Positions 1 through 55,281 of a DNA stretch of 55,281 nt are shown here, piece by piece. The notes beneath the pieces are model-generated. The model did no database searches, was not told the DNA's origin, and worked only from the letters and a program-made list of their open reading frames with translations. Positions within the stretch are counted from its first letter, which is position 1; each line of letters begins with the position of its first letter. This stretch comes from Terriglobia bacterium (lineage in GTDB: Bacteria; Acidobacteriota; Terriglobia; Terriglobales; SCQP01): positions 1-55,281 of the forward strand of contig JAJPKR010000059.1 of assembly GCA_021323595.1 (NCBI GenBank), read 5' to 3'. The position numbers and the translations under genes are program-made.

Positions 1-98
1 CCATCACCGAACACTCCTTCCAAGGCATGGCCCCTCCTCCCAGAGAAGGAGCCAGTGTCACCCATGTGTCCGGTACGAACTGTCACCCATGTCTCGGG
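1..98. mobile_element. Possible insertion-sequence end (terminal repeats)
   Basis: Two imperfect direct copies of a TGTCACCCATGT-containing unit lie at 56-73 and 81-98, with a period of 25 bases. Repeated TGTCACCCATGT units of this kind are what I associate with the ends of some IS21/IS481-like elements. No transposase is visible, so any body would lie left of the window. Bases 99-324 show nothing recognisable. Confidence 0.35.
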
Positions 99-324
99 CC
101 GCTCACGGCCTGCCTGTCATCGGATATCCGCTCCCCGTGCCCGCGCGCCGGCCGCTGCAAACAGTCGGGAGCGACAAGACTGATGCCGGTCGCGCAGAGT
201 CCCACTCGCTCCCCCGGGGTTTGACCGCCCCATGGCGGCCAGCCAGATGCCCAAGGGCCAAACCGTCGCGACGAGCCCGGGCTACAGAAGCGCCACGTTC
301 GAGACCGACGCCAAGCATGGCTAG

Positions 325-633
325 ATGAACCTTGCGGAGAACGTCGGTGTCTATAAACGTGTGAAGCTTGTAGTTACGCGGCCGGAGGTTCGAAACGCGG
401 CTGACCGCCTAGGACTGGTCCGGACGGGTTTCGGCGGGTTGTCGGCGTACTGGCCTGGTGCTGGGGCGCATCCGAAACCGCCCCCGGCCATAACCGATTT
501 CCGCTTCCCCGGTGGCACGTTCCTACAAGCCCTCGATGCCCTTGCGATCGCGGGCGGACACGCCGTCTGGGAATATTCGGAGGCGCGCTGCATGGGGCAT
601 GCGACATTCCAGCTGAGCTGGACGGTCAAATAG
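325..633 (+). CDS. Hypothetical protein, STN-like C-terminal part
   Basis: A 102-residue protein of unknown function. The second half (about residues 55-102) reads like the small alpha/beta fold used in STN or secretin N-domains: a strand (TDFRFPGG), a helix with LQALDALA, then GHAVWEY and a final strand FQLSWTV. There is no signal peptide, and the N-terminal half is unremarkable. The start ATG follows an in-frame stop, so the 5' end may be lost from a longer exported protein. The broken gene just downstream has the same kind of segment, so this looks like a local duplication or the remains of a small family. Confidence 0.4.
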   Translation: MNLAENVGVYKRVKLVVTRPEVRNAADRLGLVRTGFGGLSAYWPGAGAHPKPPPAITDFRFPGGTFLQALDALAIAGGHAVWEYSEARCMGHATFQLSWTVK

Positions 634-654
634 CCCGGCCGGGCTCGACCGCAA

Positions 655-1237
655 ATGGCGTTCCGCTCCTTACGAACTCGCTTTCCTATGGCCGCCCAAG
701 CATTCTTCTCAACGGGAATCGTTAGGGCGGCAGGCGGTCTGCTCCTCGCTATCGCGCTCGCGCCGTCCTACCCACTTGCCGCGACGGCGCCCCCAACCGC
801 GCGCGGGCCCGCGGGATTGGAGCGCCGGGCTGCGTGGCAAGCCGGCTGCTCGCGCCTGAATTTCCAGCTCGAGGCCGTCGCTCACGCCTACGGCGTGCCA
901 GTTTCTGCAGTTCTGGCGGACCCGGTGCCGATCGTATGTATGCCCGCAGGTCGTCGCACGGGCGCCGAGGCTCTCAATCTCCTCGTTCGGGAATGCCCGA
1001 ACTATCGCTGGCGCTTCGAAGATGGCGCGGTTTGGTTCACCCGCCTGGGGATGGGAAGGGAACGTCAAATTCGTATCCGTGATCGCTGCCGCGCCCCGCG
1101 TTCCCAGCGCGATGGTCCGCTCCATGGTCGTTCCATTCGAGCTTAGTCAGCCCCTGCCGCATACGGTGGTGAGGAACGTCACGGCGGGCGCAATCCTGCG
1201 TGCAGTCATGGAAGCGCGGCCTGTCTTCTCGTGCTGA
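655..1237 (+). pseudogene. Frame-broken exported STN-like protein
   Basis: The first frame (655 to about 1070) gives a signal-peptide-like N-terminus (hydrophobic GGLLLAIALAP, then PLAATA) and an STN-like segment with HAYGVPVSAVLADP, then GAEALNLLVRECPNYRW and DGAVWF. After about 1060 sensible coding continues in another frame (1022-1237: FELSQPLPHTVVRNVTAGAILRAVMEA) and then stops. A third frame may carry a short tail past 1210. This suggests one or two indels in a gene of about 200 codons, either real decay or sequencing error. The 263 bases to the next gene contain nothing I recognise. Confidence 0.4.
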
Positions 1238-1500
1238 TTATTTTTCCCAAGGCAACAAAACTAAGCCGTGCGGACGGGCTGGCCGGACTTTCTTCTTGGC
1301 AATGGGTGCCGCTTCGCGTGTCGCCGTCCCCGCCTCCACCGCCGCTCACCGCTCACTCGTGGCCCGAAAGCCGCCGTGGGGGATCATCGCCATGGCTGGA
1401 TCCGACCGCGCGACTATCGCTGCGGCGGGTGTCAGCGCACAGCCGTGCGCGTACCGGGCCCTTGCGCGCGTTGCGCCGCGCCGCGGCCGGCGCCGGCCGT

Positions 1501-2064
1501 TTAGTCTCTTTCCAAGAAGCCTTTGCCTTGGAATATGCGCGGCATCGCCTTTTCGATTCGCGCTGCCCGCGTGGCCGGCCGTTTGGCCGCGGCAAAGTGG
1601 AAGAGGTAACTCCGCTGCCGTCCCGGCGTCAGCGCCTCGAAGGCGCGCTTGAACCGCGGATCCGTTCGGAACCGCGCCGCCAGCTCCTCGGGCACCGCCA
1701 AGTCCGAGGTCTTGCGCGGCGCCACGCGCAGCCCAGCCTTCGCGGCGGCGATGGCCTCGCGCACGTAGGCCCTGATGGTCGCCGCCTGCGCCGCGATGTC
1801 CTTCACGCTGGTGAACTTCATCACCCGCCCGGCATGAGACTGGCCGAGCCGCACCAGCACCTTCTTGGGATCCTTCAGCAGGGCGCCCTGAAAAAAGCCC
1901 AAGGCGAAGTACTCTTTGAAGCCCTGCATGATGACGATGTTCTTCCCATCGAGCGTGTAGGTGGGCTTGCCCCACTTACACTCCTCTTTCATCGGAAAGG
2001 CGGCGAGCACCCGCCGCATCTCCTCGATCTCCGCCTGCCAGCGCCCGCGATAAGCCATCTCCAT
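1501..2064 (-). CDS. YdeI/OmpD-associated family protein (DUF1801 type)
   Basis: 187 residues. The N-terminal two thirds match the DUF1801 fold by eye: WKWGKPTY-like strand (here CKWGKPTYTLDGKN), then FKEYFALGFFQGALLKDP and LVRLGQSHAGRVMKF. The C-terminal third has the YdeI signature: an AFEALTPGRQRSYLFHF helix pair followed by RIEKAMPRI. Such proteins are small cytosolic proteins linked in some bacteria to stress or bacteriocin tolerance; the biochemical role is unknown. It is a single gene downstream of the cytochrome operon with a 76-base gap, so it may be read from its own promoter. Confidence 0.85.
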   Translation of the reverse strand: MEMAYRGRWQAEIEEMRRVLAAFPMKEECKWGKPTYTLDGKNIVIMQGFKEYFALGFFQGALLKDPKKVLVRLGQSHAGRVMKFTSVKDIAAQAATIRAYVREAIAAAKAGLRVAPRKTSDLAVPEELAARFRTDPRFKRAFEALTPGRQRSYLFHFAAAKRPATRAARIEKAMPRIFQGKGFLERD

Positions 2065-2140
2065 GCCAGCAGCATACCGCCGCAGGCCGAGGTCAAGGTC
2101 CAGCCGTTTGTAGCGTCGTCCGCGCCGTGTCCGCGCGGAC

Positions 2141-3613
2141 TTATTTCAGGCTGCGGAGGTAGGCGACGAGGGCATTGAGGTCGGCATCGGCGCCGGTGAA
2201 GGCGGGCATGCCGGTCTTCGCGGCCTTGGCGCTGGGATGCCGCAGGAAAGCGGCGATCTGGTCGGCGCTCATGCGGGCGCCGATGCCCGCGAGGGCCGGC
2301 GCGAGCGGCGTGCCGCGGCCTCCCGCCCCATGGCAGGCGATGCAGGCACGCGAGGTGTATAGCGCTTGGCCCCGCGCCAGAATGTCGGCGGCCGGCGCCG
2401 CCGCGGACGCGCCGGCGGCGGCGGGCGCGGCGCCGAGCAGCATCGGATGAAACGGCTCGCGCATGTAGTCGCGCATCTGCTGCTCTTGCACCGCCAGGGC
2501 CGCCGCCACCGCGGGCTGGCGCTGATCCTGCACGTGGCTGAGAATGCCCAGGCCGACGACCGCCGCTAACACCAAGCCGAAGCTGCCCATGGCCACCGGC
2601 CGGCGCAGCGGATGCCGCTCCAGCCGCCGATCGAGAAACGGCGTCAAGACGAACAGCCCGATCACGATCCCCGGCACGATCACGATGCCGATCAGCCCGC
2701 TGCGGCCGGGCCAAAACTTCAGCCATTCGAAGGCGGGCAGGTAATACCATTCCGGCCGGGGAATGAAGGTGGTGTTGGCGGGATCGGCGCGCGGCCCCAG
2801 CGGCACCGGGAAGAAATACGACAACGCCCCGAGCACGGCCACCAGCAGGAGCGCGAACAGGAGATCCATCACCAACTGCCGGGGATAGAAATTCTCCGTC
2901 GCCAGCCGCGGCGCCAGCGGGTCCTCGTGGATCGGTCCCGCCGCGCCCGCCTTGCGAAACAGCAAGACGTGCAATCCGATGAACAGGAAAATGCCGGCGG
3001 GAATGAAGAACACGTGCAAGACGAAGAAGCGCGAAATCGTCAGCGTTCCCATCTGGCTGCCGCCGCGCAGCAGCGCCTTGATCGCGCCGCCCACCAGCGG
3101 CACCTCGCCCATGATGTTGGTGCCGACCGCGGTCGCGAAATACGAGCGCTGATCCCATGGCAGCAGGTAACCGGTGAACGCCATGCCCAGCATCAATGCG
3201 AACAGGACGCAGCCGGAAAGCCAGATCAGTTCCCGGCGCCCTTTGTACGAGCCGTAGGTGAAGGTCTGGATGATGTGCAGCAGAAGCAGCACCACGGCAG
3301 CGCTGGCGCCGTAGGAGTGCAGGCTGCGCAAGAAAGAACCGGCGGAGACGACCTTCACGATGTAGGCCAGGCTGATGTGCGCGTCGTTGGCCGCCGGCAC
3401 GTAGTAAATCGCGAGAAAAACGCCCGTGATGACCTGCGACAGGAAGATAAAGAGCAGGCCGGAGCCGAAGATGTAGGCCCAGCGCGCGCCGCCGGGAATC
3501 GGCTCGTCGAGCGCCGCGTGTAAGGCGGCGTCAATGCCGGTGCGGCGGTCGAGCCAGCGCCAGAAGCCGCTGCGCCCGGCTGGCGGCGGCGCGGATTGGA
3601 TTTCCGTCGCCAC
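2141..3613 (-). CDS. Cytochrome b fused to a C-terminal cytochrome c domain
   Basis: 490 residues; quinol-oxidising subunit of a bc-type complex in the cytoplasmic membrane. Haem b ligands are likely His99 and His113 in one helix paired with His200 and His215. The Qo-site PEWY motif is at 287-290. After the last membrane helix (about 340-360) and an Ala/Pro linker (about 393-410) comes a class I cytochrome c domain with CIACH at 424-428 and a likely axial Met469 (TGMP). The whole b plus subunit IV part is one polypeptide, and the c1 role is apparently supplied by the fused domain. It begins 6 bases after the Rieske stop, so the two are one transcription unit. Confidence 0.95.
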   Translation of the reverse strand: MATEIQSAPPPAGRSGFWRWLDRRTGIDAALHAALDEPIPGGARWAYIFGSGLLFIFLSQVITGVFLAIYYVPAANDAHISLAYIVKVVSAGSFLRSLHSYGASAAVVLLLLHIIQTFTYGSYKGRRELIWLSGCVLFALMLGMAFTGYLLPWDQRSYFATAVGTNIMGEVPLVGGAIKALLRGGSQMGTLTISRFFVLHVFFIPAGIFLFIGLHVLLFRKAGAAGPIHEDPLAPRLATENFYPRQLVMDLLFALLLVAVLGALSYFFPVPLGPRADPANTTFIPRPEWYYLPAFEWLKFWPGRSGLIGIVIVPGIVIGLFVLTPFLDRRLERHPLRRPVAMGSFGLVLAAVVGLGILSHVQDQRQPAVAAALAVQEQQMRDYMREPFHPMLLGAAPAAAGASAAAPAADILARGQALYTSRACIACHGAGGRGTPLAPALAGIGARMSADQIAAFLRHPSAKAAKTGMPAFTGADADLNALVAYLRSLK

Positions 3614-3619
3614 GGCCCC

Positions 3620-4171
3620 TCAATCCACCGCTTCCTGCGATGCCAGCAGCTGCCGGTAGAAAACGAAGCGGCAGTAGAGATGGCCGTCCTGAATGCGGTG
3701 CGGCAGCGAATCCATGTCGCGCGCCGGCGGACCGGCGAGGCGATGCCCGTCGAGCGCGAACGTCCCGCCATGGCACGGGCAGACGAAGCGTTGTTGATCC
3801 CTACGCCACTGCACGCTGCAGCCCAAATGCGGGCAAACCGAGGAGACCACTTTGGGCTGGCCGTGCGAATCCGGGATCACGTACACCATCTGCTGCGTGA
3901 TCGCGCGTTCCCAGCCGTCCGGCTGCTCGATCGTGACCTGCCGCGCGACGGGGTGATCGAGCCGCGTGAAGCTCTCGAGCGGCCCCAGATCGGACCACCC
4001 TTCCTGCCCGGCGCGGCGCCGCAGCGGAAACAGCGCCAGCCGCGCCAGCGGAATCGAAAGCAGCGCCGCCATGCTGGCCGTGCCGACCGCGATCAAGGCG
4101 CCTAAAAATGACCTGCGTCCGCCCCTTTCAGAAGATTCGGACGCAGGTGAAGTAGGAGCCGTCGTGTTCAT
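3620..4171 (-). CDS. Rieske iron-sulfur protein, Tat-exported
   Basis: 183 residues; carries electrons from quinol at the Qo site of the bc complex to cytochrome c. A twin-arginine motif (GGRRSFLGAL, about 17-26) precedes a hydrophobic anchor at about 24-50. Cluster-binding boxes are CPHLGC (113-118) and CPCHGG (131-136), giving ligands Cys113, His115, Cys131 and His134, with Cys118 and Cys133 as the disulfide pair. It lies between the cytochrome-porin gene (34-base gap) and cytochrome b (6-base gap), which fits a three-gene electron-transfer operon. Confidence 0.95.
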   Translation of the reverse strand: MNTTAPTSPASESSERGGRRSFLGALIAVGTASMAALLSIPLARLALFPLRRRAGQEGWSDLGPLESFTRLDHPVARQVTIEQPDGWERAITQQMVYVIPDSHGQPKVVSSVCPHLGCSVQWRRDQQRFVCPCHGGTFALDGHRLAGPPARDMDSLPHRIQDGHLYCRFVFYRQLLASQEAVD

Positions 4172-4205
4172 GGCGTAGATGCCCTCCTCCGTTTCGGCCG
4201 GGCCG

Positions 4206-5555
4206 CTAAAAGACGAACCAGAGCAGCAGATAAAGGGTATTGTTGTCGCGGGCGTTGCGGCCGGCGCCGTCGTAATTGGTGCTGGCGCCGTTGAACTTCC
4301 AGTAATAGGTGTACTGCGCGAGCAACTGGATGTTTTGCACCGGCCAATAGCCCGCTTGCGCGATCAAGCCGCTGTTGGCGGGGCTGCCGTTGGCGCTGCC
4401 GCTGACCGGGCCGGCGCCGTAGAGCAGCGGGTCGGAGGTTCCGCTGTCGTTGAACCAGCCCACGCCTCCGGAATAGCGGTTGCCGAAGTGATAAACGCTA
4501 TCCAGGCGAACGGCGTTCAGATGATGCTTGGCGGTGCTGGCCAGCCCGGCCGCGACCGAGCCGAGCAGATCTGAGTTTTCGCGGATGTAATTGCCATGCA
4601 CCGTGATCATGTCGCCGCCGTGGGGAATCTCGAGCTGAAAATCGGCGGCGGGATCGGTGAAGGTGTCGAGCGGGCCGGTGACGGCGTTCGGGAAGGAAGC
4701 CACGTGCATGCCGTAGGTGCCGACTTCGAGCGCGGCATGCCCCACGTTCTGCTGCCACGCCAGCCGCCAATAGGGCGCGGCGTTGTGGATGTTGAAGGCG
4801 AAATCCGTGCCGGTGGGCGGCTCGGGCGTAATCAAATGGGCCGAGCGGTACACGGTGAAGTCGCCGTAGAGATGGTCATTCCACATCGCGTACGCGCCTG
4901 CGCCGGCTACATCGCCGGCCAGCGTCCCGGAAAGAACCGTAACCGCGTTCGGACCTGGCGCCGCGTCCGAGGATGCCCAGGGATAACCCCACGCCGGCGT
5001 ATCGTTCCAAAGATCCTCGACGGTGGGGTTGTTGTTGACGTCCAATCCGTATACGACTTCCTTGCCCAGCAGCTTGCGGCGGTTGGCGTAGCGGATATCG
5101 GTGTTGTCCATGATGAAGTGGCCGTCCGCCGCGGTGTAGGTCACCTGGAAGAAGCTGCCGATGTGCTTTGCCAAAGCGCCGGAAAGGAAAAGACTCAGAG
5201 CCTGCGGAAATTCGACGTTCGCGTTTTGCGTGCCCGGCTGCGCCTTCTGCGTCAGCGTGTCCGCGATCTGAAACATCGCCGAAAGCGGCAGCTCCTGGCT
5301 GATATTCAGGCCCGCGGTATTGGCCTTGGGCGTGACCTGGATTTCCTTCATCCCGGTCAGCGTGTAGCCGTTGAGCTTGAAGGCGCGGCCAAAAGCGGTG
5401 AGCTCGGGGAAGGTGATGTGGCAGGTGCTGCACGGCAACCCGGTTTGGCGCGTAAAGCTGGGAACCGCCCACGCCGGGAAGCCAAGAGACAGGAAGACCA
5501 AGAAAACTCCGGCAGTTGCAAGCGAACGATGGTGCACGATTCGACTCCAGGACAT
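4206..5555 (-). CDS. Cyc2-like fused cytochrome-porin (outer membrane)
   Basis: 449 residues from the ATG at 5555, chosen because a clean signal peptide follows (hydrophobic about 13-27, cleavage after AWA at 30). An upstream in-frame ATG at 5675 would add 40 unlikely residues. The mature protein starts with one haem motif, PSFTRQTGLPCSTCH (Cys42, Cys45, His46), then FPELTAFGRAFKLNGY. The rest is about 380 residues of alternating polar and aromatic strands ending in LYLLLWFVF, typical of an outer-membrane barrel. One N-terminal haem plus barrel is the Cyc2 layout (outer-membrane iron oxidase). It is first in an operon with Rieske and cytochrome b-c. Homologues of unknown substrate exist, so iron oxidation is inference. 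Confidence 0.7.
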   Translation of the reverse strand: MSWSRIVHHRSLATAGVFLVFLSLGFPAWAVPSFTRQTGLPCSTCHITFPELTAFGRAFKLNGYTLTGMKEIQVTPKANTAGLNISQELPLSAMFQIADTLTQKAQPGTQNANVEFPQALSLFLSGALAKHIGSFFQVTYTAADGHFIMDNTDIRYANRRKLLGKEVVYGLDVNNNPTVEDLWNDTPAWGYPWASSDAAPGPNAVTVLSGTLAGDVAGAGAYAMWNDHLYGDFTVYRSAHLITPEPPTGTDFAFNIHNAAPYWRLAWQQNVGHAALEVGTYGMHVASFPNAVTGPLDTFTDPAADFQLEIPHGGDMITVHGNYIRENSDLLGSVAAGLASTAKHHLNAVRLDSVYHFGNRYSGGVGWFNDSGTSDPLLYGAGPVSGSANGSPANSGLIAQAGYWPVQNIQLLAQYTYYWKFNGASTNYDGAGRNARDNNTLYLLLWFVF

Positions 5556-5698
5556 CGCTTCGAGTGGTGCAATTCGCTTGCCGAGCGATTTTGCCCACTT
5601 ATTCTCGACTGTGCCCCGCCGTCGCAAAGTGCGGCAGCGTACTTTGGCCCAAAAATAGGGAAATAACCCCCACACTCACGGAGGACTAAAAGAGTACG

Positions 5699-5722
5699 GC
5701 GATCGGGCGATCGGGCGATCGG
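5699..5722. repeat. Three tandem copies of GCGATCGG
   Basis: A perfect 3 x 8 base tandem repeat, each unit containing a GATC site, about 145 bases upstream of the chosen start of the cytochrome-porin gene. It could be a protein-binding array or a slippage product; the sequence alone does not say which. Confidence 0.6.
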
Positions 5723-5766
5723 ACGCCGGTTGGGGCAGAGGCCGCAGGGTAGGGCGGGGACGCGAC

Positions 5767-5916
5767 TCAGCCCGCCGCGTTAAGCGGATTGGCCGCGCGA
5801 GTCGCCTGGATCTTGGCGCCGCCCTCGCGAGTCGGCCAATATCGCCCGCCAGTCAGGTAGGCCCAAATCACCGGACTGGGATTCGCCGCGAAAGATAGCA
5901 TCGCAACCATATTCAT
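5767..5916 (-). CDS. Doubtful small ORF, 49 residues
   Basis: The ORF starts at ATG 5916 (MNMVAMLSF...) and contains VIWAYLTGGRYWPTREGG before ending in AANPLNAAG. Its composition is more protein-like than the surrounding frames, and the frame stays open upstream of the ATG (NSLGAATT...), so it could be the tail of a decayed gene rather than a real small gene. No family recognised and no good ribosome-binding site. Confidence 0.2.
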   Translation of the reverse strand: MNMVAMLSFAANPSPVIWAYLTGGRYWPTREGGAKIQATRAANPLNAAG

Positions 5917-6120
5917 AGTCGTCGCCGCTCCGAGGCTGTTTGGCCGCCTTCGCCCGTCGATCCTGACATGGCCGCCAACGCCCCGAGTTCGCCCCGCTTC
6001 GGCCTAGCGCCGTCCGCCGCGAGTCCCGCCGCAGCCGTGCCACGCCCGAGCGTCATTCCCCATCGCCTCGCTTGCGGCTACTCTGGCCAACTCCGCCGCC
6101 GCAAATCGAATCCTACTTAT

Positions 6121-6339
6121 GAGGCCCCCCAGGGGAAGCCTCTGCGGGCCGCGCAATCCGTGCGCCCCGCCGCTGTTTGACAATTTGCAGCCTCGCGCTT
6201 GGCTCGCGCCACAGAATGGAGGGAATCGCCGCCCGGCGATTCCCTCCATCTGGGTGCCCCTATAGGGGTCCCACCCGTTGGGAAGCTCAACACTGCAAGT
6301 CTTTCCGGCGCGCCCCAACTCAAGCTGTAAGTGACAGCT
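6121..6339. ncRNA. Candidate structured RNA: cluster of four hairpins
   Basis: Four stem-loops lie in 219 bases. (1) 6121-6142: GAGGC/GCCTC with an inner C-run/G-run. (2) 6216-6249: perfect 16-base arms around CC. (3) 6252-6276: GGGTG/CACCC with inner CCCC/GGGG around TATA and a 3-base bulge. (4) 6323-6339: AGCTGT/ACAGCT. Also TTGCAG (6185-6190) can pair with CTGCAA (6293-6298) and enclose hairpins 2 and 3. The strand cannot be fixed. A TTGACA box at 6177-6182 has no matching -10. Alternatives are a transposon-derived element or intron remnant. It does not match the RNase P, tmRNA or SRP RNA motifs I know. Confidence 0.35.
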
Positions 6340-6606
6340 CGGTAAGCGTTTAGACCTCCGCTCTCCGCCGCTGCCGCACGCAGGGTGTTGACCTGTACTT
6401 CCGGCCAGGCAGCCATCGCACAGGCGGCCGCCGACCCGCTTGAGCGATGCGGCGAGGGGTTCGACAACTGGCGCCAAGCGACTCGAGCCGTCGGTCCAAC
6501 CGCACCCCGAAACGGCGCCGGCCTGGCGGCCCAGGCTCACTGCCGGAGCCTCTTCCCGAACGGCTCGTTACCGGCGGCAATGGCGGCAGCGGCAACGGCG
6601 GCGGCG

Positions 6607-7053
6607 TCAGCCGGCGCGGAGTTCGCTACCTGTCTGGCGCAAGGTGGCGCGCAGCGCGATCGGCGTGGCGGCGAGCGCTTTCGAAACCGGGCAAGTCTCC
6701 TTGGCGGTTTCCGCAACTTTCTGAAAACTCGCTTCGTCCATGCCGCCGGCCTCGACCTCGGTCACCAGTTCGATCGCGGAGATCGCATATCCGTCGCCCG
6801 ACGGGCCGAAGTGCACCTGGGCCCGCGTGGTCACCGTGTGCGGCGTTGCGCCGGCTTGGGAAAGCGCCGCCGCCAGAGCCATCGAAAAGCAGCCGGCGTG
6901 GGCGGCGCCGAGCAGTTCTTCCGGATTGACGCCCGGGCCCTCTTCCATGCGAGACCGAAAGGAAAATGCGCCTTGATAGGCGTCGAAGCACAGGACGCCA
7001 TGGCCGGCGGTGAGATTGCCCTGCCATTGCGCGGAGGCGGAGCGTACAGGCAT
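6607..7053 (-). CDS. OsmC/Ohr-family peroxiredoxin
   Basis: 148 residues from the ATG at 7053 (MPVRSASAQW). OsmC-type proteins reduce organic hydroperoxides in the cytosol using two conserved cysteines. Here these are Cys55 in AAHAGCFSMAL and Cys121 in ETCPVSKAL. The family pattern GVNPEELLGAAHAGC is intact, as is the strand pair around VHFGPSGDGYAI. The frame stays open far upstream, but that part is Arg/Gly-rich read-through of the neighbouring protease gene in another frame, so I reject it. Confidence 0.92.
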   Translation of the reverse strand: MPVRSASAQWQGNLTAGHGVLCFDAYQGAFSFRSRMEEGPGVNPEELLGAAHAGCFSMALAAALSQAGATPHTVTTRAQVHFGPSGDGYAISAIELVTEVEAGGMDEASFQKVAETAKETCPVSKALAATPIALRATLRQTGSELRAG

Positions 7054-7181
7054 ATTGGCCCTCCGCCGATTGAGATGCGCAGTTTTCGGAGCGCGCCGCT
7101 GCCCGCGGCGGTCAGCCTCCTTCAGCGGCGGATTTGCCGGCGGGCCGCGGAGTCGGGCACGGGCGGTGCGGCGTTCGCGCG

Positions 7182-8018
7182 TCAGGCGGCCTGAATCGTC
7201 GCGCGCGGGCGGCGCAACCCCGCGCCCTCCAGGCGCACGACCACGGCCACGATGAGCCAGAGCGCGGCGCCGTAAACGGCGTACTCGAGCGCCTCCTGTC
7301 CCGGCGAGACGCGAAACGCGCCGAAGACGACCAGCGCGCCCGTCGAGCTGACGTGCAGCGCTTGCGCCAGCAGCACGCTTTCGGTGTGGCGATAGGCCCA
7401 GCAGATCAGCACGCGCATCGCGGACATCGCCACGCCGAAGGCCAGATAAAACGGCAGCCAATCCGCGCCATGCGGCTGCGCCGCGCCGAGAAAGTCGCTG
7501 ACGGGAAGGTGCCAGAGCACCCACAGCACTCCCAGATCCGCCGCGAGCGTGAAGGCCGCGCCGCTTTTGCCGCCCGCGGCCTCGAGCATGGCGGGATAGG
7601 CGAAGCCCGTCCAGCCGAGCTCTTCGAGAAAGCCCGCCGGCAGGCCGAACAGGATACCCATCCAATAATGATTCGCGCCGTACGCGGGAGAGACGAATCG
7701 CGCCAGCAGCGCGAGCACCGCCGGCAGCAAAAGCACCGGCAGCAGGAGCAGCGCCCACCACCAGCCGGCGCGCCAGCGCAGCATGCGCGCCCGCAGCTCG
7801 CGCCAGCCCGCGCGTCCTCGATAGACGCAAGTCAGGGTTATGCCGGCGACGCTCGGGCCCAGCAGCATGGCCGGAAACATCAGGATTGCCGTGAGCCGCG
7901 AAATCCCGTAGCCGCGCAGCAGATCCGGCGCCGCCACCGCGGCCGCGGCGGCCCAAGAGATCGCGAACGTCAGGAGAAAATACGAGCGGACCCGTCGCCC
8001 GGCTTCATCTCTCTTCAT
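7182..8018 (-). CDS. CPBP-family intramembrane metalloprotease
   Basis: 278 residues with about eight membrane helices. CPBP (Abi/CAAX protease 2) enzymes cleave within the membrane. The motif 1 pair Glu132-Glu133 (EELGWTGF) is present and the second motif His170 (VLWHLP) follows; a third His lies in ALHVSST. The arginine that normally completes EExxxR is Thr137 here, so activity may be altered or lost. It is last in a minus-strand run after the tail-tube-like lipoprotein, with a 157-base gap holding a GC-rich repeat. Confidence 0.82.
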   Translation of the reverse strand: MKRDEAGRRVRSYFLLTFAISWAAAAAVAAPDLLRGYGISRLTAILMFPAMLLGPSVAGITLTCVYRGRAGWRELRARMLRWRAGWWWALLLLPVLLLPAVLALLARFVSPAYGANHYWMGILFGLPAGFLEELGWTGFAYPAMLEAAGGKSGAAFTLAADLGVLWVLWHLPVSDFLGAAQPHGADWLPFYLAFGVAMSAMRVLICWAYRHTESVLLAQALHVSSTGALVVFGAFRVSPGQEALEYAVYGAALWLIVAVVVRLEGAGLRRPRATIQAA

Positions 8019-8080
8019 CTGACCTAATCGCTAACCTTAACTCAAGCACGTGAGCCGCCGAAGCCTGCTGTCCGGCACGG

Positions 8081-8130
8081 GCGCCCAACCCGCCCCGCGC
8101 CCAGCCCGGCGGCCGCCGGCCCGGCGCCGG
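8081..8130. repeat. 50-base GC-rich dispersed repeat, copy A
   Basis: Identical base for base to 13128-13177. It contains short palindromes (CGGCCG, CCGGCGCCGG) typical of REP-like intergenic elements. This copy lies in the gap between the tail-tube-like gene and the protease gene. Confidence 0.8.
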
Positions 8131-8175
8131 GCCCGTCGAGGAGCCGGTGGCGGCCGGGTGCCGCCGGGCGCCGAC

Positions 8176-9078
8176 TCAGCCGAGGAACGTCAGGTCTGCA
8201 GCCAAGATGGCGAAGCTGGCGCGGCTGGGCGCGGGAAAGCGCAGCGCGCCGGTCAGGCGCAGCGCCAGCCAGGGGCGCCGGTCGGCGCGCAGGAAGAGCA
8301 AGCGCGCGCGCGTTTCTCGTTCACCCACTCGCCGTTCCAGCGCCGCGGCTTCGACCGGCGGCAGCGTAAGAGCGAGCGGCGAAAGCTCCGGCGGCAGCGC
8401 GATGCCTCCGGATGCCGCGGCGCGATTGCGGCGCGAGCAGGCAAAAGCGCTGATCGCGGCGGCGTGCAGGATGCCGCCGTCGATTTGCAGTTGGAAGTCG
8501 CAGCGGCGCCAATCGGGGCGCGGCGCCGGCGCCGCCCAGCGCAGCGGCCGGGGAGTCTGCGGCGCCGCCTCTGCGATCGCGACCTGCACGCGCAACGCGG
8601 CTGGGGCGCAGTCGTTGCGCGCGAGCGCCGGCAATCGCAAACGGTCGACGCGCCCGCGCCAGGCGCGCCGGGCGATCTCGCGGCCGCGCGCGTCCACGGT
8701 GACGATCGCGCCGCGCGTTTCCGCCGCCGCGTCCGGGCCGAGGCAGCCGGTCGCCCAGGCGTAAAAGCCCGGGGCCATGGCGTCGCTGGCTTCGATGACC
8801 AAATCGCGAAAGACATGCCGCGTGCTGGGTGGCGGCAGCCCGTGGCCGGGCACGTAATCGGGAACGCCGCGCGTCGCGATCTCGGTTGCGCCGTAGGCGT
8901 TGGCCCAGCCCGCGAAGCGCCCCTCGAGTTCGAGCGCGGCGCGCAACGCGGGGTCGCTGCCGGCCGCCGGGACCGGCGCCGAAGCCGGGGCCGAGAGCAC
9001 AGCCGCGTCGCGGCAGGCCGCGAGACAAGCGGCGCTGCCGGCGGCGGCAAGAGTGGTGACGAACTGGCGGCGATTCAT
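8176..9078 (-). CDS. Tat/lipobox protein with two gp19-like (phage tail-tube) domains
   Basis: 300 residues. The N-terminus MNRRQFVTTL is a Tat signal, and LAAC at 19-22 is a lipobox, so a lipidated export product is likely. Residues about 45-165 resemble the T4 gp19/contractile-injection tube fold: ALELEGRFAGW, then TRHVFRDLVIEASDAMAPGF, then a GAIVTVDARGREIARRAW hairpin, as in tail-tube proteins. Residues about 188-300 look like a second, more diverged copy (DFQLQIDGG ... PLALTLPPVEA ... ARLLFLRADR). No sheath, baseplate or AAA gene of an injection system is nearby. It follows the 1287-residue surface protein by 10 bases and is probably cotranscribed. The family call is by eye. Confidence 0.5.
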   Translation of the reverse strand: MNRRQFVTTLAAAGSAACLAACRDAAVLSAPASAPVPAAGSDPALRAALELEGRFAGWANAYGATEIATRGVPDYVPGHGLPPPSTRHVFRDLVIEASDAMAPGFYAWATGCLGPDAAAETRGAIVTVDARGREIARRAWRGRVDRLRLPALARNDCAPAALRVQVAIAEAAPQTPRPLRWAAPAPRPDWRRCDFQLQIDGGILHAAAISAFACSRRNRAAASGGIALPPELSPLALTLPPVEAAALERRVGERETRARLLFLRADRRPWLALRLTGALRFPAPSRASFAILAADLTFLG

Positions 9079-9088
9079 AAGCCTCGCG

Positions 9089-12000
9089 TTATTGCACCGT
9101 CAGCGATAGCGATGCCGAATGGCTGTCGGCGCCGGAAGTGCCGGTGACGGTCAAAGTATAAGTGCCCGCGGGCGTGCCCGGGTTCGGCGGCGGAGCCGAC
9201 GACGAGGACGAGCCGCCGCCGCAGCCGCCGGCGAGCAGCAGCGCGCCCACGAGCGCCGTCCAGGCCAGGCGCCGCTTCCAGGCGCGGTGGCGGCGGGGAC
9301 GCACCGCCATCCCGAGGGCGGCCAGAGCCAGCGCCAAGAAGATCAACGGCGGCCAGCGCGAGTCCGGACTGTTCCAGGGCGCGAGCGCGCCGGGCGCGGT
9401 CGTGGTCACGGTGACCGTGGCGGCGGTGCCGCTCGCCGTCGGCGTCACGCTCGCCGGGCTGACCGAGCAAGCCGCTTCCGCCGGCGCGCCCGAGCAGCTC
9501 ACGGCCACGGCGCCGTTGAAGCCGCTCTCGGCGGTGAGGGTGAGATTGTAAGTCGCGCTTTGTCCCGGGGTGATCGAAGCGGAACTAGAAGCGGCGGCGA
9601 GGCTGAAATCTTCGACCGTCACCGTGCCCGACGCGGCATGACTCAGCCCGCCGGAACTGGCGTTCACGGTGATGGTGTTGGCGCCGGGCTGAAGCGCGGC
9701 GGCGGCGACGGTGACCGTCGCCGCGCCGCCGGCGGTGATGCTGGCGGGTGATGCCGTGCAGCCGGAAGCGGGCGCGGCGCAGCTCAGGCTCAAGGTGCCG
9801 CCGAAGCCGGCGATGCCGCTCGAGCTCAGCGCCAGCGTCGCCTGATTGCCGGCGACGACCGGGTTGGCGGGAGGGGCCAGGGCAATCGAGAAGTCCTGCA
9901 CGGTCACTTGCGCGCTCGCCGTCTCGGTCGCGCCATTGGCGGCGCCCGACACGGTTACCGTGTTGGCGCCGTCGCTCAGGCCGGCGGCTGCCACCGTCAC
10001 CGTTGCCGAGCCGCCGCCGGAAATGCTGGCGGGGCTGACCGAGCAGCCGCTCGCGGGCGCGGTGCAGGTCAGCGCGATCGTGCCGGTGAAGCCGCTGCCG
10101 GCCTGCGCCGTGACGCTGAACTGCGCGCCGGCGCCGGCCAGCGCGGTCACGGTTGCCGGCGTAGTGGCGAGCGTGAACGGCAGGCCCGTGATGGTGACCG
10201 AAAGGGTTTGCGTGCTGATCTGATCGGTAGCGGCGATGGAGACGGTGGTGGTGCCCAGCGCGATCGCGCTGCCCGCGATCGTGACGGTCACGGGCGTGCC
10301 GGGCGCGGCGGTCGCGGGCGAAATGCTGCATCCGCTGGCGGGAGCCGCGCAAGAATAGGCGATGGTCGCGGTTTCGCCATTCGCGCCGCTCGCGGTCACG
10401 GTGAAGCTGGCCGCGGTGCCCGCCGCCACGCTGAGGGTGGTCGGCGAAGCCGCTAACGTGAAGCTCGGCGTCGGCAGCGGCGCGATCTCCCACAACCCGC
10501 GGCCGTGGGTCGCCGCCACGAGCTGCCGCGAACTCCAGGTTTTCGGCGAGATGCTCAACTGCAGCACGGCGGCGTCGGGCAGACCGCCGCCGACCTGCAT
10601 CCATTGTTCGTTGGCCGCGCCGCCGTCGGTCGCGGCGAAGACGCCCACGTCGCTGGCCACATAGATGTCGTTGTTGGGGCCGAGCGGGTCGATCAGAATC
10701 CAATTCACCGGCGCGTCGGGCAGATTGCCGGTGATATCGGTCCAGGTTGCGCCGCCGTCAGTGGTTTTGAAGACGTGTCCTCCGCCGAAGCCCTGCACGC
10801 CGAGATAGACGACGCTGGGATCCACCGGATTGATGGCGACGGAGCTGATCGGCCCGCCGCTCATATTCAGCGGGGCGGTCATGCTCGTCCAGGTGGGACT
10901 GCCGCTCATCAGATTCGAGGTCATCTCGAGGCCGCCGTTTAGCGTCGCGAACCAGGCGATGTTGGCGTTGTTGGGATCGGCGGCGACCGCGGTGATGGGG
11001 GTGGTGGCGCAGCCGAAATTGGTCACCTTGGTCCACACCAGGCTGCCGGGGTTGTTCGGGTTGGCGGGGCCGAGCCACATATTGCAAACGCCGACCAAAA
11101 GCTGGGAGGGCGTGGTGCCGGATCCCGGGATCAGCGTGTACGGCACGTAGAACATGCCGGATTCCGGTATGACGGTGTTATCCGCCGCCTGGGCCAGGGC
11201 GCCGGTGCTGGTGTCGTACATCATGATGTCCGCGCCGTTGGGGTATTCGAGCCAATAGTCGCTGGGCGCGGTGGGATCGCTGGCGGTGAAGCCGCCGTCG
11301 CCGCCGAAGAATTGGCTCCAGGCTAGGCCGGGGCCGCTGTTCACCGACGTGCCGTTGTCTTGCGCGCCGCCAAACCAGGCGCCTGATTTCTGCGAATCCG
11401 GGGAAGCGCTTTGGAACTGGATATTGCCCAGCGTCGCGTTCAGGTTCATCCAGCTCGTGCCGCCGTTGGTCGTGGCCCATGCGCCGCCGTCGTTGCCGAT
11501 GAACCAGGTGGTCGCGTTGAAGATCGCGATGGCGTGCTGGTCGGGATGAACAAGATTGGCGCCGGAAGCGTAACCGTCGGTGATGTCAGTCCAAGCGGTG
11601 CTCAGGCCCGTGGTCGTCATCGCCGGCACGCTCGCCGCGCTCCAAAGATCGATGCCGCCCACGAGCAAGCCGCTGCCGCCCGCCGGGGCCGCGATGTCTT
11701 GGTCGTAGTCTCCCTGGCAAGAGGTAACGCCGCCGCCGCTCTCGCAGTAGAGATTCGTGAAGCCGCCGCCCGGCGCGGTCGAGACGTCGGGCATGGGGAG
11801 CGGGTGCCAGGTGGTCCCGCCGTCGGTGGATTCGGCCAGCCCGGTGTCGCAATTCGTCGAACCGCCGGTGCAGGGCGTCGGCGTCGCGGGGCCGCCGGTG
11901 GCATCGCTCAGTAGCGCATAAAGCGTGCCGTTGCGCGCGGCCAGCGAGGCCCGCGAGAAATCGCCGGCGGGGCTCGCGCCGACAAAGGGCGATGCGAGGA

Positions 12001-12952
12001 TCGTCCAGGACGCGCCTTGGTTGGCGGACTTGAAGATTCCCACATTGCCGGCCGCCGCGTAATAGGTCTTGGCGGTCGCGTCATAGATCAGATCGGTGTC
12101 GTTGGCCTGAAGGACGAGGGACCAAGTCTTGCCGGAGTCCGTGGAGCGGTATAGGCCCGTCGGCCCCGCGGCAGCGCCGGCCTCGCAGCAAACGTCGGAG
12201 GAGGTGGTTGCGAGGACGACACTGGGCGTGGCCGGATCGAAGAGGATGCGCGAGAATCCCTGGCCCACGAACGATTCGGCGCCGCTGTCAGCGGTGGTGA
12301 TCGAGGTCCAAGTGGCGCCGCCGTCGGTGGATTCGAGCAAGCCTTGGCCGTAGTAGGAGTCGCCGCTGCCGTTGGGTTCGCCGGTCCCGACCAGCAAGTG
12401 CGCGGGATTCGAGGGATCGACGGCAATCGCGCCGACCGCCAGGGTGGGCTGCGAGTCGGTCAGCGGCGTGCATGTGGGCGAGGCGCCGAGCGCGCTAGTG
12501 CACTTCCACAGGCCGCCGAAGGCCGCGCCGATGTAAATGGTGTTGCCGGTGGCATCGCTCGGATCGAGGGCGATCGCCGTCACCCGGCCGGAGACGTTGC
12601 CATAGGTCGTGGGCACGAGCGCGTCAGGAGTGGTGTTGAGCGGGCGCGGCCCGAGTTCGGTCCAGGCGCCGCTGCCGGTGGGAGTGAATCCGGTGACTCC
12701 GGGTTGCGCCGTGGCGCGCGCCGCGGCTCGCGGCGCCAGCGCCACGCGCGCGCGCATCGCCAGGGCCCGCCACAGGTGCGCGGCGGCGGGCAACGAGTCG
12801 GGTGATCGGCGGCCGCGCAAGAACCAGGCCTCGCGCGCGCTGGGGTTATCGGCGGGCTGTGCCTTTTCCTGGCCGCGGAGCGCGGCGGGCAGCAGGCATG
12901 CGGCGGCTAGGCAAACGGCGGCCGCCAAAATGCGGACGTGGCGCAACTTCAT
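9089..12952 (-). CDS. Giant secreted Asp-box beta-propeller with Ig-like repeats
   Basis: 1287 residues. The start ATG is preceded by AGGAGG with ideal spacing, and the first 27 residues are a signal peptide. Residues about 90-830 contain repeated Asp-boxes (STDGGATW, STDSGKTW, STDGGTTW, TTDGGATW), as in sialidase/VPS10-type propellers. Then come four Ig-like repeats of about 90 residues, each with an APASGCSxSPA core. The last 100 residues carry a hydrophobic helix (PPLIFLALALAALGMAV), a basic stretch, a second hydrophobic stretch ending in LLLAGGCGGGSSSSS, and a short strand-rich tail. The Asp-box part may bind or cleave glycans or simply be a scaffold; no catalytic set is evident. Confidence 0.85.
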   Translation of the reverse strand: MKLRHVRILAAAVCLAAACLLPAALRGQEKAQPADNPSAREAWFLRGRRSPDSLPAAAHLWRALAMRARVALAPRAAARATAQPGVTGFTPTGSGAWTELGPRPLNTTPDALVPTTYGNVSGRVTAIALDPSDATGNTIYIGAAFGGLWKCTSALGASPTCTPLTDSQPTLAVGAIAVDPSNPAHLLVGTGEPNGSGDSYYGQGLLESTDGGATWTSITTADSGAESFVGQGFSRILFDPATPSVVLATTSSDVCCEAGAAAGPTGLYRSTDSGKTWSLVLQANDTDLIYDATAKTYYAAAGNVGIFKSANQGASWTILASPFVGASPAGDFSRASLAARNGTLYALLSDATGGPATPTPCTGGSTNCDTGLAESTDGGTTWHPLPMPDVSTAPGGGFTNLYCESGGGVTSCQGDYDQDIAAPAGGSGLLVGGIDLWSAASVPAMTTTGLSTAWTDITDGYASGANLVHPDQHAIAIFNATTWFIGNDGGAWATTNGGTSWMNLNATLGNIQFQSASPDSQKSGAWFGGAQDNGTSVNSGPGLAWSQFFGGDGGFTASDPTAPSDYWLEYPNGADIMMYDTSTGALAQAADNTVIPESGMFYVPYTLIPGSGTTPSQLLVGVCNMWLGPANPNNPGSLVWTKVTNFGCATTPITAVAADPNNANIAWFATLNGGLEMTSNLMSGSPTWTSMTAPLNMSGGPISSVAINPVDPSVVYLGVQGFGGGHVFKTTDGGATWTDITGNLPDAPVNWILIDPLGPNNDIYVASDVGVFAATDGGAANEQWMQVGGGLPDAAVLQLSISPKTWSSRQLVAATHGRGLWEIAPLPTPSFTLAASPTTLSVAAGTAASFTVTASGANGETATIAYSCAAPASGCSISPATAAPGTPVTVTIAGSAIALGTTTVSIAATDQISTQTLSVTITGLPFTLATTPATVTALAGAGAQFSVTAQAGSGFTGTIALTCTAPASGCSVSPASISGGGSATVTVAAAGLSDGANTVTVSGAANGATETASAQVTVQDFSIALAPPANPVVAGNQATLALSSSGIAGFGGTLSLSCAAPASGCTASPASITAGGAATVTVAAAALQPGANTITVNASSGGLSHAASGTVTVEDFSLAAASSSASITPGQSATYNLTLTAESGFNGAVAVSCSGAPAEAACSVSPASVTPTASGTAATVTVTTTAPGALAPWNSPDSRWPPLIFLALALAALGMAVRPRRHRAWKRRLAWTALVGALLLAGGCGGGSSSSSAPPPNPGTPAGTYTLTVTGTSGADSHSASLSLTVQ

Positions 12953-13127
12953 CTTCGACCTCCTAAGTACTGTGAGTGGACTCTAAGCGGTCCAAACGAG
13001 TTAGCACAACTGTCCCAACGGTCCTGTATCAGTGCTATCAACAGGGGCAACTGGCAAAGCTGGCTCGGAAGGCGCTCCGCAAGGCGGTTAACGGGCGGCA
13101 TAGGACGTATCTCCATCGCCCGGGACC

Positions 13128-13177
13128 GCGCCCAACCCGCCCCGCGCCCAGCCCGGCGGCCGCCGGCCCGGCGCCGG
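13128..13177. repeat. 50-base GC-rich dispersed repeat, copy B
   Basis: Exact match to 8081-8130. It lies in the 316-base divergent region (12953-13268) between the giant propeller gene and the isomerase gene. I see no other feature in that region beyond the ribosome-binding sites at its two ends. Confidence 0.8.
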
Positions 13178-13268
13178 AGTGCAGGCTGGAGAAGGCGGCG
13201 AGCGAGAGGACCGGGGCGCAGGCAAGCGTGCCGGTTACGCGTCAGGAACCTGCGATAGGATCTTGGGC

Positions 13269-14231
13269 ATGCTCAGACGAGAGTTTCTGAATGGAGCACT
13301 GGCGGCGGGGCTGGTGGCCGGCAGCGCGCCGGCGGCGCGCGCGCTTCGGGCTGAACGCGCTCCCGCTAAACGGGGCGAGGCTGCGGCCTCCGGCGCGCCG
13401 GCGCCCGAGCCGGCGAGCGGCGAGCGCGGGCCGTACCTGCGCGCGGGCATTTGTTGCTATTCCTATCGCAAGGCGCTGGCGGCCGGTCAACTGACCTACG
13501 AGGAAATCATCGCGCGCGCGGTGGATTGGGAACTGGACACGGTGGACCTGACCGTGTACTGGCTGCCGCAGCCGGACGGCGGCTATCATCAGCGCCTGCG
13601 CCGCTACGCCTATCGCAATGGCATGCATTGGTCGGGCATCGCGGTGCGCACCGCCTTCACCGGCGCGACTCCCGCCGATCGCGCCCGCCAGCTCGCCGAC
13701 GCCCAGCGCTGGGTGGATTACGCCGATGCTGTCGGCGCCTCGCATGTGCGCATCTTCGGCGGCCCCTTGCCGAAGGGCTGGAGCGAAGCGCAAGCGATCC
13801 CGTTCGTGACCGAAGGCATGGCGAAGTTGGCCGCCTACGCCGGCGAGCGCGGCATCACCCTCGGCGTCGAGAACGACTTCGGCGTGACGCAGACCGCCGG
13901 CCAGGTGCTTCGGTATGTGCGCGCCGTCAATTCGCCGTGGCTGGGCGTGAATGCCGATTCCTTCAATTCGCCGATAGACTCCGCCGCGCAATTCGCCCGC
14001 TGCCTGCCCTATGCGACGCATGTGCACTTGAAGACCCAGGTGCACGACGCCCAGGGCCGCGTCCGGCCGGCCGATTGGAATCGTTTGTTCGCGCTGATCG
14101 AGGCGGCCGGCTATCGGGGCTCGGTGTCGCTCGAGTACGAGGGCAACGACGCCGCGGCCGACGTGCCGCGCTACGCGCGCCAGTTGAGCGCCATGGTGCG
14201 CGCGGCCAATCTCCGGCGCCGCGCCGCATGA
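13269..14231 (+). CDS. Sugar phosphate isomerase/epimerase, TIM barrel, Tat signal
   Basis: 320 residues from the ATG at 13269 (GATAGGA lies about 9 bases upstream). N-terminal MLRREFLNGALAAGLV is a Tat signal, followed by a Pro/Ala linker to about residue 60. The rest is an AP-endonuclease-2-type barrel: GICCYSY, WELDTVDLTVYWLPQP, SHVRIFGG, GITLGVENDFG (metal Glu), LGVNADSFN, HVHLKTQ and GSVSLEYEG (metal Glu). Related enzymes isomerise or epimerise sugars; the substrate is unknown. The stop overlaps the next start (ATGA), so it is translationally coupled to the NagB-like gene, pointing to a carbohydrate pathway. Confidence 0.88.
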   Translation: MLRREFLNGALAAGLVAGSAPAARALRAERAPAKRGEAAASGAPAPEPASGERGPYLRAGICCYSYRKALAAGQLTYEEIIARAVDWELDTVDLTVYWLPQPDGGYHQRLRRYAYRNGMHWSGIAVRTAFTGATPADRARQLADAQRWVDYADAVGASHVRIFGGPLPKGWSEAQAIPFVTEGMAKLAAYAGERGITLGVENDFGVTQTAGQVLRYVRAVNSPWLGVNADSFNSPIDSAAQFARCLPYATHVHLKTQVHDAQGRVRPADWNRLFALIEAAGYRGSVSLEYEGNDAAADVPRYARQLSAMVRAANLRRRAA

Positions 14232-14983
14232 GCGAGGGCGCGCCGGGCTTCGCCCATCCGTTTATCGCCGCCGATGCCGCCGCGCTCGGCGCCGCCGCCG
14301 CGGCGCATGCTGCCGCGCGCATTCGCGCGCTGGCGGCGCGGCACGGCCGCTTTGCCGTGGTCTTCGCCACCGGCGCATCGCAACTGGCGACGCTGCGAGC
14401 GCTGACGGCGATGGATTTGCCCTGGCGGCAAATCGTCGGCTTTCACTTGGATGAATACATCGGCCTGAGCGCCGGCCATCCGGCCTCGTTCCGCTGGTAC
14501 TTGCGCGAGGAGCTGGCCGCCAAAGCGCCCTTCGCCGCCTTTCACTTCATCGCCGCTGACGCCGCCGATGCCGCCGCCGCCTGCGGCGAGTATGCGCGCC
14601 TGCTCGCGGCCGAGCCGCCGCGGCTGGGGCTGATCGGCATCGGCGAGAACGGCCATCTGGCCTTCAACGACCCGGGAGAAGCGGACTTCGACGATCCGGA
14701 GGCGGTCAAGATCGTCACTCTCGACTCCGCCTGCCGGAACCAGCAAGTGGCCGAGGGCTGGTTCCCGCGCCTGGAAGATGTGCCGGCGCGCGCGATCACG
14801 CTGACGATCCCGGCCATCATGCAAATTCCGGAGTTGGTGGTTTCCGTGCCGGGCGAGCGCAAGGCGGCGATCGTCGAGCGCGTCCTGCGGGGTCCGATCG
14901 GTCCCGAGTGCCCGGCGACGATCTTGCGCCGGCACGCGCGCGCGGCGCTGTTCTTGGATCGGGCGTCCGCCGCGAGGCTTTAG
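14228..14983 (+). CDS. Glucosamine-6-phosphate deaminase-like protein
   Basis: 251 residues of the NagB/6-phosphogluconolactonase fold. The phosphate loop region ATGASQLATLRAL, the FHLDEYIGL motif (base-catalyst Asp) and GIGENGHLAFNDPG are present. In E. coli NagB the last motif reads NDGHIAFNEP; here the catalytic Asp is Asn and the Glu is Asp, while the His is kept. It may therefore act on a different amino sugar phosphate or be a divergent isomerase. It is coupled to the upstream TIM-barrel gene by an ATGA overlap and converges on pckA with only 15 bases between stops. Confidence 0.85.
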   Translation: MSEGAPGFAHPFIAADAAALGAAAAAHAAARIRALAARHGRFAVVFATGASQLATLRALTAMDLPWRQIVGFHLDEYIGLSAGHPASFRWYLREELAAKAPFAAFHFIAADAADAAAACGEYARLLAAEPPRLGLIGIGENGHLAFNDPGEADFDDPEAVKIVTLDSACRNQQVAEGWFPRLEDVPARAITLTIPAIMQIPELVVSVPGERKAAIVERVLRGPIGPECPATILRRHARAALFLDRASAARL

Positions 14984-14998
14984 CGGCGGGCTTGCAGC

Positions 14999-16597
14999 TC
15001 AGAAATCCACTCTGGGGCCGGCGTTGCGGATCGCGGCCGGCACCTTCCCGAACTGTTTGAAGTTCTCGACGAAGCGGCCGGCCAAATCGCGGGCCGCGCG
15101 GTCGTAAGCCTGGGGATCGCGCCAGGTCTCGCGCGGATGCAGCAATTCCCCCGGCACGCCGGGAACGGCCTTCGGCACGGCCACGCCGAAGATCGGATCG
15201 GTTTCGAATTCCGCCCCCGCCAGCTCGCCGTTCAGCGCGGCGTTGACGAGCGCGCGGGTGTGCGGCAGCGCGATGCGCCGCCCCGCGCCGAAGCCGCCTC
15301 CGGTCCAGCCGGTGTTGATCCACCAGCAGGGCACGCGGTGCGTGCGCAGCCGCTCGCCCAGCATCTGCGCGTACTCGCGCGGCGCCAGCGGCAGGAATGG
15401 CGCGCCGAAGCAGGTGCTGAAGGTCGCCTGCGGCTCCTTGACGCCTGCCTCCGTCCCGGCCACTTTGGCGGTGTAGCCGGAAAGGAAGTGATACATCGCC
15501 TGGTCGGGCGTCAAGCGCGCGATCGGCGGCAAGACGCCGAAGGCGTCGGCGCAAAGGAAGACGACATGCGCCGGACGCGGGCCGCGCCCGCCGGGGACGA
15601 CGTTGGCGACGAATTCGAGCGGGTACGCCGCGCGGGTGTTTTCCGTCCACGAAGCGTCGTCATAGCGCGCCGCGCGCGTTTCCGGGTCGAGCACCACGTT
15701 CTCGAGCACCGTGCCGTAGCGGATCGCATCCCAGATCTGCGGCTCGTGCTCCCGCGACAAACGGATGCATTTGGCGTAGCAGCCGCCTTCGAAGTTGAAG
15801 ATTCCGTTCGGTCCCCACCCGTGCTCGTCGTCGCCGATCAAGCGGCGGTCGTGATCGGCCGAGAGCGTGGTCTTGCCCGTGCCCGAAAGGCCGAAGAAAA
15901 GCGCGGTGTCGCCGCTCGGCCCGACATTCGCCGAGCAGTGCATCGGAAAGACATCCCACGAGGGCAAAAAGAAATTGAGGGCGCTGAAGACCGATTTCTT
16001 GATCTCGCCGGCATACGCCGTGCCGCCGATCAAGACGATGCGGCGGTCCAGGTTGAGGACGATGAAAGTTTCCGAATGAGTGCCGTCTTCGGCGGGGTGG
16101 GCCAGGCAGCCGGGCAGATCGAGCACCGTCAGCTCCGGCTCGAATTGCGGCGGATCATCGGCTTGGCGGCGGCGCAGCAGATTGCGCGCGAAGAGCGAAT
16201 GCCAGGCGAATTCGGTGATCACCCGCACGCTCATGCGGAATTCGCTGTCGGCGCCGGCGAAGCACTCCTGCACGAACAGGTCGCGGCCGCGCACATACTC
16301 TTTGGCGCGGTCGAGCAGGCGGTCGAAGCAGGCGGGCGAGATCGGCTGATTCACCTTGCCCCACGCCACCCGCTGCTCGGTGACGCGATCGCGGACCAAA
16401 AACCGGTCCCGCGGCGTCCGGCCGGTGAAGCGCCCCGTGCGCGCGGCCAGCGCGCCCGTGCTCGCGAGCGATGCTTCGCCCCGGCGAATCGCCTCTTCGA
16501 TCAGCAGCGAAGGCGCGGAGTTCACGTGCAGCCGCTCCCGCCCGACGTTCAATTCCAACAGCAAATCCGCGCCGCTGGCGACCTCGAGACTCAACAT
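14999..16597 (-). CDS. pckA: Phosphoenolpyruvate carboxykinase (ATP)
   Basis: 532 residues from the ATG at 16597, chosen because AGGTGG sits at the right distance; upstream in-frame ATGs lack this. It catalyses oxaloacetate plus ATP to PEP, CO2 and ADP, the first committed step of gluconeogenesis. The kinase-1a loop GLSGTGKT is at 236-243. Substrate motifs GRTPRDRF (59-66) and GGTAYAGEIKKSVF (191-204) and the Asp-rich kinase-2 loop are intact. Length is normal for the bacterial ATP form. It pairs logically with acetyl-CoA synthetase further along for growth on acetate or other C2/C4 compounds. Confidence 0.97.
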   Translation of the reverse strand: MLSLEVASGADLLLELNVGRERLHVNSAPSLLIEEAIRRGEASLASTGALAARTGRFTGRTPRDRFLVRDRVTEQRVAWGKVNQPISPACFDRLLDRAKEYVRGRDLFVQECFAGADSEFRMSVRVITEFAWHSLFARNLLRRRQADDPPQFEPELTVLDLPGCLAHPAEDGTHSETFIVLNLDRRIVLIGGTAYAGEIKKSVFSALNFFLPSWDVFPMHCSANVGPSGDTALFFGLSGTGKTTLSADHDRRLIGDDEHGWGPNGIFNFEGGCYAKCIRLSREHEPQIWDAIRYGTVLENVVLDPETRAARYDDASWTENTRAAYPLEFVANVVPGGRGPRPAHVVFLCADAFGVLPPIARLTPDQAMYHFLSGYTAKVAGTEAGVKEPQATFSTCFGAPFLPLAPREYAQMLGERLRTHRVPCWWINTGWTGGGFGAGRRIALPHTRALVNAALNGELAGAEFETDPIFGVAVPKAVPGVPGELLHPRETWRDPQAYDRAARDLAGRFVENFKQFGKVPAAIRNAGPRVDF

Positions 16598-16700
16598 AGG
16601 ACCACCTGGCACCATTCTCCGCGCATCGCCGGACGAGGCGCAAGTGACCGCTCGGTCGGGCGCGTTGCGCAATCCGGCACTCCGCCGGGCGGCCAGGCGC

Positions 16701-17264
16701 CTACTTCACGCGTTCCAAATACTTGCCTTCGGCGGTATCGACGCGAATCTTTTCGCCTTGATTGATGAACGGAGGAACCTGCACCACCAGGCCGGTCTCC
16801 ATCGTCGCCGGCTTGGTGACATTGGAAACGGTGGCGCCCTTGAGCCCAGGTTCGGTATGGGCGACTTCCAGATCCACGGTGGCGGGCAATTCGACCGAAA
16901 CCGGTTTGCCCTCGTAGAACTCGACCTTGATCCGCAGATTCGGCACCAAGTACTCGACCGCGTCGCCGAGCACCTCGCGCGACAGGTGGATCTGATCGTA
17001 GGTCTCCGTGTTCATGAAATAAAAATCGGAGGTGTCGTTGTAGAGGTATTCCATTTCCGTCTCGTCGAGCACGGCGCGCTCGATGCGGTCTTCCGAGCGG
17101 AAGCGGTGCTCGACCATCGAGCCGCTGCGCAGATTGCGCAACTTGGCCTGCACGAAGGCGCGCAAATTGCCCGGCGTGCGATGGGTAATGCTGAAGACGG
17201 AATACAGCTCCTTTTCATGAATGATGATCATGCCCGGCCGCAATTGCGTCGCGGAAATCGCCAT
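16701..17264 (-). CDS. efp: Translation elongation factor P
   Basis: 187 residues from the ATG at 17264 with AGGAG upstream. EF-P binds stalled ribosomes between the P and E sites and relieves arrest at polyproline. All three domains are present (KOW-like N domain, OB domain with the ending GEKIRVDTAEGKYLERVK). The tip of the domain I loop reads RTPGNLRAF, so the residue that is lysine (EpmA type) or arginine (EarP type) in well-studied EF-Ps is asparagine here (Asn33). No EpmA, EpmB or EarP gene is in the window. Confidence 0.96.
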   Translation of the reverse strand: MAISATQLRPGMIIIHEKELYSVFSITHRTPGNLRAFVQAKLRNLRSGSMVEHRFRSEDRIERAVLDETEMEYLYNDTSDFYFMNTETYDQIHLSREVLGDAVEYLVPNLRIKVEFYEGKPVSVELPATVDLEVAHTEPGLKGATVSNVTKPATMETGLVVQVPPFINQGEKIRVDTAEGKYLERVK

Positions 17265-17291
17265 GGATTCGCTCTCCTGGAGAAAACAACA

Positions 17292-17320
17292 ATTATAAGA
17301 GCCGCCCGCCGGACGGCCAA
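17292..17320 (-). promoter_or_regulatory. Likely sigma-70 promoter of efp
   Basis: On the minus strand a perfect TATAAT (17297 to 17292) lies 17 bases after TTGGCC (17320 to 17315), about 28 bases before the efp start. The -10 is perfect; the -35 matches in its first three bases only. Confidence 0.55.
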
Positions 17321-17331
17321 TCCGAGACCCC

Positions 17332-17763
17332 TCATTCCGGGCAGCGCAGCGCCTCATCGGCAGCCAGCGCGGCCAAGCTGGCCAGGGCGGGGAAGCGGTG
17401 CGCGGCGATGGGCAGCCGCGCCTTCGCCTCCATGCCCGGCGCGAAGAGGGCGACCAGCGCCGCTCCCGCCGGCGGCTCCAGCCAGGCGCGCAGCCGGCCT
17501 TGGGTGTCGGTGAGAACCAGTCGCGGCGGCACTGTGGGCGGTGGCGGCGGCGCCGCCGCGTCCCGGACCCACCAGCGATCGATCTCCCAATAGGTCAGCG
17601 TTTCGTCCGCCGCCCATTGCGCGAAGCAGGCGGCGCAGATTTCGCAGCGCGGCGCGCAGGGCATAAAAAGCAGATTCTGCCGGGACCGCAGCGCCGTAGT
17701 GGTCATCGGTACGCCGTCGCGTTCGATCGGCAGAGGCGGCAGAGCTTGGCCGAGGGTAATCAT
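17332..17763 (-). CDS. Hypothetical protein with Cys-rich thioredoxin-like motif
   Basis: 143 residues. Residues about 26-50 (RQNLLFMPCAPRCEICAACFAQW) carry four cysteines after a hydrophobic strand, the setting of a redox or thioredoxin-like site. The C-terminal half contains RLVLTDTQGRLRAWLEPPAGAALVALF, a strand pair plausible for the end of a thioredoxin fold. No family named with confidence. Its start overlaps the end of the GNAT gene (ATGA), so the two are coupled, and it lies 67 bases upstream of efp. Confidence 0.65.
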   Translation of the reverse strand: MITLGQALPPLPIERDGVPMTTTALRSRQNLLFMPCAPRCEICAACFAQWAADETLTYWEIDRWWVRDAAAPPPPPTVPPRLVLTDTQGRLRAWLEPPAGAALVALFAPGMEAKARLPIAAHRFPALASLAALAADEALRCPE

Positions 17764-18320
17764 GGCAAGGGCGGCCCCGGCTGGGCTTCCCCGTCGAGGC
17801 GCTTGACCAAGCGCCAGCCGTCCAGCCCGCCGGGGTAATAGCCGGGCAACACGGCCACCGCCCGGTAGCCCTGATCGCGATAGAAGGCCAGAGCACCGGC
17901 ATTGTCGACCGCGGCTTCCAATTGCACGTGGCGGGCGCCGGCCGCCGCCATGCGTGTTTCCGCCGCCTGGAGCAACTGCCGGCCGAGGCCGGCGCGGCGG
18001 AAGCGGGGCAATACGTCAATCGTGATTACATGCCCGCCGCGCGGATGGGCGACGCCGAGGATGAACCCGGCGATGGAGGTATCGGCCGCTTCCGCCACCA
18101 GCGTGAACGCGCCCCGCGCTTTCATATAGCGGCTCATTTCCGGCTGCGAGTAGCGGATCTCGGCGGCGAAGCACGCGGCATCGATCGCCAGCAGCGCGGG
18201 AAAGTCCTCGCTTTTCGCCGGCCGGATCGAGAAAGGGCGGGCGGTCCGCTCGGCGTCGCCCGGCTTCGTCGCCGCGCGTTCTTCGCTCCCGCGCTTCCGC
18301 GTGCGCTCCCGCGGCTTCAC
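17760..18320 (-). CDS. GNAT-family N-acetyltransferase (RimI-like)
   Basis: About 186 residues if started at the GTG at 18320; the ATG at 18539 would add 73 residues of low-complexity Arg/Pro/Ser sequence that look non-coding. The acetyl-CoA site is VLPRFRRAGLGRQLL, followed by the motif B region HVQLEAAVDNAGALAFYRDQGY, both typical of RimI-type enzymes that acetylate protein or small-molecule amines. The substrate is unknown. The stop is coupled to the downstream cysteine-motif gene. Confidence 0.82.
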   Translation of the reverse strand: MKPRERTRKRGSEERAATKPGDAERTARPFSIRPAKSEDFPALLAIDAACFAAEIRYSQPEMSRYMKARGAFTLVAEAADTSIAGFILGVAHPRGGHVITIDVLPRFRRAGLGRQLLQAAETRMAAAGARHVQLEAAVDNAGALAFYRDQGYRAVAVLPGYYPGGLDGWRLVKRLDGEAQPGPPLP

Positions 18321-18599
18321 TCGTGGCGCCCCGCTCCGCTCGCGGCCCGCCTCGCTCGTGCGTGGGCGGCCGCCGCCCGGGCTGTCAGGGGCGCGCGGCG
18401 GCGCCGCATGAGGGCGTTGCACGAGGCGTTTTTTCGGGCTCGGGGCTGCGCTGGGCGGTTGGCTTGGCTGACGGAACGTGAGCTCGCTGACTGCCGAATC
18501 ATTGCGTTTGCGGCGACTATAGCAGTTCCCGAGGAACAACTCGGATGGGCAGGCGCTGAGGGCCGCATCGCGGCGAAGGGTCCGATGCCGGTCGCGCGC

Positions 18600-18812
18600 T
18601 TAGCGGATCAGCCGCCCGAAAAGCCGCCCTACAATCCAGCCTAAACCGGCGGCGATGGCCATGGCGGCGCCGAAATGGTCCGCGGCCTGGCGGCCCACGT
18701 CCAGGTCCCGCGTCAGGCGCGCGCGCAGCTTGTCCATCGCTTCGCCGACCGCGCGCCGATGCTCGTCCATATGCAGAGCGAGCTCCTGCGAAGATGCCGG
18801 AACCGTGGCCAT
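18600..18812 (-). CDS. Small membrane protein, DUF3618-like
   Basis: 70 residues. An amphipathic helix rich in charged residues (MDEHRRAVGEAMDKLRARLTRDLD) leads to one membrane segment (AMAIAAGLGWIVGRLFGRLI). This pattern resembles the DUF3618/ElaB-type envelope-associated family. It follows another small membrane gene by 4 bases. Function unknown. The ribosome-binding site GAAGGG-like lies before the start. Confidence 0.65.
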   Translation of the reverse strand: MATVPASSQELALHMDEHRRAVGEAMDKLRARLTRDLDVGRQAADHFGAAMAIAAGLGWIVGRLFGRLIR

Positions 18813-18816
18813 GACT

Positions 18817-19059
18817 CTAATCCCTTCTTCGGGTCAGGAAACCTAGCAGCAGGCCGGCGCCGAACGCGGCGCCCAGGAGCGGCAGCAAGAACTTGCGGCG
18901 TCCTTGGGAAGTCTGAATCTCGCGCCAAAACTTCCGGGCCGACGCCAGCAACTCCCGCCCTTGTCCGGCGCGCTCGCGCACTTGCCGCGTCCACTCGCCC
19001 GCCTTTCGGCCATAAGACTCCGCGTGCTTGCGCAGCGGGATTGGCTCGCCTGCGCCCAT
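18817..19059 (-). CDS. Small membrane protein, YtxH/ElaB-like
   Basis: 80 residues. A long charged helix (about 10-50, coiled-coil-like) is followed by one membrane segment (LLPLLGAAFGAGLLLGFL) and a basic tail RRRD. It is the first of two tandem genes of the same general design, with a 4-base gap to the next, and lies 33 bases after the phosphatidyltransferase gene. Such pairs are often linked to envelope stress; nothing here shows a specific job. Confidence 0.65.
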   Translation of the reverse strand: MGAGEPIPLRKHAESYGRKAGEWTRQVRERAGQGRELLASARKFWREIQTSQGRRKFLLPLLGAAFGAGLLLGFLTRRRD

Positions 19060-19092
19060 GCCAGCTTCTGATGCCGCCGTTGGGCCGCGCGG

Positions 19093-19713
19093 CTAGGCCG
19101 CTCGCGCCCGGTGATAGCGGTGTGCGCAGGTAAAGGCGTAATGGATGCCCGACCCATAGGCCAGGATGAACACCAGCGCCCAGCCCAGACGCTCGAGCCA
19201 GCTCACCAGCGTTACCGGCCAGACCTGGTACAGCAGCGCCAGTCCGATGGTGACAATCTCCATGACGGTATTGATCTTGCCGACATAGGTGGGCCGAAAA
19301 TCGCGGAACCCGGTGCTGCGGTAAATCCAAACCGCGGCCACCAAAATGCTCAGGTCGCGCGTGAAAACCAGGATCGTCAGCAGCCAGGGGAAGGCGCCAA
19401 CGATGGCCAAAACGATGAAAAGCGAGCTAAGCAGCGCCTTGTCGGCGTTCGGATCGAGATATTCGCCCAGTTGGGAGTAGATCGGCGGCGCGCCGCGCGG
19501 CGCCGGGCTGCGGCGCGCCAGCCAGCCGTCGAAGCCGTCGCTGAGGCCGGCCAGGACGAAGAGCAGCAGCGCCCATCCGAAGGCCCGCATCGCCACCGCC
19601 GCCACGATCACCGGCACGGAGAGCAGGCGCGCTTCGGTAATGACATTGGCCGGCCGCAACCAGGCGCGGATTAACGGCTGAGAAGCACCTCCTGCTGTCG
19701 CCAAACGGCCCAC
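19093..19713 (-). CDS. CDP-alcohol phosphatidyltransferase family protein
   Basis: 206 residues with about six membrane helices; the family transfers a phosphatidyl group from CDP-diacylglycerol to an alcohol such as glycerol phosphate. The active-site motif is SDGFDGWLAR then GEYLDPNADK, so all four aspartates are present. The spacer between AR and the following G is 15 residues rather than the usual 8 or 9, because of an insertion SPAPRGAPP. A PgsA-like role (phosphatidylglycerophosphate) or a cardiolipin-type role are both possible. Confidence 0.9.
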   Translation of the reverse strand: MGRLATAGGASQPLIRAWLRPANVITEARLLSVPVIVAAVAMRAFGWALLLFVLAGLSDGFDGWLARRSPAPRGAPPIYSQLGEYLDPNADKALLSSLFIVLAIVGAFPWLLTILVFTRDLSILVAAVWIYRSTGFRDFRPTYVGKINTVMEIVTIGLALLYQVWPVTLVSWLERLGWALVFILAYGSGIHYAFTCAHRYHRARAA

Positions 19714-20374
19714 TCTTCGATTCTAGGGGAAGTGTTTGGCGGGGCCGAGGATGGCCCGCCCAGGCGGGCGCGTGAATCCGGCAAGGCAAGCAAGCGGCGG
19801 CGCGCCCGCCACCCGATCCGCGATACTAGGCCGTAGGATCGGCGCGTGCGCGAGCGGCGTTAGCACTCGCAACTCCGGGGCGCTTCCGCATCGGGCTTCC
19901 GCGGCAAGCCATGCGCTTTCAGCGGTGGATCGCCGCGAGCTGCCGCACGGCCCAGAGCCGAATCGGCCCCGCTCCAAAAGCGGGGAGGCCGCCGTTGGCC
20001 CGGCAAAATCTTCCGCACTTCGGAAGAAAGGTTTCGTTTCGAATCAAGGTTTTCCTCCCGCGTCAGCCGCCGCGCCGCGATCTGGGCCGATTTTCGCGTT
20101 GCCGGCAAATGGAACTCGTCGTGCAACTTACGCGCGCGTGGCAGGCGTTCTGGAACTGACGGCAGGGGTGGTGGCGGCGGCGGGAGTCACCACGACTTTG
20201 GGCTTCTTCGCTACCAAGCTGATCATCCGCGGCATGGCCCGCAAGCTCAGTTCCGACTCCAGCCATCACTCGTAGCCGAGCCGCCCGGCGCGACCCTTTT
20301 CCGAATTCCGAATCCGTTAGTGCACGACCCACCTGGCTGCACGATGGCGGCATCCGGGTAGAATGCAGAGGTCC
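19714..20374. other. Intergenic region, 661 bases
   Basis: A divergent region between the phosphatidyltransferase and the M23 peptidase. It holds a short hairpin (GCCCGCC/GGCGGGC, 19754-19769), a possible 45-codon ORF at 20138-20275 and a -10-like TAGAAT at 20359-20364, 10 bases before the M23 start. Nothing else recognised. Confidence 0.45.
20138..20275 (+). CDS. Possible 45-residue single-helix membrane peptide
   Basis: From a GTG at 20138: a hydrophobic stretch (LTAGVVAAAGVTTTLGFFATKLII), then RGMARKL and a hydrophilic end SSDSSHHS. The shape fits a small membrane peptide. The frame is open far upstream with unconvincing sequence, and there is no clear ribosome-binding site, so this is tentative. 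Confidence 0.3.
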   Translation: MAGVLELTAGVVAAAGVTTTLGFFATKLIIRGMARKLSSDSSHHS

Positions 20375-21700
20375 ATGTCATCGCGACTCGTGAGCGCCGG
20401 CGCCGCCTTGCTGTTGGTCGCCGGGGGCGCAGCGTATGGAATCGCCCGCTGGCGGCACGCCCATCACCCGGCGGCAACGCCGGCCGCGGTCGCAAAGCCC
20501 GCCGCCCCTCCGCCGCCGGTGACCGACCGGGCGCCGCTGCCTAAAGGCGCGACGTTTGCCGCCTTCTTGAGTGAAAAGTTCCAGATTCCGGCAACTGAAG
20601 CCGCCGAAATCGTGGCCGCGGCCCGGCCGGCGTACAATCTCGCCCACGTTCGGGCGGGCAATCCGGTGACGGTGGTGCATGAGGGCAACGGCACGATTGA
20701 CGAGATTCGATATCGCATCGATGCCGACCGGCGGCTCGTCTTGCATGACGACCAGGGAAGCTGGCGCGCGGCAGTCGAGCCCATTGCCTACGAGACGCGC
20801 GTGGAAGCCATCAGCGCCACGGTGCAGGATTCGCTCATCGGCGCCATCGAGAAGGCGGGCGAGCAGGACGCTCTGGCGCTCGACCTGGCGCAGATCTTCG
20901 GCTGGGATTTGGATTTCTACACCGACCCGCGCGCCGGCGACACCGTGCGCGTGGTCGTCGAAAAGCGCTACTTGAACGGCCAGTTCGCCGGTTACGGCCG
21001 CGTGCTCGCGGCGGAATACGTCAACGCCGGCACGGCTTACGAAGCGGTGCGCTTCCACGATGTGGAGGGCCTGCCGGCTTACTTCAAACCGAGCGGCCAG
21101 CCGATGAAGCGGGAGTTTCTGCGCTCCCCCTTGAAATTTCAGGCGCGCGTGACTTCGGGCTTCAGCTATCACCGCTTTCATCCCATCCTGAAGATTTACC
21201 GGCCGCATCTCGGCGTGGATTATGCGGCGCCGATCGGGACGCCGGTGCAATCCATCGGCAGCGGCACCGTGATCGCGGCCGGCTGGCATGGCGGCGGCGG
21301 CCGCGAAGTCAAGATTCGCCACGCCAACGGCTACGAAACGCTGTATTTGCACCTCTCCCGCATCTTGGTCCATGTCGGCCAGCACGTCGCCCAGGGCCAG
21401 CGTATCGGTCTGGTGGGCGAGAGCGGCTTGGCGACCGGACCCCATCTCGACTTCCGCATCGAGCACGACGGCCGTTTCGAAAACTTCGAGGTGCTCCGCC
21501 GCCGGCTCCCGCCGGCCGCGCCGGTCCCCAAATCGGCCTGGGCCAGCTTTACCGCGCTCTGCGCCCGCTGGCTCCAGCCGCTGGAGGCTCTGGCTCCCAG
21601 CGAGCGGGTGGTGATGGCCGCCTCGGCGGCGCCCGGCGCCGCCGTCCCAGCCGCCCCTCCGCAGCCCGGCAAGTCCGCCAATCCCACGGCCGGCCGCTGA
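20375..21700 (+). CDS. M23-family peptidoglycan endopeptidase
   Basis: 441 residues from the ATG at 20375 (AGAGG lies 5-9 bases upstream; an ATG 12 bases earlier is less well placed). An N-terminal membrane anchor (AGAALLLVAGGAAYGI) is followed by an OapA/SPOR-like region and then the zinc peptidase domain: HLGVDYAAP (His and Asp ligands), LYLHLSR and GPHLDFRI (catalytic and ligand His). Such enzymes cut peptide cross-links in the periplasm during growth or division. The C-terminal 80 residues are Pro/Ala-rich. Confidence 0.95.
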   Translation: MSSRLVSAGAALLLVAGGAAYGIARWRHAHHPAATPAAVAKPAAPPPPVTDRAPLPKGATFAAFLSEKFQIPATEAAEIVAAARPAYNLAHVRAGNPVTVVHEGNGTIDEIRYRIDADRRLVLHDDQGSWRAAVEPIAYETRVEAISATVQDSLIGAIEKAGEQDALALDLAQIFGWDLDFYTDPRAGDTVRVVVEKRYLNGQFAGYGRVLAAEYVNAGTAYEAVRFHDVEGLPAYFKPSGQPMKREFLRSPLKFQARVTSGFSYHRFHPILKIYRPHLGVDYAAPIGTPVQSIGSGTVIAAGWHGGGGREVKIRHANGYETLYLHLSRILVHVGQHVAQGQRIGLVGESGLATGPHLDFRIEHDGRFENFEVLRRRLPPAAPVPKSAWASFTALCARWLQPLEALAPSERVVMAASAAPGAAVPAAPPQPGKSANPTAGR

Positions 21701-21763
21701 CGCCGCGCATGGCCCGGCCGCGGCGCCATGCATCCAACCCAACGTTATTTCTCAGGAGGCGCC

Positions 21764-22291
21764 ATGGAAACGGTGCATGAACTCTTCGTTCACGAACTGC
21801 ATGACATCTATAACGCCGAGCAGCGGCTGCTCGACGTGCTCGCCACCGCCGAACAGAGCAGCCATCGCAGCGATCTGAAACGGGCCTTCGGCCGCCATCG
21901 CAAGCAGACCCAGGGCCACGTCCAGCGGCTCGACAAGGTCTTTCAGAGTCTGGGTGAGAGCGCGCAAGGAGAAACTTGCGAAGGCCTGGAAGGGCTCGTT
22001 CGGGAGCAAAAGACGACCGAGGAGCAAGGGCTCTCGCCGGAACTGGGCGATCTGAATTTAGGCATGTCGGGCATCAAGATCGAGCATTACGAGATCTCGG
22101 CCTATGAGAGCTTGATCTTCCTGGCGCAGAAAATGGGGCATCGCGAAGCCGCCACGCTGATGCGCGAAACGCTCCGCGAAGAGAAGGAAACCGCCCAGCT
22201 TCTGACCGAGCTGCTCAAGGCCAGCAAGCTGGAGTGGCGGGCGGGCATGAAGGAAGAGGCACCGGCGCCGCGGCGGCGGCGCGCGGCGTAG
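21764..22291 (+). CDS. DUF892 ferritin-like protein (YciE/YciF family)
   Basis: 175 residues from the ATG at 21764, which has AGGAGG upstream. Four-helix ferritin-like bundle with the usual metal-site pattern: LFVHELHDIYNAEQRLLD (Glu/Asp/His), RHRKQTQGHVQRLDKVF, IKIEHYEISAYESL and REEKETAQLL. The family is induced by osmotic or general stress in enteric bacteria; the reaction is unknown. The tail APAPRRRRAA is basic and probably disordered. Confidence 0.93.
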   Translation: METVHELFVHELHDIYNAEQRLLDVLATAEQSSHRSDLKRAFGRHRKQTQGHVQRLDKVFQSLGESAQGETCEGLEGLVREQKTTEEQGLSPELGDLNLGMSGIKIEHYEISAYESLIFLAQKMGHREAATLMRETLREEKETAQLLTELLKASKLEWRAGMKEEAPAPRRRRAA

Positions 22292-22328
22292 CCGGCGCTC
22301 CGCAACCCGGGTGCAGCGCCGGGACGCG

Positions 22329-22351
22329 CCGGTCCGGCCCGGAGGGACCGG
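22329..22351 (+). terminator. Possible terminator hairpin after the DUF892 gene
   Basis: CCGGTCC and GGACCGG form a 7-base stem around a 9-base loop, 38 bases after the stop. There is no T-run, so intrinsic termination is uncertain. Confidence 0.3.
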
Positions 22352-22385
22352 GCCCAATCCGCCAGGAACGGGCGGCGGGTTCGGC

Positions 22386-22391
22386 TATAAT
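22386..22391 (+). promoter_or_regulatory. Perfect -10 box TATAAT for the lipoprotein gene
   Basis: TATAAT lies 64 bases before the ATG at 22456. The -35 position holds no good match, so either the promoter is weak or a factor assists. Confidence 0.35.
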
Positions 22392-22455
22392 CCTGTTTAC
22401 CTCGATCAGCGTGGCCCGCGCCCAAACTTCGGGCGCGCCCAGAACCCGAGCCTGG

Positions 22456-24384
22456 ATGAGTTCTCGCGTCCGTTCCCTTCGCGCCCTTCGCGCCTTCCTC
22501 CCTTTCACCGTGCTCCTGCTGTTGGCGGGCTGCCAGGAGTACTACCTGCCACCCCCGCCGGTGGCCGTCAGCATCTCGCCCTCGCCGAGCTTGGCCAGCA
22601 ATTTCGTGAACGTGCCGCTGGCGGTGCTCAATTCGAGCACCAACCAGATCGAAACCGGCACGCAGCAGTTCACGGCGACGGTGGTGAACACTGGGAACAC
22701 CAACGTCACGTGGTCCATCATTGACCCTCGCACCGGCGTGGCGCTGCCCAACGGCGTCGCGCCCGACGGCACCGCCCCGTTCGGGCTGATCGATAGCACC
22801 GGGCTTTACACCGCGCCCACGGCGATGCCGGCCGTCAACACCTTCGCGGTGCAAGCGACCTCGGTGGCGGATAAGACGCAAAGCGCGCAGGTGGGGGTGG
22901 AACTCGTGGCGCCGACCGCAACCGTGAGCTCGGTCACGATCACGGATGCGGCCAGCGGCAACACCGTCCCGGCCATGATCCAAGGCGGATCCTACGTCCT
23001 CGACATCAAGGGCCAATTCCTTTATCCCACAAGCGTGGTCAAGCTGAGCGGAGGCTCGGTGGGCGCGGTGCAGGCGCCGGCCAACGCGCCGCTGCCCCTC
23101 GATGAGATCAAGGTCCCCGTCACGATCACGGCGGCGGGCTTAACGCCGCTTCTGGTGGTGAATCCCACGAGCACGCCGGGCAATCCATTTGCGCTGGTGA
23201 CCGAGCCGGTCAGCCCGGCGGCGACGTCGGCCATGGCGGTAATCATCGAGCCGGTGGTGCTGCCCGGCGCGTCGGCGCCGGTTTTGGTCGACAAGATTTA
23301 CGTCCCGCAGGCCTCCGGCGACGCGCTGGCCATCATGGATGGCGAGACCGGCACGCGCTTACGGGATCGCAACAACCTGCCCGCGCTCGTGCAGTTGCCG
23401 GTCGGCTTCGCGCCGACGATGGCCGCGGCCAATCCCGCCTCCGACCAAGTGATCGCGCTGAGCACCAGCGGCAGCCAATTGGCCGTTGTGGACGCGCTGC
23501 ACGACACCGTGAGCCAGATCTACGCGCTGCCGGTGACCCAAACCGTTGCGTTCAGCGACGAAACTTGCGGCGTCTGCGCGGCGCTGGTGGATACGCGCCG
23601 CGATGAAGCGATCCTCTCGACCGCCAACGGGTTTTTCACCGTCAATTTGGCCACCGGCGCGACTTCTTCCCCCATCGCGGCGCCGACGTCGGAGAACTTC
23701 GCCTACGATCCGAATACCCAGAGAATCTATGCGCCGTTCCACGGCGCGAGCGGCAGCGGGCTCAACGTCATCGATCTGTCGAGCGGCGCCGTGTACTCGT
23801 ACCAGCTTGCGGCGGCCGCGGGCTTCAGTCTCGGCTCCGACCTTTCTGCCGCCGCTCTCGATCCTTCGACGCTGTTCGCGGTGCTGGGCGATTTCGGATC
23901 GAGCGAGTATGTCGGGATCAATTTCAATGGCGCGCAGCCCAGCCAGAATTTCATCAGCGCGCCCGCGGCACAATTCCAGATCAGCGCGGCTTGCGGCGGC
24001 GGCTGGGACGGCGTGGCCATCGAACCGGGCAGCCACTTCGGCTTTTTCGGCAACCAAGGGGCATGTTTGGGCGTGGCGAGCCTGCCGTCAGCACCGGCCT
24101 CCGGTACGCTCGGCCTGGCCAACCAAAACATTCGCTGGGCGCAGATCGGTCTATCGCCGGACGGCATCGCCTGGACGAATCTAGCCGAGCCGCATGGCGA
24201 GACCGTGTTCGTGGGCTTGAACGGCACGGTTTACGGCTTGGGCTTGCGCCAGGATCAAGGCATGCTGGTGCGGGTGGATTTGGCGGCGTTGCAGGCCGCC
24301 CCGCACCTCGCGGGCGGCGCCGACGCCAACCAGGCGGATATCTCGACTACGCCTTCGCCGGTTGTCTTCATGCCGCTGCATTAG
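22456..24384 (+). CDS. Beta-propeller lipoprotein with Ig-like N-terminal domain
   Basis: 642 residues from the ATG at 22456. The signal peptide ends in LLLLAGCQ, so Cys26 is the lipidation site. Residues about 35-130 are Ig-like (TQQFTATVVNTGNTNVTWSI, then TGLYTAPTAMPAVNTFAVQATS), a pattern common in acidobacterial surface proteins. Residues about 130-240 look like an IPT/TIG-like domain (GGSYVLDIKGQFLYPTSVVKLSG). The remainder (about 270-642) is a propeller of repeated strand-turn units (GFFTVNLATGATSSP, LNVIDLSSGAVYSY). Probably an outer-membrane surface protein; ligand unknown. Confidence 0.8.
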   Translation: MSSRVRSLRALRAFLPFTVLLLLAGCQEYYLPPPPVAVSISPSPSLASNFVNVPLAVLNSSTNQIETGTQQFTATVVNTGNTNVTWSIIDPRTGVALPNGVAPDGTAPFGLIDSTGLYTAPTAMPAVNTFAVQATSVADKTQSAQVGVELVAPTATVSSVTITDAASGNTVPAMIQGGSYVLDIKGQFLYPTSVVKLSGGSVGAVQAPANAPLPLDEIKVPVTITAAGLTPLLVVNPTSTPGNPFALVTEPVSPAATSAMAVIIEPVVLPGASAPVLVDKIYVPQASGDALAIMDGETGTRLRDRNNLPALVQLPVGFAPTMAAANPASDQVIALSTSGSQLAVVDALHDTVSQIYALPVTQTVAFSDETCGVCAALVDTRRDEAILSTANGFFTVNLATGATSSPIAAPTSENFAYDPNTQRIYAPFHGASGSGLNVIDLSSGAVYSYQLAAAAGFSLGSDLSAAALDPSTLFAVLGDFGSSEYVGINFNGAQPSQNFISAPAAQFQISAACGGGWDGVAIEPGSHFGFFGNQGACLGVASLPSAPASGTLGLANQNIRWAQIGLSPDGIAWTNLAEPHGETVFVGLNGTVYGLGLRQDQGMLVRVDLAALQAAPHLAGGADANQADISTTPSPVVFMPLH

Positions 24385-24491
24385 CCTGCCAGCCGCGCTC
24401 AACTGACTCCCGGCAGCGGACGGCTGCCGAGGGCACGCGCGCTGTTGACGGCTGCGCTCGCCCGTCGCCCTCGGCCCTTCCCGGTTTCACG

Positions 24492-25544
24492 CTACCGCTT
24501 GGCGCGCGCCGCCTGCGCCTGCTCGCGCTCGAACGTCAGCGCCTCGCCGCCGGCGGCATCCACATCCACCCAAATCGAGTCCTGCGCCTGCACCTGGCGG
24601 GTGGCGATCAGACTTGCCAGCGGATGCACGAGCAGGCGCTCGATCGCGCGCTTCAGCGGCCGCGCGCCGTACTTGGGATCCGTGCCGACGCGGAGTAGCA
24701 TGGCGCGCGCCGCCGGGGAGCAGCGGAACGCGAACCCGGCCGGCGCGCCGCCGGTGCGTAGGCGCTCCCGCACCCAGTTCAACTCTAGATCCAGCACTTG
24801 CCCGAGCTGCTCCGGGTCGAGGGGATGAAACACGATGACGGAATCGAGCCGATTGAAGAACTCGGGCGAGAACTTGCGCCGCGCCGCCTCCGTCGCCGCC
24901 GCCGCCAAGCGCGGGCCGCTTGCGACCGCCGCGGCCGGCGCGAAGCCGAGGTGGGGCTCGAAGACGCTTTGCATCTCCGCCGCTCCCAGATTGCTGGTCA
25001 TGAAGATCATCGTCTGCGCGAACGAGACCTTGCGATTGTCGCCCAGCGTCAAGACGGCCTTGTCGAGGATCCCCAGCAGGAGCTGCCAGAGCGCGTCGGA
25101 CGCCTTCTCGATTTCATCGAAGAGCACCAGCGAGAGCGGCAAATCGGCGGTTTGAAACTGATTCAGCGCCTCCTGCGTCAGCACCGGGTGGGTTTCGCGG
25201 TGACCCAAATACCCGGGCGGGGAGCCGATCAGCTTGGCGATCTCGTGGCTGTGCTGGAACTCGGCGCAGTCCACTTTGATGACGGCCTTGGGGTTGTCGA
25301 AAAGCGCCGCCGCCAGCGACTCGACGACGTGGGTCTTGCCGGTTCCGGTGGGGCCGAGGAAAAGGAAATTCGCGATCGGCCGCTGCCGTGCCTGCAATCC
25401 CGCGAGAAAGGTCTGATAGGCGTCCACGATGGGCAGCAGGGCGTCTTCCTGCCCCACCACGCGTTCGCGCAGCGCCGCCAGCAGCCGCTCCGCCTGAGGG
25501 CCGCGGCGCCGTGGATTCAACAATACCCGCGCCACACTCGCCAT
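24492..25544 (-). CDS. Single-ring ClpB/ClpA-type AAA+ ATPase
   Basis: 350 residues containing only one AAA+ module plus the Clp small domain. Walker A GPTGTGKT is at 64-71, pore loop GYLGH at 111-115, Walker B LVLFDEIEKA at 139-148, sensor 1 TSN soon after, arginine finger in FFNRLD, and sensor 2 GARPLKRAIE. It corresponds to the second ring of ClpB, without the N-domain, first ring or coiled-coil M-domain. Unfolding or remodelling of proteins is expected, with an unknown partner. No Clp protease gene is nearby. Confidence 0.88.
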   Translation of the reverse strand: MASVARVLLNPRRRGPQAERLLAALRERVVGQEDALLPIVDAYQTFLAGLQARQRPIANFLFLGPTGTGKTHVVESLAAALFDNPKAVIKVDCAEFQHSHEIAKLIGSPPGYLGHRETHPVLTQEALNQFQTADLPLSLVLFDEIEKASDALWQLLLGILDKAVLTLGDNRKVSFAQTMIFMTSNLGAAEMQSVFEPHLGFAPAAAVASGPRLAAAATEAARRKFSPEFFNRLDSVIVFHPLDPEQLGQVLDLELNWVRERLRTGGAPAGFAFRCSPAARAMLLRVGTDPKYGARPLKRAIERLLVHPLASLIATRQVQAQDSIWVDVDAAGGEALTFEREQAQAARAKR

Positions 25545-25629
25545 TGCCGCCCTCCCGTCCTAGTTGGAGGGATGTTTCAGAAGGCCCCTACGTTGCAAAA
25601 TTCGCGGCCACCCTGGCCGCGCTTTGGGG

Positions 25630-25646
25630 GCGGGCAAGAAGCCCGC
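25630..25646. repeat. Short GC hairpin GCGGGC/GCCCGC
   Basis: A 6-base stem with a 5-base loop in the 249-base divergent gap between the AAA+ gene and the stress-protein gene. No T-run; role unknown. Confidence 0.35.
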
Positions 25647-25793
25647 GTGGCTTGCGCCACCACCAGGAGAGCCGCCTGCACGGCTGACGCGGGCGAAGGC
25701 GCGCAAGCGAGATCGCCGGCGGCTCCCGGGCTCGCCGTGGTTGTTTGCGCTAAGGATCGGCGATAGCGTCGGGCGATGGCGAGGAATCAACCG

Positions 25794-26636
25794 ATGGAAC
25801 CCAAGGCTTCAGGAATGGTGGGCGGCTTATTCATTCAAAGCAACGATGCGGAAAGAGCGGTGCAAGAACTTCAGGACGCGGGATTCGAAAAGAAAGAAAT
25901 TGGTTTGGCCGTGCGCGAGGGCGGCGCGGGACAGCAGTTGGCCGCAACGGAAGGCGGGAAGCAAGAGCATGAGCAGAGCGAGGAATTTTGGTCGCGCATG
26001 GAGGAAGAGTTCGGAGGCCCGCGCTCTTCGGCCTCCGGCACCGATATGAGCGCCGGCCTGCCCGAGGACCGCGCGCAATACTTCATGAACGGAGTCATGC
26101 AGGGCAAGATCCTCGTCACCGTGGACGCGGGCGACCGCGCCGGAGAAGCCGAGCAAATCTTGAGCCGCTGCGGCGCCGATCTCGGCGGCGCGATCGCGCC
26201 GGCCGCGGCCGCGCCGCCCGTCGGGACGACATCGGCCGAGCCCGGCAACCAGCGCATCGAACTGGTCGGCGAAGTCCTGCGCGTCGGCAAGACCGCGGTC
26301 CCGGCCGGCGAAGCGCGCATCCGCAAGGAGGTCGTCACCGAGACCCAGCACGTGCAGGTGCCGGTCAGCCACGAAGAACTGGTCGTGGAGCGCGAGCCGG
26401 GGACGGGTCAGCCGGCATCTCGGCCGGTGGGCGCCGAAGGCGGAGAGATTCGCGTTCCGCTGACACGGGAAGAACCGCAAGTGAAGAAGGAAACGGTCCA
26501 AGAGGGCGTAGTGGACGTGGCGAAAAAGAAGATCGAAGAAGTCCGCAGCATCACGGAAAAACTGCGCCACGAAAAGGCTGAGGTGGAAGGCGAGGAGCGC
26601 CCGGAAACGCGGCGTCCGCCCGAGCGCGCCGCCTAG
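25794..26636 (+). CDS. Stress protein with GS17M-like and DUF2382 domains
   Basis: 280 residues from the ATG at 25794, chosen because GAGG lies 9 bases upstream; an in-frame ATG at 25776 lacks this. Residues about 8-120 resemble the general stress protein 17M fold (VGGLFIQSNDAERAVQELQDAGFEKKEIGLAV, later KILVTVDAGDRAGEAEQIL). Residues about 155-245 are a DUF2382/YsnF-type domain (QRIELVGEVLRVGKTAV, then IRKEVVTETQHVQVPVSHEELVVER). These combinations occur in desiccation- and salt-tolerant bacteria; the reaction is unknown. The C-terminus is highly charged. Confidence 0.88.
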   Translation: MEPKASGMVGGLFIQSNDAERAVQELQDAGFEKKEIGLAVREGGAGQQLAATEGGKQEHEQSEEFWSRMEEEFGGPRSSASGTDMSAGLPEDRAQYFMNGVMQGKILVTVDAGDRAGEAEQILSRCGADLGGAIAPAAAAPPVGTTSAEPGNQRIELVGEVLRVGKTAVPAGEARIRKEVVTETQHVQVPVSHEELVVEREPGTGQPASRPVGAEGGEIRVPLTREEPQVKKETVQEGVVDVAKKKIEEVRSITEKLRHEKAEVEGEERPETRRPPERAA

Positions 26637-26654
26637 CGGCGGAATCGTCGGGAA

Positions 26655-26691
26655 TTTGCGGGGGCCGGGCGGCGCGGCAGGCCCCCGCAAA
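26655..26691 (+). terminator. Hairpin after the stress-protein gene
   Basis: TTTGCGGGGGCC pairs perfectly with GGCCCCCGCAAA (12-base stem, 13-base loop), 19 bases after the stop. It lacks a long T-run but is the strongest hairpin between the two plus-strand genes. Confidence 0.6.
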
Positions 26692-26802
26692 CCCTGTCTC
26701 CGGCGCTGTTCGTCGCGGCGGACTGCCCGAACCGGCTCGCCGCGCCCCCGATCCGCAATCCCGGAGCAGCAACGGTGCTAGGGTAAGAGGACCGGGGGCA
26801 CC

Positions 26803-29800
26803 ATGGCGAGCGCGCTCGAAGCGACGGCGGCGGCGGATTGGCGCGCGCTTTTCCATCCGCTGGTCGCCGCCTGGTTCGAGCAGCGCTTCGGTGAGCCGAC
26901 CGAGCCGCAACTGGCGGGCTGGCCGCTGATCGCGGGCGGCGGCAACGTGCTGATCACTGCGCCGACCGGCTCCGGGAAGACGCTGGCGGCCTTTCTCGTC
27001 GCCATCGATCGCGTCTTTTGCCAGGCCGTGGCCGGCCGCCTGCAAGACGCAACGCAGATCGTTTATCTCTCGCCGCTCAAGGCCTTAGCCAACGACGTTC
27101 AGAAGAACCTCGAAGAACCGCTGGCGGGGATTTGCCGCTTCGCGCTCGAGCAGGGCCAATTGCTGCCCGAGCTGCGCGCCGCGGTGCGCACCGGCGACAC
27201 CCTGGCCGGCGAGCGCGCGGACCAAGTCAAGCGGCCGCCGCATATCCTGGTGACGACGCCGGAGTCGCTCTACCTGTTGCTGACGTCGGTGCGCGGTCGG
27301 CGAATGCTGGCGACGGCGCGCACCGTGATCGTGGATGAGATTCACGCCGTCGCCGCCAGCAAACGCGGCTCGCATCTGGCGCTATCCCTGGAGCGGCTGC
27401 AAGCGCTTTGCGCCAATCCATTGCAGCGCATCGGCTTGTCGGCGACCGTTAAACCTGCGCATGAGATCGCCGGCCTGCTGGTAGGCGCTGCGGCGGCGCC
27501 GGCGCGGGTGGCGATTCCACGGCGCGCGGGAATGCAGTTGCACGTGGAGACGCCGCGCCGCTCCGCGCTCGGCGCCATCGCCACGAACGATGAGTGGGCC
27601 GAGCGCTACGATCGCATCGCCGAGCTGGCGCGCGAGCACCGCTCGATCCTGGTCTTCGTTTCCACGCGTGCGCTCGCCGAGCGGGTCGCGCACCATGTGC
27701 GCGCGCGCCTGGGCGAAGAGGCGGTGGCGGCGCACCACGGCAGCTTGTCGCGCAAGATTCGCCTGCGCGCCGAAGAACGCTTCAAGCGAGGCGAGCTGAA
27801 GGTGATGGTGGCGACCGCCTCGCTCGAGCTGGGCTTGGATATCGGCAGCGTCGATCTCGTCTGCCAGATAGGCTCGCCGCGCGTGATGGCCGTCGCCTGG
27901 CAGCGCATCGGCAGGGCGGGGCACTGGAAGGGCGGCACGCCCCGCGGCTGCTTCTTTCCCCTGACGCGGGACGATTTGCTCGAGTGCGCGGCGCTGGTCG
28001 AGGCCATGAACCGGGCGCTGCGCGGCGGCGGCGAAACCGAGGCGCTCGATTCGCTGGCGGTGCCGCCTTGGCCGCGTGACATTCTCGCGCAGCAGATCGT
28101 CGCCACCGTCGCCACCGGCGATTGGGACGAAGACGAATTGTTCGCGCTCTGCCGCCGCGCCTATCCCTATCGCGAGCTGCCGCGGCAGGAGTTCGACGCG
28201 GTGGTGCGGGTGCTGTCCGAGGGCATTTCGCATCGCCGCGGGCGGTCCGGTGCCTTCCTGCACCGCTACGCGCAGCCGGCGCCCGCCGAGGCAGGTGGGC
28301 CCGGGCCGCGGCCGCTGCGCTACCGCCTGCGCGCGCGCCGCGGGGCGCGGCTGGCGGCGCTGACCAGCGGCGGCGCCATCGCCGAGAATGCCGCCTATCA
28401 GGTCGTCGCCGAGCCCGAGAACCTGCCCATCGGCACGCTCGATGAAGATTTCGCCATCGAGAGCAACGCCGGCGACGTGATCTTGCTGGGCACGACCTCC
28501 TGGATGATCCGCGGCGTCGAAACCGGGCGCGTGCGCGTCGAAAACGCGCACGGCGCGCCGCCCACCGTGCCCTTCTGGCGGGGGGAAGCGCCCGGCCGGA
28601 CGGCGGAGTTTTCCGCCGTCGTCGCCGATTTTCGCCGCCGCTTGGCCGCCGGCGAAGTCGGCGACCCAGCGGCCTGCGGCCTCGACGAAAGCGGCTTCGC
28701 CCAGGCCCGCGCCTATGCCGCCGCCGGGGCGGCCGAACTCGGCGGCGCGCCCACGCCGGACGAAATCGTCGCCGAGCGCTTCTTTGACGAAGCAGGCGGC
28801 ATGCAGTTGGTCCTGCATGCGCCCTTCGGGAGCCGCATCAACAAGGCCTGGGGCATGGCGCTGCGCAAGCGCTTCTGCCGCGGCTTCGATTTCGAGCTGC
28901 AGGCGGCGGCCAGCGAGAACGGCCTGGTGCTCTCGTTGAGCGAGCAGCACAGCTTCCCGCTCGAAACCATCTTCGAGTTCCTCAATGCGCGCACCGTCAC
29001 CGCCATCCTCACGCAAGCCGTGCTGCAAGCGCCCCTGTTTCAGACGCGCTGGCGCTGGGCGGCGGGGCGCGCGCTGGCGTTCCTGCGCTTCAGCGGCGGG
29101 CGCAAGGTGCCGCCGCGGCTCCAGCGCATGCGCGCCGAAGACTTGCTGGCGGCGGCCTTTCCCCAAGCCGTCGGCTGCCAAGATAACCACGGCGGCGCGG
29201 ACCTGGAGGTTCCCGATCATCCGCTCGTGCGCGAGGCGATGCGCGACTGCCTGGAAGAAGCGCTCGATTTGCCCGGGCTGCTCGCGGTTTTGGAGGGCAT
29301 CGAATCCGGCCGCATTCGCTGCCGCGCCGTCGACCGTCCCGCGCCGTCGGTCTTTGCGCACGAGATCCTGAACTCCGCGCCCTACAGCTATCTCGACGAT
29401 GCGCCGCTCGAGGAGCGGCGGGCGCGCGCGGTCAATTTGCGGCGGTCGCAGGACGCCGGGGGCGAAATCGGCGCCCTCGACCGCGAGGCGATCGCCGCCG
29501 TCCGCGAGGAAGCGTGGCCCGCGCCGGAGAGCGCCGACGAGCTGCACGATCTGCTGCTGTCGCTGGCGTGGCTGCCGGAAGCCGGCGTCCCCGCGGATTG
29601 GGCGGCGTGGATCGAGGCGCTGCGGCTCGCCGGACGCGTCGCGCGGCAGCGCATCGGCGATCGCCCGGGATGGCGCCCGATCGAACATGCCGCGGTCGCG
29701 CCGGACGCGGCGGGGGAGGAGTTCGCGCGCCGCGCCGTCGGCGGCTGGATGGAAATCCTGGGCCCGGTCGAAGCGACGGCGCTGGCGGAGCGCTTGGGGC

Positions 29801-30999
29801 TGCCGGCCGCCGCCGTCGAGAGCGCGCTGCTCGCGCTCGAAGGCGACGGCCAAGTCTTGCGCGGGCATTTCACCCGCGCCGCCGGCCCGCTGGAGTGGTG
29901 CGAGCGGCGGCTGCTGGCGCGCATTCACCGGCGCACGGTGGCGGGGCTGCGCGCGCAGATCGAGCCGGTGGCGCCGGCGGTGCTGATGCGCTTTCTCTTC
30001 CGCTGGCAGCATCTGGATCCGCAGACGCGCTTGCACGGACGGCACGGGCTGGCGCTCGTGCTGCATCAGTTGCAAGGCTTCGAAGCCGCCGCCAGCGACT
30101 GGGAACGCCGCATCTTGCCCGCCCGCATCGCCGGGTACGATCCCGGCCTGCTCGACGCGCTCTGCCTGAGCGGCGAGTTCGCCTGGGCGCGGCGGACGCC
30201 GCCGCCCGCCCCCGCGCAGGCGCCGGCGCGCGCGCGGCGGCCCACCCGGCACGCGCCGGTGGCGTTCTTCCGCCGCGAAGACGCGGCCTGGCTGCTGGCC
30301 GCGCCGGCATGCGGCGACGGCGCCGCGCCGGTCAGCGGGCCGGCGCGCTTGGTGCTCGAGGCGCTCGAGCGCCATGGGGCGCTGTTTTTCTCCGATCTGG
30401 TGCGGCTGGCCGGCGCCGGGCGCGAGAAGCTGGTGGCCAGCCAGGTGGAGGACGCGCTGTGGGAGCTGGCGGTGGCGGCGCGCGTGACCGCCGACGGCTT
30501 CGACAACTTACGCGCCCTGCTCGACCCCAAGCGCCGCCGCGGCGAAGGCGCGGGCCGCATGGCCCGGCCGCGCCAGGCAGTGGGCCGCTGGACCACGCTG
30601 GCCAGCCTGCGCGGCGCGGGCGCGCCCTTGGCGGAAGAGGCGCGGCGCGAGTGGGCGGAATGCCATGCGCGCCAGCTCCTGCGCCGCTACGGCGTGCTCT
30701 GCCGCGCCATGCTGGAGCGCGAGGCGCCGCCGCTCGCCTGGTACGAGCTGCACGGCGCCTGCCGCCGCCTGGAAGCGCGTGGCGAGATTCGCGGCGGCCG
30801 ATTCGTCAGCGGCTTGGCCGGGGAGCAGTTCGCCTTGCCGGAAGCGGTCGAGGCCCTGCGCGCCGCGCGCAAGCTGCCGCCGCTCGCCGCGCCGATGCGG
30901 CTTGCCGCCAGCGACCCCCTGAATCTGGCGGGCATCCTGATCCCGGGCGAGCGCGTTCCCGCGCAGGGCGGCCAGACCGTCGAAATCGCGGGCATCTAG
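26803..30999 (+). CDS. Lhr-type ATP-dependent DNA helicase
   Basis: 1398 residues, the usual length for bacterial Lhr. Superfamily 2 motifs: Walker A APTGSGKT (53-60), TTPESL (motif Ib), DEIH (178-181), LSATVKP (motif III), VFVSTRALAERVAHH (motif IV), TASLELGLDIGSVDLV (motif V) and QRIGRAGH (motif VI). The winged-helix and Lhr-core domains follow (FRTRWRW-like FQTRWRWAAGRAL; DHPLVREAMRDCLEEALD). Lhr translocates 3' to 5' on single-stranded DNA and is linked to DNA repair. The long C-terminal part (about 870-1398) is normal for bacterial Lhr. It appears to be expressed alone; the sortase gene begins 39 bases downstream. Confidence 0.95.
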   Translation: MASALEATAAADWRALFHPLVAAWFEQRFGEPTEPQLAGWPLIAGGGNVLITAPTGSGKTLAAFLVAIDRVFCQAVAGRLQDATQIVYLSPLKALANDVQKNLEEPLAGICRFALEQGQLLPELRAAVRTGDTLAGERADQVKRPPHILVTTPESLYLLLTSVRGRRMLATARTVIVDEIHAVAASKRGSHLALSLERLQALCANPLQRIGLSATVKPAHEIAGLLVGAAAAPARVAIPRRAGMQLHVETPRRSALGAIATNDEWAERYDRIAELAREHRSILVFVSTRALAERVAHHVRARLGEEAVAAHHGSLSRKIRLRAEERFKRGELKVMVATASLELGLDIGSVDLVCQIGSPRVMAVAWQRIGRAGHWKGGTPRGCFFPLTRDDLLECAALVEAMNRALRGGGETEALDSLAVPPWPRDILAQQIVATVATGDWDEDELFALCRRAYPYRELPRQEFDAVVRVLSEGISHRRGRSGAFLHRYAQPAPAEAGGPGPRPLRYRLRARRGARLAALTSGGAIAENAAYQVVAEPENLPIGTLDEDFAIESNAGDVILLGTTSWMIRGVETGRVRVENAHGAPPTVPFWRGEAPGRTAEFSAVVADFRRRLAAGEVGDPAACGLDESGFAQARAYAAAGAAELGGAPTPDEIVAERFFDEAGGMQLVLHAPFGSRINKAWGMALRKRFCRGFDFELQAAASENGLVLSLSEQHSFPLETIFEFLNARTVTAILTQAVLQAPLFQTRWRWAAGRALAFLRFSGGRKVPPRLQRMRAEDLLAAAFPQAVGCQDNHGGADLEVPDHPLVREAMRDCLEEALDLPGLLAVLEGIESGRIRCRAVDRPAPSVFAHEILNSAPYSYLDDAPLEERRARAVNLRRSQDAGGEIGALDREAIAAVREEAWPAPESADELHDLLLSLAWLPEAGVPADWAAWIEALRLAGRVARQRIGDRPGWRPIEHAAVAPDAAGEEFARRAVGGWMEILGPVEATALAERLGLPAAAVESALLALEGDGQVLRGHFTRAAGPLEWCERRLLARIHRRTVAGLRAQIEPVAPAVLMRFLFRWQHLDPQTRLHGRHGLALVLHQLQGFEAAASDWERRILPARIAGYDPGLLDALCLSGEFAWARRTPPPAPAQAPARARRPTRHAPVAFFRREDAAWLLAAPACGDGAAPVSGPARLVLEALERHGALFFSDLVRLAGAGREKLVASQVEDALWELAVAARVTADGFDNLRALLDPKRRRGEGAGRMARPRQAVGRWTTLASLRGAGAPLAEEARREWAECHARQLLRRYGVLCRAMLEREAPPLAWYELHGACRRLEARGEIRGGRFVSGLAGEQFALPEAVEALRAARKLPPLAAPMRLAASDPLNLAGILIPGERVPAQGGQTVEIAGI

Positions 31000-31038
31000 C
31001 GCGCCAACGGCGCCCGCTGGCGCGGCATCCAAGTCACC

Positions 31039-31662
31039 ATGAGGCCCAAGCACGGCCTGCGCTGGCTGGGTTCCGGCCTGCTCGTGCTCGGCGCGGCCAT
31101 GCTGGTCGCGGCGATCACGCAGTATGGCTTCATGTTCGAGCGCCAGGCGCAGCTCCGCTCGGAATGGTCGCACGCCGCGGCCATGGCGGCAGCGCCCCGC
31201 CGGAGCGCCGCACCGCCCGTATCGCCGGCCGGCCTCTCCGGTCCGATTCGCATCGTGATCCCGAAGATCGGGCTCGACGATCTGGTCGCGCGCGGCACCG
31301 GCTACGCCGCGCTGCTCGCCGGCCCGGGCTGGATGCCGGGCACGGCCGCTCCCGGCATGCCCGGCAATGTCGTGATCGCCGGCCATCGCGACACATTCTT
31401 TCGCCATGTCCACGAACTGCAGCCGGGCGATTGGGTGCTTTTGCGGCGCGCCGGGCGCGAGTTTCGCTACCAGGTCACCGCCCGCCGGATCCTCAAGCCC
31501 AGCGACACTGCGGTGCTCAACCGCACGCGCGATGCCGAGCTGACGCTGGTAACCTGCTATCCGACCTATTGGGTCGGCCCCGCTCCCGACCGGCTGATCG
31601 TGCAGGCGCGCCTGGTGCCGCAGCCCTCCGCGCCCGCGCCGCGTCTCCAGGCCCAGCGCTAG
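31039..31662 (+). CDS. Class D sortase
   Basis: 207 residues. One N-terminal membrane helix (about 10-32), then the sortase barrel. Catalytic residues are His116 (NVVIAGHRDTFF), Cys173 (LTLVTCYPTYW) and Arg185 (APDRLIV). TCYPT next to the active cysteine is typical of class D enzymes in both Gram-positive bacteria and some diderms. Sortases join LPxTG-type sorting signals to a nucleophile; no protein in this window ends in an LPxTG plus helix plus basic tail. It lies between the helicase and thiO. Confidence 0.93.
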   Translation: MRPKHGLRWLGSGLLVLGAAMLVAAITQYGFMFERQAQLRSEWSHAAAMAAAPRRSAAPPVSPAGLSGPIRIVIPKIGLDDLVARGTGYAALLAGPGWMPGTAAPGMPGNVVIAGHRDTFFRHVHELQPGDWVLLRRAGREFRYQVTARRILKPSDTAVLNRTRDAELTLVTCYPTYWVGPAPDRLIVQARLVPQPSAPAPRLQAQR

Positions 31663-31699
31663 GCGGCGCCGCCGCCCGCGCCGCGCTTTAGAATCGAGT

Positions 31700-32662
31700 G
31701 TGGCCGCCGAATCTGACGCGCTTGTCATCGGAGCGGGCCTCATCGGCCTCGCCATTGCGCGCGAACTCGATCGCCAGGGCGTTCGGGCGACGGTCTTGGA
31801 GAGAGGCCAAGCGGGAACGGAGAGTTCCTGGGCCGGCGCCGGCATGCTGGCGGCGCAGCAAACCGCCGCAGCTTCACCCCTGCGCCCGCTGGCCCTCGCC
31901 AGCGCCGAGCTTTACCCGGATTTTGTGGCGGAGTTGGAGCGGGAAACCGGCGTCAGCGTCGATTACCGCCAGTGCGGCACGATCGTGCTGGCAGGCGGCC
32001 GCCAAACCCATTTCGACGATCACTGCGTGGATAACCGGCGTTTGACCGCAGCTCTGATTGCGGCGGTGCGCCGCCGCGGCATTCGCCTGATCGAAAACTG
32101 CGCGGCATCCGCGATCGCGCCGCAGGGCGGCGCCTGGGTGGTGGAAACCGCAGCGGCGCCGCTGCGCGCGCGCCACATCGTGATCGCCGCCGGCGCCTGG
32201 TCCGGCTCCTTGCTGCTGCCCGGCACGCGCCCGCGCAAGGGCCAGATGCTCGCGATTGCCGCCCCGCCGGGGCTCTTGCGCCAGGTCATCGTCGCGCCCG
32301 AGGTCTATCTGGTGCCCCGCGCCGATGGACGGGTGCTGGCCGGTGCCACGGTTGAAGACGTCGGCTTCGATACCAAGGTTGACGCGGCGGCGATCGAGCG
32401 CTTGCGCGCCGCAGCGGTCCAGATTCTGCCGGAGCTCGCCCGCTTTCCCGTCGCCGAAGCTTGGGCCGGCCTGCGTCCCGGCACCCATGACGATTTGCCG
32501 TACCTGGGCCCGCTGCCCGCATACCCGGGGATTTGGGCGGCCACGGGTCACTTTCGCGACGGTATCCTGCTCACGCCCATTACCGCGCAATTGATCGCGA
32601 ACCTGATCCTCGGCCGCTCTCCAGGGTTGGAGATCGCCGCCTTCGCGCCCTCGCGTTTCTAG
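31700..32662 (+). CDS. thiO: Glycine oxidase / FAD oxidoreductase, short form
   Basis: 320 residues from GTG 31700. ThiO oxidises glycine to iminoglycine for the thiazole half of thiamin. The FAD site VIGAGLIGLAIARELDRQG is at 9-27, and the C-terminal GLRPGTHDDLPYLGP and GHFRDGILLTP motifs are diagnostic of the D-amino-acid oxidase-like family. Usual ThiO is about 360-380 residues. Here the middle (GTIVLAGGRQTHFDD straight into NRRLTAALIAAVRRRG) has lost about 40-50 residues of the substrate domain. A -10-like TAGAAT ends 5 bases before the start, so the mRNA may be leaderless. Confidence 0.82.
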   Translation: MAAESDALVIGAGLIGLAIARELDRQGVRATVLERGQAGTESSWAGAGMLAAQQTAAASPLRPLALASAELYPDFVAELERETGVSVDYRQCGTIVLAGGRQTHFDDHCVDNRRLTAALIAAVRRRGIRLIENCAASAIAPQGGAWVVETAAAPLRARHIVIAAGAWSGSLLLPGTRPRKGQMLAIAAPPGLLRQVIVAPEVYLVPRADGRVLAGATVEDVGFDTKVDAAAIERLRAAAVQILPELARFPVAEAWAGLRPGTHDDLPYLGPLPAYPGIWAATGHFRDGILLTPITAQLIANLILGRSPGLEIAAFAPSRF

Positions 32663-32739
32663 CCGCGGGCGAAATCCGCCGCCGATGGCATTGGTGCGCC
32701 GTCCGCGCGCGGGCACCGCGCTTCCGCCCCGGCCTCGAG

Positions 32740-33669
32740 CTACCAGCTCCCGCCTTGGTTGCCGCCGCCCCCCAGCACGCCGCCGAGAATGCCGCCCAGC
32801 ACGCCCGCCCCCGCTACCGCGGCAGGCGCGTTGCCGCCGGTGCGCGTGGCTTGCGCCGCGATGCGGCTGACCAAGCGATCGAAGGAGAGCGTTTGCAGGA
32901 TCACCTCGCCCGGCCCGGTCAGCACGATGAAGAACAGCCCCTCGCCGCCGAACAGCAAATTCTTGAAGCCCTTCACGAACTCGATGTCATAGGCGATGTT
33001 GGCGTCGAAGGCGACGACGGTGCCGGTATCCACGCGCATTTGCTCGCCCGGCCGCAGTTGCTTGCGAATGAAGTGGCCGCCCGCATGCACCAGCGCGTCT
33101 CCCTGCCCGCTGAGCTTCTGCAGAATGAAACCTTCTCCGGCGAACAAGCCGTAGCCGAGCTTGCGCGTGAAGGCCACGCTCACCGCGACGTTGGGACTGC
33201 AACAGAGGAACGAATGCCGCTGGCACAGCCATTCTCTGGCGCCCACCGGCAACGGATGGATGGTGCCGGGGTAGGGCGCGGCGAAGGCGGCCTCGCCGCC
33301 GGTCGCGCTCCCAAAGCTGGAGAGAAAGAACGAGTCGCCCGCCAGCGCCCGCTTCATGCCGGCCATGAATCCGCCGCCGGTGCCTGTCTGCATCTCGACT
33401 TCCCCTTGCATGTACAGCAGCGCGCCCGGCTCGGCCAGGACCGCTTGCCCGCCGCCGAGGCGGAACACCGCCGCCTGCATTTCATAGCCGACGATGCGAT
33501 AGGGAACGCCCGCCAAACTGCCGCTCAAGCCGCTGGCCGTGTCCGCCGGTTCCGCGGCTTCGAGCGACGACGCCGCCGCGGATTGCATGGCCGCCAGCGG
33601 CGTTCCGCAATGCACGCAAAATTTCGCGCTCTCCGGCAGATCGCCGGCGTGACAGTTGGGGCAGGTCAT
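32740..33669 (-). CDS. AIM24-family protein with N-terminal zinc ribbon
   Basis: 309 residues. An N-terminal zinc ribbon (CPNCH at 3-7, CVHCG at 18-22) leads through a linker to the AIM24/TIGR00266 beta-barrel: VFRLGGGQAVLAEPGALLYM, then LSSFGSATGGEAAFAAPYPGTIHPLPV, and GLFAGEGFILQKLSGQGDALVHAGG. The family is widespread and its bacterial role unknown. The C-terminus is Gly-rich (GGILGGVLGGGGNQGG) and may be a membrane-inserting or disordered tail. Divergent from the M28 peptidase gene. Confidence 0.9.
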   Translation of the reverse strand: MTCPNCHAGDLPESAKFCVHCGTPLAAMQSAAASSLEAAEPADTASGLSGSLAGVPYRIVGYEMQAAVFRLGGGQAVLAEPGALLYMQGEVEMQTGTGGGFMAGMKRALAGDSFFLSSFGSATGGEAAFAAPYPGTIHPLPVGAREWLCQRHSFLCCSPNVAVSVAFTRKLGYGLFAGEGFILQKLSGQGDALVHAGGHFIRKQLRPGEQMRVDTGTVVAFDANIAYDIEFVKGFKNLLFGGEGLFFIVLTGPGEVILQTLSFDRLVSRIAAQATRTGGNAPAAVAGAGVLGGILGGVLGGGGNQGGSW

Positions 33670-33763
33670 GGCGCTAGCGTATCATCCCGCGATTGCCCCC
33701 GATTGCGCGCCGCGCGGGCGGGCGAACGCAGGCAACCGCCGCGGCGGCGGCGCGCGCCGGCAT

Positions 33764-33792
33764 TGGACATCGCGCGCGGGCGCGCATATACT
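33764..33792 (+). promoter_or_regulatory. Sigma-70 promoter of the M28 peptidase gene
   Basis: TGGACA (5 of 6 to the -35 consensus) and TATACT (5 of 6 to the -10 consensus) are separated by 17 bases, 23 bases before the ATG at 33816. This is the best-matched promoter in the window. Confidence 0.65.
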
Positions 33793-33815
33793 CGCCAGTT
33801 CCGGAGAAGCTCGCC

Positions 33816-36017
33816 ATGTCCTTTCGCTCGCGCTCTCTCGCGCGCTTTGCGCGCCCTCTCGCGCTGCCGCTCGCGGCCGGCGCCGCCGCGCTGATGCTCG
33901 CCGGCCTGCTGACGGCCGTGCACGCCGCCGACAACCCGCCGCAGTTGACGGGCTTCTCGCCGCAAGATGCCGCGAGCGAATTGGCCTGGGAGCAAAAGTT
34001 CGACGCCCTGCCGAGCCCGGTGCGGCTGCGCGCGGATATGTACCACCTCTCCGCCTTGCCGCACAACCTCGGCTCCGAGCGGGACCACGAGAACGCCGAA
34101 TGGATCCTGCATCAGTTCCAGTCCTACGGCCTGGACGCGCATATCGAGGAGTTCGACGTGCTGTTTCCGACGCCCATCTCGCGCTCGCTGGAGCTGATCG
34201 CGCCCGAGCACTACAGCGCGCAGCTCAAGGAACCGCCCGTAGCAGTGGATCCCGATTCGACCGACCCCGGCCAATTGCCCACCTACAACGCCTATTCGCC
34301 GGATGGCGACGTCACCGCGCAGTTGGTTTACGTGAACTATGGCCTGCCCTCCGATTACGACGAGCTCGCCAAGCTGGGCATCAGCGTCAAGGGCAGGATC
34401 GTCATCGCGCGCTATGGCATGAGCTGGCGCGGCATCAAACCCAAGGTCGCCGCCGAGCATGGGGCGGTGGGCTGCCTGATCTATTCCGATCCGCGCGACG
34501 ACGGCTACTTCCAGGGCGACATCTTTCCCCAGGGGCCGTTCCGCCCGTGGCAGGGCGTGCAGCGCGGCAGCGTGATGATGATGGAAGTGCATCCCGGCGA
34601 TCCGACGACGCCGGGCTACGGCTCGGTGCCGGGCGCCAAGCACGAGAAACCGGATACGCTCGAGAAGATTCCGGTCCTGCCGATCTCCTACGGCGATGCG
34701 TTGCCGCTGCTGCGTGCGCTCGCCGGTCCGGTGGCGCCGGAGAATTGGCGCGGCGCCCTGCCCATCACCTACCACGCCGGCCCCGGTCCTGCCGTCGTTC
34801 ACCTGGCCCTCAAGTTCGACTACAAACTCACCCCCACCTACGACGTTATCGCCAGAATTCCCGGCAGCACCTGGCCCGGCCAATGGGTGATTCGCGGCAA
34901 TCACCATGACGGCTGGGTGAACGGCGCCGAGGATCCGATCAGCGGCCTCGACGCCGAGCTCGAGGAGGCGCGCGCCTACGGCCAGCTCTTGAAACAAGGC
35001 TGGCGGCCGAAGCGCACGATCATCTATTGCGCTTGGGACGGCGAAGAACCCGGCCTGCTCGGCTCGACGGAGTGGGCCGAAACGCACGCCGCCGAGCTCG
35101 AACAGCACGCGGTGGCCTACATCAATTCCGACACCAACGATCGCGGGTATTTGGGCGTCGAGGGCAGCCATTCGCTCGAGCACTTTTTCAACGACGTCGC
35201 CAAGAGCGTCACCGATCCCGAAACCGGTGAAAGCGTCTGGGAACGGCTCCGCAGCCACCGCATCGAAGAGGCGAAGACTGCCGCCGACAAGGCCAAGATC
35301 GAGAACCGCCCCGACCTGCGCATCGGCGCGCTCGGCTCGGGCAGCGATTACTCCACGTTCTTGCAGCACCTGGGCATCGCCTCCGCCAATCTCGGCTATC
35401 AAGGCGAATGCAACGGCGGCATTTATCACTCCATTTACGATGATTTCTACTGGTACACGCACTTCTGCGACGGCACCTATGTTTATGGGCGCGCCCTGTC
35501 GCAGACCGCCGGGCACGCGGTGATGCGCCTGGCCGACGCCGACGTTTTGCCGTTCCAGTTCGGCGATTTCGCCGACACCATCGCCCTTTACCAGCGACAA
35601 CTCGAGGAGCTGCACAAGAACACCGCCGGCGCGCCGGCCTTCGACTTCAGCCCGCTGAGCGATGCGGTCTCGCGCCTGAAGGCGGCCGCCGCCCGGTACG
35701 ATCAGGCGTTCGCCGCCGATGCCGGCAGCGGTAATCTTTACAGCGAAAGCGCCGAGCAACTGGGCGCGCTGGACCAGCTCCTGCTGCAGAGCGAACGCAA
35801 GCTGATGGATGCGGCCGGTCTGCCGCGCCGCCCCTGGTACAAGCACCAGATCTACGCGCCCGGCTTCTACACCGGTTACGGCGTCAAGACCTTGCCGGGC
35901 ATGCGTGAGGCCATGGAGCAGAAAAACTGGGACGAAGCCGAGAGGGAACAGGCGATCATCGTCAAGGCCCTCGACGCCTTCACCGCGCAAATCCAGGCCG
36001 CCGCCGCCAAGCTGTAA
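33816..36017 (+). CDS. M28-family metallopeptidase (glutamate carboxypeptidase II-like)
   Basis: 733 residues from the ATG at 33816 (CCGGAGAAG upstream). Signal peptide with hydrophobic core PLALPLAAGAAALMLAGLL, cleaved near VHAAD. A PA insert domain (about 130-300) sits before the zinc domain. Zinc ligands and catalytic residues appear in GNHHDGW (His), WVNGAEDP (Asp bridge), AWDGEEPGLLGSTEW (catalytic Glu pair), YINSDT (Asp) and YHSIYDDFYWY (His). A C-terminal TFR-dimer-like helical domain follows (about 590-733). This is the layout of N-acetylated alpha-linked dipeptidases; probably a periplasmic peptidase. Confidence 0.95.
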   Translation: MSFRSRSLARFARPLALPLAAGAAALMLAGLLTAVHAADNPPQLTGFSPQDAASELAWEQKFDALPSPVRLRADMYHLSALPHNLGSERDHENAEWILHQFQSYGLDAHIEEFDVLFPTPISRSLELIAPEHYSAQLKEPPVAVDPDSTDPGQLPTYNAYSPDGDVTAQLVYVNYGLPSDYDELAKLGISVKGRIVIARYGMSWRGIKPKVAAEHGAVGCLIYSDPRDDGYFQGDIFPQGPFRPWQGVQRGSVMMMEVHPGDPTTPGYGSVPGAKHEKPDTLEKIPVLPISYGDALPLLRALAGPVAPENWRGALPITYHAGPGPAVVHLALKFDYKLTPTYDVIARIPGSTWPGQWVIRGNHHDGWVNGAEDPISGLDAELEEARAYGQLLKQGWRPKRTIIYCAWDGEEPGLLGSTEWAETHAAELEQHAVAYINSDTNDRGYLGVEGSHSLEHFFNDVAKSVTDPETGESVWERLRSHRIEEAKTAADKAKIENRPDLRIGALGSGSDYSTFLQHLGIASANLGYQGECNGGIYHSIYDDFYWYTHFCDGTYVYGRALSQTAGHAVMRLADADVLPFQFGDFADTIALYQRQLEELHKNTAGAPAFDFSPLSDAVSRLKAAAARYDQAFAADAGSGNLYSESAEQLGALDQLLLQSERKLMDAAGLPRRPWYKHQIYAPGFYTGYGVKTLPGMREAMEQKNWDEAEREQAIIVKALDAFTAQIQAAAAKL

Positions 36018-36072
36018 AGGCGAACAACAGCCGGGCGGGAAAAAGGGCTGGTGCGCTCCGGCTCCGCCTGGC

Positions 36073-37059
36073 TCACCGGCGGGCGTCGGTCTCGAGGTAG
36101 CGGGCGAGCGGCTCGGGATCCACGTTCCCGCCGCTAAGGATGACGCCCACCTGCCGGTGGCCGCGCACGCGCCGTGCGAGCACGGCGGCCAGCCCGGCCG
36201 CGCCCGAGGGTTCCGCCAAGATCTTCGCCCGCAACAGCAGAAAGGCAAGCGCGTGAATCAGCTCCGCATCGCTGACGGTCACGATCTCGCGCACATGTTG
36301 GCGGATGATCGGGAACGTCAGCTCGCCGGGCTGGATCGTGCGCAGGCCGTCGGCGATCGTGGGATTGTCGGCGATCGCCGTGATTTGGCCCCGTTCGAGG
36401 GAGAGCTTGACGTCGGCCGCCGTCTCCGGCTCGACGCCATAGACTTCGAGGCGCGGATTGCGTCCATGCGCCGCGATCGCCGAGCCTGAGATCAGACCGC
36501 CGCCGCCCACCGGCACGACCAAGGCATCGAGTTCGGGGGCGTCTTCCAGCAGTTCAAGGGCGGCCGTGCCGGCGCCGGCGATGATGCGCGGATCGTCGAA
36601 GGGCGGCACGAGCACGCGTCCCTCGGCGGCGACGAGCTGGGCCGCCAATTCCTCCCGTTTCTGCCGCGCGCGGTCATAGAGGTGAACCTTGCCGCCGAAG
36701 GCGCGCACCGCCGCAAGCTTGGCGCGGGGCGCGTCCTCGGGCATCACCAGCTCCGCCGAGATGCCCAGCTCCCGCGCCGCCAGCGCCACCGCCTGCGCGT
36801 GATTGCCGCTCGAGAAAGCCAGCACGCCGCGCCGCCGCTCCTCCTCGCTCAACTGCAGCAGGCGGTTCATGGCGCCGCGAAACTTGAAAGCGCCGCCGCG
36901 CTGCAGGTTCTCGGCTTTCAAGAAGACCGCGCAGCACGCGGCTTCGTCCACCGAGCGGGAACGAATCACCGGCGTGCGGTGCGCCCGGCCGCGAATGCGA
37001 TCGCGCGCGCCCAGAATATCGGCGAACTCGACCGCCAGCCGCGGCGGCGCGCCGCTCAT
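36073..37059 (-). CDS. PLP-dependent serine/threonine dehydratase family
   Basis: 328 residues from the ATG at 37059, which overlaps the amidase stop (ATGA). Fold type II PLP enzyme. The Schiff-base lysine is Lys59 in LQRGGAFKFRGA; SSGNHAQAVAL (phosphate/substrate loop) and VPVGGGGLISG (cofactor phosphate) are intact. Without a C-terminal regulatory ACT domain, it could be catabolic threonine dehydratase, serine racemase or threo-3-hydroxyaspartate ammonia-lyase; the sequence does not decide. Last gene of a coupled three-gene operon. Confidence 0.9.
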   Translation of the reverse strand: MSGAPPRLAVEFADILGARDRIRGRAHRTPVIRSRSVDEAACCAVFLKAENLQRGGAFKFRGAMNRLLQLSEEERRRGVLAFSSGNHAQAVALAARELGISAELVMPEDAPRAKLAAVRAFGGKVHLYDRARQKREELAAQLVAAEGRVLVPPFDDPRIIAGAGTAALELLEDAPELDALVVPVGGGGLISGSAIAAHGRNPRLEVYGVEPETAADVKLSLERGQITAIADNPTIADGLRTIQPGELTFPIIRQHVREIVTVSDAELIHALAFLLLRAKILAEPSGAAGLAAVLARRVRGHRQVGVILSGGNVDPEPLARYLETDARR

Positions 37060-38525
37060 GCGGTCAGCTCCGGATGCTGGCGGTGCCAATCCGTGGCGTT
37101 TTCGTAGGCGGCGGCCACGTGCAGCGCGCCGGTCTCGGCCAGTGGCGCGGCCATGATCTCCAGTCCGACCGGCATATGCCCGTCGGCGGTGAAGCCGATC
37201 GAAACCGCGACGGCGGGAAAGCCCAGCAGATTGCCGGCGCCGCTCAGTTGGTAGTTGCGGGCCGCGGCGGCGGGCGGCGGCGCGGCGGCGCGACGGGCCG
37301 CATGGCGGCGGCGCGCCGCCTGCTCCTGCTGCTTGAAGGGCACGTCGGCGAGGGGAGCGCCGCTGTCTTCGGCGATATTCAAAACCACGTCGAACTGCCG
37401 GTAGTAGCCGAGCATCGCCTCTTGCGCGATGCGCCGCAGCTTGCAGCTTCGCAGGTAGGCCACGCCGTGCGTCTGCGCGCCCGCGTACAGCCCGACGCGC
37501 TGGCCTTGATCCTTGATCTTGCGGAAGTCCGGACTGTGCAGCAGATTCTCGAACGCCGATGCGCCCTCGACATCCACGATCGTTTCGGCCGCATCCCCGT
37601 ACGGCAGGTCGGGCAAGCTGGTGGACGTCATCGTCGCCCCCAAGCGCCGGAAGACCGTCAAGGCCTGTTCATAGGCCGGCCGCACCGGGCTGTCCGGCGG
37701 CAAATGGTCGGCGGGAAAGTAGCCCACGCGATAACCGTGCAAATTGTGCGGCGTCGGCGGATAGGCGAAGGCGGCATTCAGACAGCTCGGGTCGCGGGGG
37801 TCGGCGCCGCTGATGGCCTTCAAGATCAGCGGCAGATCTTCCACGCGGCGCGCCATCGGGCCGATTTTGTCCATCGTCCAGCTCAGCGCCATCGCGCCGG
37901 CGCGGCTGACGCGGCCGTAGGTCGGCCGCAGGCCGGCGATGCCGCAATACGTGGAAGGATTGATGATCGAGCCCCACGTCTCCGAGCCGATCGCGAAGCC
38001 GACCAAGCCGGCCGCCACGGCTCCGCCGGGGCCGCTCGAGCTGCCTCCCGTCCAGCGCTTGGGGTCCCAAGGATTGCGCGCCGGGCCGGTGAGCGAGGCG
38101 GCGGCGCTCTGGTAGTTGCCGGCGCCGGCCAATTCGATCATCGCCAGCTTGGCCACGAGCACCGCGCCGGCCTCGCGCAAGCGCCGAACCACGGTCGCAT
38201 CGTCGCTGGGCACGCGATCGGCGAACGCCGGGCAGCCCCACGTGGTGCGAATTCCGGCGGTGTCGAGCAGATCCTTGGCCCCGTACGGTATGCCGTGCAG
38301 CGGCCCGCGCACGCGCCCGCGGCGCAACTCCTCGTCGGCGGCGCGGGCTTGCTGGCGCGCCAGGTCGGGCGTCAGCGTCGCCACCAAGTTCAGGCGCTGC
38401 CCGATGGTGCTCAGCCGGCTCAGATAGAACTCGGTCAATTGCAGCGAGGTAAATTCCCGCCGCCGCAGGCGCTCGCCCAATTCTCTGACGCTGAGGAAGG
38501 CCGTCTCCGGAGGCAGGGAGCTCAC
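37056..38525 (-). CDS. Amidase-signature family hydrolase
   Basis: 489 residues. Triad: Lys84 (GIPYGAKDLLDT), cis-Ser in GGSSSGPGG (160-168) and nucleophile Ser186. The nucleophile loop reads GSETWGSIINPS, so Trp184 replaces the usual glycine. Otherwise the fold is complete (YGRVSRAGAMALSWTMDKIGPMAR). It lacks a signal peptide, which appears instead on the 101-residue protein whose stop overlaps this start. Substrate unknown; not GatA, since no gatB or gatC is nearby. Confidence 0.93.
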   Translation of the reverse strand: MSSLPPETAFLSVRELGERLRRREFTSLQLTEFYLSRLSTIGQRLNLVATLTPDLARQQARAADEELRRGRVRGPLHGIPYGAKDLLDTAGIRTTWGCPAFADRVPSDDATVVRRLREAGAVLVAKLAMIELAGAGNYQSAAASLTGPARNPWDPKRWTGGSSSGPGGAVAAGLVGFAIGSETWGSIINPSTYCGIAGLRPTYGRVSRAGAMALSWTMDKIGPMARRVEDLPLILKAISGADPRDPSCLNAAFAYPPTPHNLHGYRVGYFPADHLPPDSPVRPAYEQALTVFRRLGATMTSTSLPDLPYGDAAETIVDVEGASAFENLLHSPDFRKIKDQGQRVGLYAGAQTHGVAYLRSCKLRRIAQEAMLGYYRQFDVVLNIAEDSGAPLADVPFKQQEQAARRRHAARRAAAPPPAAAARNYQLSGAGNLLGFPAVAVSIGFTADGHMPVGLEIMAAPLAETGALHVAAAYENATDWHRQHPELTA

Positions 38526-38827
38526 TGGCGTCCCCCTCGTTTGCGCCGCGCCGGGACGATTTCAGCCGGCATGGCCGCCCGAAAGACAAAATCAGGCTCA
38601 ACCGAGTAGGGGATCCGAACCGCATCCAGCCGCGCCAACGATTTTTGGCGCTCGGGCAAGGATTTCTGATACTCCGCCATCTCATCCGCCGATAAGGGCG
38701 AACCATGGGCGTCGGCTTCGTCCCGAACGTCTTGGGAGGCGGAAGCCAAGGGCAGGTGTTCCGCTGCCGCCAAGGCCGGTAGGCCCAATGCGGCGGCGGA
38801 AAGCTTGGCAAAGGCGCGGCGATTCAT
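38522..38827 (-). CDS. Small Tat-signal protein coupled to the amidase
   Basis: 101 residues: Tat signal MNRRAFAKLSAAALGLPALAAA, then a charged linker and a C-terminal LDAVRIPYSVEPDFVFRAAMP. The EPxFxFR-type ending is a feature I associate with small proteins encoded beside amidases in Acidobacteriota. The gene overlaps the amidase start (ATGA), so both are made together. It may be an accessory subunit or chaperone that carries the amidase through Tat as a pair, or a separated N-terminal part of what is one protein elsewhere. Not named. Confidence 0.7.
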   Translation of the reverse strand: MNRRAFAKLSAAALGLPALAAAEHLPLASASQDVRDEADAHGSPLSADEMAEYQKSLPERQKSLARLDAVRIPYSVEPDFVFRAAMPAEIVPARRKRGGRQ

Positions 38828-38928
38828 AACTGGCCAATGTACGTCCGCCCCGGGCGCCGCGCAAGCGAACGGCTCGCGCCCCGCGCGCCGCCGGGTCGTC
38901 AGCCGCCGAGCCGCGTCTGCCGCGGGAG

Positions 38929-39783
38929 CTATCGCGTCGTGTACTCGGGCAACGGCGCGGGATCGATATTTTTCGGACGCACCGGCTCTTGCAGCCGGTA
39001 AAGGTGGTTGAGCGGTCCTGAACCGCCGCCGATGGGGTAAGCGGCTCGCAACGCCGCACTCACGTAAGCCTTGGCCTGCACCACGGCGTCGCCGAGGTTC
39101 TTGCCCTGGGCCAGGTTCGCCGCCAACGCGGCGGAAAACGTGCAGCCCGTGCCGTGCGTGTGCGGAGTCCGCACGCGGTCGCCGCCCAAACTGGTGGCGG
39201 CGGCGCCGTCGAACAGCACATCCACGGGCTTCTCCAGATGACCGCCGGTGACGACCACGGCGCGCGCGCCCATGGCGTGCAGAGCAACCGCCGCTTCATG
39301 CATCTGCGGCTCGTTGGTGACCGGCATGCCCGTCAATAGGGCCGCCTCGTCCAAATTGGGCGTGATCACCGACGCTGCCCTCAGCAGCCGCTGCCGCATC
39401 GCTTCGATGCCGGGCTCATCGATCAGAGCTGCGCCGGAAGTCGCTCGCAGCACCGGATCCAGTACCACCCAGGCGGCCGGCGTGCGCTCGAGCGCGCCGG
39501 CCACGACTTCGACCGATTCGCGATTCGCCAGCATGCCGATCTTGATCGCCGCCGGCGCCAGATCCGCCATCAGGCACTCGATTTGCTCCGCCAACGTGGT
39601 AGCCGCCACGGCGGCGTAGCCGCGGACGCCCAGTGTGTTTTGGATAGTGATGGCGGTGACCGCCGCAACCCCGTAGCAATGATTGGCGGCAAACGTTTTG
39701 AGGTCGGCCGCGATCCCGGCGCCGCAAGTCGGATCGAACCCCGCGATGGTCAGCACCACCGGCGGCGCCGCAGGCTGGTGCAT
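38929..39783 (-). CDS. thiD: Hydroxymethylpyrimidine (phosphate) kinase
   Basis: 284 residues. Phosphorylates HMP and then HMP-P to HMP-PP in thiamin synthesis. Ribokinase fold: VLTIAGFDPTCGAGIAADLKTF (substrate), GYGVAAVTAITIQNTLGV-like segment, VLDPVLRATSG, TPNLDEAALLTG, and the anion hole with catalytic Cys in HTHGTGCTFSAALAA (usual GTGC pattern). The last 35 residues (YRLQEPVRPKNID...) are an extension beyond the usual length. Stands alone; no TPP riboswitch motif upstream. Confidence 0.95.
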   Translation of the reverse strand: MHQPAAPPVVLTIAGFDPTCGAGIAADLKTFAANHCYGVAAVTAITIQNTLGVRGYAAVAATTLAEQIECLMADLAPAAIKIGMLANRESVEVVAGALERTPAAWVVLDPVLRATSGAALIDEPGIEAMRQRLLRAASVITPNLDEAALLTGMPVTNEPQMHEAAVALHAMGARAVVVTGGHLEKPVDVLFDGAAATSLGGDRVRTPHTHGTGCTFSAALAANLAQGKNLGDAVVQAKAYVSAALRAAYPIGGGSGPLNHLYRLQEPVRPKNIDPAPLPEYTTR

Positions 39784-39967
39784 GTCAGAACCCCCTAAGC
39801 TCTATGTAAACTCTTGCCACCACGATTGCAACAGTAAAAGCAAACTTTTGACGCAGGCTCCCCATCGCCGCTTGCGGACCCGCGGCCGGCGCCTCGGCGG
39901 CGGGCCGGCGACCGCCTCGCCCAAGAGCCAGGCAACCGCGCGGCCGGGATTACCGTTCTGCCTAGAC

Positions 39968-40690
39968 ATGTTGGGGATTGTCCCCGCCGCCGGCGCCGGC
40001 AGCCGGTTGCAGCCCTTGGCGTTCTCCAAGGAGCTCTTGCCCGTGGCCAGCGGCGGCATCGGCCGCGCCAAAGCGGTCGCGGAATTTGTCGTGGATCGCA
40101 TGCTGGCCGCCGGCGCCGATCGCGTCGGCATCGTGATCGGGCCGGAAAAGGCGGACCTGCTCCGCCACTTCGGGCGCTTGCCGGGCTATGAGCGGCTCTT
40201 TTACACCCTGCAGCCGAGGCCGCTGGGACTTTGTGACGCGATTTTTCGCGTGGCGCGCCACGTCCGGCCATATGAATTGGTCTTGATCGGACTGCCCGAC
40301 ACCATTTGGCATCCTGCCGACGCCTTCACGCGCGTGCCGACCGGCCAAATCCATCTCATCACCTTTCCCGTCACCGAACCGGAGTTTTTCGACGCCGTCC
40401 GGATGGATTCCGCCGGAAGGGTGGAAAGGATCGAGGTCAAGACGCCCGGCGCGCGCGACCGCCGCGTGTGGGGCGCGATTTCGGCTCCCGGAGAGCAGTT
40501 CCTGGCGCTGGGAGACTTGTACCGCCGGCGCGGCGCGCGCGACCAGTTCCTGGGCGACCTGCTGAACGCTTGGATCGAGGCGGGCTATGAAGTCAGCGCC
40601 GACACGCAAGGCGGCGCGTATTACGACGTCGGCACTTGGGATGGCTTTCGCGCCGCGATCGCTCCCGGCAGCGCCGCCCACGCCGCTTAG
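39968..40690 (+). CDS. Sugar-phosphate nucleotidyltransferase
   Basis: 240 residues from the ATG at 39968; an in-frame open stretch upstream is Arg-rich and unlikely. Glucose-1-phosphate thymidylyl/uridylyltransferase fold: IVPAAGAGSRLQPLAFSKELLPV (nucleotide and phosphate site), TLQPRPLGLCDAIF, ELVLIGLPDTIW (metal Asp), VKTPGARDRRVWGAI and YYDVGTWDGF at the end. Makes an NDP-sugar, nucleotide and sugar unknown, for surface polysaccharides. It is slightly shorter than RmlA. Divergent from thiD, 184 bases apart, and convergent with lptD. Confidence 0.9.
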   Translation: MLGIVPAAGAGSRLQPLAFSKELLPVASGGIGRAKAVAEFVVDRMLAAGADRVGIVIGPEKADLLRHFGRLPGYERLFYTLQPRPLGLCDAIFRVARHVRPYELVLIGLPDTIWHPADAFTRVPTGQIHLITFPVTEPEFFDAVRMDSAGRVERIEVKTPGARDRRVWGAISAPGEQFLALGDLYRRRGARDQFLGDLLNAWIEAGYEVSADTQGGAYYDVGTWDGFRAAIAPGSAAHAA

Positions 40691-40736
40691 CTCGCCGCCT
40701 TAGCCTCTGTTCGTCGCGGGGGGCCGTCTGGCGGGC

Positions 40737-43181
40737 CTAGAACAGGCGCTCCTGGCGGCGCAAATTGCCGAACGTCGCTACATTCGCCAGCGTGAAGTTG
40801 AACCGCAGTTGATTTTCGCGGCGCAGCGTGGCCAGCGCGAAGCGGCGATATTGAAGGGAAAATCCGCAGCAATCCCAGTTGTAGCTGGCCTGCACCGTCG
40901 TGTATTGCAGCAAGCCTTGGTGCGCATCGTAGGCGGCGGCGACCGCCATGCTGAGCCCGGGACGGTCGGGATTGCCGTATCCGGTCGTGAAGTGCAGTTG
41001 ATTGAACTTGGGCGGCAACGTCGTGCCCAGCGGAATCAAGCCCAGCGGCGTGTTGACCAGAAAATGGCTGCCGGAAAAGAACAGTTCGCCGACATGAAAC
41101 GTGCCGGAGAAAGCGCTGGCCGAGATCCGGCTGTGGCTGACGTCGTAATCCAGCCGCCAATCTCCGTCGAAGGCGCTGAACGGCGAGACCCGCACCACCG
41201 AGCTGATCGGCGATTCGCGGCTGGGCAGGGAAGCGAAGGCAAACGGCGTCAGCAGCGCCGTCGTCAGGAATACGTTGCGGCTCCCGGAGATCAGCGCGCC
41301 GCCGAACGTCGGGTCGAAGAAATGCTTTTGCGTCAGGGTCCAAGACGCCAGCTCGCGCGTGGGCCCGTTGCCCGTGCGCGCATACAACCGGTTGGTGAAG
41401 CCGTATTCGATCTCGCGCGTATTGCTGAGAATGTCCCGATCGTCGAAGCGAATCACGTCGTCGGCGTTGTTGATCCCGCCGGTGTAATGAAATGCCGCCA
41501 GCGGCTCGAAAACGTGCTTCAGCTTGTCGCCGAGCGGCCCGCCCGGCGTCGCGAATACGCGCTCCAAGCTCGGCGGCGTCCAGGTGACGTCCACCGATTG
41601 CGAGAATCGCTCCAGCCCGCTGTGCACGTCGAGCGTGGGCGCGGATTGGGTGGAAGCCGGCGTCGCCAACCGCCGCGAGTAGCTCGTCGAGCGCACGGAG
41701 ACGTCGGTGGTGATCGAACCGGCCGGCGTCCACACCGGCATCGTCAGCCGCGGATACAAATCCACGCGATCCATGACTCCGCTCTGAAAGCCCGGCTGCA
41801 GGCGATCCAGCTCCGCCCCTTCGAAATCCCAGGAAAAATAAAGCGGTACGCGGGCGGCGGGGCCGGTGAGCGGGCGGGATTCGCTCTGCCAATCCACCGA
41901 CGGGAACGACGCCAGTGAGACCGACGTGCTCGGCGTCGCCGTCAGGAAATTCTGGTAGCGGTGGGCCATCAATGACAGATCGCTGCCGTTCTTTTGGCGC
42001 TCGCTGAAGCCCGTTGAAATCACCTCCGAATTGATCGCCTCGCTGAAGGTTTCCGTGAATGCCAGGCGATAGATGAAAGACGACAGGTAATTGGCGTCGA
42101 TGACCGTGCGAAACGATCCCGTTTCCGCTTCGGATTCGTCCTGGCCGGCGGAAGCCGCCGGCGGCGCCGCCCCGTCTTCGCCTCCCTCCGTCGTCTGGTT
42201 CTCCTGGTCCTGCGGCCGGGCGCCGCTCGGCGGCCGGGCTACCACGCCCTTGGGTTCGAAGGTGATCAGCAAATGCGCCTCTTGCCCGCCTTGCTTGAGC
42301 CGCCCGCCATTCGGCGCGAGCTGGCCGCGATCGAACACGCCCGAGAGATTGAATTGTAGATAGGTGCGCCGCGTGGGGTAGCTCTCGATTCCGAGCAGAT
42401 CGGCCCAGCCGCGGCGGCTGAAATCTTGCGCGCCCACGATCACGTTGGTGCTGCGGTTCGGGGCCCAGAAATAGCTCTCGCCCAGCACCGTTCCTTTTTG
42501 CGTGTTTTGCCCGATGATGGGCAGCAGGAAGCCGCTATGGCGGCCGGAAATGTGGGTCGAGTGCGTCAGGTACGGCGCGTAGAAAATGGGAACGCGAAAC
42601 AAGCGAAACACGGCGTTGTCCAGCGTCGCGTTGGCGCCCAGCTCCACGTCGACCCGGCTCGCCGACAGCGTCCATTTCGGATTGGGCAGCCGGCAGGAGG
42701 TGACCGTGCCGTCTTCCAGCCGGTAATGATTCGGGCCCAGGCGAAGCAGCTTGCGTCCCGAGAAGATCAAGGGGTTGCGGGATAGCAGGCTCACTTTCTT
42801 GCCGCTGAAGCGCATCCCGCTCACGCCTTGAAAATCGTCGAACTCTCCTTGTTGGGTGCGGAAATTGTACCGGCCGTTCCGGCCTTCGATGTGCGTCGCT
42901 TCTGCCGGCAGGTCCAGGGCCACGTGCCCGGTCGCGACCGCTTCGCCGGTATTGCGGTCATAGGAAATTTGGTCGGCGGTCATTCGGATCGGGCCGTAAT
43001 CGATTTCGACATGGCCCTTCAGGACGTACACGCCGTTCTCCGCCTGCTGCGAATCGGCTTGGAAGGTGACGTAGGGGGCGGAAAACTGGCCCGCAGTACC
43101 TAAAACGGCAACGCGCTGTCCTGCGAGCATGGCGCAAAGTACGCCGAGCACCCCAATAATCGAAAGTTGCCGGAACCCCAC
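40737..43181 (-). CDS. lptD: LPS-assembly outer-membrane protein LptD
   Basis: 814 residues if started at the GTG at 43181, which gives a good signal peptide (RQLSIIGVLGVLCAMLAG). An N-terminal OstA/jellyroll domain (VTFQADSQQAENGVYVLKGHVEIDYGPIRMTADQISYDRNTGEAVATG) precedes the barrel domain. LptD with LptE inserts lipopolysaccharide into the outer leaflet. The jellyroll ends about residue 180; the barrel follows to the C-terminal FNFTLANVATFGNLRRQERLF. An Asp/Glu/Pro-rich loop (about 325-355) is inserted. Other starts (ATG 43265, ATG 43130) are possible. Head-to-head with the RDD gene. Confidence 0.93.
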   Translation of the reverse strand: MGFRQLSIIGVLGVLCAMLAGQRVAVLGTAGQFSAPYVTFQADSQQAENGVYVLKGHVEIDYGPIRMTADQISYDRNTGEAVATGHVALDLPAEATHIEGRNGRYNFRTQQGEFDDFQGVSGMRFSGKKVSLLSRNPLIFSGRKLLRLGPNHYRLEDGTVTSCRLPNPKWTLSASRVDVELGANATLDNAVFRLFRVPIFYAPYLTHSTHISGRHSGFLLPIIGQNTQKGTVLGESYFWAPNRSTNVIVGAQDFSRRGWADLLGIESYPTRRTYLQFNLSGVFDRGQLAPNGGRLKQGGQEAHLLITFEPKGVVARPPSGARPQDQENQTTEGGEDGAAPPAASAGQDESEAETGSFRTVIDANYLSSFIYRLAFTETFSEAINSEVISTGFSERQKNGSDLSLMAHRYQNFLTATPSTSVSLASFPSVDWQSESRPLTGPAARVPLYFSWDFEGAELDRLQPGFQSGVMDRVDLYPRLTMPVWTPAGSITTDVSVRSTSYSRRLATPASTQSAPTLDVHSGLERFSQSVDVTWTPPSLERVFATPGGPLGDKLKHVFEPLAAFHYTGGINNADDVIRFDDRDILSNTREIEYGFTNRLYARTGNGPTRELASWTLTQKHFFDPTFGGALISGSRNVFLTTALLTPFAFASLPSRESPISSVVRVSPFSAFDGDWRLDYDVSHSRISASAFSGTFHVGELFFSGSHFLVNTPLGLIPLGTTLPPKFNQLHFTTGYGNPDRPGLSMAVAAAYDAHQGLLQYTTVQASYNWDCCGFSLQYRRFALATLRRENQLRFNFTLANVATFGNLRRQERLF

Positions 43182-43182
43182 C

Positions 43183-44181
43183 GTGGACCATTGTCCCCAA
43201 TGCGGAGCGGAAGCGGAAGCAGGCGCGTGCCTATGCGGGAACTCCGCCGCCACCTCGGCGCGCATGGAACAGGTGCGCCTGCCCTTGGGCGATGCCGGTG
43301 ACGACTGGCGCCAGGCCGTGCGCATGAGCCTGGCACGGCATCGCGAACGTCGTGCGCGTCTGGGCGTGCCCGGCCCCGGCGGCGCGCCCGAAGCGGCCAA
43401 GGTAGTTCCTTTTCAGCGTCCTTCGCCCGCTCGCCGCGCCCCAGTCGCCGCGCCGGGTTCCCAGGGCGGCGCGGCCGGCCTCGCCTGCGCGCCGGAGCCC
43501 GCGCCCATTTCAACTCCTCCTCCCGAACCCTTGGCCGAGCCGGTGATCGTCGCGCCGCCGCGTCCCGCGAACCCGAGCGGCATGACGCTTCCGTTGCCCT
43601 TCGCGGCGGCCGAAGGCCACGTGGAGATCGAGGCTCCCCCGCCGCCCAGCGATATCGCCGAAACGATCCCATCGTTGGGGGTACCGCCCGCCTCTCCCCA
43701 GGCACGCTTTCGCAGCGGCATCGAAGACGCGGCTTGGGCGATTTTGCTAGCCGCTTCGTTTTCCCTTGCCGCCTGGATCGCCCACGGATTTCCCGTGCCC
43801 ATGCGCTTCACCCGCGCGACATTGCCTTGGTGGCTCGGGCTGATCGTCGGATTGCCGGCATTTTGGTCGTTGATCTTGGCTTGGACGTCGATGCAATTGG
43901 GCGCCCAGACGCCGGGCATGCGCCACGCCGGCCTCGTCGTCATGACTTTCGATGGGCGGCTCGCCGATCGCGCTCTCAGGCGCCGCCGCGCTTGGGCCAG
44001 CGTTATCTCGCTCGGCGCGCTCGGCCTCGGCTACTTTTGGGTGTTTCTCGATCCCGACCAGATGACCTGGCACGATCACCTGTCCGGAACGCTCTTGGTC
44101 GCACGGCCCCGGCCGACCGTGGCGGCCGACGCATCGGCGGCGGGCGCATCGGCGGGAGGCAGGCCGCGAACCCAGGAGTGA
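43183..44181 (+). CDS. RDD-family membrane protein with N-terminal zinc ribbon
   Basis: 332 residues from the GTG at 43183, giving a natural zinc-ribbon start HCPQCGAEAEAGACLCG; an ATG at 43129 is an alternative. A Pro/Ala-rich linker (about 60-180) leads to an RDD domain with three membrane helices: AWAILLAASFSLAAWIAHG, LPWWLGLIVGLPAFWSLILAW and VISLGALGLGYFWVFLDP, with MTWHDHLSGTLLV after the last. RDD proteins are of mixed or unknown function. The gene is divergent to lptD with starts one base apart, if both chosen starts are right. Confidence 0.85.
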   Translation: MDHCPQCGAEAEAGACLCGNSAATSARMEQVRLPLGDAGDDWRQAVRMSLARHRERRARLGVPGPGGAPEAAKVVPFQRPSPARRAPVAAPGSQGGAAGLACAPEPAPISTPPPEPLAEPVIVAPPRPANPSGMTLPLPFAAAEGHVEIEAPPPPSDIAETIPSLGVPPASPQARFRSGIEDAAWAILLAASFSLAAWIAHGFPVPMRFTRATLPWWLGLIVGLPAFWSLILAWTSMQLGAQTPGMRHAGLVVMTFDGRLADRALRRRRAWASVISLGALGLGYFWVFLDPDQMTWHDHLSGTLLVARPRPTVAADASAAGASAGGRPRTQE

Positions 44182-44283
44182 TCCGCAGGGAATTGGATCG
44201 CCCGTGGCGGCCAAGCCCCGCGTCCCTACCGGAAAAGCCAGGCTCCGGCCTTCAGGCCGCCGTTCCTCCCGACCATAAAATTC

Positions 44284-44322
44284 TTGGCGGCTCCGCGCCC
44301 CTCGGCCGGCGCCGGCCGCCAA
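44284..44322. terminator. Hairpin between convergent RDD and acs genes
   Basis: TTGGCGGC and GCCGCCAA form an 8-base outer stem over an inner GC palindrome (CGGCCGGCGCCGGCCG). It begins 6 bases from the acs stop and could end transcripts from both sides. No T-run. Confidence 0.45.
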
Positions 44323-44327
44323 CCGCC

Positions 44328-48496
<4,169 letters not shown>

Positions 48497-48847
48497 GGGC
48501 TGCCGTCCCCGCGCGCCCCGCCGCCTCCGCCGTCCCTGCCGCGCTTGTTTCCCTCCCTGCTTTGCCCGCTGGCAGCCGAACTGGCAGGGCGCGCAGCCGT
48601 GGAGTAGCACGTTCGACCAGGGCGGCGCCCGACCGAGAAGGTGAGAAAACGATACGTCGCCGGTGTCCCGGCCTGGTCTCGCGGGCGGCTACCGGCAGAT
48701 GCCGGGCTCTCGTCCCCGCACCTCGTGCGCAGACCTAGTTCGAAAGGAGGATCGGGCGGCGCTGCGCGCGGATTTCGCCGCGCTTCGCGCAGGCCCGGCG
48801 CGCGGCGCCGCGGCCGAGGAAACCGGCAGCAAAACCGGAGATTCACC

Positions 48848-48876
48848 TTGACTTGCGCGCGTGAGCCGGATAAAAA
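48848..48876 (+). promoter_or_regulatory. Candidate promoter of the pil operon
   Basis: TTGACT (5 of 6) and TAAAAA (4 of 6) are spaced by 17 bases. Transcription would start about 48883, giving a leader of about 180 bases that contains the hairpin at 48917-48934. Confidence 0.5.
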
Positions 48877-48916
48877 GTCATTCACAACCTTTTCTCGACC
48901 CATGAAAGACCCATGA

Positions 48917-48934
48917 CCTGCCCAAGAGGGCAGG
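48917..48934 (+). promoter_or_regulatory. Leader hairpin before the pil operon
   Basis: CCTGCCC, AAGA loop, GGGCAGG: a 7-base perfect stem inside the predicted 5' leader. Could modulate expression or mRNA stability; no T-run follows. Confidence 0.35.
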
Positions 48935-49060
48935 ACTGCGGCGGTGTCGAATGCGATGGTTGGCAGCGAACGTGCCATGAAGTCACTGCAACCGCCGAGC
49001 GTCAGGGAGGCGAAAGGGCAGCGGGCGCAAAGAGCTGTCCGTTGGTTGGGGAGCAAGCGA

Positions 49061-49300
49061 ATGGGGAACACGAACGACTCGCCCGAAGTCATGAACATCC
49101 GCCAGGCGGCGGAATACTTGGGCATCTCCAGCGACACGCTCTATAAGTATTTGGCCGAGGAGCGCATCCCCGCGTTCAAGCTCGGCAACCGCTGGAAATT
49201 CAAGAAGACCGTGCTCGACCGCTGGATGGAGCGGCAAAGTTTCCCGGTGGCCTCCGCCGCCGCGCCGCGGCGCCCGGAAAAAGCCAAGGAGAACCGCTAA
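49061..49300 (+). CDS. Excisionase/MerR-type HTH DNA-binding protein
   Basis: 79 residues from the ATG at 49061 (GGGGAG lies 6 bases upstream); the frame is open further up but without a ribosome-binding site. The core MNIRQAAEYLGISSDTLYKYLAEERIPAFKLGNRWKF is a winged helix of the excisionase/AlpA type used by small regulators. The gene ends 4 bases before pilM and is almost certainly in the same operon, so it may regulate pilus genes; no phage or integrase gene is nearby. Confidence 0.85.
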   Translation: MGNTNDSPEVMNIRQAAEYLGISSDTLYKYLAEERIPAFKLGNRWKFKKTVLDRWMERQSFPVASAAAPRRPEKAKENR

Positions 49301-49304
49301 TCGC

Positions 49305-50357
49305 ATGGCGCGACGCCCCAAGAATCGTCCTTTGCTCGGCCTCGACATCGGTTCCAGCTCCGTCAAGCTGGTCGAGGTGCACCGCACGCGCGCGGGGCTC
49401 GAGGCCTCGGTCGTCGATCTGCGCGCCCTGTCGCCGGAAGTGGTCGTGGATGGCGCCATCGTGGACAACCTGGCTCTCTCCACCACCATCGCGCAGATGC
49501 TCAAAGACAGCCGCACCAAGAATCGCGCTGTCGCCACCGCCGTCAGCGGCCATTCCGTCATCGTCAAGCAGATCTCCATGCCGGCGATGACCGAAGACGA
49601 GCTTGCCGACACCATGACCTCCGAGGCGCAGCAGCACGTGCCCTTCGAGCTCAGCGACGTCAATCTCGACTATCAGATCCTCGACCTCAAGGACAACGGC
49701 ACCATGGACGTGCTGTTGGTCGCGGTCAAGAAAGACAAAATCGTCAACTACAGCAACGCCCTCAATATGGCGGGTTTGACCCCGGCGATCGTCGATCACG
49801 ACCCCTTCGCCATTCAAAACTGTTACGAGTTCAACTATCAACCGGAGCCGGATGAGATCGTCGCGCTGCTGAACCTCGGCGCGAGCGTCACCAACATCAT
49901 CGTGAGCAAAGGCGGCACGCCGCTCTTCACCCGCGACGTGAGCGTCGGCGGCAATCAGTACACCGACGCGCTGCAAAAGGAGTTCGGCCTCGGCTTCGAA
50001 GACGCCGAGCAGGCCAAGCTCGGCGGCCCCTCGGCCCCGCCCGAGGAAAAGCGCCTGCCGGTGTTGAAGTCCGTCTCGGAAATCATTCTCCTGGAAATTC
50101 AGAAGACCTTTGACTTTTTCCGCGCCAGCGCCGGCGGCCAGCATATCGGCAAGCTGCTGCTCTCGGGCGGCGCCGCGCGCACCTCGGGTCTCACCGACCT
50201 GTTGCAAAGCGAATTCGGCGTGCCCATCGAGCTCTTGGATCCGTTTCGTCGCGTCGGCTATGTGGAAACGGGCGCGATGGGCGATGCCGTGAACCGCTTT
50301 CGGCCGCGCCTCGCCGTGGCAGTGGGTTTGGCGCTGCGGAGCTTCGAGGATCTATGA
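49305..50357 (+). CDS. pilM: Type IV pilus assembly ATPase-like protein PilM
   Basis: 350 residues. Actin-like fold on the cytoplasmic face that binds the PilN N-terminus. LLGLDIGSSSVKLVEV (phosphate 1), then PAIVDHDPFAIQN, ALLNLGASVTNIIVSKGGTPLFTRDVSVGG (phosphate 2) and KLLLSGGAARTSGLTDLLQ (adenosine). First pilus gene, stop overlaps pilN start by four bases (ATGA). Confidence 0.97.
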   Translation: MARRPKNRPLLGLDIGSSSVKLVEVHRTRAGLEASVVDLRALSPEVVVDGAIVDNLALSTTIAQMLKDSRTKNRAVATAVSGHSVIVKQISMPAMTEDELADTMTSEAQQHVPFELSDVNLDYQILDLKDNGTMDVLLVAVKKDKIVNYSNALNMAGLTPAIVDHDPFAIQNCYEFNYQPEPDEIVALLNLGASVTNIIVSKGGTPLFTRDVSVGGNQYTDALQKEFGLGFEDAEQAKLGGPSAPPEEKRLPVLKSVSEIILLEIQKTFDFFRASAGGQHIGKLLLSGGAARTSGLTDLLQSEFGVPIELLDPFRRVGYVETGAMGDAVNRFRPRLAVAVGLALRSFEDL

Positions 50358-50968
50358 TTCGCATCAACCTGATGGGCACCGCGGTCAAGCGCCCGCGCCA
50401 AGCCAAATTGGCGCCCGAGGCCTTCGCCGCCTCCGCGCCTCCCGCCACGATGATCGGCCTGGGCCTGATCGTGCTGGCGATCGTGGCGCTCATCGGCACC
50501 TATTTCTACGTGCAGCATCAGACCGCCGTGCTCGCCGCGCAGCTGACTGCGGCCCAGCAGGAATCCGCCCGGCTGCAAGCCGTGCGCCGCGAATTTCAAG
50601 AGAATACCCAGCGCCGCGCGGAACTGACGCGGCGCATCAACGTCATCGATCAGCTCAAGAACAGCCAATCCGGCCCGATGTCGCTGCTGGAGGCGGTGCG
50701 CCGTTCCGTCGACCAGACGCCCGGCGTGTGGCTGATCTCGATCACGCAAAAGGGAGGCGAACTTAACGTCCAAGGCTCGGCCCTAAGCCTCGCCGCCGTC
50801 GCCAATTTGATGACGGCCATGAAAAAGAGCGGGTATTTCCAACAGGTGGCACTGAGTGAATCCACTCAGGCCACCGGCAAGAGCCCCAATCCGTTCGCGT
50901 TCACGCTTACCGCCGTGCCCGAAGGCGCCCCCGGCGCGGCCGCGCGGCCCGCCGGAGCCCGTTCCTAA
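50354..50968 (+). CDS. pilN: Type IV pilus inner-membrane protein PilN
   Basis: 204 residues. The first residues IRINLMG are the conserved PilM-binding segment. One membrane helix (about 34-56), then a coiled-coil (AQLTAAQQESARLQAVRREFQ) and a ferredoxin-like periplasmic domain (GVWLISITQKGGELNVQGSA). Forms the alignment complex with PilO and PilP. Tail APGAAARPAGARS is low complexity. Confidence 0.95.
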   Translation: MIRINLMGTAVKRPRQAKLAPEAFAASAPPATMIGLGLIVLAIVALIGTYFYVQHQTAVLAAQLTAAQQESARLQAVRREFQENTQRRAELTRRINVIDQLKNSQSGPMSLLEAVRRSVDQTPGVWLISITQKGGELNVQGSALSLAAVANLMTAMKKSGYFQQVALSESTQATGKSPNPFAFTLTAVPEGAPGAAARPAGARS

Positions 50969-50992
50969 CGCCGCCACCCGGAGAGAACTGCC

Positions 50993-51598
50993 ATGCCTTC
51001 GTTACAAGACATGTCCCCGCGAGCGCAGGTGATCCTTTTCGCGGTTCTCGCGCTGGTGCTCTACTTTTTCGGCCAGTATGCGCTGCTCAGCAGCGCGCGC
51101 GCCGCCAACTCCGCCACCGAAGCGCAAATCCAGAGCATCGAGCAGCAGAATGCGCAGTTGCGCCCCTACGCGCGCCGCGCCGAGCTCTTGCGCGCCGAAA
51201 ACCAGACCCTCCAGCGCCAGCTCGACACCCTGCTGGCCATCGTGCCCAGCCAGCAAGCCACCGATCAATTTGTGCGCGAATTGGAAGACACCGCCGAGCG
51301 CAGCTCGGTCTTCATTCGCAAGATCTCCGTCAAGCCGGTGGTCAAGAAAGAGTTTTACGTCGCCGCGCCCTACGACCTCACATTGGACGGCTCCTATACC
51401 GCTCTCGAGAACTTTTATTCGAATCTCGGCCGCCTGCAGCGCATCGTCAACGTCGATGCCCTCGGTCTCAAGGGCCTGGGCCACGACGCCAGTTATCCCT
51501 ATCGCCCTGACGAATCGGTGATCGCCGACTGCACGGTCACGACGTTCTTCAGTTCCAACGCGCCGGCCGCGGCGGTGCCGCGCGCCGGGGCCAAATAA
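50993..51598 (+). CDS. pilO: Type IV pilus inner-membrane protein PilO
   Basis: 201 residues. Membrane helix about 10-30 (VILFAVLALVLYFFGQYALL), coiled coil (about 38-75), then a ferredoxin-like domain with DQFVRELEDTAERSSVFIRKISVKP and DLTLDGSYTALENFYSNLGRLQRIVNVDAL, which is diagnostic. Dimerises with PilN. GGAGAGA-like ribosome-binding site before the ATG; 24 bases after pilN. Confidence 0.95.
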   Translation: MPSLQDMSPRAQVILFAVLALVLYFFGQYALLSSARAANSATEAQIQSIEQQNAQLRPYARRAELLRAENQTLQRQLDTLLAIVPSQQATDQFVRELEDTAERSSVFIRKISVKPVVKKEFYVAAPYDLTLDGSYTALENFYSNLGRLQRIVNVDALGLKGLGHDASYPYRPDESVIADCTVTTFFSSNAPAAAVPRAGAK

Positions 51599-51616
51599 CG
51601 CTTGCGGATTGCTGCC

Positions 51617-52075
51617 ATGTCGCGAGTCCCCATCTCCGCTCTTTTGCCGCCACCCCGTCTGGGGCGGTTCCCCCTGGCGCTCGCCGCCGCCGTGCTGGCT
51701 TGCCTCTGCCTGCTGCCCGCACAGACGGCCGCGCACCCGCGGCACTCCGGACGCGATCCCTTCAAGTCCTTGATCCCGCCCCCCGGCGAGGGCAAAGCCG
51801 GGCCGCTCAATTTGCCGGGCGGCAAGGCGGGGTTGCTGATCGACAAGCTGGTGGTGCAAGGCGTGGCGGTCGGCGGTCCGACCGGCCCGGTGGCGCTGGT
51901 GGCGGAAGGCGCCGAGACCTTCTTCTTGCGGCCGGGAGATCACATCTACGACGGCGTGGTGGTGCACATCGAGCCGCAAGGCATCGTCTTCCAGCGCACC
52001 AAGGCAATGGATAAGACCCAGCAGGTGGGCGGGGAAGTGACCCGCGGCATTGCTGCCGCAACCGACGCGCCCTAG
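51617..52075 (+). CDS. pilP: Type IV pilus protein PilP
   Basis: 152 residues from the ATG at 51617; a TTG at 51602 would add five residues. Signal-like N-terminus (PLALAAAVLACLCLL), no clear lipobox, then GRDPFKSL, the hallmark of PilP, and a beta-rich homology domain (GLLIDKLVVQGVAVGGPTG, LRPGDHIYDGVVVHIEPQGIVFQ). Connects PilN/PilO to the PilQ secretin. Confidence 0.88.
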   Translation: MSRVPISALLPPPRLGRFPLALAAAVLACLCLLPAQTAAHPRHSGRDPFKSLIPPPGEGKAGPLNLPGGKAGLLIDKLVVQGVAVGGPTGPVALVAEGAETFFLRPGDHIYDGVVVHIEPQGIVFQRTKAMDKTQQVGGEVTRGIAAATDAP

Positions 52076-52091
52076 GCACGAGGAAACGACT

Positions 52092-54365
52092 ATGAAGACC
52101 CTATGCAGGATCTCGAAACGACGCGCCCCGCGCATGGCCGCGGCCATCGCGCTCGGCTGTGTCGCGATGCTGGCTGCGCCCGTTCCGCCGCAGGGTGCGG
52201 CGGCGGCGGCCGGCGCCAAGCGCCCTACCTTAGTTCCGACCTCCGCCACGGCAACGCCGGCCAAGCCCAGCACCGCCACGGCGGCGCCGGCCAAGCCGAG
52301 CACCGCCATCACTCGGCTCGAGATTCAGGCGAGTCCATTCCAAACCACGATCAGTCTCGCCGCCCGGCCGCATCCTCCCGTCTATCACGCCTTCTATTTG
52401 CATCATCCCGACCGTTGGGTGCTCGATCTGAAAGACGCCAGCGACGGCTTGCCGCGCGAACACTGGAAGGTGCTGAACTCGGGAATTACCGACGTGCGCG
52501 CGGGCCAGTTCGAGCCCAACGTCGTGCGCATCGTCCTCGATCTCAACGAGCCGGTCCATCCGCGGGTTAGCACGGAAGCCGGGCGCCTGCAAATCAGCGT
52601 GAAGTCCGCCGCGATTTTCCCGGCCGCGCCGGCCACAACCGCCGCCGCGTCCCCGAAGCACGCCGCAGAGGGCGCACCCAAGCCGGCCCCGAGCGCCACG
52701 GCGATGATGAACAAGCCTGCTGCCGCACCGGCGCCGTTGATCGCGGCGGTCAACCAACCCGTTGCGGCCGCGCCCGCCACCACCGCTTTGGTTTCCTCCC
52801 CCACCACGACCGCTTCGGCGCCCGCCGCCGCGCCCGGTCCGGCCGCCGCGCGCGAGCCGCAGCCGCCGGCGCCCGCGCCCGCGGTGAAGACGACCGCGCT
52901 CGCCGGCAGCGCCGCCGCCCACTTCGCTCCGCCTGCGACTTCCGCCGTCGCCCCCGCGGCGCGCCCCTTGCCGCCGCCCGCCGCCGCCGTGCTGCGCCCG
53001 ACGCCGCAGGCCGCTTCGTCTTCGCCGGTCACGCCCCGGGGCGTGGCGCCGCCCTCGTTGCAGCAGCCGCTGATCGGCACGACGCCGGGCACCGGCGAGC
53101 CTACGGTCTACACCGGCGAAAGGATCACGCTCAATCTTAAAAACGCGGATCTGACCGATTTCTTCCGCCTCATCAATCAGATCAGCGGCCTCAACATCAT
53201 CGTGGACCCGGCCGTGAAGGGCACCGTCACCATGGTGTTGCAAGAGGTGCCGTGGGATCAGGCGCTCGACATCGTCCTGCGCAACAACGGCCTCGGCCGC
53301 AAGCTGGAGGGCAATGTCCTCTACATCGCGACCCTGAAGACGCTGCAGGCGCAAAACCAAGAAATCGCCGACCTGAAGAAATCGCAGGCGGCCGCGGCGC
53401 CGTTCGTGGATAAGGTCATCCCCCTCAACTACGCCAAAGCGGATGACGTGGCCAAGATACTCACCACCAAAGGCTTCGTCCTCGGCGAAAACGAGATGGT
53501 GACCACCGATTCCCGCACCAACGCCCTGATCTTGCACGTCCACCCCGACACCTTGCCCGCCATCGACTCGCTCGTCACGCGGCTCGACCGCAAGACGCCG
53601 CAAGTCGAGATCGAAGCCCGCGTCGTCGCCGCGACCCGCAATTTCGTCCGCGACCTCGGCGTGCAGCTGGGCTTCGGCGCCGGCAATGCCTCCAGTGCCG
53701 TCGGCGGCGCCAGTAGCGTCGGCGCGAGCCAAACCATCACCAACATCGCCAACCCGAAGTACGTCTTGAGCCAGAACCCGGCGGGCGCGCTGCCCTTGAA
53801 CGTCAATCTCGGCGCGACCGCGCCGACCAGCGGCATCGCCTTCATCAACGCCAGCAGCACCTTCCGGCTTGACGCCATCCTCACCGCCGCCGAGTCGAAG
53901 GGCTTGGGCCATATCCTGTCCCGTCCGAAGGTCGTGACCCAAAACAACATGCAGGCGACGGTGCAGCAGGGCGTTCGTATTCCCGTGCAGACGACCATCA
54001 ACAACACCATCAGCGTGCAGTTCTTCAACGTCACGTTGCGCTTGACGGTGACGCCGCAGATCACCGCCGACAACACGGTCTTCATGAACGTGGATGTCGA
54101 AAACGACGCTATCGATACCGGCATTCCGCCGGTCAACGGCATCCCCGCCATCGATACTCAACAGGCCACCACCAACGTGTTGGTCGCGAACGGCGGCACC
54201 GTCGTCATCGGCGGGGTCATGATCAACAACAACCAGAACGCAGTGTTCCAAGTGCCTTTCTTGGGCAGCTTGCCGGTCATCGGCAATCTTTTCAAGCGGC
54301 AGTCGGTCAACAATACGAGCCAGGAACTGCTGTTCTTCATCACCCCGCACATCGTGCAGGGTTAG
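52092..54365 (+). CDS. pilQ: Type IV pilus secretin PilQ
   Basis: 757 residues from the ATG at 52092 (GAGGAAA upstream). Outer-membrane pore for the pilus. Signal peptide; one AMIN domain (about 75-175, ITRLEIQASPFQTTISLAAR), a long Ala/Pro linker (about 180-330), STN domain (ITLNLKNADLTDFFRLINQISGLNIIVDPAVKG), secretin N1 domain (VIPLNYAKADDVAKILTTKGF), then the secretin core ending in GVMINNNQNAVFQVPFLGSLPVIGNLF and LLFFITPHIVQ. Most PilQ have several AMIN domains; only one is clear here. Confidence 0.97.
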   Translation: MKTLCRISKRRAPRMAAAIALGCVAMLAAPVPPQGAAAAAGAKRPTLVPTSATATPAKPSTATAAPAKPSTAITRLEIQASPFQTTISLAARPHPPVYHAFYLHHPDRWVLDLKDASDGLPREHWKVLNSGITDVRAGQFEPNVVRIVLDLNEPVHPRVSTEAGRLQISVKSAAIFPAAPATTAAASPKHAAEGAPKPAPSATAMMNKPAAAPAPLIAAVNQPVAAAPATTALVSSPTTTASAPAAAPGPAAAREPQPPAPAPAVKTTALAGSAAAHFAPPATSAVAPAARPLPPPAAAVLRPTPQAASSSPVTPRGVAPPSLQQPLIGTTPGTGEPTVYTGERITLNLKNADLTDFFRLINQISGLNIIVDPAVKGTVTMVLQEVPWDQALDIVLRNNGLGRKLEGNVLYIATLKTLQAQNQEIADLKKSQAAAAPFVDKVIPLNYAKADDVAKILTTKGFVLGENEMVTTDSRTNALILHVHPDTLPAIDSLVTRLDRKTPQVEIEARVVAATRNFVRDLGVQLGFGAGNASSAVGGASSVGASQTITNIANPKYVLSQNPAGALPLNVNLGATAPTSGIAFINASSTFRLDAILTAAESKGLGHILSRPKVVTQNNMQATVQQGVRIPVQTTINNTISVQFFNVTLRLTVTPQITADNTVFMNVDVENDAIDTGIPPVNGIPAIDTQQATTNVLVANGGTVVIGGVMINNNQNAVFQVPFLGSLPVIGNLFKRQSVNNTSQELLFFITPHIVQG

Positions 54366-54379
54366 CCGAGCGGGAATCG

Positions 54380-54416
54380 GGGCCGGCGCCAGCACCTGGC
54401 GCCGGCCCTTTTTTTT
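54380..54416 (+). terminator. Rho-independent terminator of the pil operon
   Basis: GGGCCGGCGCCA and TGGCGCCGGCCC form a perfect 12-base stem with a 5-base loop, followed at once by eight T. It begins 15 bases after the pilQ stop. Confidence 0.95.
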
Positions 54417-54660
54417 ATTGCTTGATCCTCCTGCCGCGCCGCCCACCGGTCCACGGACGGCAGCTGCGAATTCAGACCGGGCGGTCGCGATTGCCGCGAA
54501 CGTAGCGCGCCCCTGAAGACGCATCGCGCGGCGCCGCCGCGCGCCACCCGTTCCGGCCTTTTCCCGCCGCCGCCCGCGCGCGGCCGCGGGCCGTCAACTG
54601 CAGGCTCTTTTCTCGCCGTGGGATGCCATGATGGAGGCATGCGGAGGAACGGAAAGCGCG

Positions 54661-55281
54661 TTGAATAACACCGGCCGTTGGACCTTCGCCGTACGCGCGC
54701 TGCGCCACCGCAACTATCGCCTCTTCTTCGGCGGCCAGAGTATCTCGCTCATCGGCACCTGGATGACCCGCATCGCCACGGTGTGGCTGGTCTTCCGGCT
54801 CTCCCACTCGGCGATGCTGCTGGGCGTCGTCGGCTTCGCCGGCCAAATCCCCACGCTCTTGCTGGCGCCCTTCGCCGGCGTCTGGGTGGACCGCCTCAAC
54901 CGCCATCGCGTGCTGGTGGCGACGCAAGTGCTGTCGATGGTGCAATCGTTCTGGCTGGCGGCGCTGGCCTTGACCGGTACGATCACGGTGGCCGACATCA
55001 TTTGGCTGAGCGCGTTTCAGGGCCTGATCAACGCCTTCGACATGCCCGGCCGCCAAGCGTTCGTCATCGAAATGATCGAGGACCGCGCCGATTTGGCCAA
55101 CGCCATCGCCATCAATTCCTCGATGGTGAACCTGGCCCGCCTCGTCGGTCCTTCCATCGCCGGCCTGCTGATCGCCGCCGTCGGCGAGGGCTACATCTTC
55201 CTCATTGACGGGGTCAGCTACCTGGCCGTGATCGCCTCCTTGCTGATGATGAGCCTCGGGGTCCGGCCGCCGCTGCCCGCG
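54661..55281 (+). CDS. MFS transporter, truncated at the window edge
   Basis: At least 207 residues, open to the end of the window. The start could be TTG 54661 (GGAGG 13 bases upstream) or the ATGs at 54628/54631. Sequence RALRHRNYRLFFGGQSISLIGTWM is the first helix of the EntS/TetA(V)-like exporters. The A-motif APFAGVWVDRLNRHRVL is intact, followed by FDMPGRQAFVIEM and NSSMVNLARLVGPSIAGLL. About six helices are visible. It probably exports a small molecule; the C-terminal half is outside the window. Confidence 0.9.
   Translation, partial: MNNTGRWTFAVRALRHRNYRLFFGGQSISLIGTWMTRIATVWLVFRLSHSAMLLGVVGFAGQIPTLLLAPFAGVWVDRLNRHRVLVATQVLSMVQSFWLAALALTGTITVADIIWLSAFQGLINAFDMPGRQAFVIEMIEDRADLANAIAINSSMVNLARLVGPSIAGLLIAAVGEGYIFLIDGVSYLAVIASLLMMSLGVRPPLPA

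Follow-up and report, generated by a model that had tools for sequence, protein, structure and literature searches.

A Cyc2-family cytochrome-porin gene next to a Rieske/cytochrome b-c module in Acidobacteriota looks like a built-in wire joining extracellular iron and the quinone pool

Is an outer-membrane cytochrome-porin that is encoded directly upstream of Rieske and cytochrome b genes dedicated to their complex and, if so, which way would the electrons run? The question is raised by a locus of a Terriglobia bacterium (assembly GCA_021323595.1, contig JAJPKR010000059.1), the whole analysed stretch of 55,281 nucleotides being referred to here as the window. The three genes are open throughout in translation (Table 1), and the gaps of 34 and 6 bases given by the first-pass annotation are both exact; GGAGGAGG is situated directly 5′ of the Rieske ATG. 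Cyc2, Rieske and cytochrome b-c are probably co-transcribed. The earlier claim that the porin is coupled to the bc complex on one transcript holds for gene adjacency, recurrence and repeated association, while the transcript itself is deduced. No RNA family was found in the window, and a sigma-70-like promoter scan, itself uninformative, gave no match. The operon comprises these three genes only, the oxidase genes being located on other contigs.

Table 1. Features of the cyc2/Rieske/cytochrome b-c locus in window coordinates
Feature	Position	Strand	Basis
cyc2-like gene, 449 aa; signal peptide, single-haem segment AVPSFTRQTGLPCSTCHITFPEL and porin barrel	4206..5555	-	motif, AF2 model
cyc2/Rieske gap, 34 bases; contains ribosome-binding-like GGAGGAGG	4172..4205	-	
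Rieske [2Fe-2S] protein, 183 aa; boxes CPHLGC and CPCHGGTF	3620..4171	-	translation, Pfam
Rieske/cytochrome b-c gap, 6 bases	3614..3619	-	
cytochrome b-c fusion, 490 aa; GTG start	2141..3613	-	translation, Pfam, ligands

The signal peptide of the cyc2 product ends with ..FPAWA, the sole CxxCH is found at residues 42-46, with AVPSFTRQTGLPCSTCH..FPEL forming the haem site of the mature N-terminus, and the C-terminal residue is Phe. Searches with this sequence gave no match in Pfam, NCBIfam or PDB, and a PDB search with its profile likewise returned nothing relevant. The AF2 model built from a 53-sequence alignment (mean pLDDT 85.1, pTM 0.82) depicts 16 long barrel strands. Its best PDB structural matches are the 16-strand porins OmpC/OmpF, OprO and OprP with Z of ~22 (22.2 to OprO 4rjx and 22.1 to OprP 2o4v, OmpC/OmpF being similar), in a VIA-align list that is compatible with other barrel families too. 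The single haem at the mature N-terminus and the barrel-like remainder noticed in the first-pass annotation are thus both found, the former as a haem motif, and the model supports a 16-strand porin architecture.

The published Cyc2 signature AXPXFAR[Q/K][T/Y] is located just 5′ of CxxCH (PMC8406198). In the window protein it reads AVPSFTRQT, all named positions being kept save the alanine of FAR, which is replaced by threonine. Among the 64 homologues in which this position is readable, Ala occurs in 57, Ser in six and Thr in the window protein only. A strict regular expression for the signature fits 32 of 65 homologues and misses many because Tyr often stands for Phe; PXL shortly 3′ of CxxCH is present in all 65 and appears in the window as CSTCHITFPEL. 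With its 449 residues the protein lies above the Cyc2 length threshold (≥365 aa). In total, 56 full-length relatives were recovered, and homologues on plasmids of Caballeronia, Acidiphilium, Methylocystis and Paraburkholderia share 30-40% identity over at least 90% of the length. A plain porin with a chance CxxCH is ruled out, as the residues of the haem site and of the signature vary little or not at all across the 53 aligned homologues. By its sequence, the window protein is assigned to the Cyc2 family with one signature substitution, and the Cyc2-like layout proposed at first is supported by the motif, the AF2 model and its recurrence among relatives. With Cyc2 of A. ferrooxidans, Cyc2-PV1 of Mariprofundus and Cyt572 of Leptospirillum it has in common the signal peptide, one N-terminal haem, the pattern AxPxF-x-RQT..CxxCH..PxL, the 16-strand porin barrel and a length above 365 aa, but differs from the family signature by the Thr for Ala exchange.

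The Rieske protein matches the Pfam Rieske family with 45.9 bits (cut-off 20.3) and carries an N-terminal membrane/Tat-like anchor (RRSFLGAL). Its partner matches Cytochrome_B (157.6 bits), Cytochrom_B_C and, C-terminally, Cytochrom_C, all above cut-off; its cytochrome b part consists of b6 and subunit IV fused, with four histidine haem ligands and PEWY, and is followed by a mono-haem cytochrome c domain. The cluster ligands Cys113, His115, Cys131 and His134 are invariant in 18 Rieske sequences, as are His99, His113, His200, His215 and PEWY in 13 cytochrome b sequences. Rieske box II is devoid of the Ser and Tyr residues that increase the redox potential. A degenerate bc complex as in Acetobacteraceae (PMC10715153) is ruled out by the intact ligands and PEWY. 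With the residues needed for quinol oxidation all in place, the mechanism would allow electron flow either way, and we propose that the complex is catalytically complete. Other bc1/b6f complexes with a cytochrome c fused or linked to b share the four His ligands, PEWY and the Rieske CxH..CxxH, whereas the module described here is distinguished by a C-terminal extension of one to five haems, depending on the genome, and by a dedicated neighbourhood with outer-membrane conduits.

The same bc-c module adjoins cyc2 at 12 other loci (L004, L007, L028, L038, L045, L065, G009, G014, G042, G047, G055 and G057), with cyc2 either before or after it. Consequently, the gene order is not unique to this contig, and an assembly artefact is ruled out. 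The pairing is scattered over some five separate positions of the Cyc2 tree; five changes are needed, of which the starred branches force at least four. Of 396 genomes of the phylum, 10 contain Cyc2 and 22 the bc-c module; both are found in five genomes, where 0.56 would be expected (P = 7e-5), and in each of these five they are neighbours, so that the grouping goes beyond chance. At 12 further loci a b6-type Rieske/cytochrome b/octahaem cluster is located near cyc2, with an NAD(P)-binding flavoprotein gene between cyc2 and the bc genes. A cupredoxin-like gene is adjacent to cyc2 in 31 of 62 loci, and the Cyc2 proteins closest to that of the window are encoded beside a cupredoxin, with no bc neighbour. 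Roughly every second genome with this bc-c type lacks cyc2 beside the module, and at three loci (L111, L112 and L113) no recognised conduit lies alongside; the module is therefore not an exclusive partner of outer-membrane conduits. Furthermore, unlinked bc-c modules occur in the same genomes as cyc2.

In six genomes of relatives without cyc2 at this position, the slot 5′ of the Rieske/cytochrome b-c pair holds other conduits. In five of them (L105-L108 and L110) these are a DmsE/MtrA-type decahaem cytochrome and a large predicted barrel. The cytochromes score above the TIGR03508 cut-off in all four cases tested with NCBIfam (L105, L106, L108 and L110), that of L107 contains 10 CxxCH motifs, and that of L106 matches PDB entry 6r2q_A. 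The neighbouring MtrB-like proteins (668-796 aa, aromatic C-terminal residue) are read as predicted barrels from their C-termini and position; a PDB profile search with them did not find MtrB. By haem-motif annotation, no MtrC-like surface cytochrome was recognised at the decahaem loci shown. In the sixth genome (L114) the slot is taken by a 690-residue tri-haem cytochrome with a C-terminal barrel-like part. The window genome (G000) has no TIGR03508 match, i.e. no DmsE/MtrA-type decahaem cytochrome.

Taken together, the recurrent pairing and the exchange of conduits support the view that a dedicated route links an outer-membrane conduit to the quinone pool. The three genes would form one electron line, in which the Cyc2-family porin in the outer membrane trades single electrons at its one haem with a soluble partner outside the cell, for which Fe(II)/Fe(III) is the most likely candidate. 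Cyc2 would be joined by the fused cytochrome c domain, probably with an additional periplasmic carrier encoded elsewhere, to the dedicated Rieske/cytochrome b complex, which in turn would exchange electrons with the menaquinone pool. We infer the electron exchange between Cyc2 and the bc complex, and iron as the presumed substrate follows from family membership. The bc module itself would be a plug-in unit, its partner in different genomes being Cyc2, a decahaem cytochrome of the MtrA type together with a large barrel, or a fusion of a tri-haem cytochrome with a barrel. As a whole, this explanation (Cyc2, bc complex, menaquinone pool and plug-in module) is considered quite likely.

In described arrangements, cyc2 is accompanied by cyc1, cupredoxin and cox genes (rus operon) or by small cytochromes c, with bc1 in a separate pet operon, whereas in the window it lies immediately 5′ of Rieske and cytochrome b-c. 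The A. ferrooxidans-type order cyc2-cyc1-cup-coxBACD-rus is absent from the window operon. For petI/petII of A. ferrooxidans (cycA-sdrA-petABC), a bc complex has likewise been proposed between the Cyc2 chain and the quinone pool, running either uphill when Fe(II) is oxidised or downhill when Fe(III) is reduced, but these operons are separate and their cytochromes b and c1 are split, in contrast to the b-c fusion beside cyc2. MtrAB/MtoAB/PioAB are alike in that a decahaem cytochrome above the TIGR03508 cut-off occupies the same slot in relatives; they consist of two proteins with ten haems, compared to one protein with one haem in Cyc2, and their described quinone partners are CymA, CbcL/MtoC and ImcH, a bc complex not being among them.

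As regards the direction of flow, the genome contains futalosine menaquinone genes, two haem-copper oxidases and a second bc-type complex (C51; L003), and no RuBisCO was found in it. The quinone pool has other outlets, given the second bc-type complex and the two oxidases. Outward flow from menaquinol to Fe(III) has about an even chance, inward flow, in which Fe(II) is oxidised and the bc complex runs uphill, is rather less probable, and the remainder falls to both directions or neither. The first-pass annotation suggested that electrons, for example from Fe(II), enter the cell; in view of the menaquinone genes, the missing RuBisCO and the Rieske protein without Ser/Tyr, this is not favoured over the reverse, and the likelihood of Fe(III) reduction is no lower.

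An exclusively outward line, in which menaquinol is oxidised by the bc complex and its electrons travel via the cytochrome c domain and Cyc2 to soluble extracellular Fe(III) in an energy-conserving respiration, is a serious contender, if on balance somewhat doubtful. It is downhill from menaquinol, fits the low-potential Rieske type and agrees with the MtrA-type decahaem conduits that go with the same bc module in relatives, although such conduits run both ways (PMC10734462) and, by haem motifs, lack a recognised MtrC-like surface cytochrome at the loci shown. The acidophilic Acidobacteria Acidobacterium capsulatum and Acidicapsa ferrireducens are Fe(III) reducers when oxygen is low, and for A. 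ferrooxidans a proposed route to Fe(III) leads from the quinone pool via bc1 and Cyc2 (PMC8790237), but none of the described Cyc2 proteins is known from biochemistry to be a physiological Fe(III) reductase.

An exclusively inward line appears unlikely. Here, Cyc2 would oxidise extracellular Fe(II), and a cytochrome oxidase would receive most of the electrons. Reversed by the proton motive force, the bc complex of the operon would reduce the quinone pool for NAD(P)H as with petI of Acidithiobacillus ferrooxidans. Characterised Cyc2 proteins do oxidise Fe(II) (PMC8406198), cupredoxin-like genes beside cyc2 relatives recall rusticyanin in the rus operon (PMC10654088), and both the oxidases of the window genome and the flavoprotein gene of the b6-type clusters would suit such a scheme. 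However, the operon is devoid of an oxidase gene, and without RuBisCO the need for much reverse electron flow is doubtful. Moreover, the menaquinone genes and Rieske box II suggest a low-potential complex, for which the uphill step from acidic Fe(II) would be very steep.

According to a third explanation, Cyc2 feeds a periplasmic cytochrome pool serving an oxidase, and the bc genes are adjacent through a common low-oxygen or metal regulon, without direct electron transfer. The nearest relatives with cyc2 and cupredoxin but no bc genes agree with this, as do the unlinked bc-c modules in the same genomes. Nevertheless, cyc2 and the bc genes have come together in several unconnected parts of the Cyc2 tree, in either gene order, and elsewhere an MtrA-type decahaem conduit fills the same slot; given this preference for outer-membrane conduits, regulation in common is insufficient as the sole explanation. 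We consider this reading improbable. Still less probable is a soluble one-electron partner other than iron, such as Cu, Mn or an organic shuttle, against which stand the Cyc2 signature common to all members and the origin of many matches in MAG series that, from their record titles, we take to be acid mine drainage surveys, even if one Acidobacteriota Cyc2 has earlier been placed in Cyc2 Cluster 3 (PMC9671151), functionally the least certain (PMC8406198).

The operon thus has the look of a wire built in between extracellular iron and the quinone pool. Tentatively, and just short of an even chance, we suggest a modular and apparently undescribed acidobacterial unit, in which one Rieske/cytochrome b-c(n) module with interchangeable conduits serves a proton-motive, probably two-way extracellular iron respiration. 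Fe(II) oxidisers described so far encode complex III and the outer-membrane oxidase in separate operons and join them only via soluble carriers. If true, a bc complex tied genetically to outer-membrane conduits would be a distinct proton-motive entry or exit point for extracellular electrons. With it, iron respiration or oxidation would have a place in the Acidobacteriota, a phylum that abounds in acidic soils and mine waters. The exchange of conduits before one module would provide a natural experiment on the parts that set substrate and direction.

The gene for the 449-aa protein, the Rieske gene and the cytochrome b-c gene are closely packed on one strand of the window, as the first-pass annotation had described. 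Their source genome comprises 3.55 Mb in 65 contigs with a completeness of 97.6%. Because a DUF1801/YdhG-like reading frame lies downstream and a long stretch devoid of convincing genes, followed by an OsmC-like gene, lies upstream, the operon appears to be limited to these three genes. An OsmC-like peroxiredoxin gene is also found in the related locus L045, which may be coincidence.

Features of the window, of related loci (L-numbers) and of plasmids
Feature	Location	Strand	Length	Remark
Cyc2-like gene	window 4206-5555	minus	449 aa	first of three packed genes
Rieske	window 3620-4171	minus	183 aa	34-base gap after 449-aa gene
Cytochrome b-c	window 2141-3613	minus	490 aa	6-base gap after Rieske
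DUF1801/YdhG-like frame	window 2064-1501			downstream of operon; identity read from its sequence
OsmC-like peroxiredoxin	window 6607-7000	minus		upstream of operon
OsmC-like peroxiredoxin	L045:7142-7654			upstream of operon
BNR/sortilin-like and Ig-like repeat protein	window 9089-12952	minus	1287 aa	secreted; read from sequence
Second conserved cluster	L044:7902-16022			also L050, L036 and others (12 loci)
Tri-haem slot protein	L114:2396-4465		690 aa	G309
Cyc2 homologue (H7)	CP084173.1:49689-50942			33.6% identity
Cyc2 homologue (H8)	NC_009469.1:1384-2637			same match, same length

The 449-aa protein is a Cyc2-family cytochrome-porin, as had been proposed, with putative haem seating and activity. 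A signal peptide precedes its single CxxCH motif, and the segment AVPSFTRQTGLPCSTCHITFPEL agrees at all named positions but one (Ala to Thr) with the Cyc2 consensus AXPXFAR[Q/K][T/Y]..CXXCH..PXL of Keffer et al. (PMC8406198). A genome scan yielded 62 relatives, mostly from Acidobacteriota MAGs (50-63% identity) and Proteobacteria MAGs (about 41%), and every one that spans the N-terminal region has the haem site together with a close variant of the motif. The AlphaFold2 model (pLDDT 85, 53 aligned sequences) contains 16 long strands, and structural comparison places it nearest to OmpC/OmpF, OprO and OprP; it shares the strand number and the OprO/OprP likeness with Cyc2-PV1, modelled by Keffer et al. 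on OprO/OprP templates.

Homologues of 30-40% identity, found by tblastn on Caballeronia, Acidiphilium and Methylocystis plasmids, adjoin HiPIP or c-type cytochromes in the records opened. A Cyc2 homologue giving an identical match (33.6% identity, equal length) occurs on plasmids recorded as Acidithiobacillus ferrooxidans (CP084173.1) and Acidiphilium cryptum (NC_009469.1), which suggests either transfer among acidophiles or a culture that was mixed. Diverged proteins of 450-570 aa in L087-L096, whose similarity to Cyc2 is confined to the N-terminus (E 1e-12 to 1e-5), likely form a further Cyc2-like subfamily; several are encoded some 5 kb away from genes for a b6-type cytochrome b.

The Rieske cluster ligands, the four cytochrome b histidine ligands and PEWY are invariant in the sequence set compared. 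In Rieske box II of the window (CPCHGGTF), Gly and Phe stand in place of the Ser and Tyr that shift Rieske proteins to higher potential through their hydroxyl groups; Phe is nearly universal at this position in the set. Together with established work on Rieske proteins and two MqnA/MqnD-type genes in the genome, these residues point to a menaquinone-linked, lower-potential bc complex.

The bc-c module (Rieske plus cytochrome b with a C-terminal cytochrome c domain) adjoins cyc2 in 12 other loci (L004, L007, L028, L038, L045, L065 and in G009, G014, G042, G047, G055, G057), so that the gene order is not peculiar to this contig. Across paired loci cyc2 stands first or last, in some a cytochrome c or MarR-type gene intervenes, and the number of c-type haem motifs on cytochrome b ranges from one to about five. 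The bc-c label requires 5 changes on a Cyc2 tree built from 65 sequences, versus 11.8 in shuffles, at least four being forced by well-supported branches. Among 396 genomes of the phylum, 10 contain Cyc2, 22 the module and 5 both, adjacent in every case.

In 12 loci cyc2 has a b6-type complex nearby, made up of Rieske, cytochrome b6, subunit IV and an octahaem cytochrome, usually together with an NAD(P)-binding Fe-S flavoprotein. With cyc2 and a cupredoxin these genes form a second conserved cluster (L044, L050, L036 and others), a hint that Cyc2 electrons might be linked to NAD(P). Cupredoxin-like genes adjoin cyc2 in 31 of the 62 loci, and the window genome encodes a homologous cupredoxin on another contig.

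The module was also fetched from genomes without adjacent cyc2, and the slot directly upstream was surveyed. In five of them (G025, G035, G027, G059, G003) it is taken up by a decahaem cytochrome together with a protein of 668-796 aa. In all four genomes tested this cytochrome exceeds the cut-off of TIGR03508 (DmsE/MtrA type), and that of G035 also matches 6r2q_A, which we take to be MtrA from the MtrCAB structure under a wrong deposited name. Outer-membrane barrels end in an aromatic residue, as does the 668-796 aa protein, which is thus probably barrel-like. In G005 the slot is occupied by a related protein of 822 aa along with a mono-haem cytochrome. In G309, from another family, a 690-aa tri-haem protein with the Cyc2-like start PAWSRKYNAQCTLCHTTYPRLN, a barrel-like C-terminal part and a final Phe is followed by genes for a mono-haem cytochrome, the Rieske protein and cytochrome b-c; it may be a cytochrome-porin fusion not described before.

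Previous work has established Cyc2, bc1-linked iron chains and MtrAB conduits, and an earlier study reported Cyc2 from a MAG of the Acidobacteriota (PMC9671151). Among the open-access papers searched, none described cyc2 and a bc complex sharing an operon, or a single bc module whose conduits are interchangeable; as the search covered few subscription journals, this absence is weak evidence.

The first-pass annotation had coupled Cyc2 to the bc complex and had suggested that electrons are taken in from outside the cell, for example from Fe(II); the coupling is retained, the direction of flow is not fixed by the data. Outward flow to Fe(III) is favoured by thermodynamics, by acidophilic Acidobacteria being Fe(III) reducers and by the bc1-to-Cyc2 scheme put forward for A. 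ferrooxidans (PMC8790237). Inward flow would accord with characterised Cyc2 proteins, which are Fe(II) oxidases, and with cupredoxins recalling rusticyanin, but menaquinone, the probably low-potential Rieske protein, the absence of RuBisCO in a search of the window genome and an operon without oxidase gene argue against it as the main role; two haem-copper oxidases, one in a cbb3-like neighbourhood, are encoded elsewhere in the genome. The results support a dedicated electron line that would connect the quinone pool to a conduit in the outer membrane.
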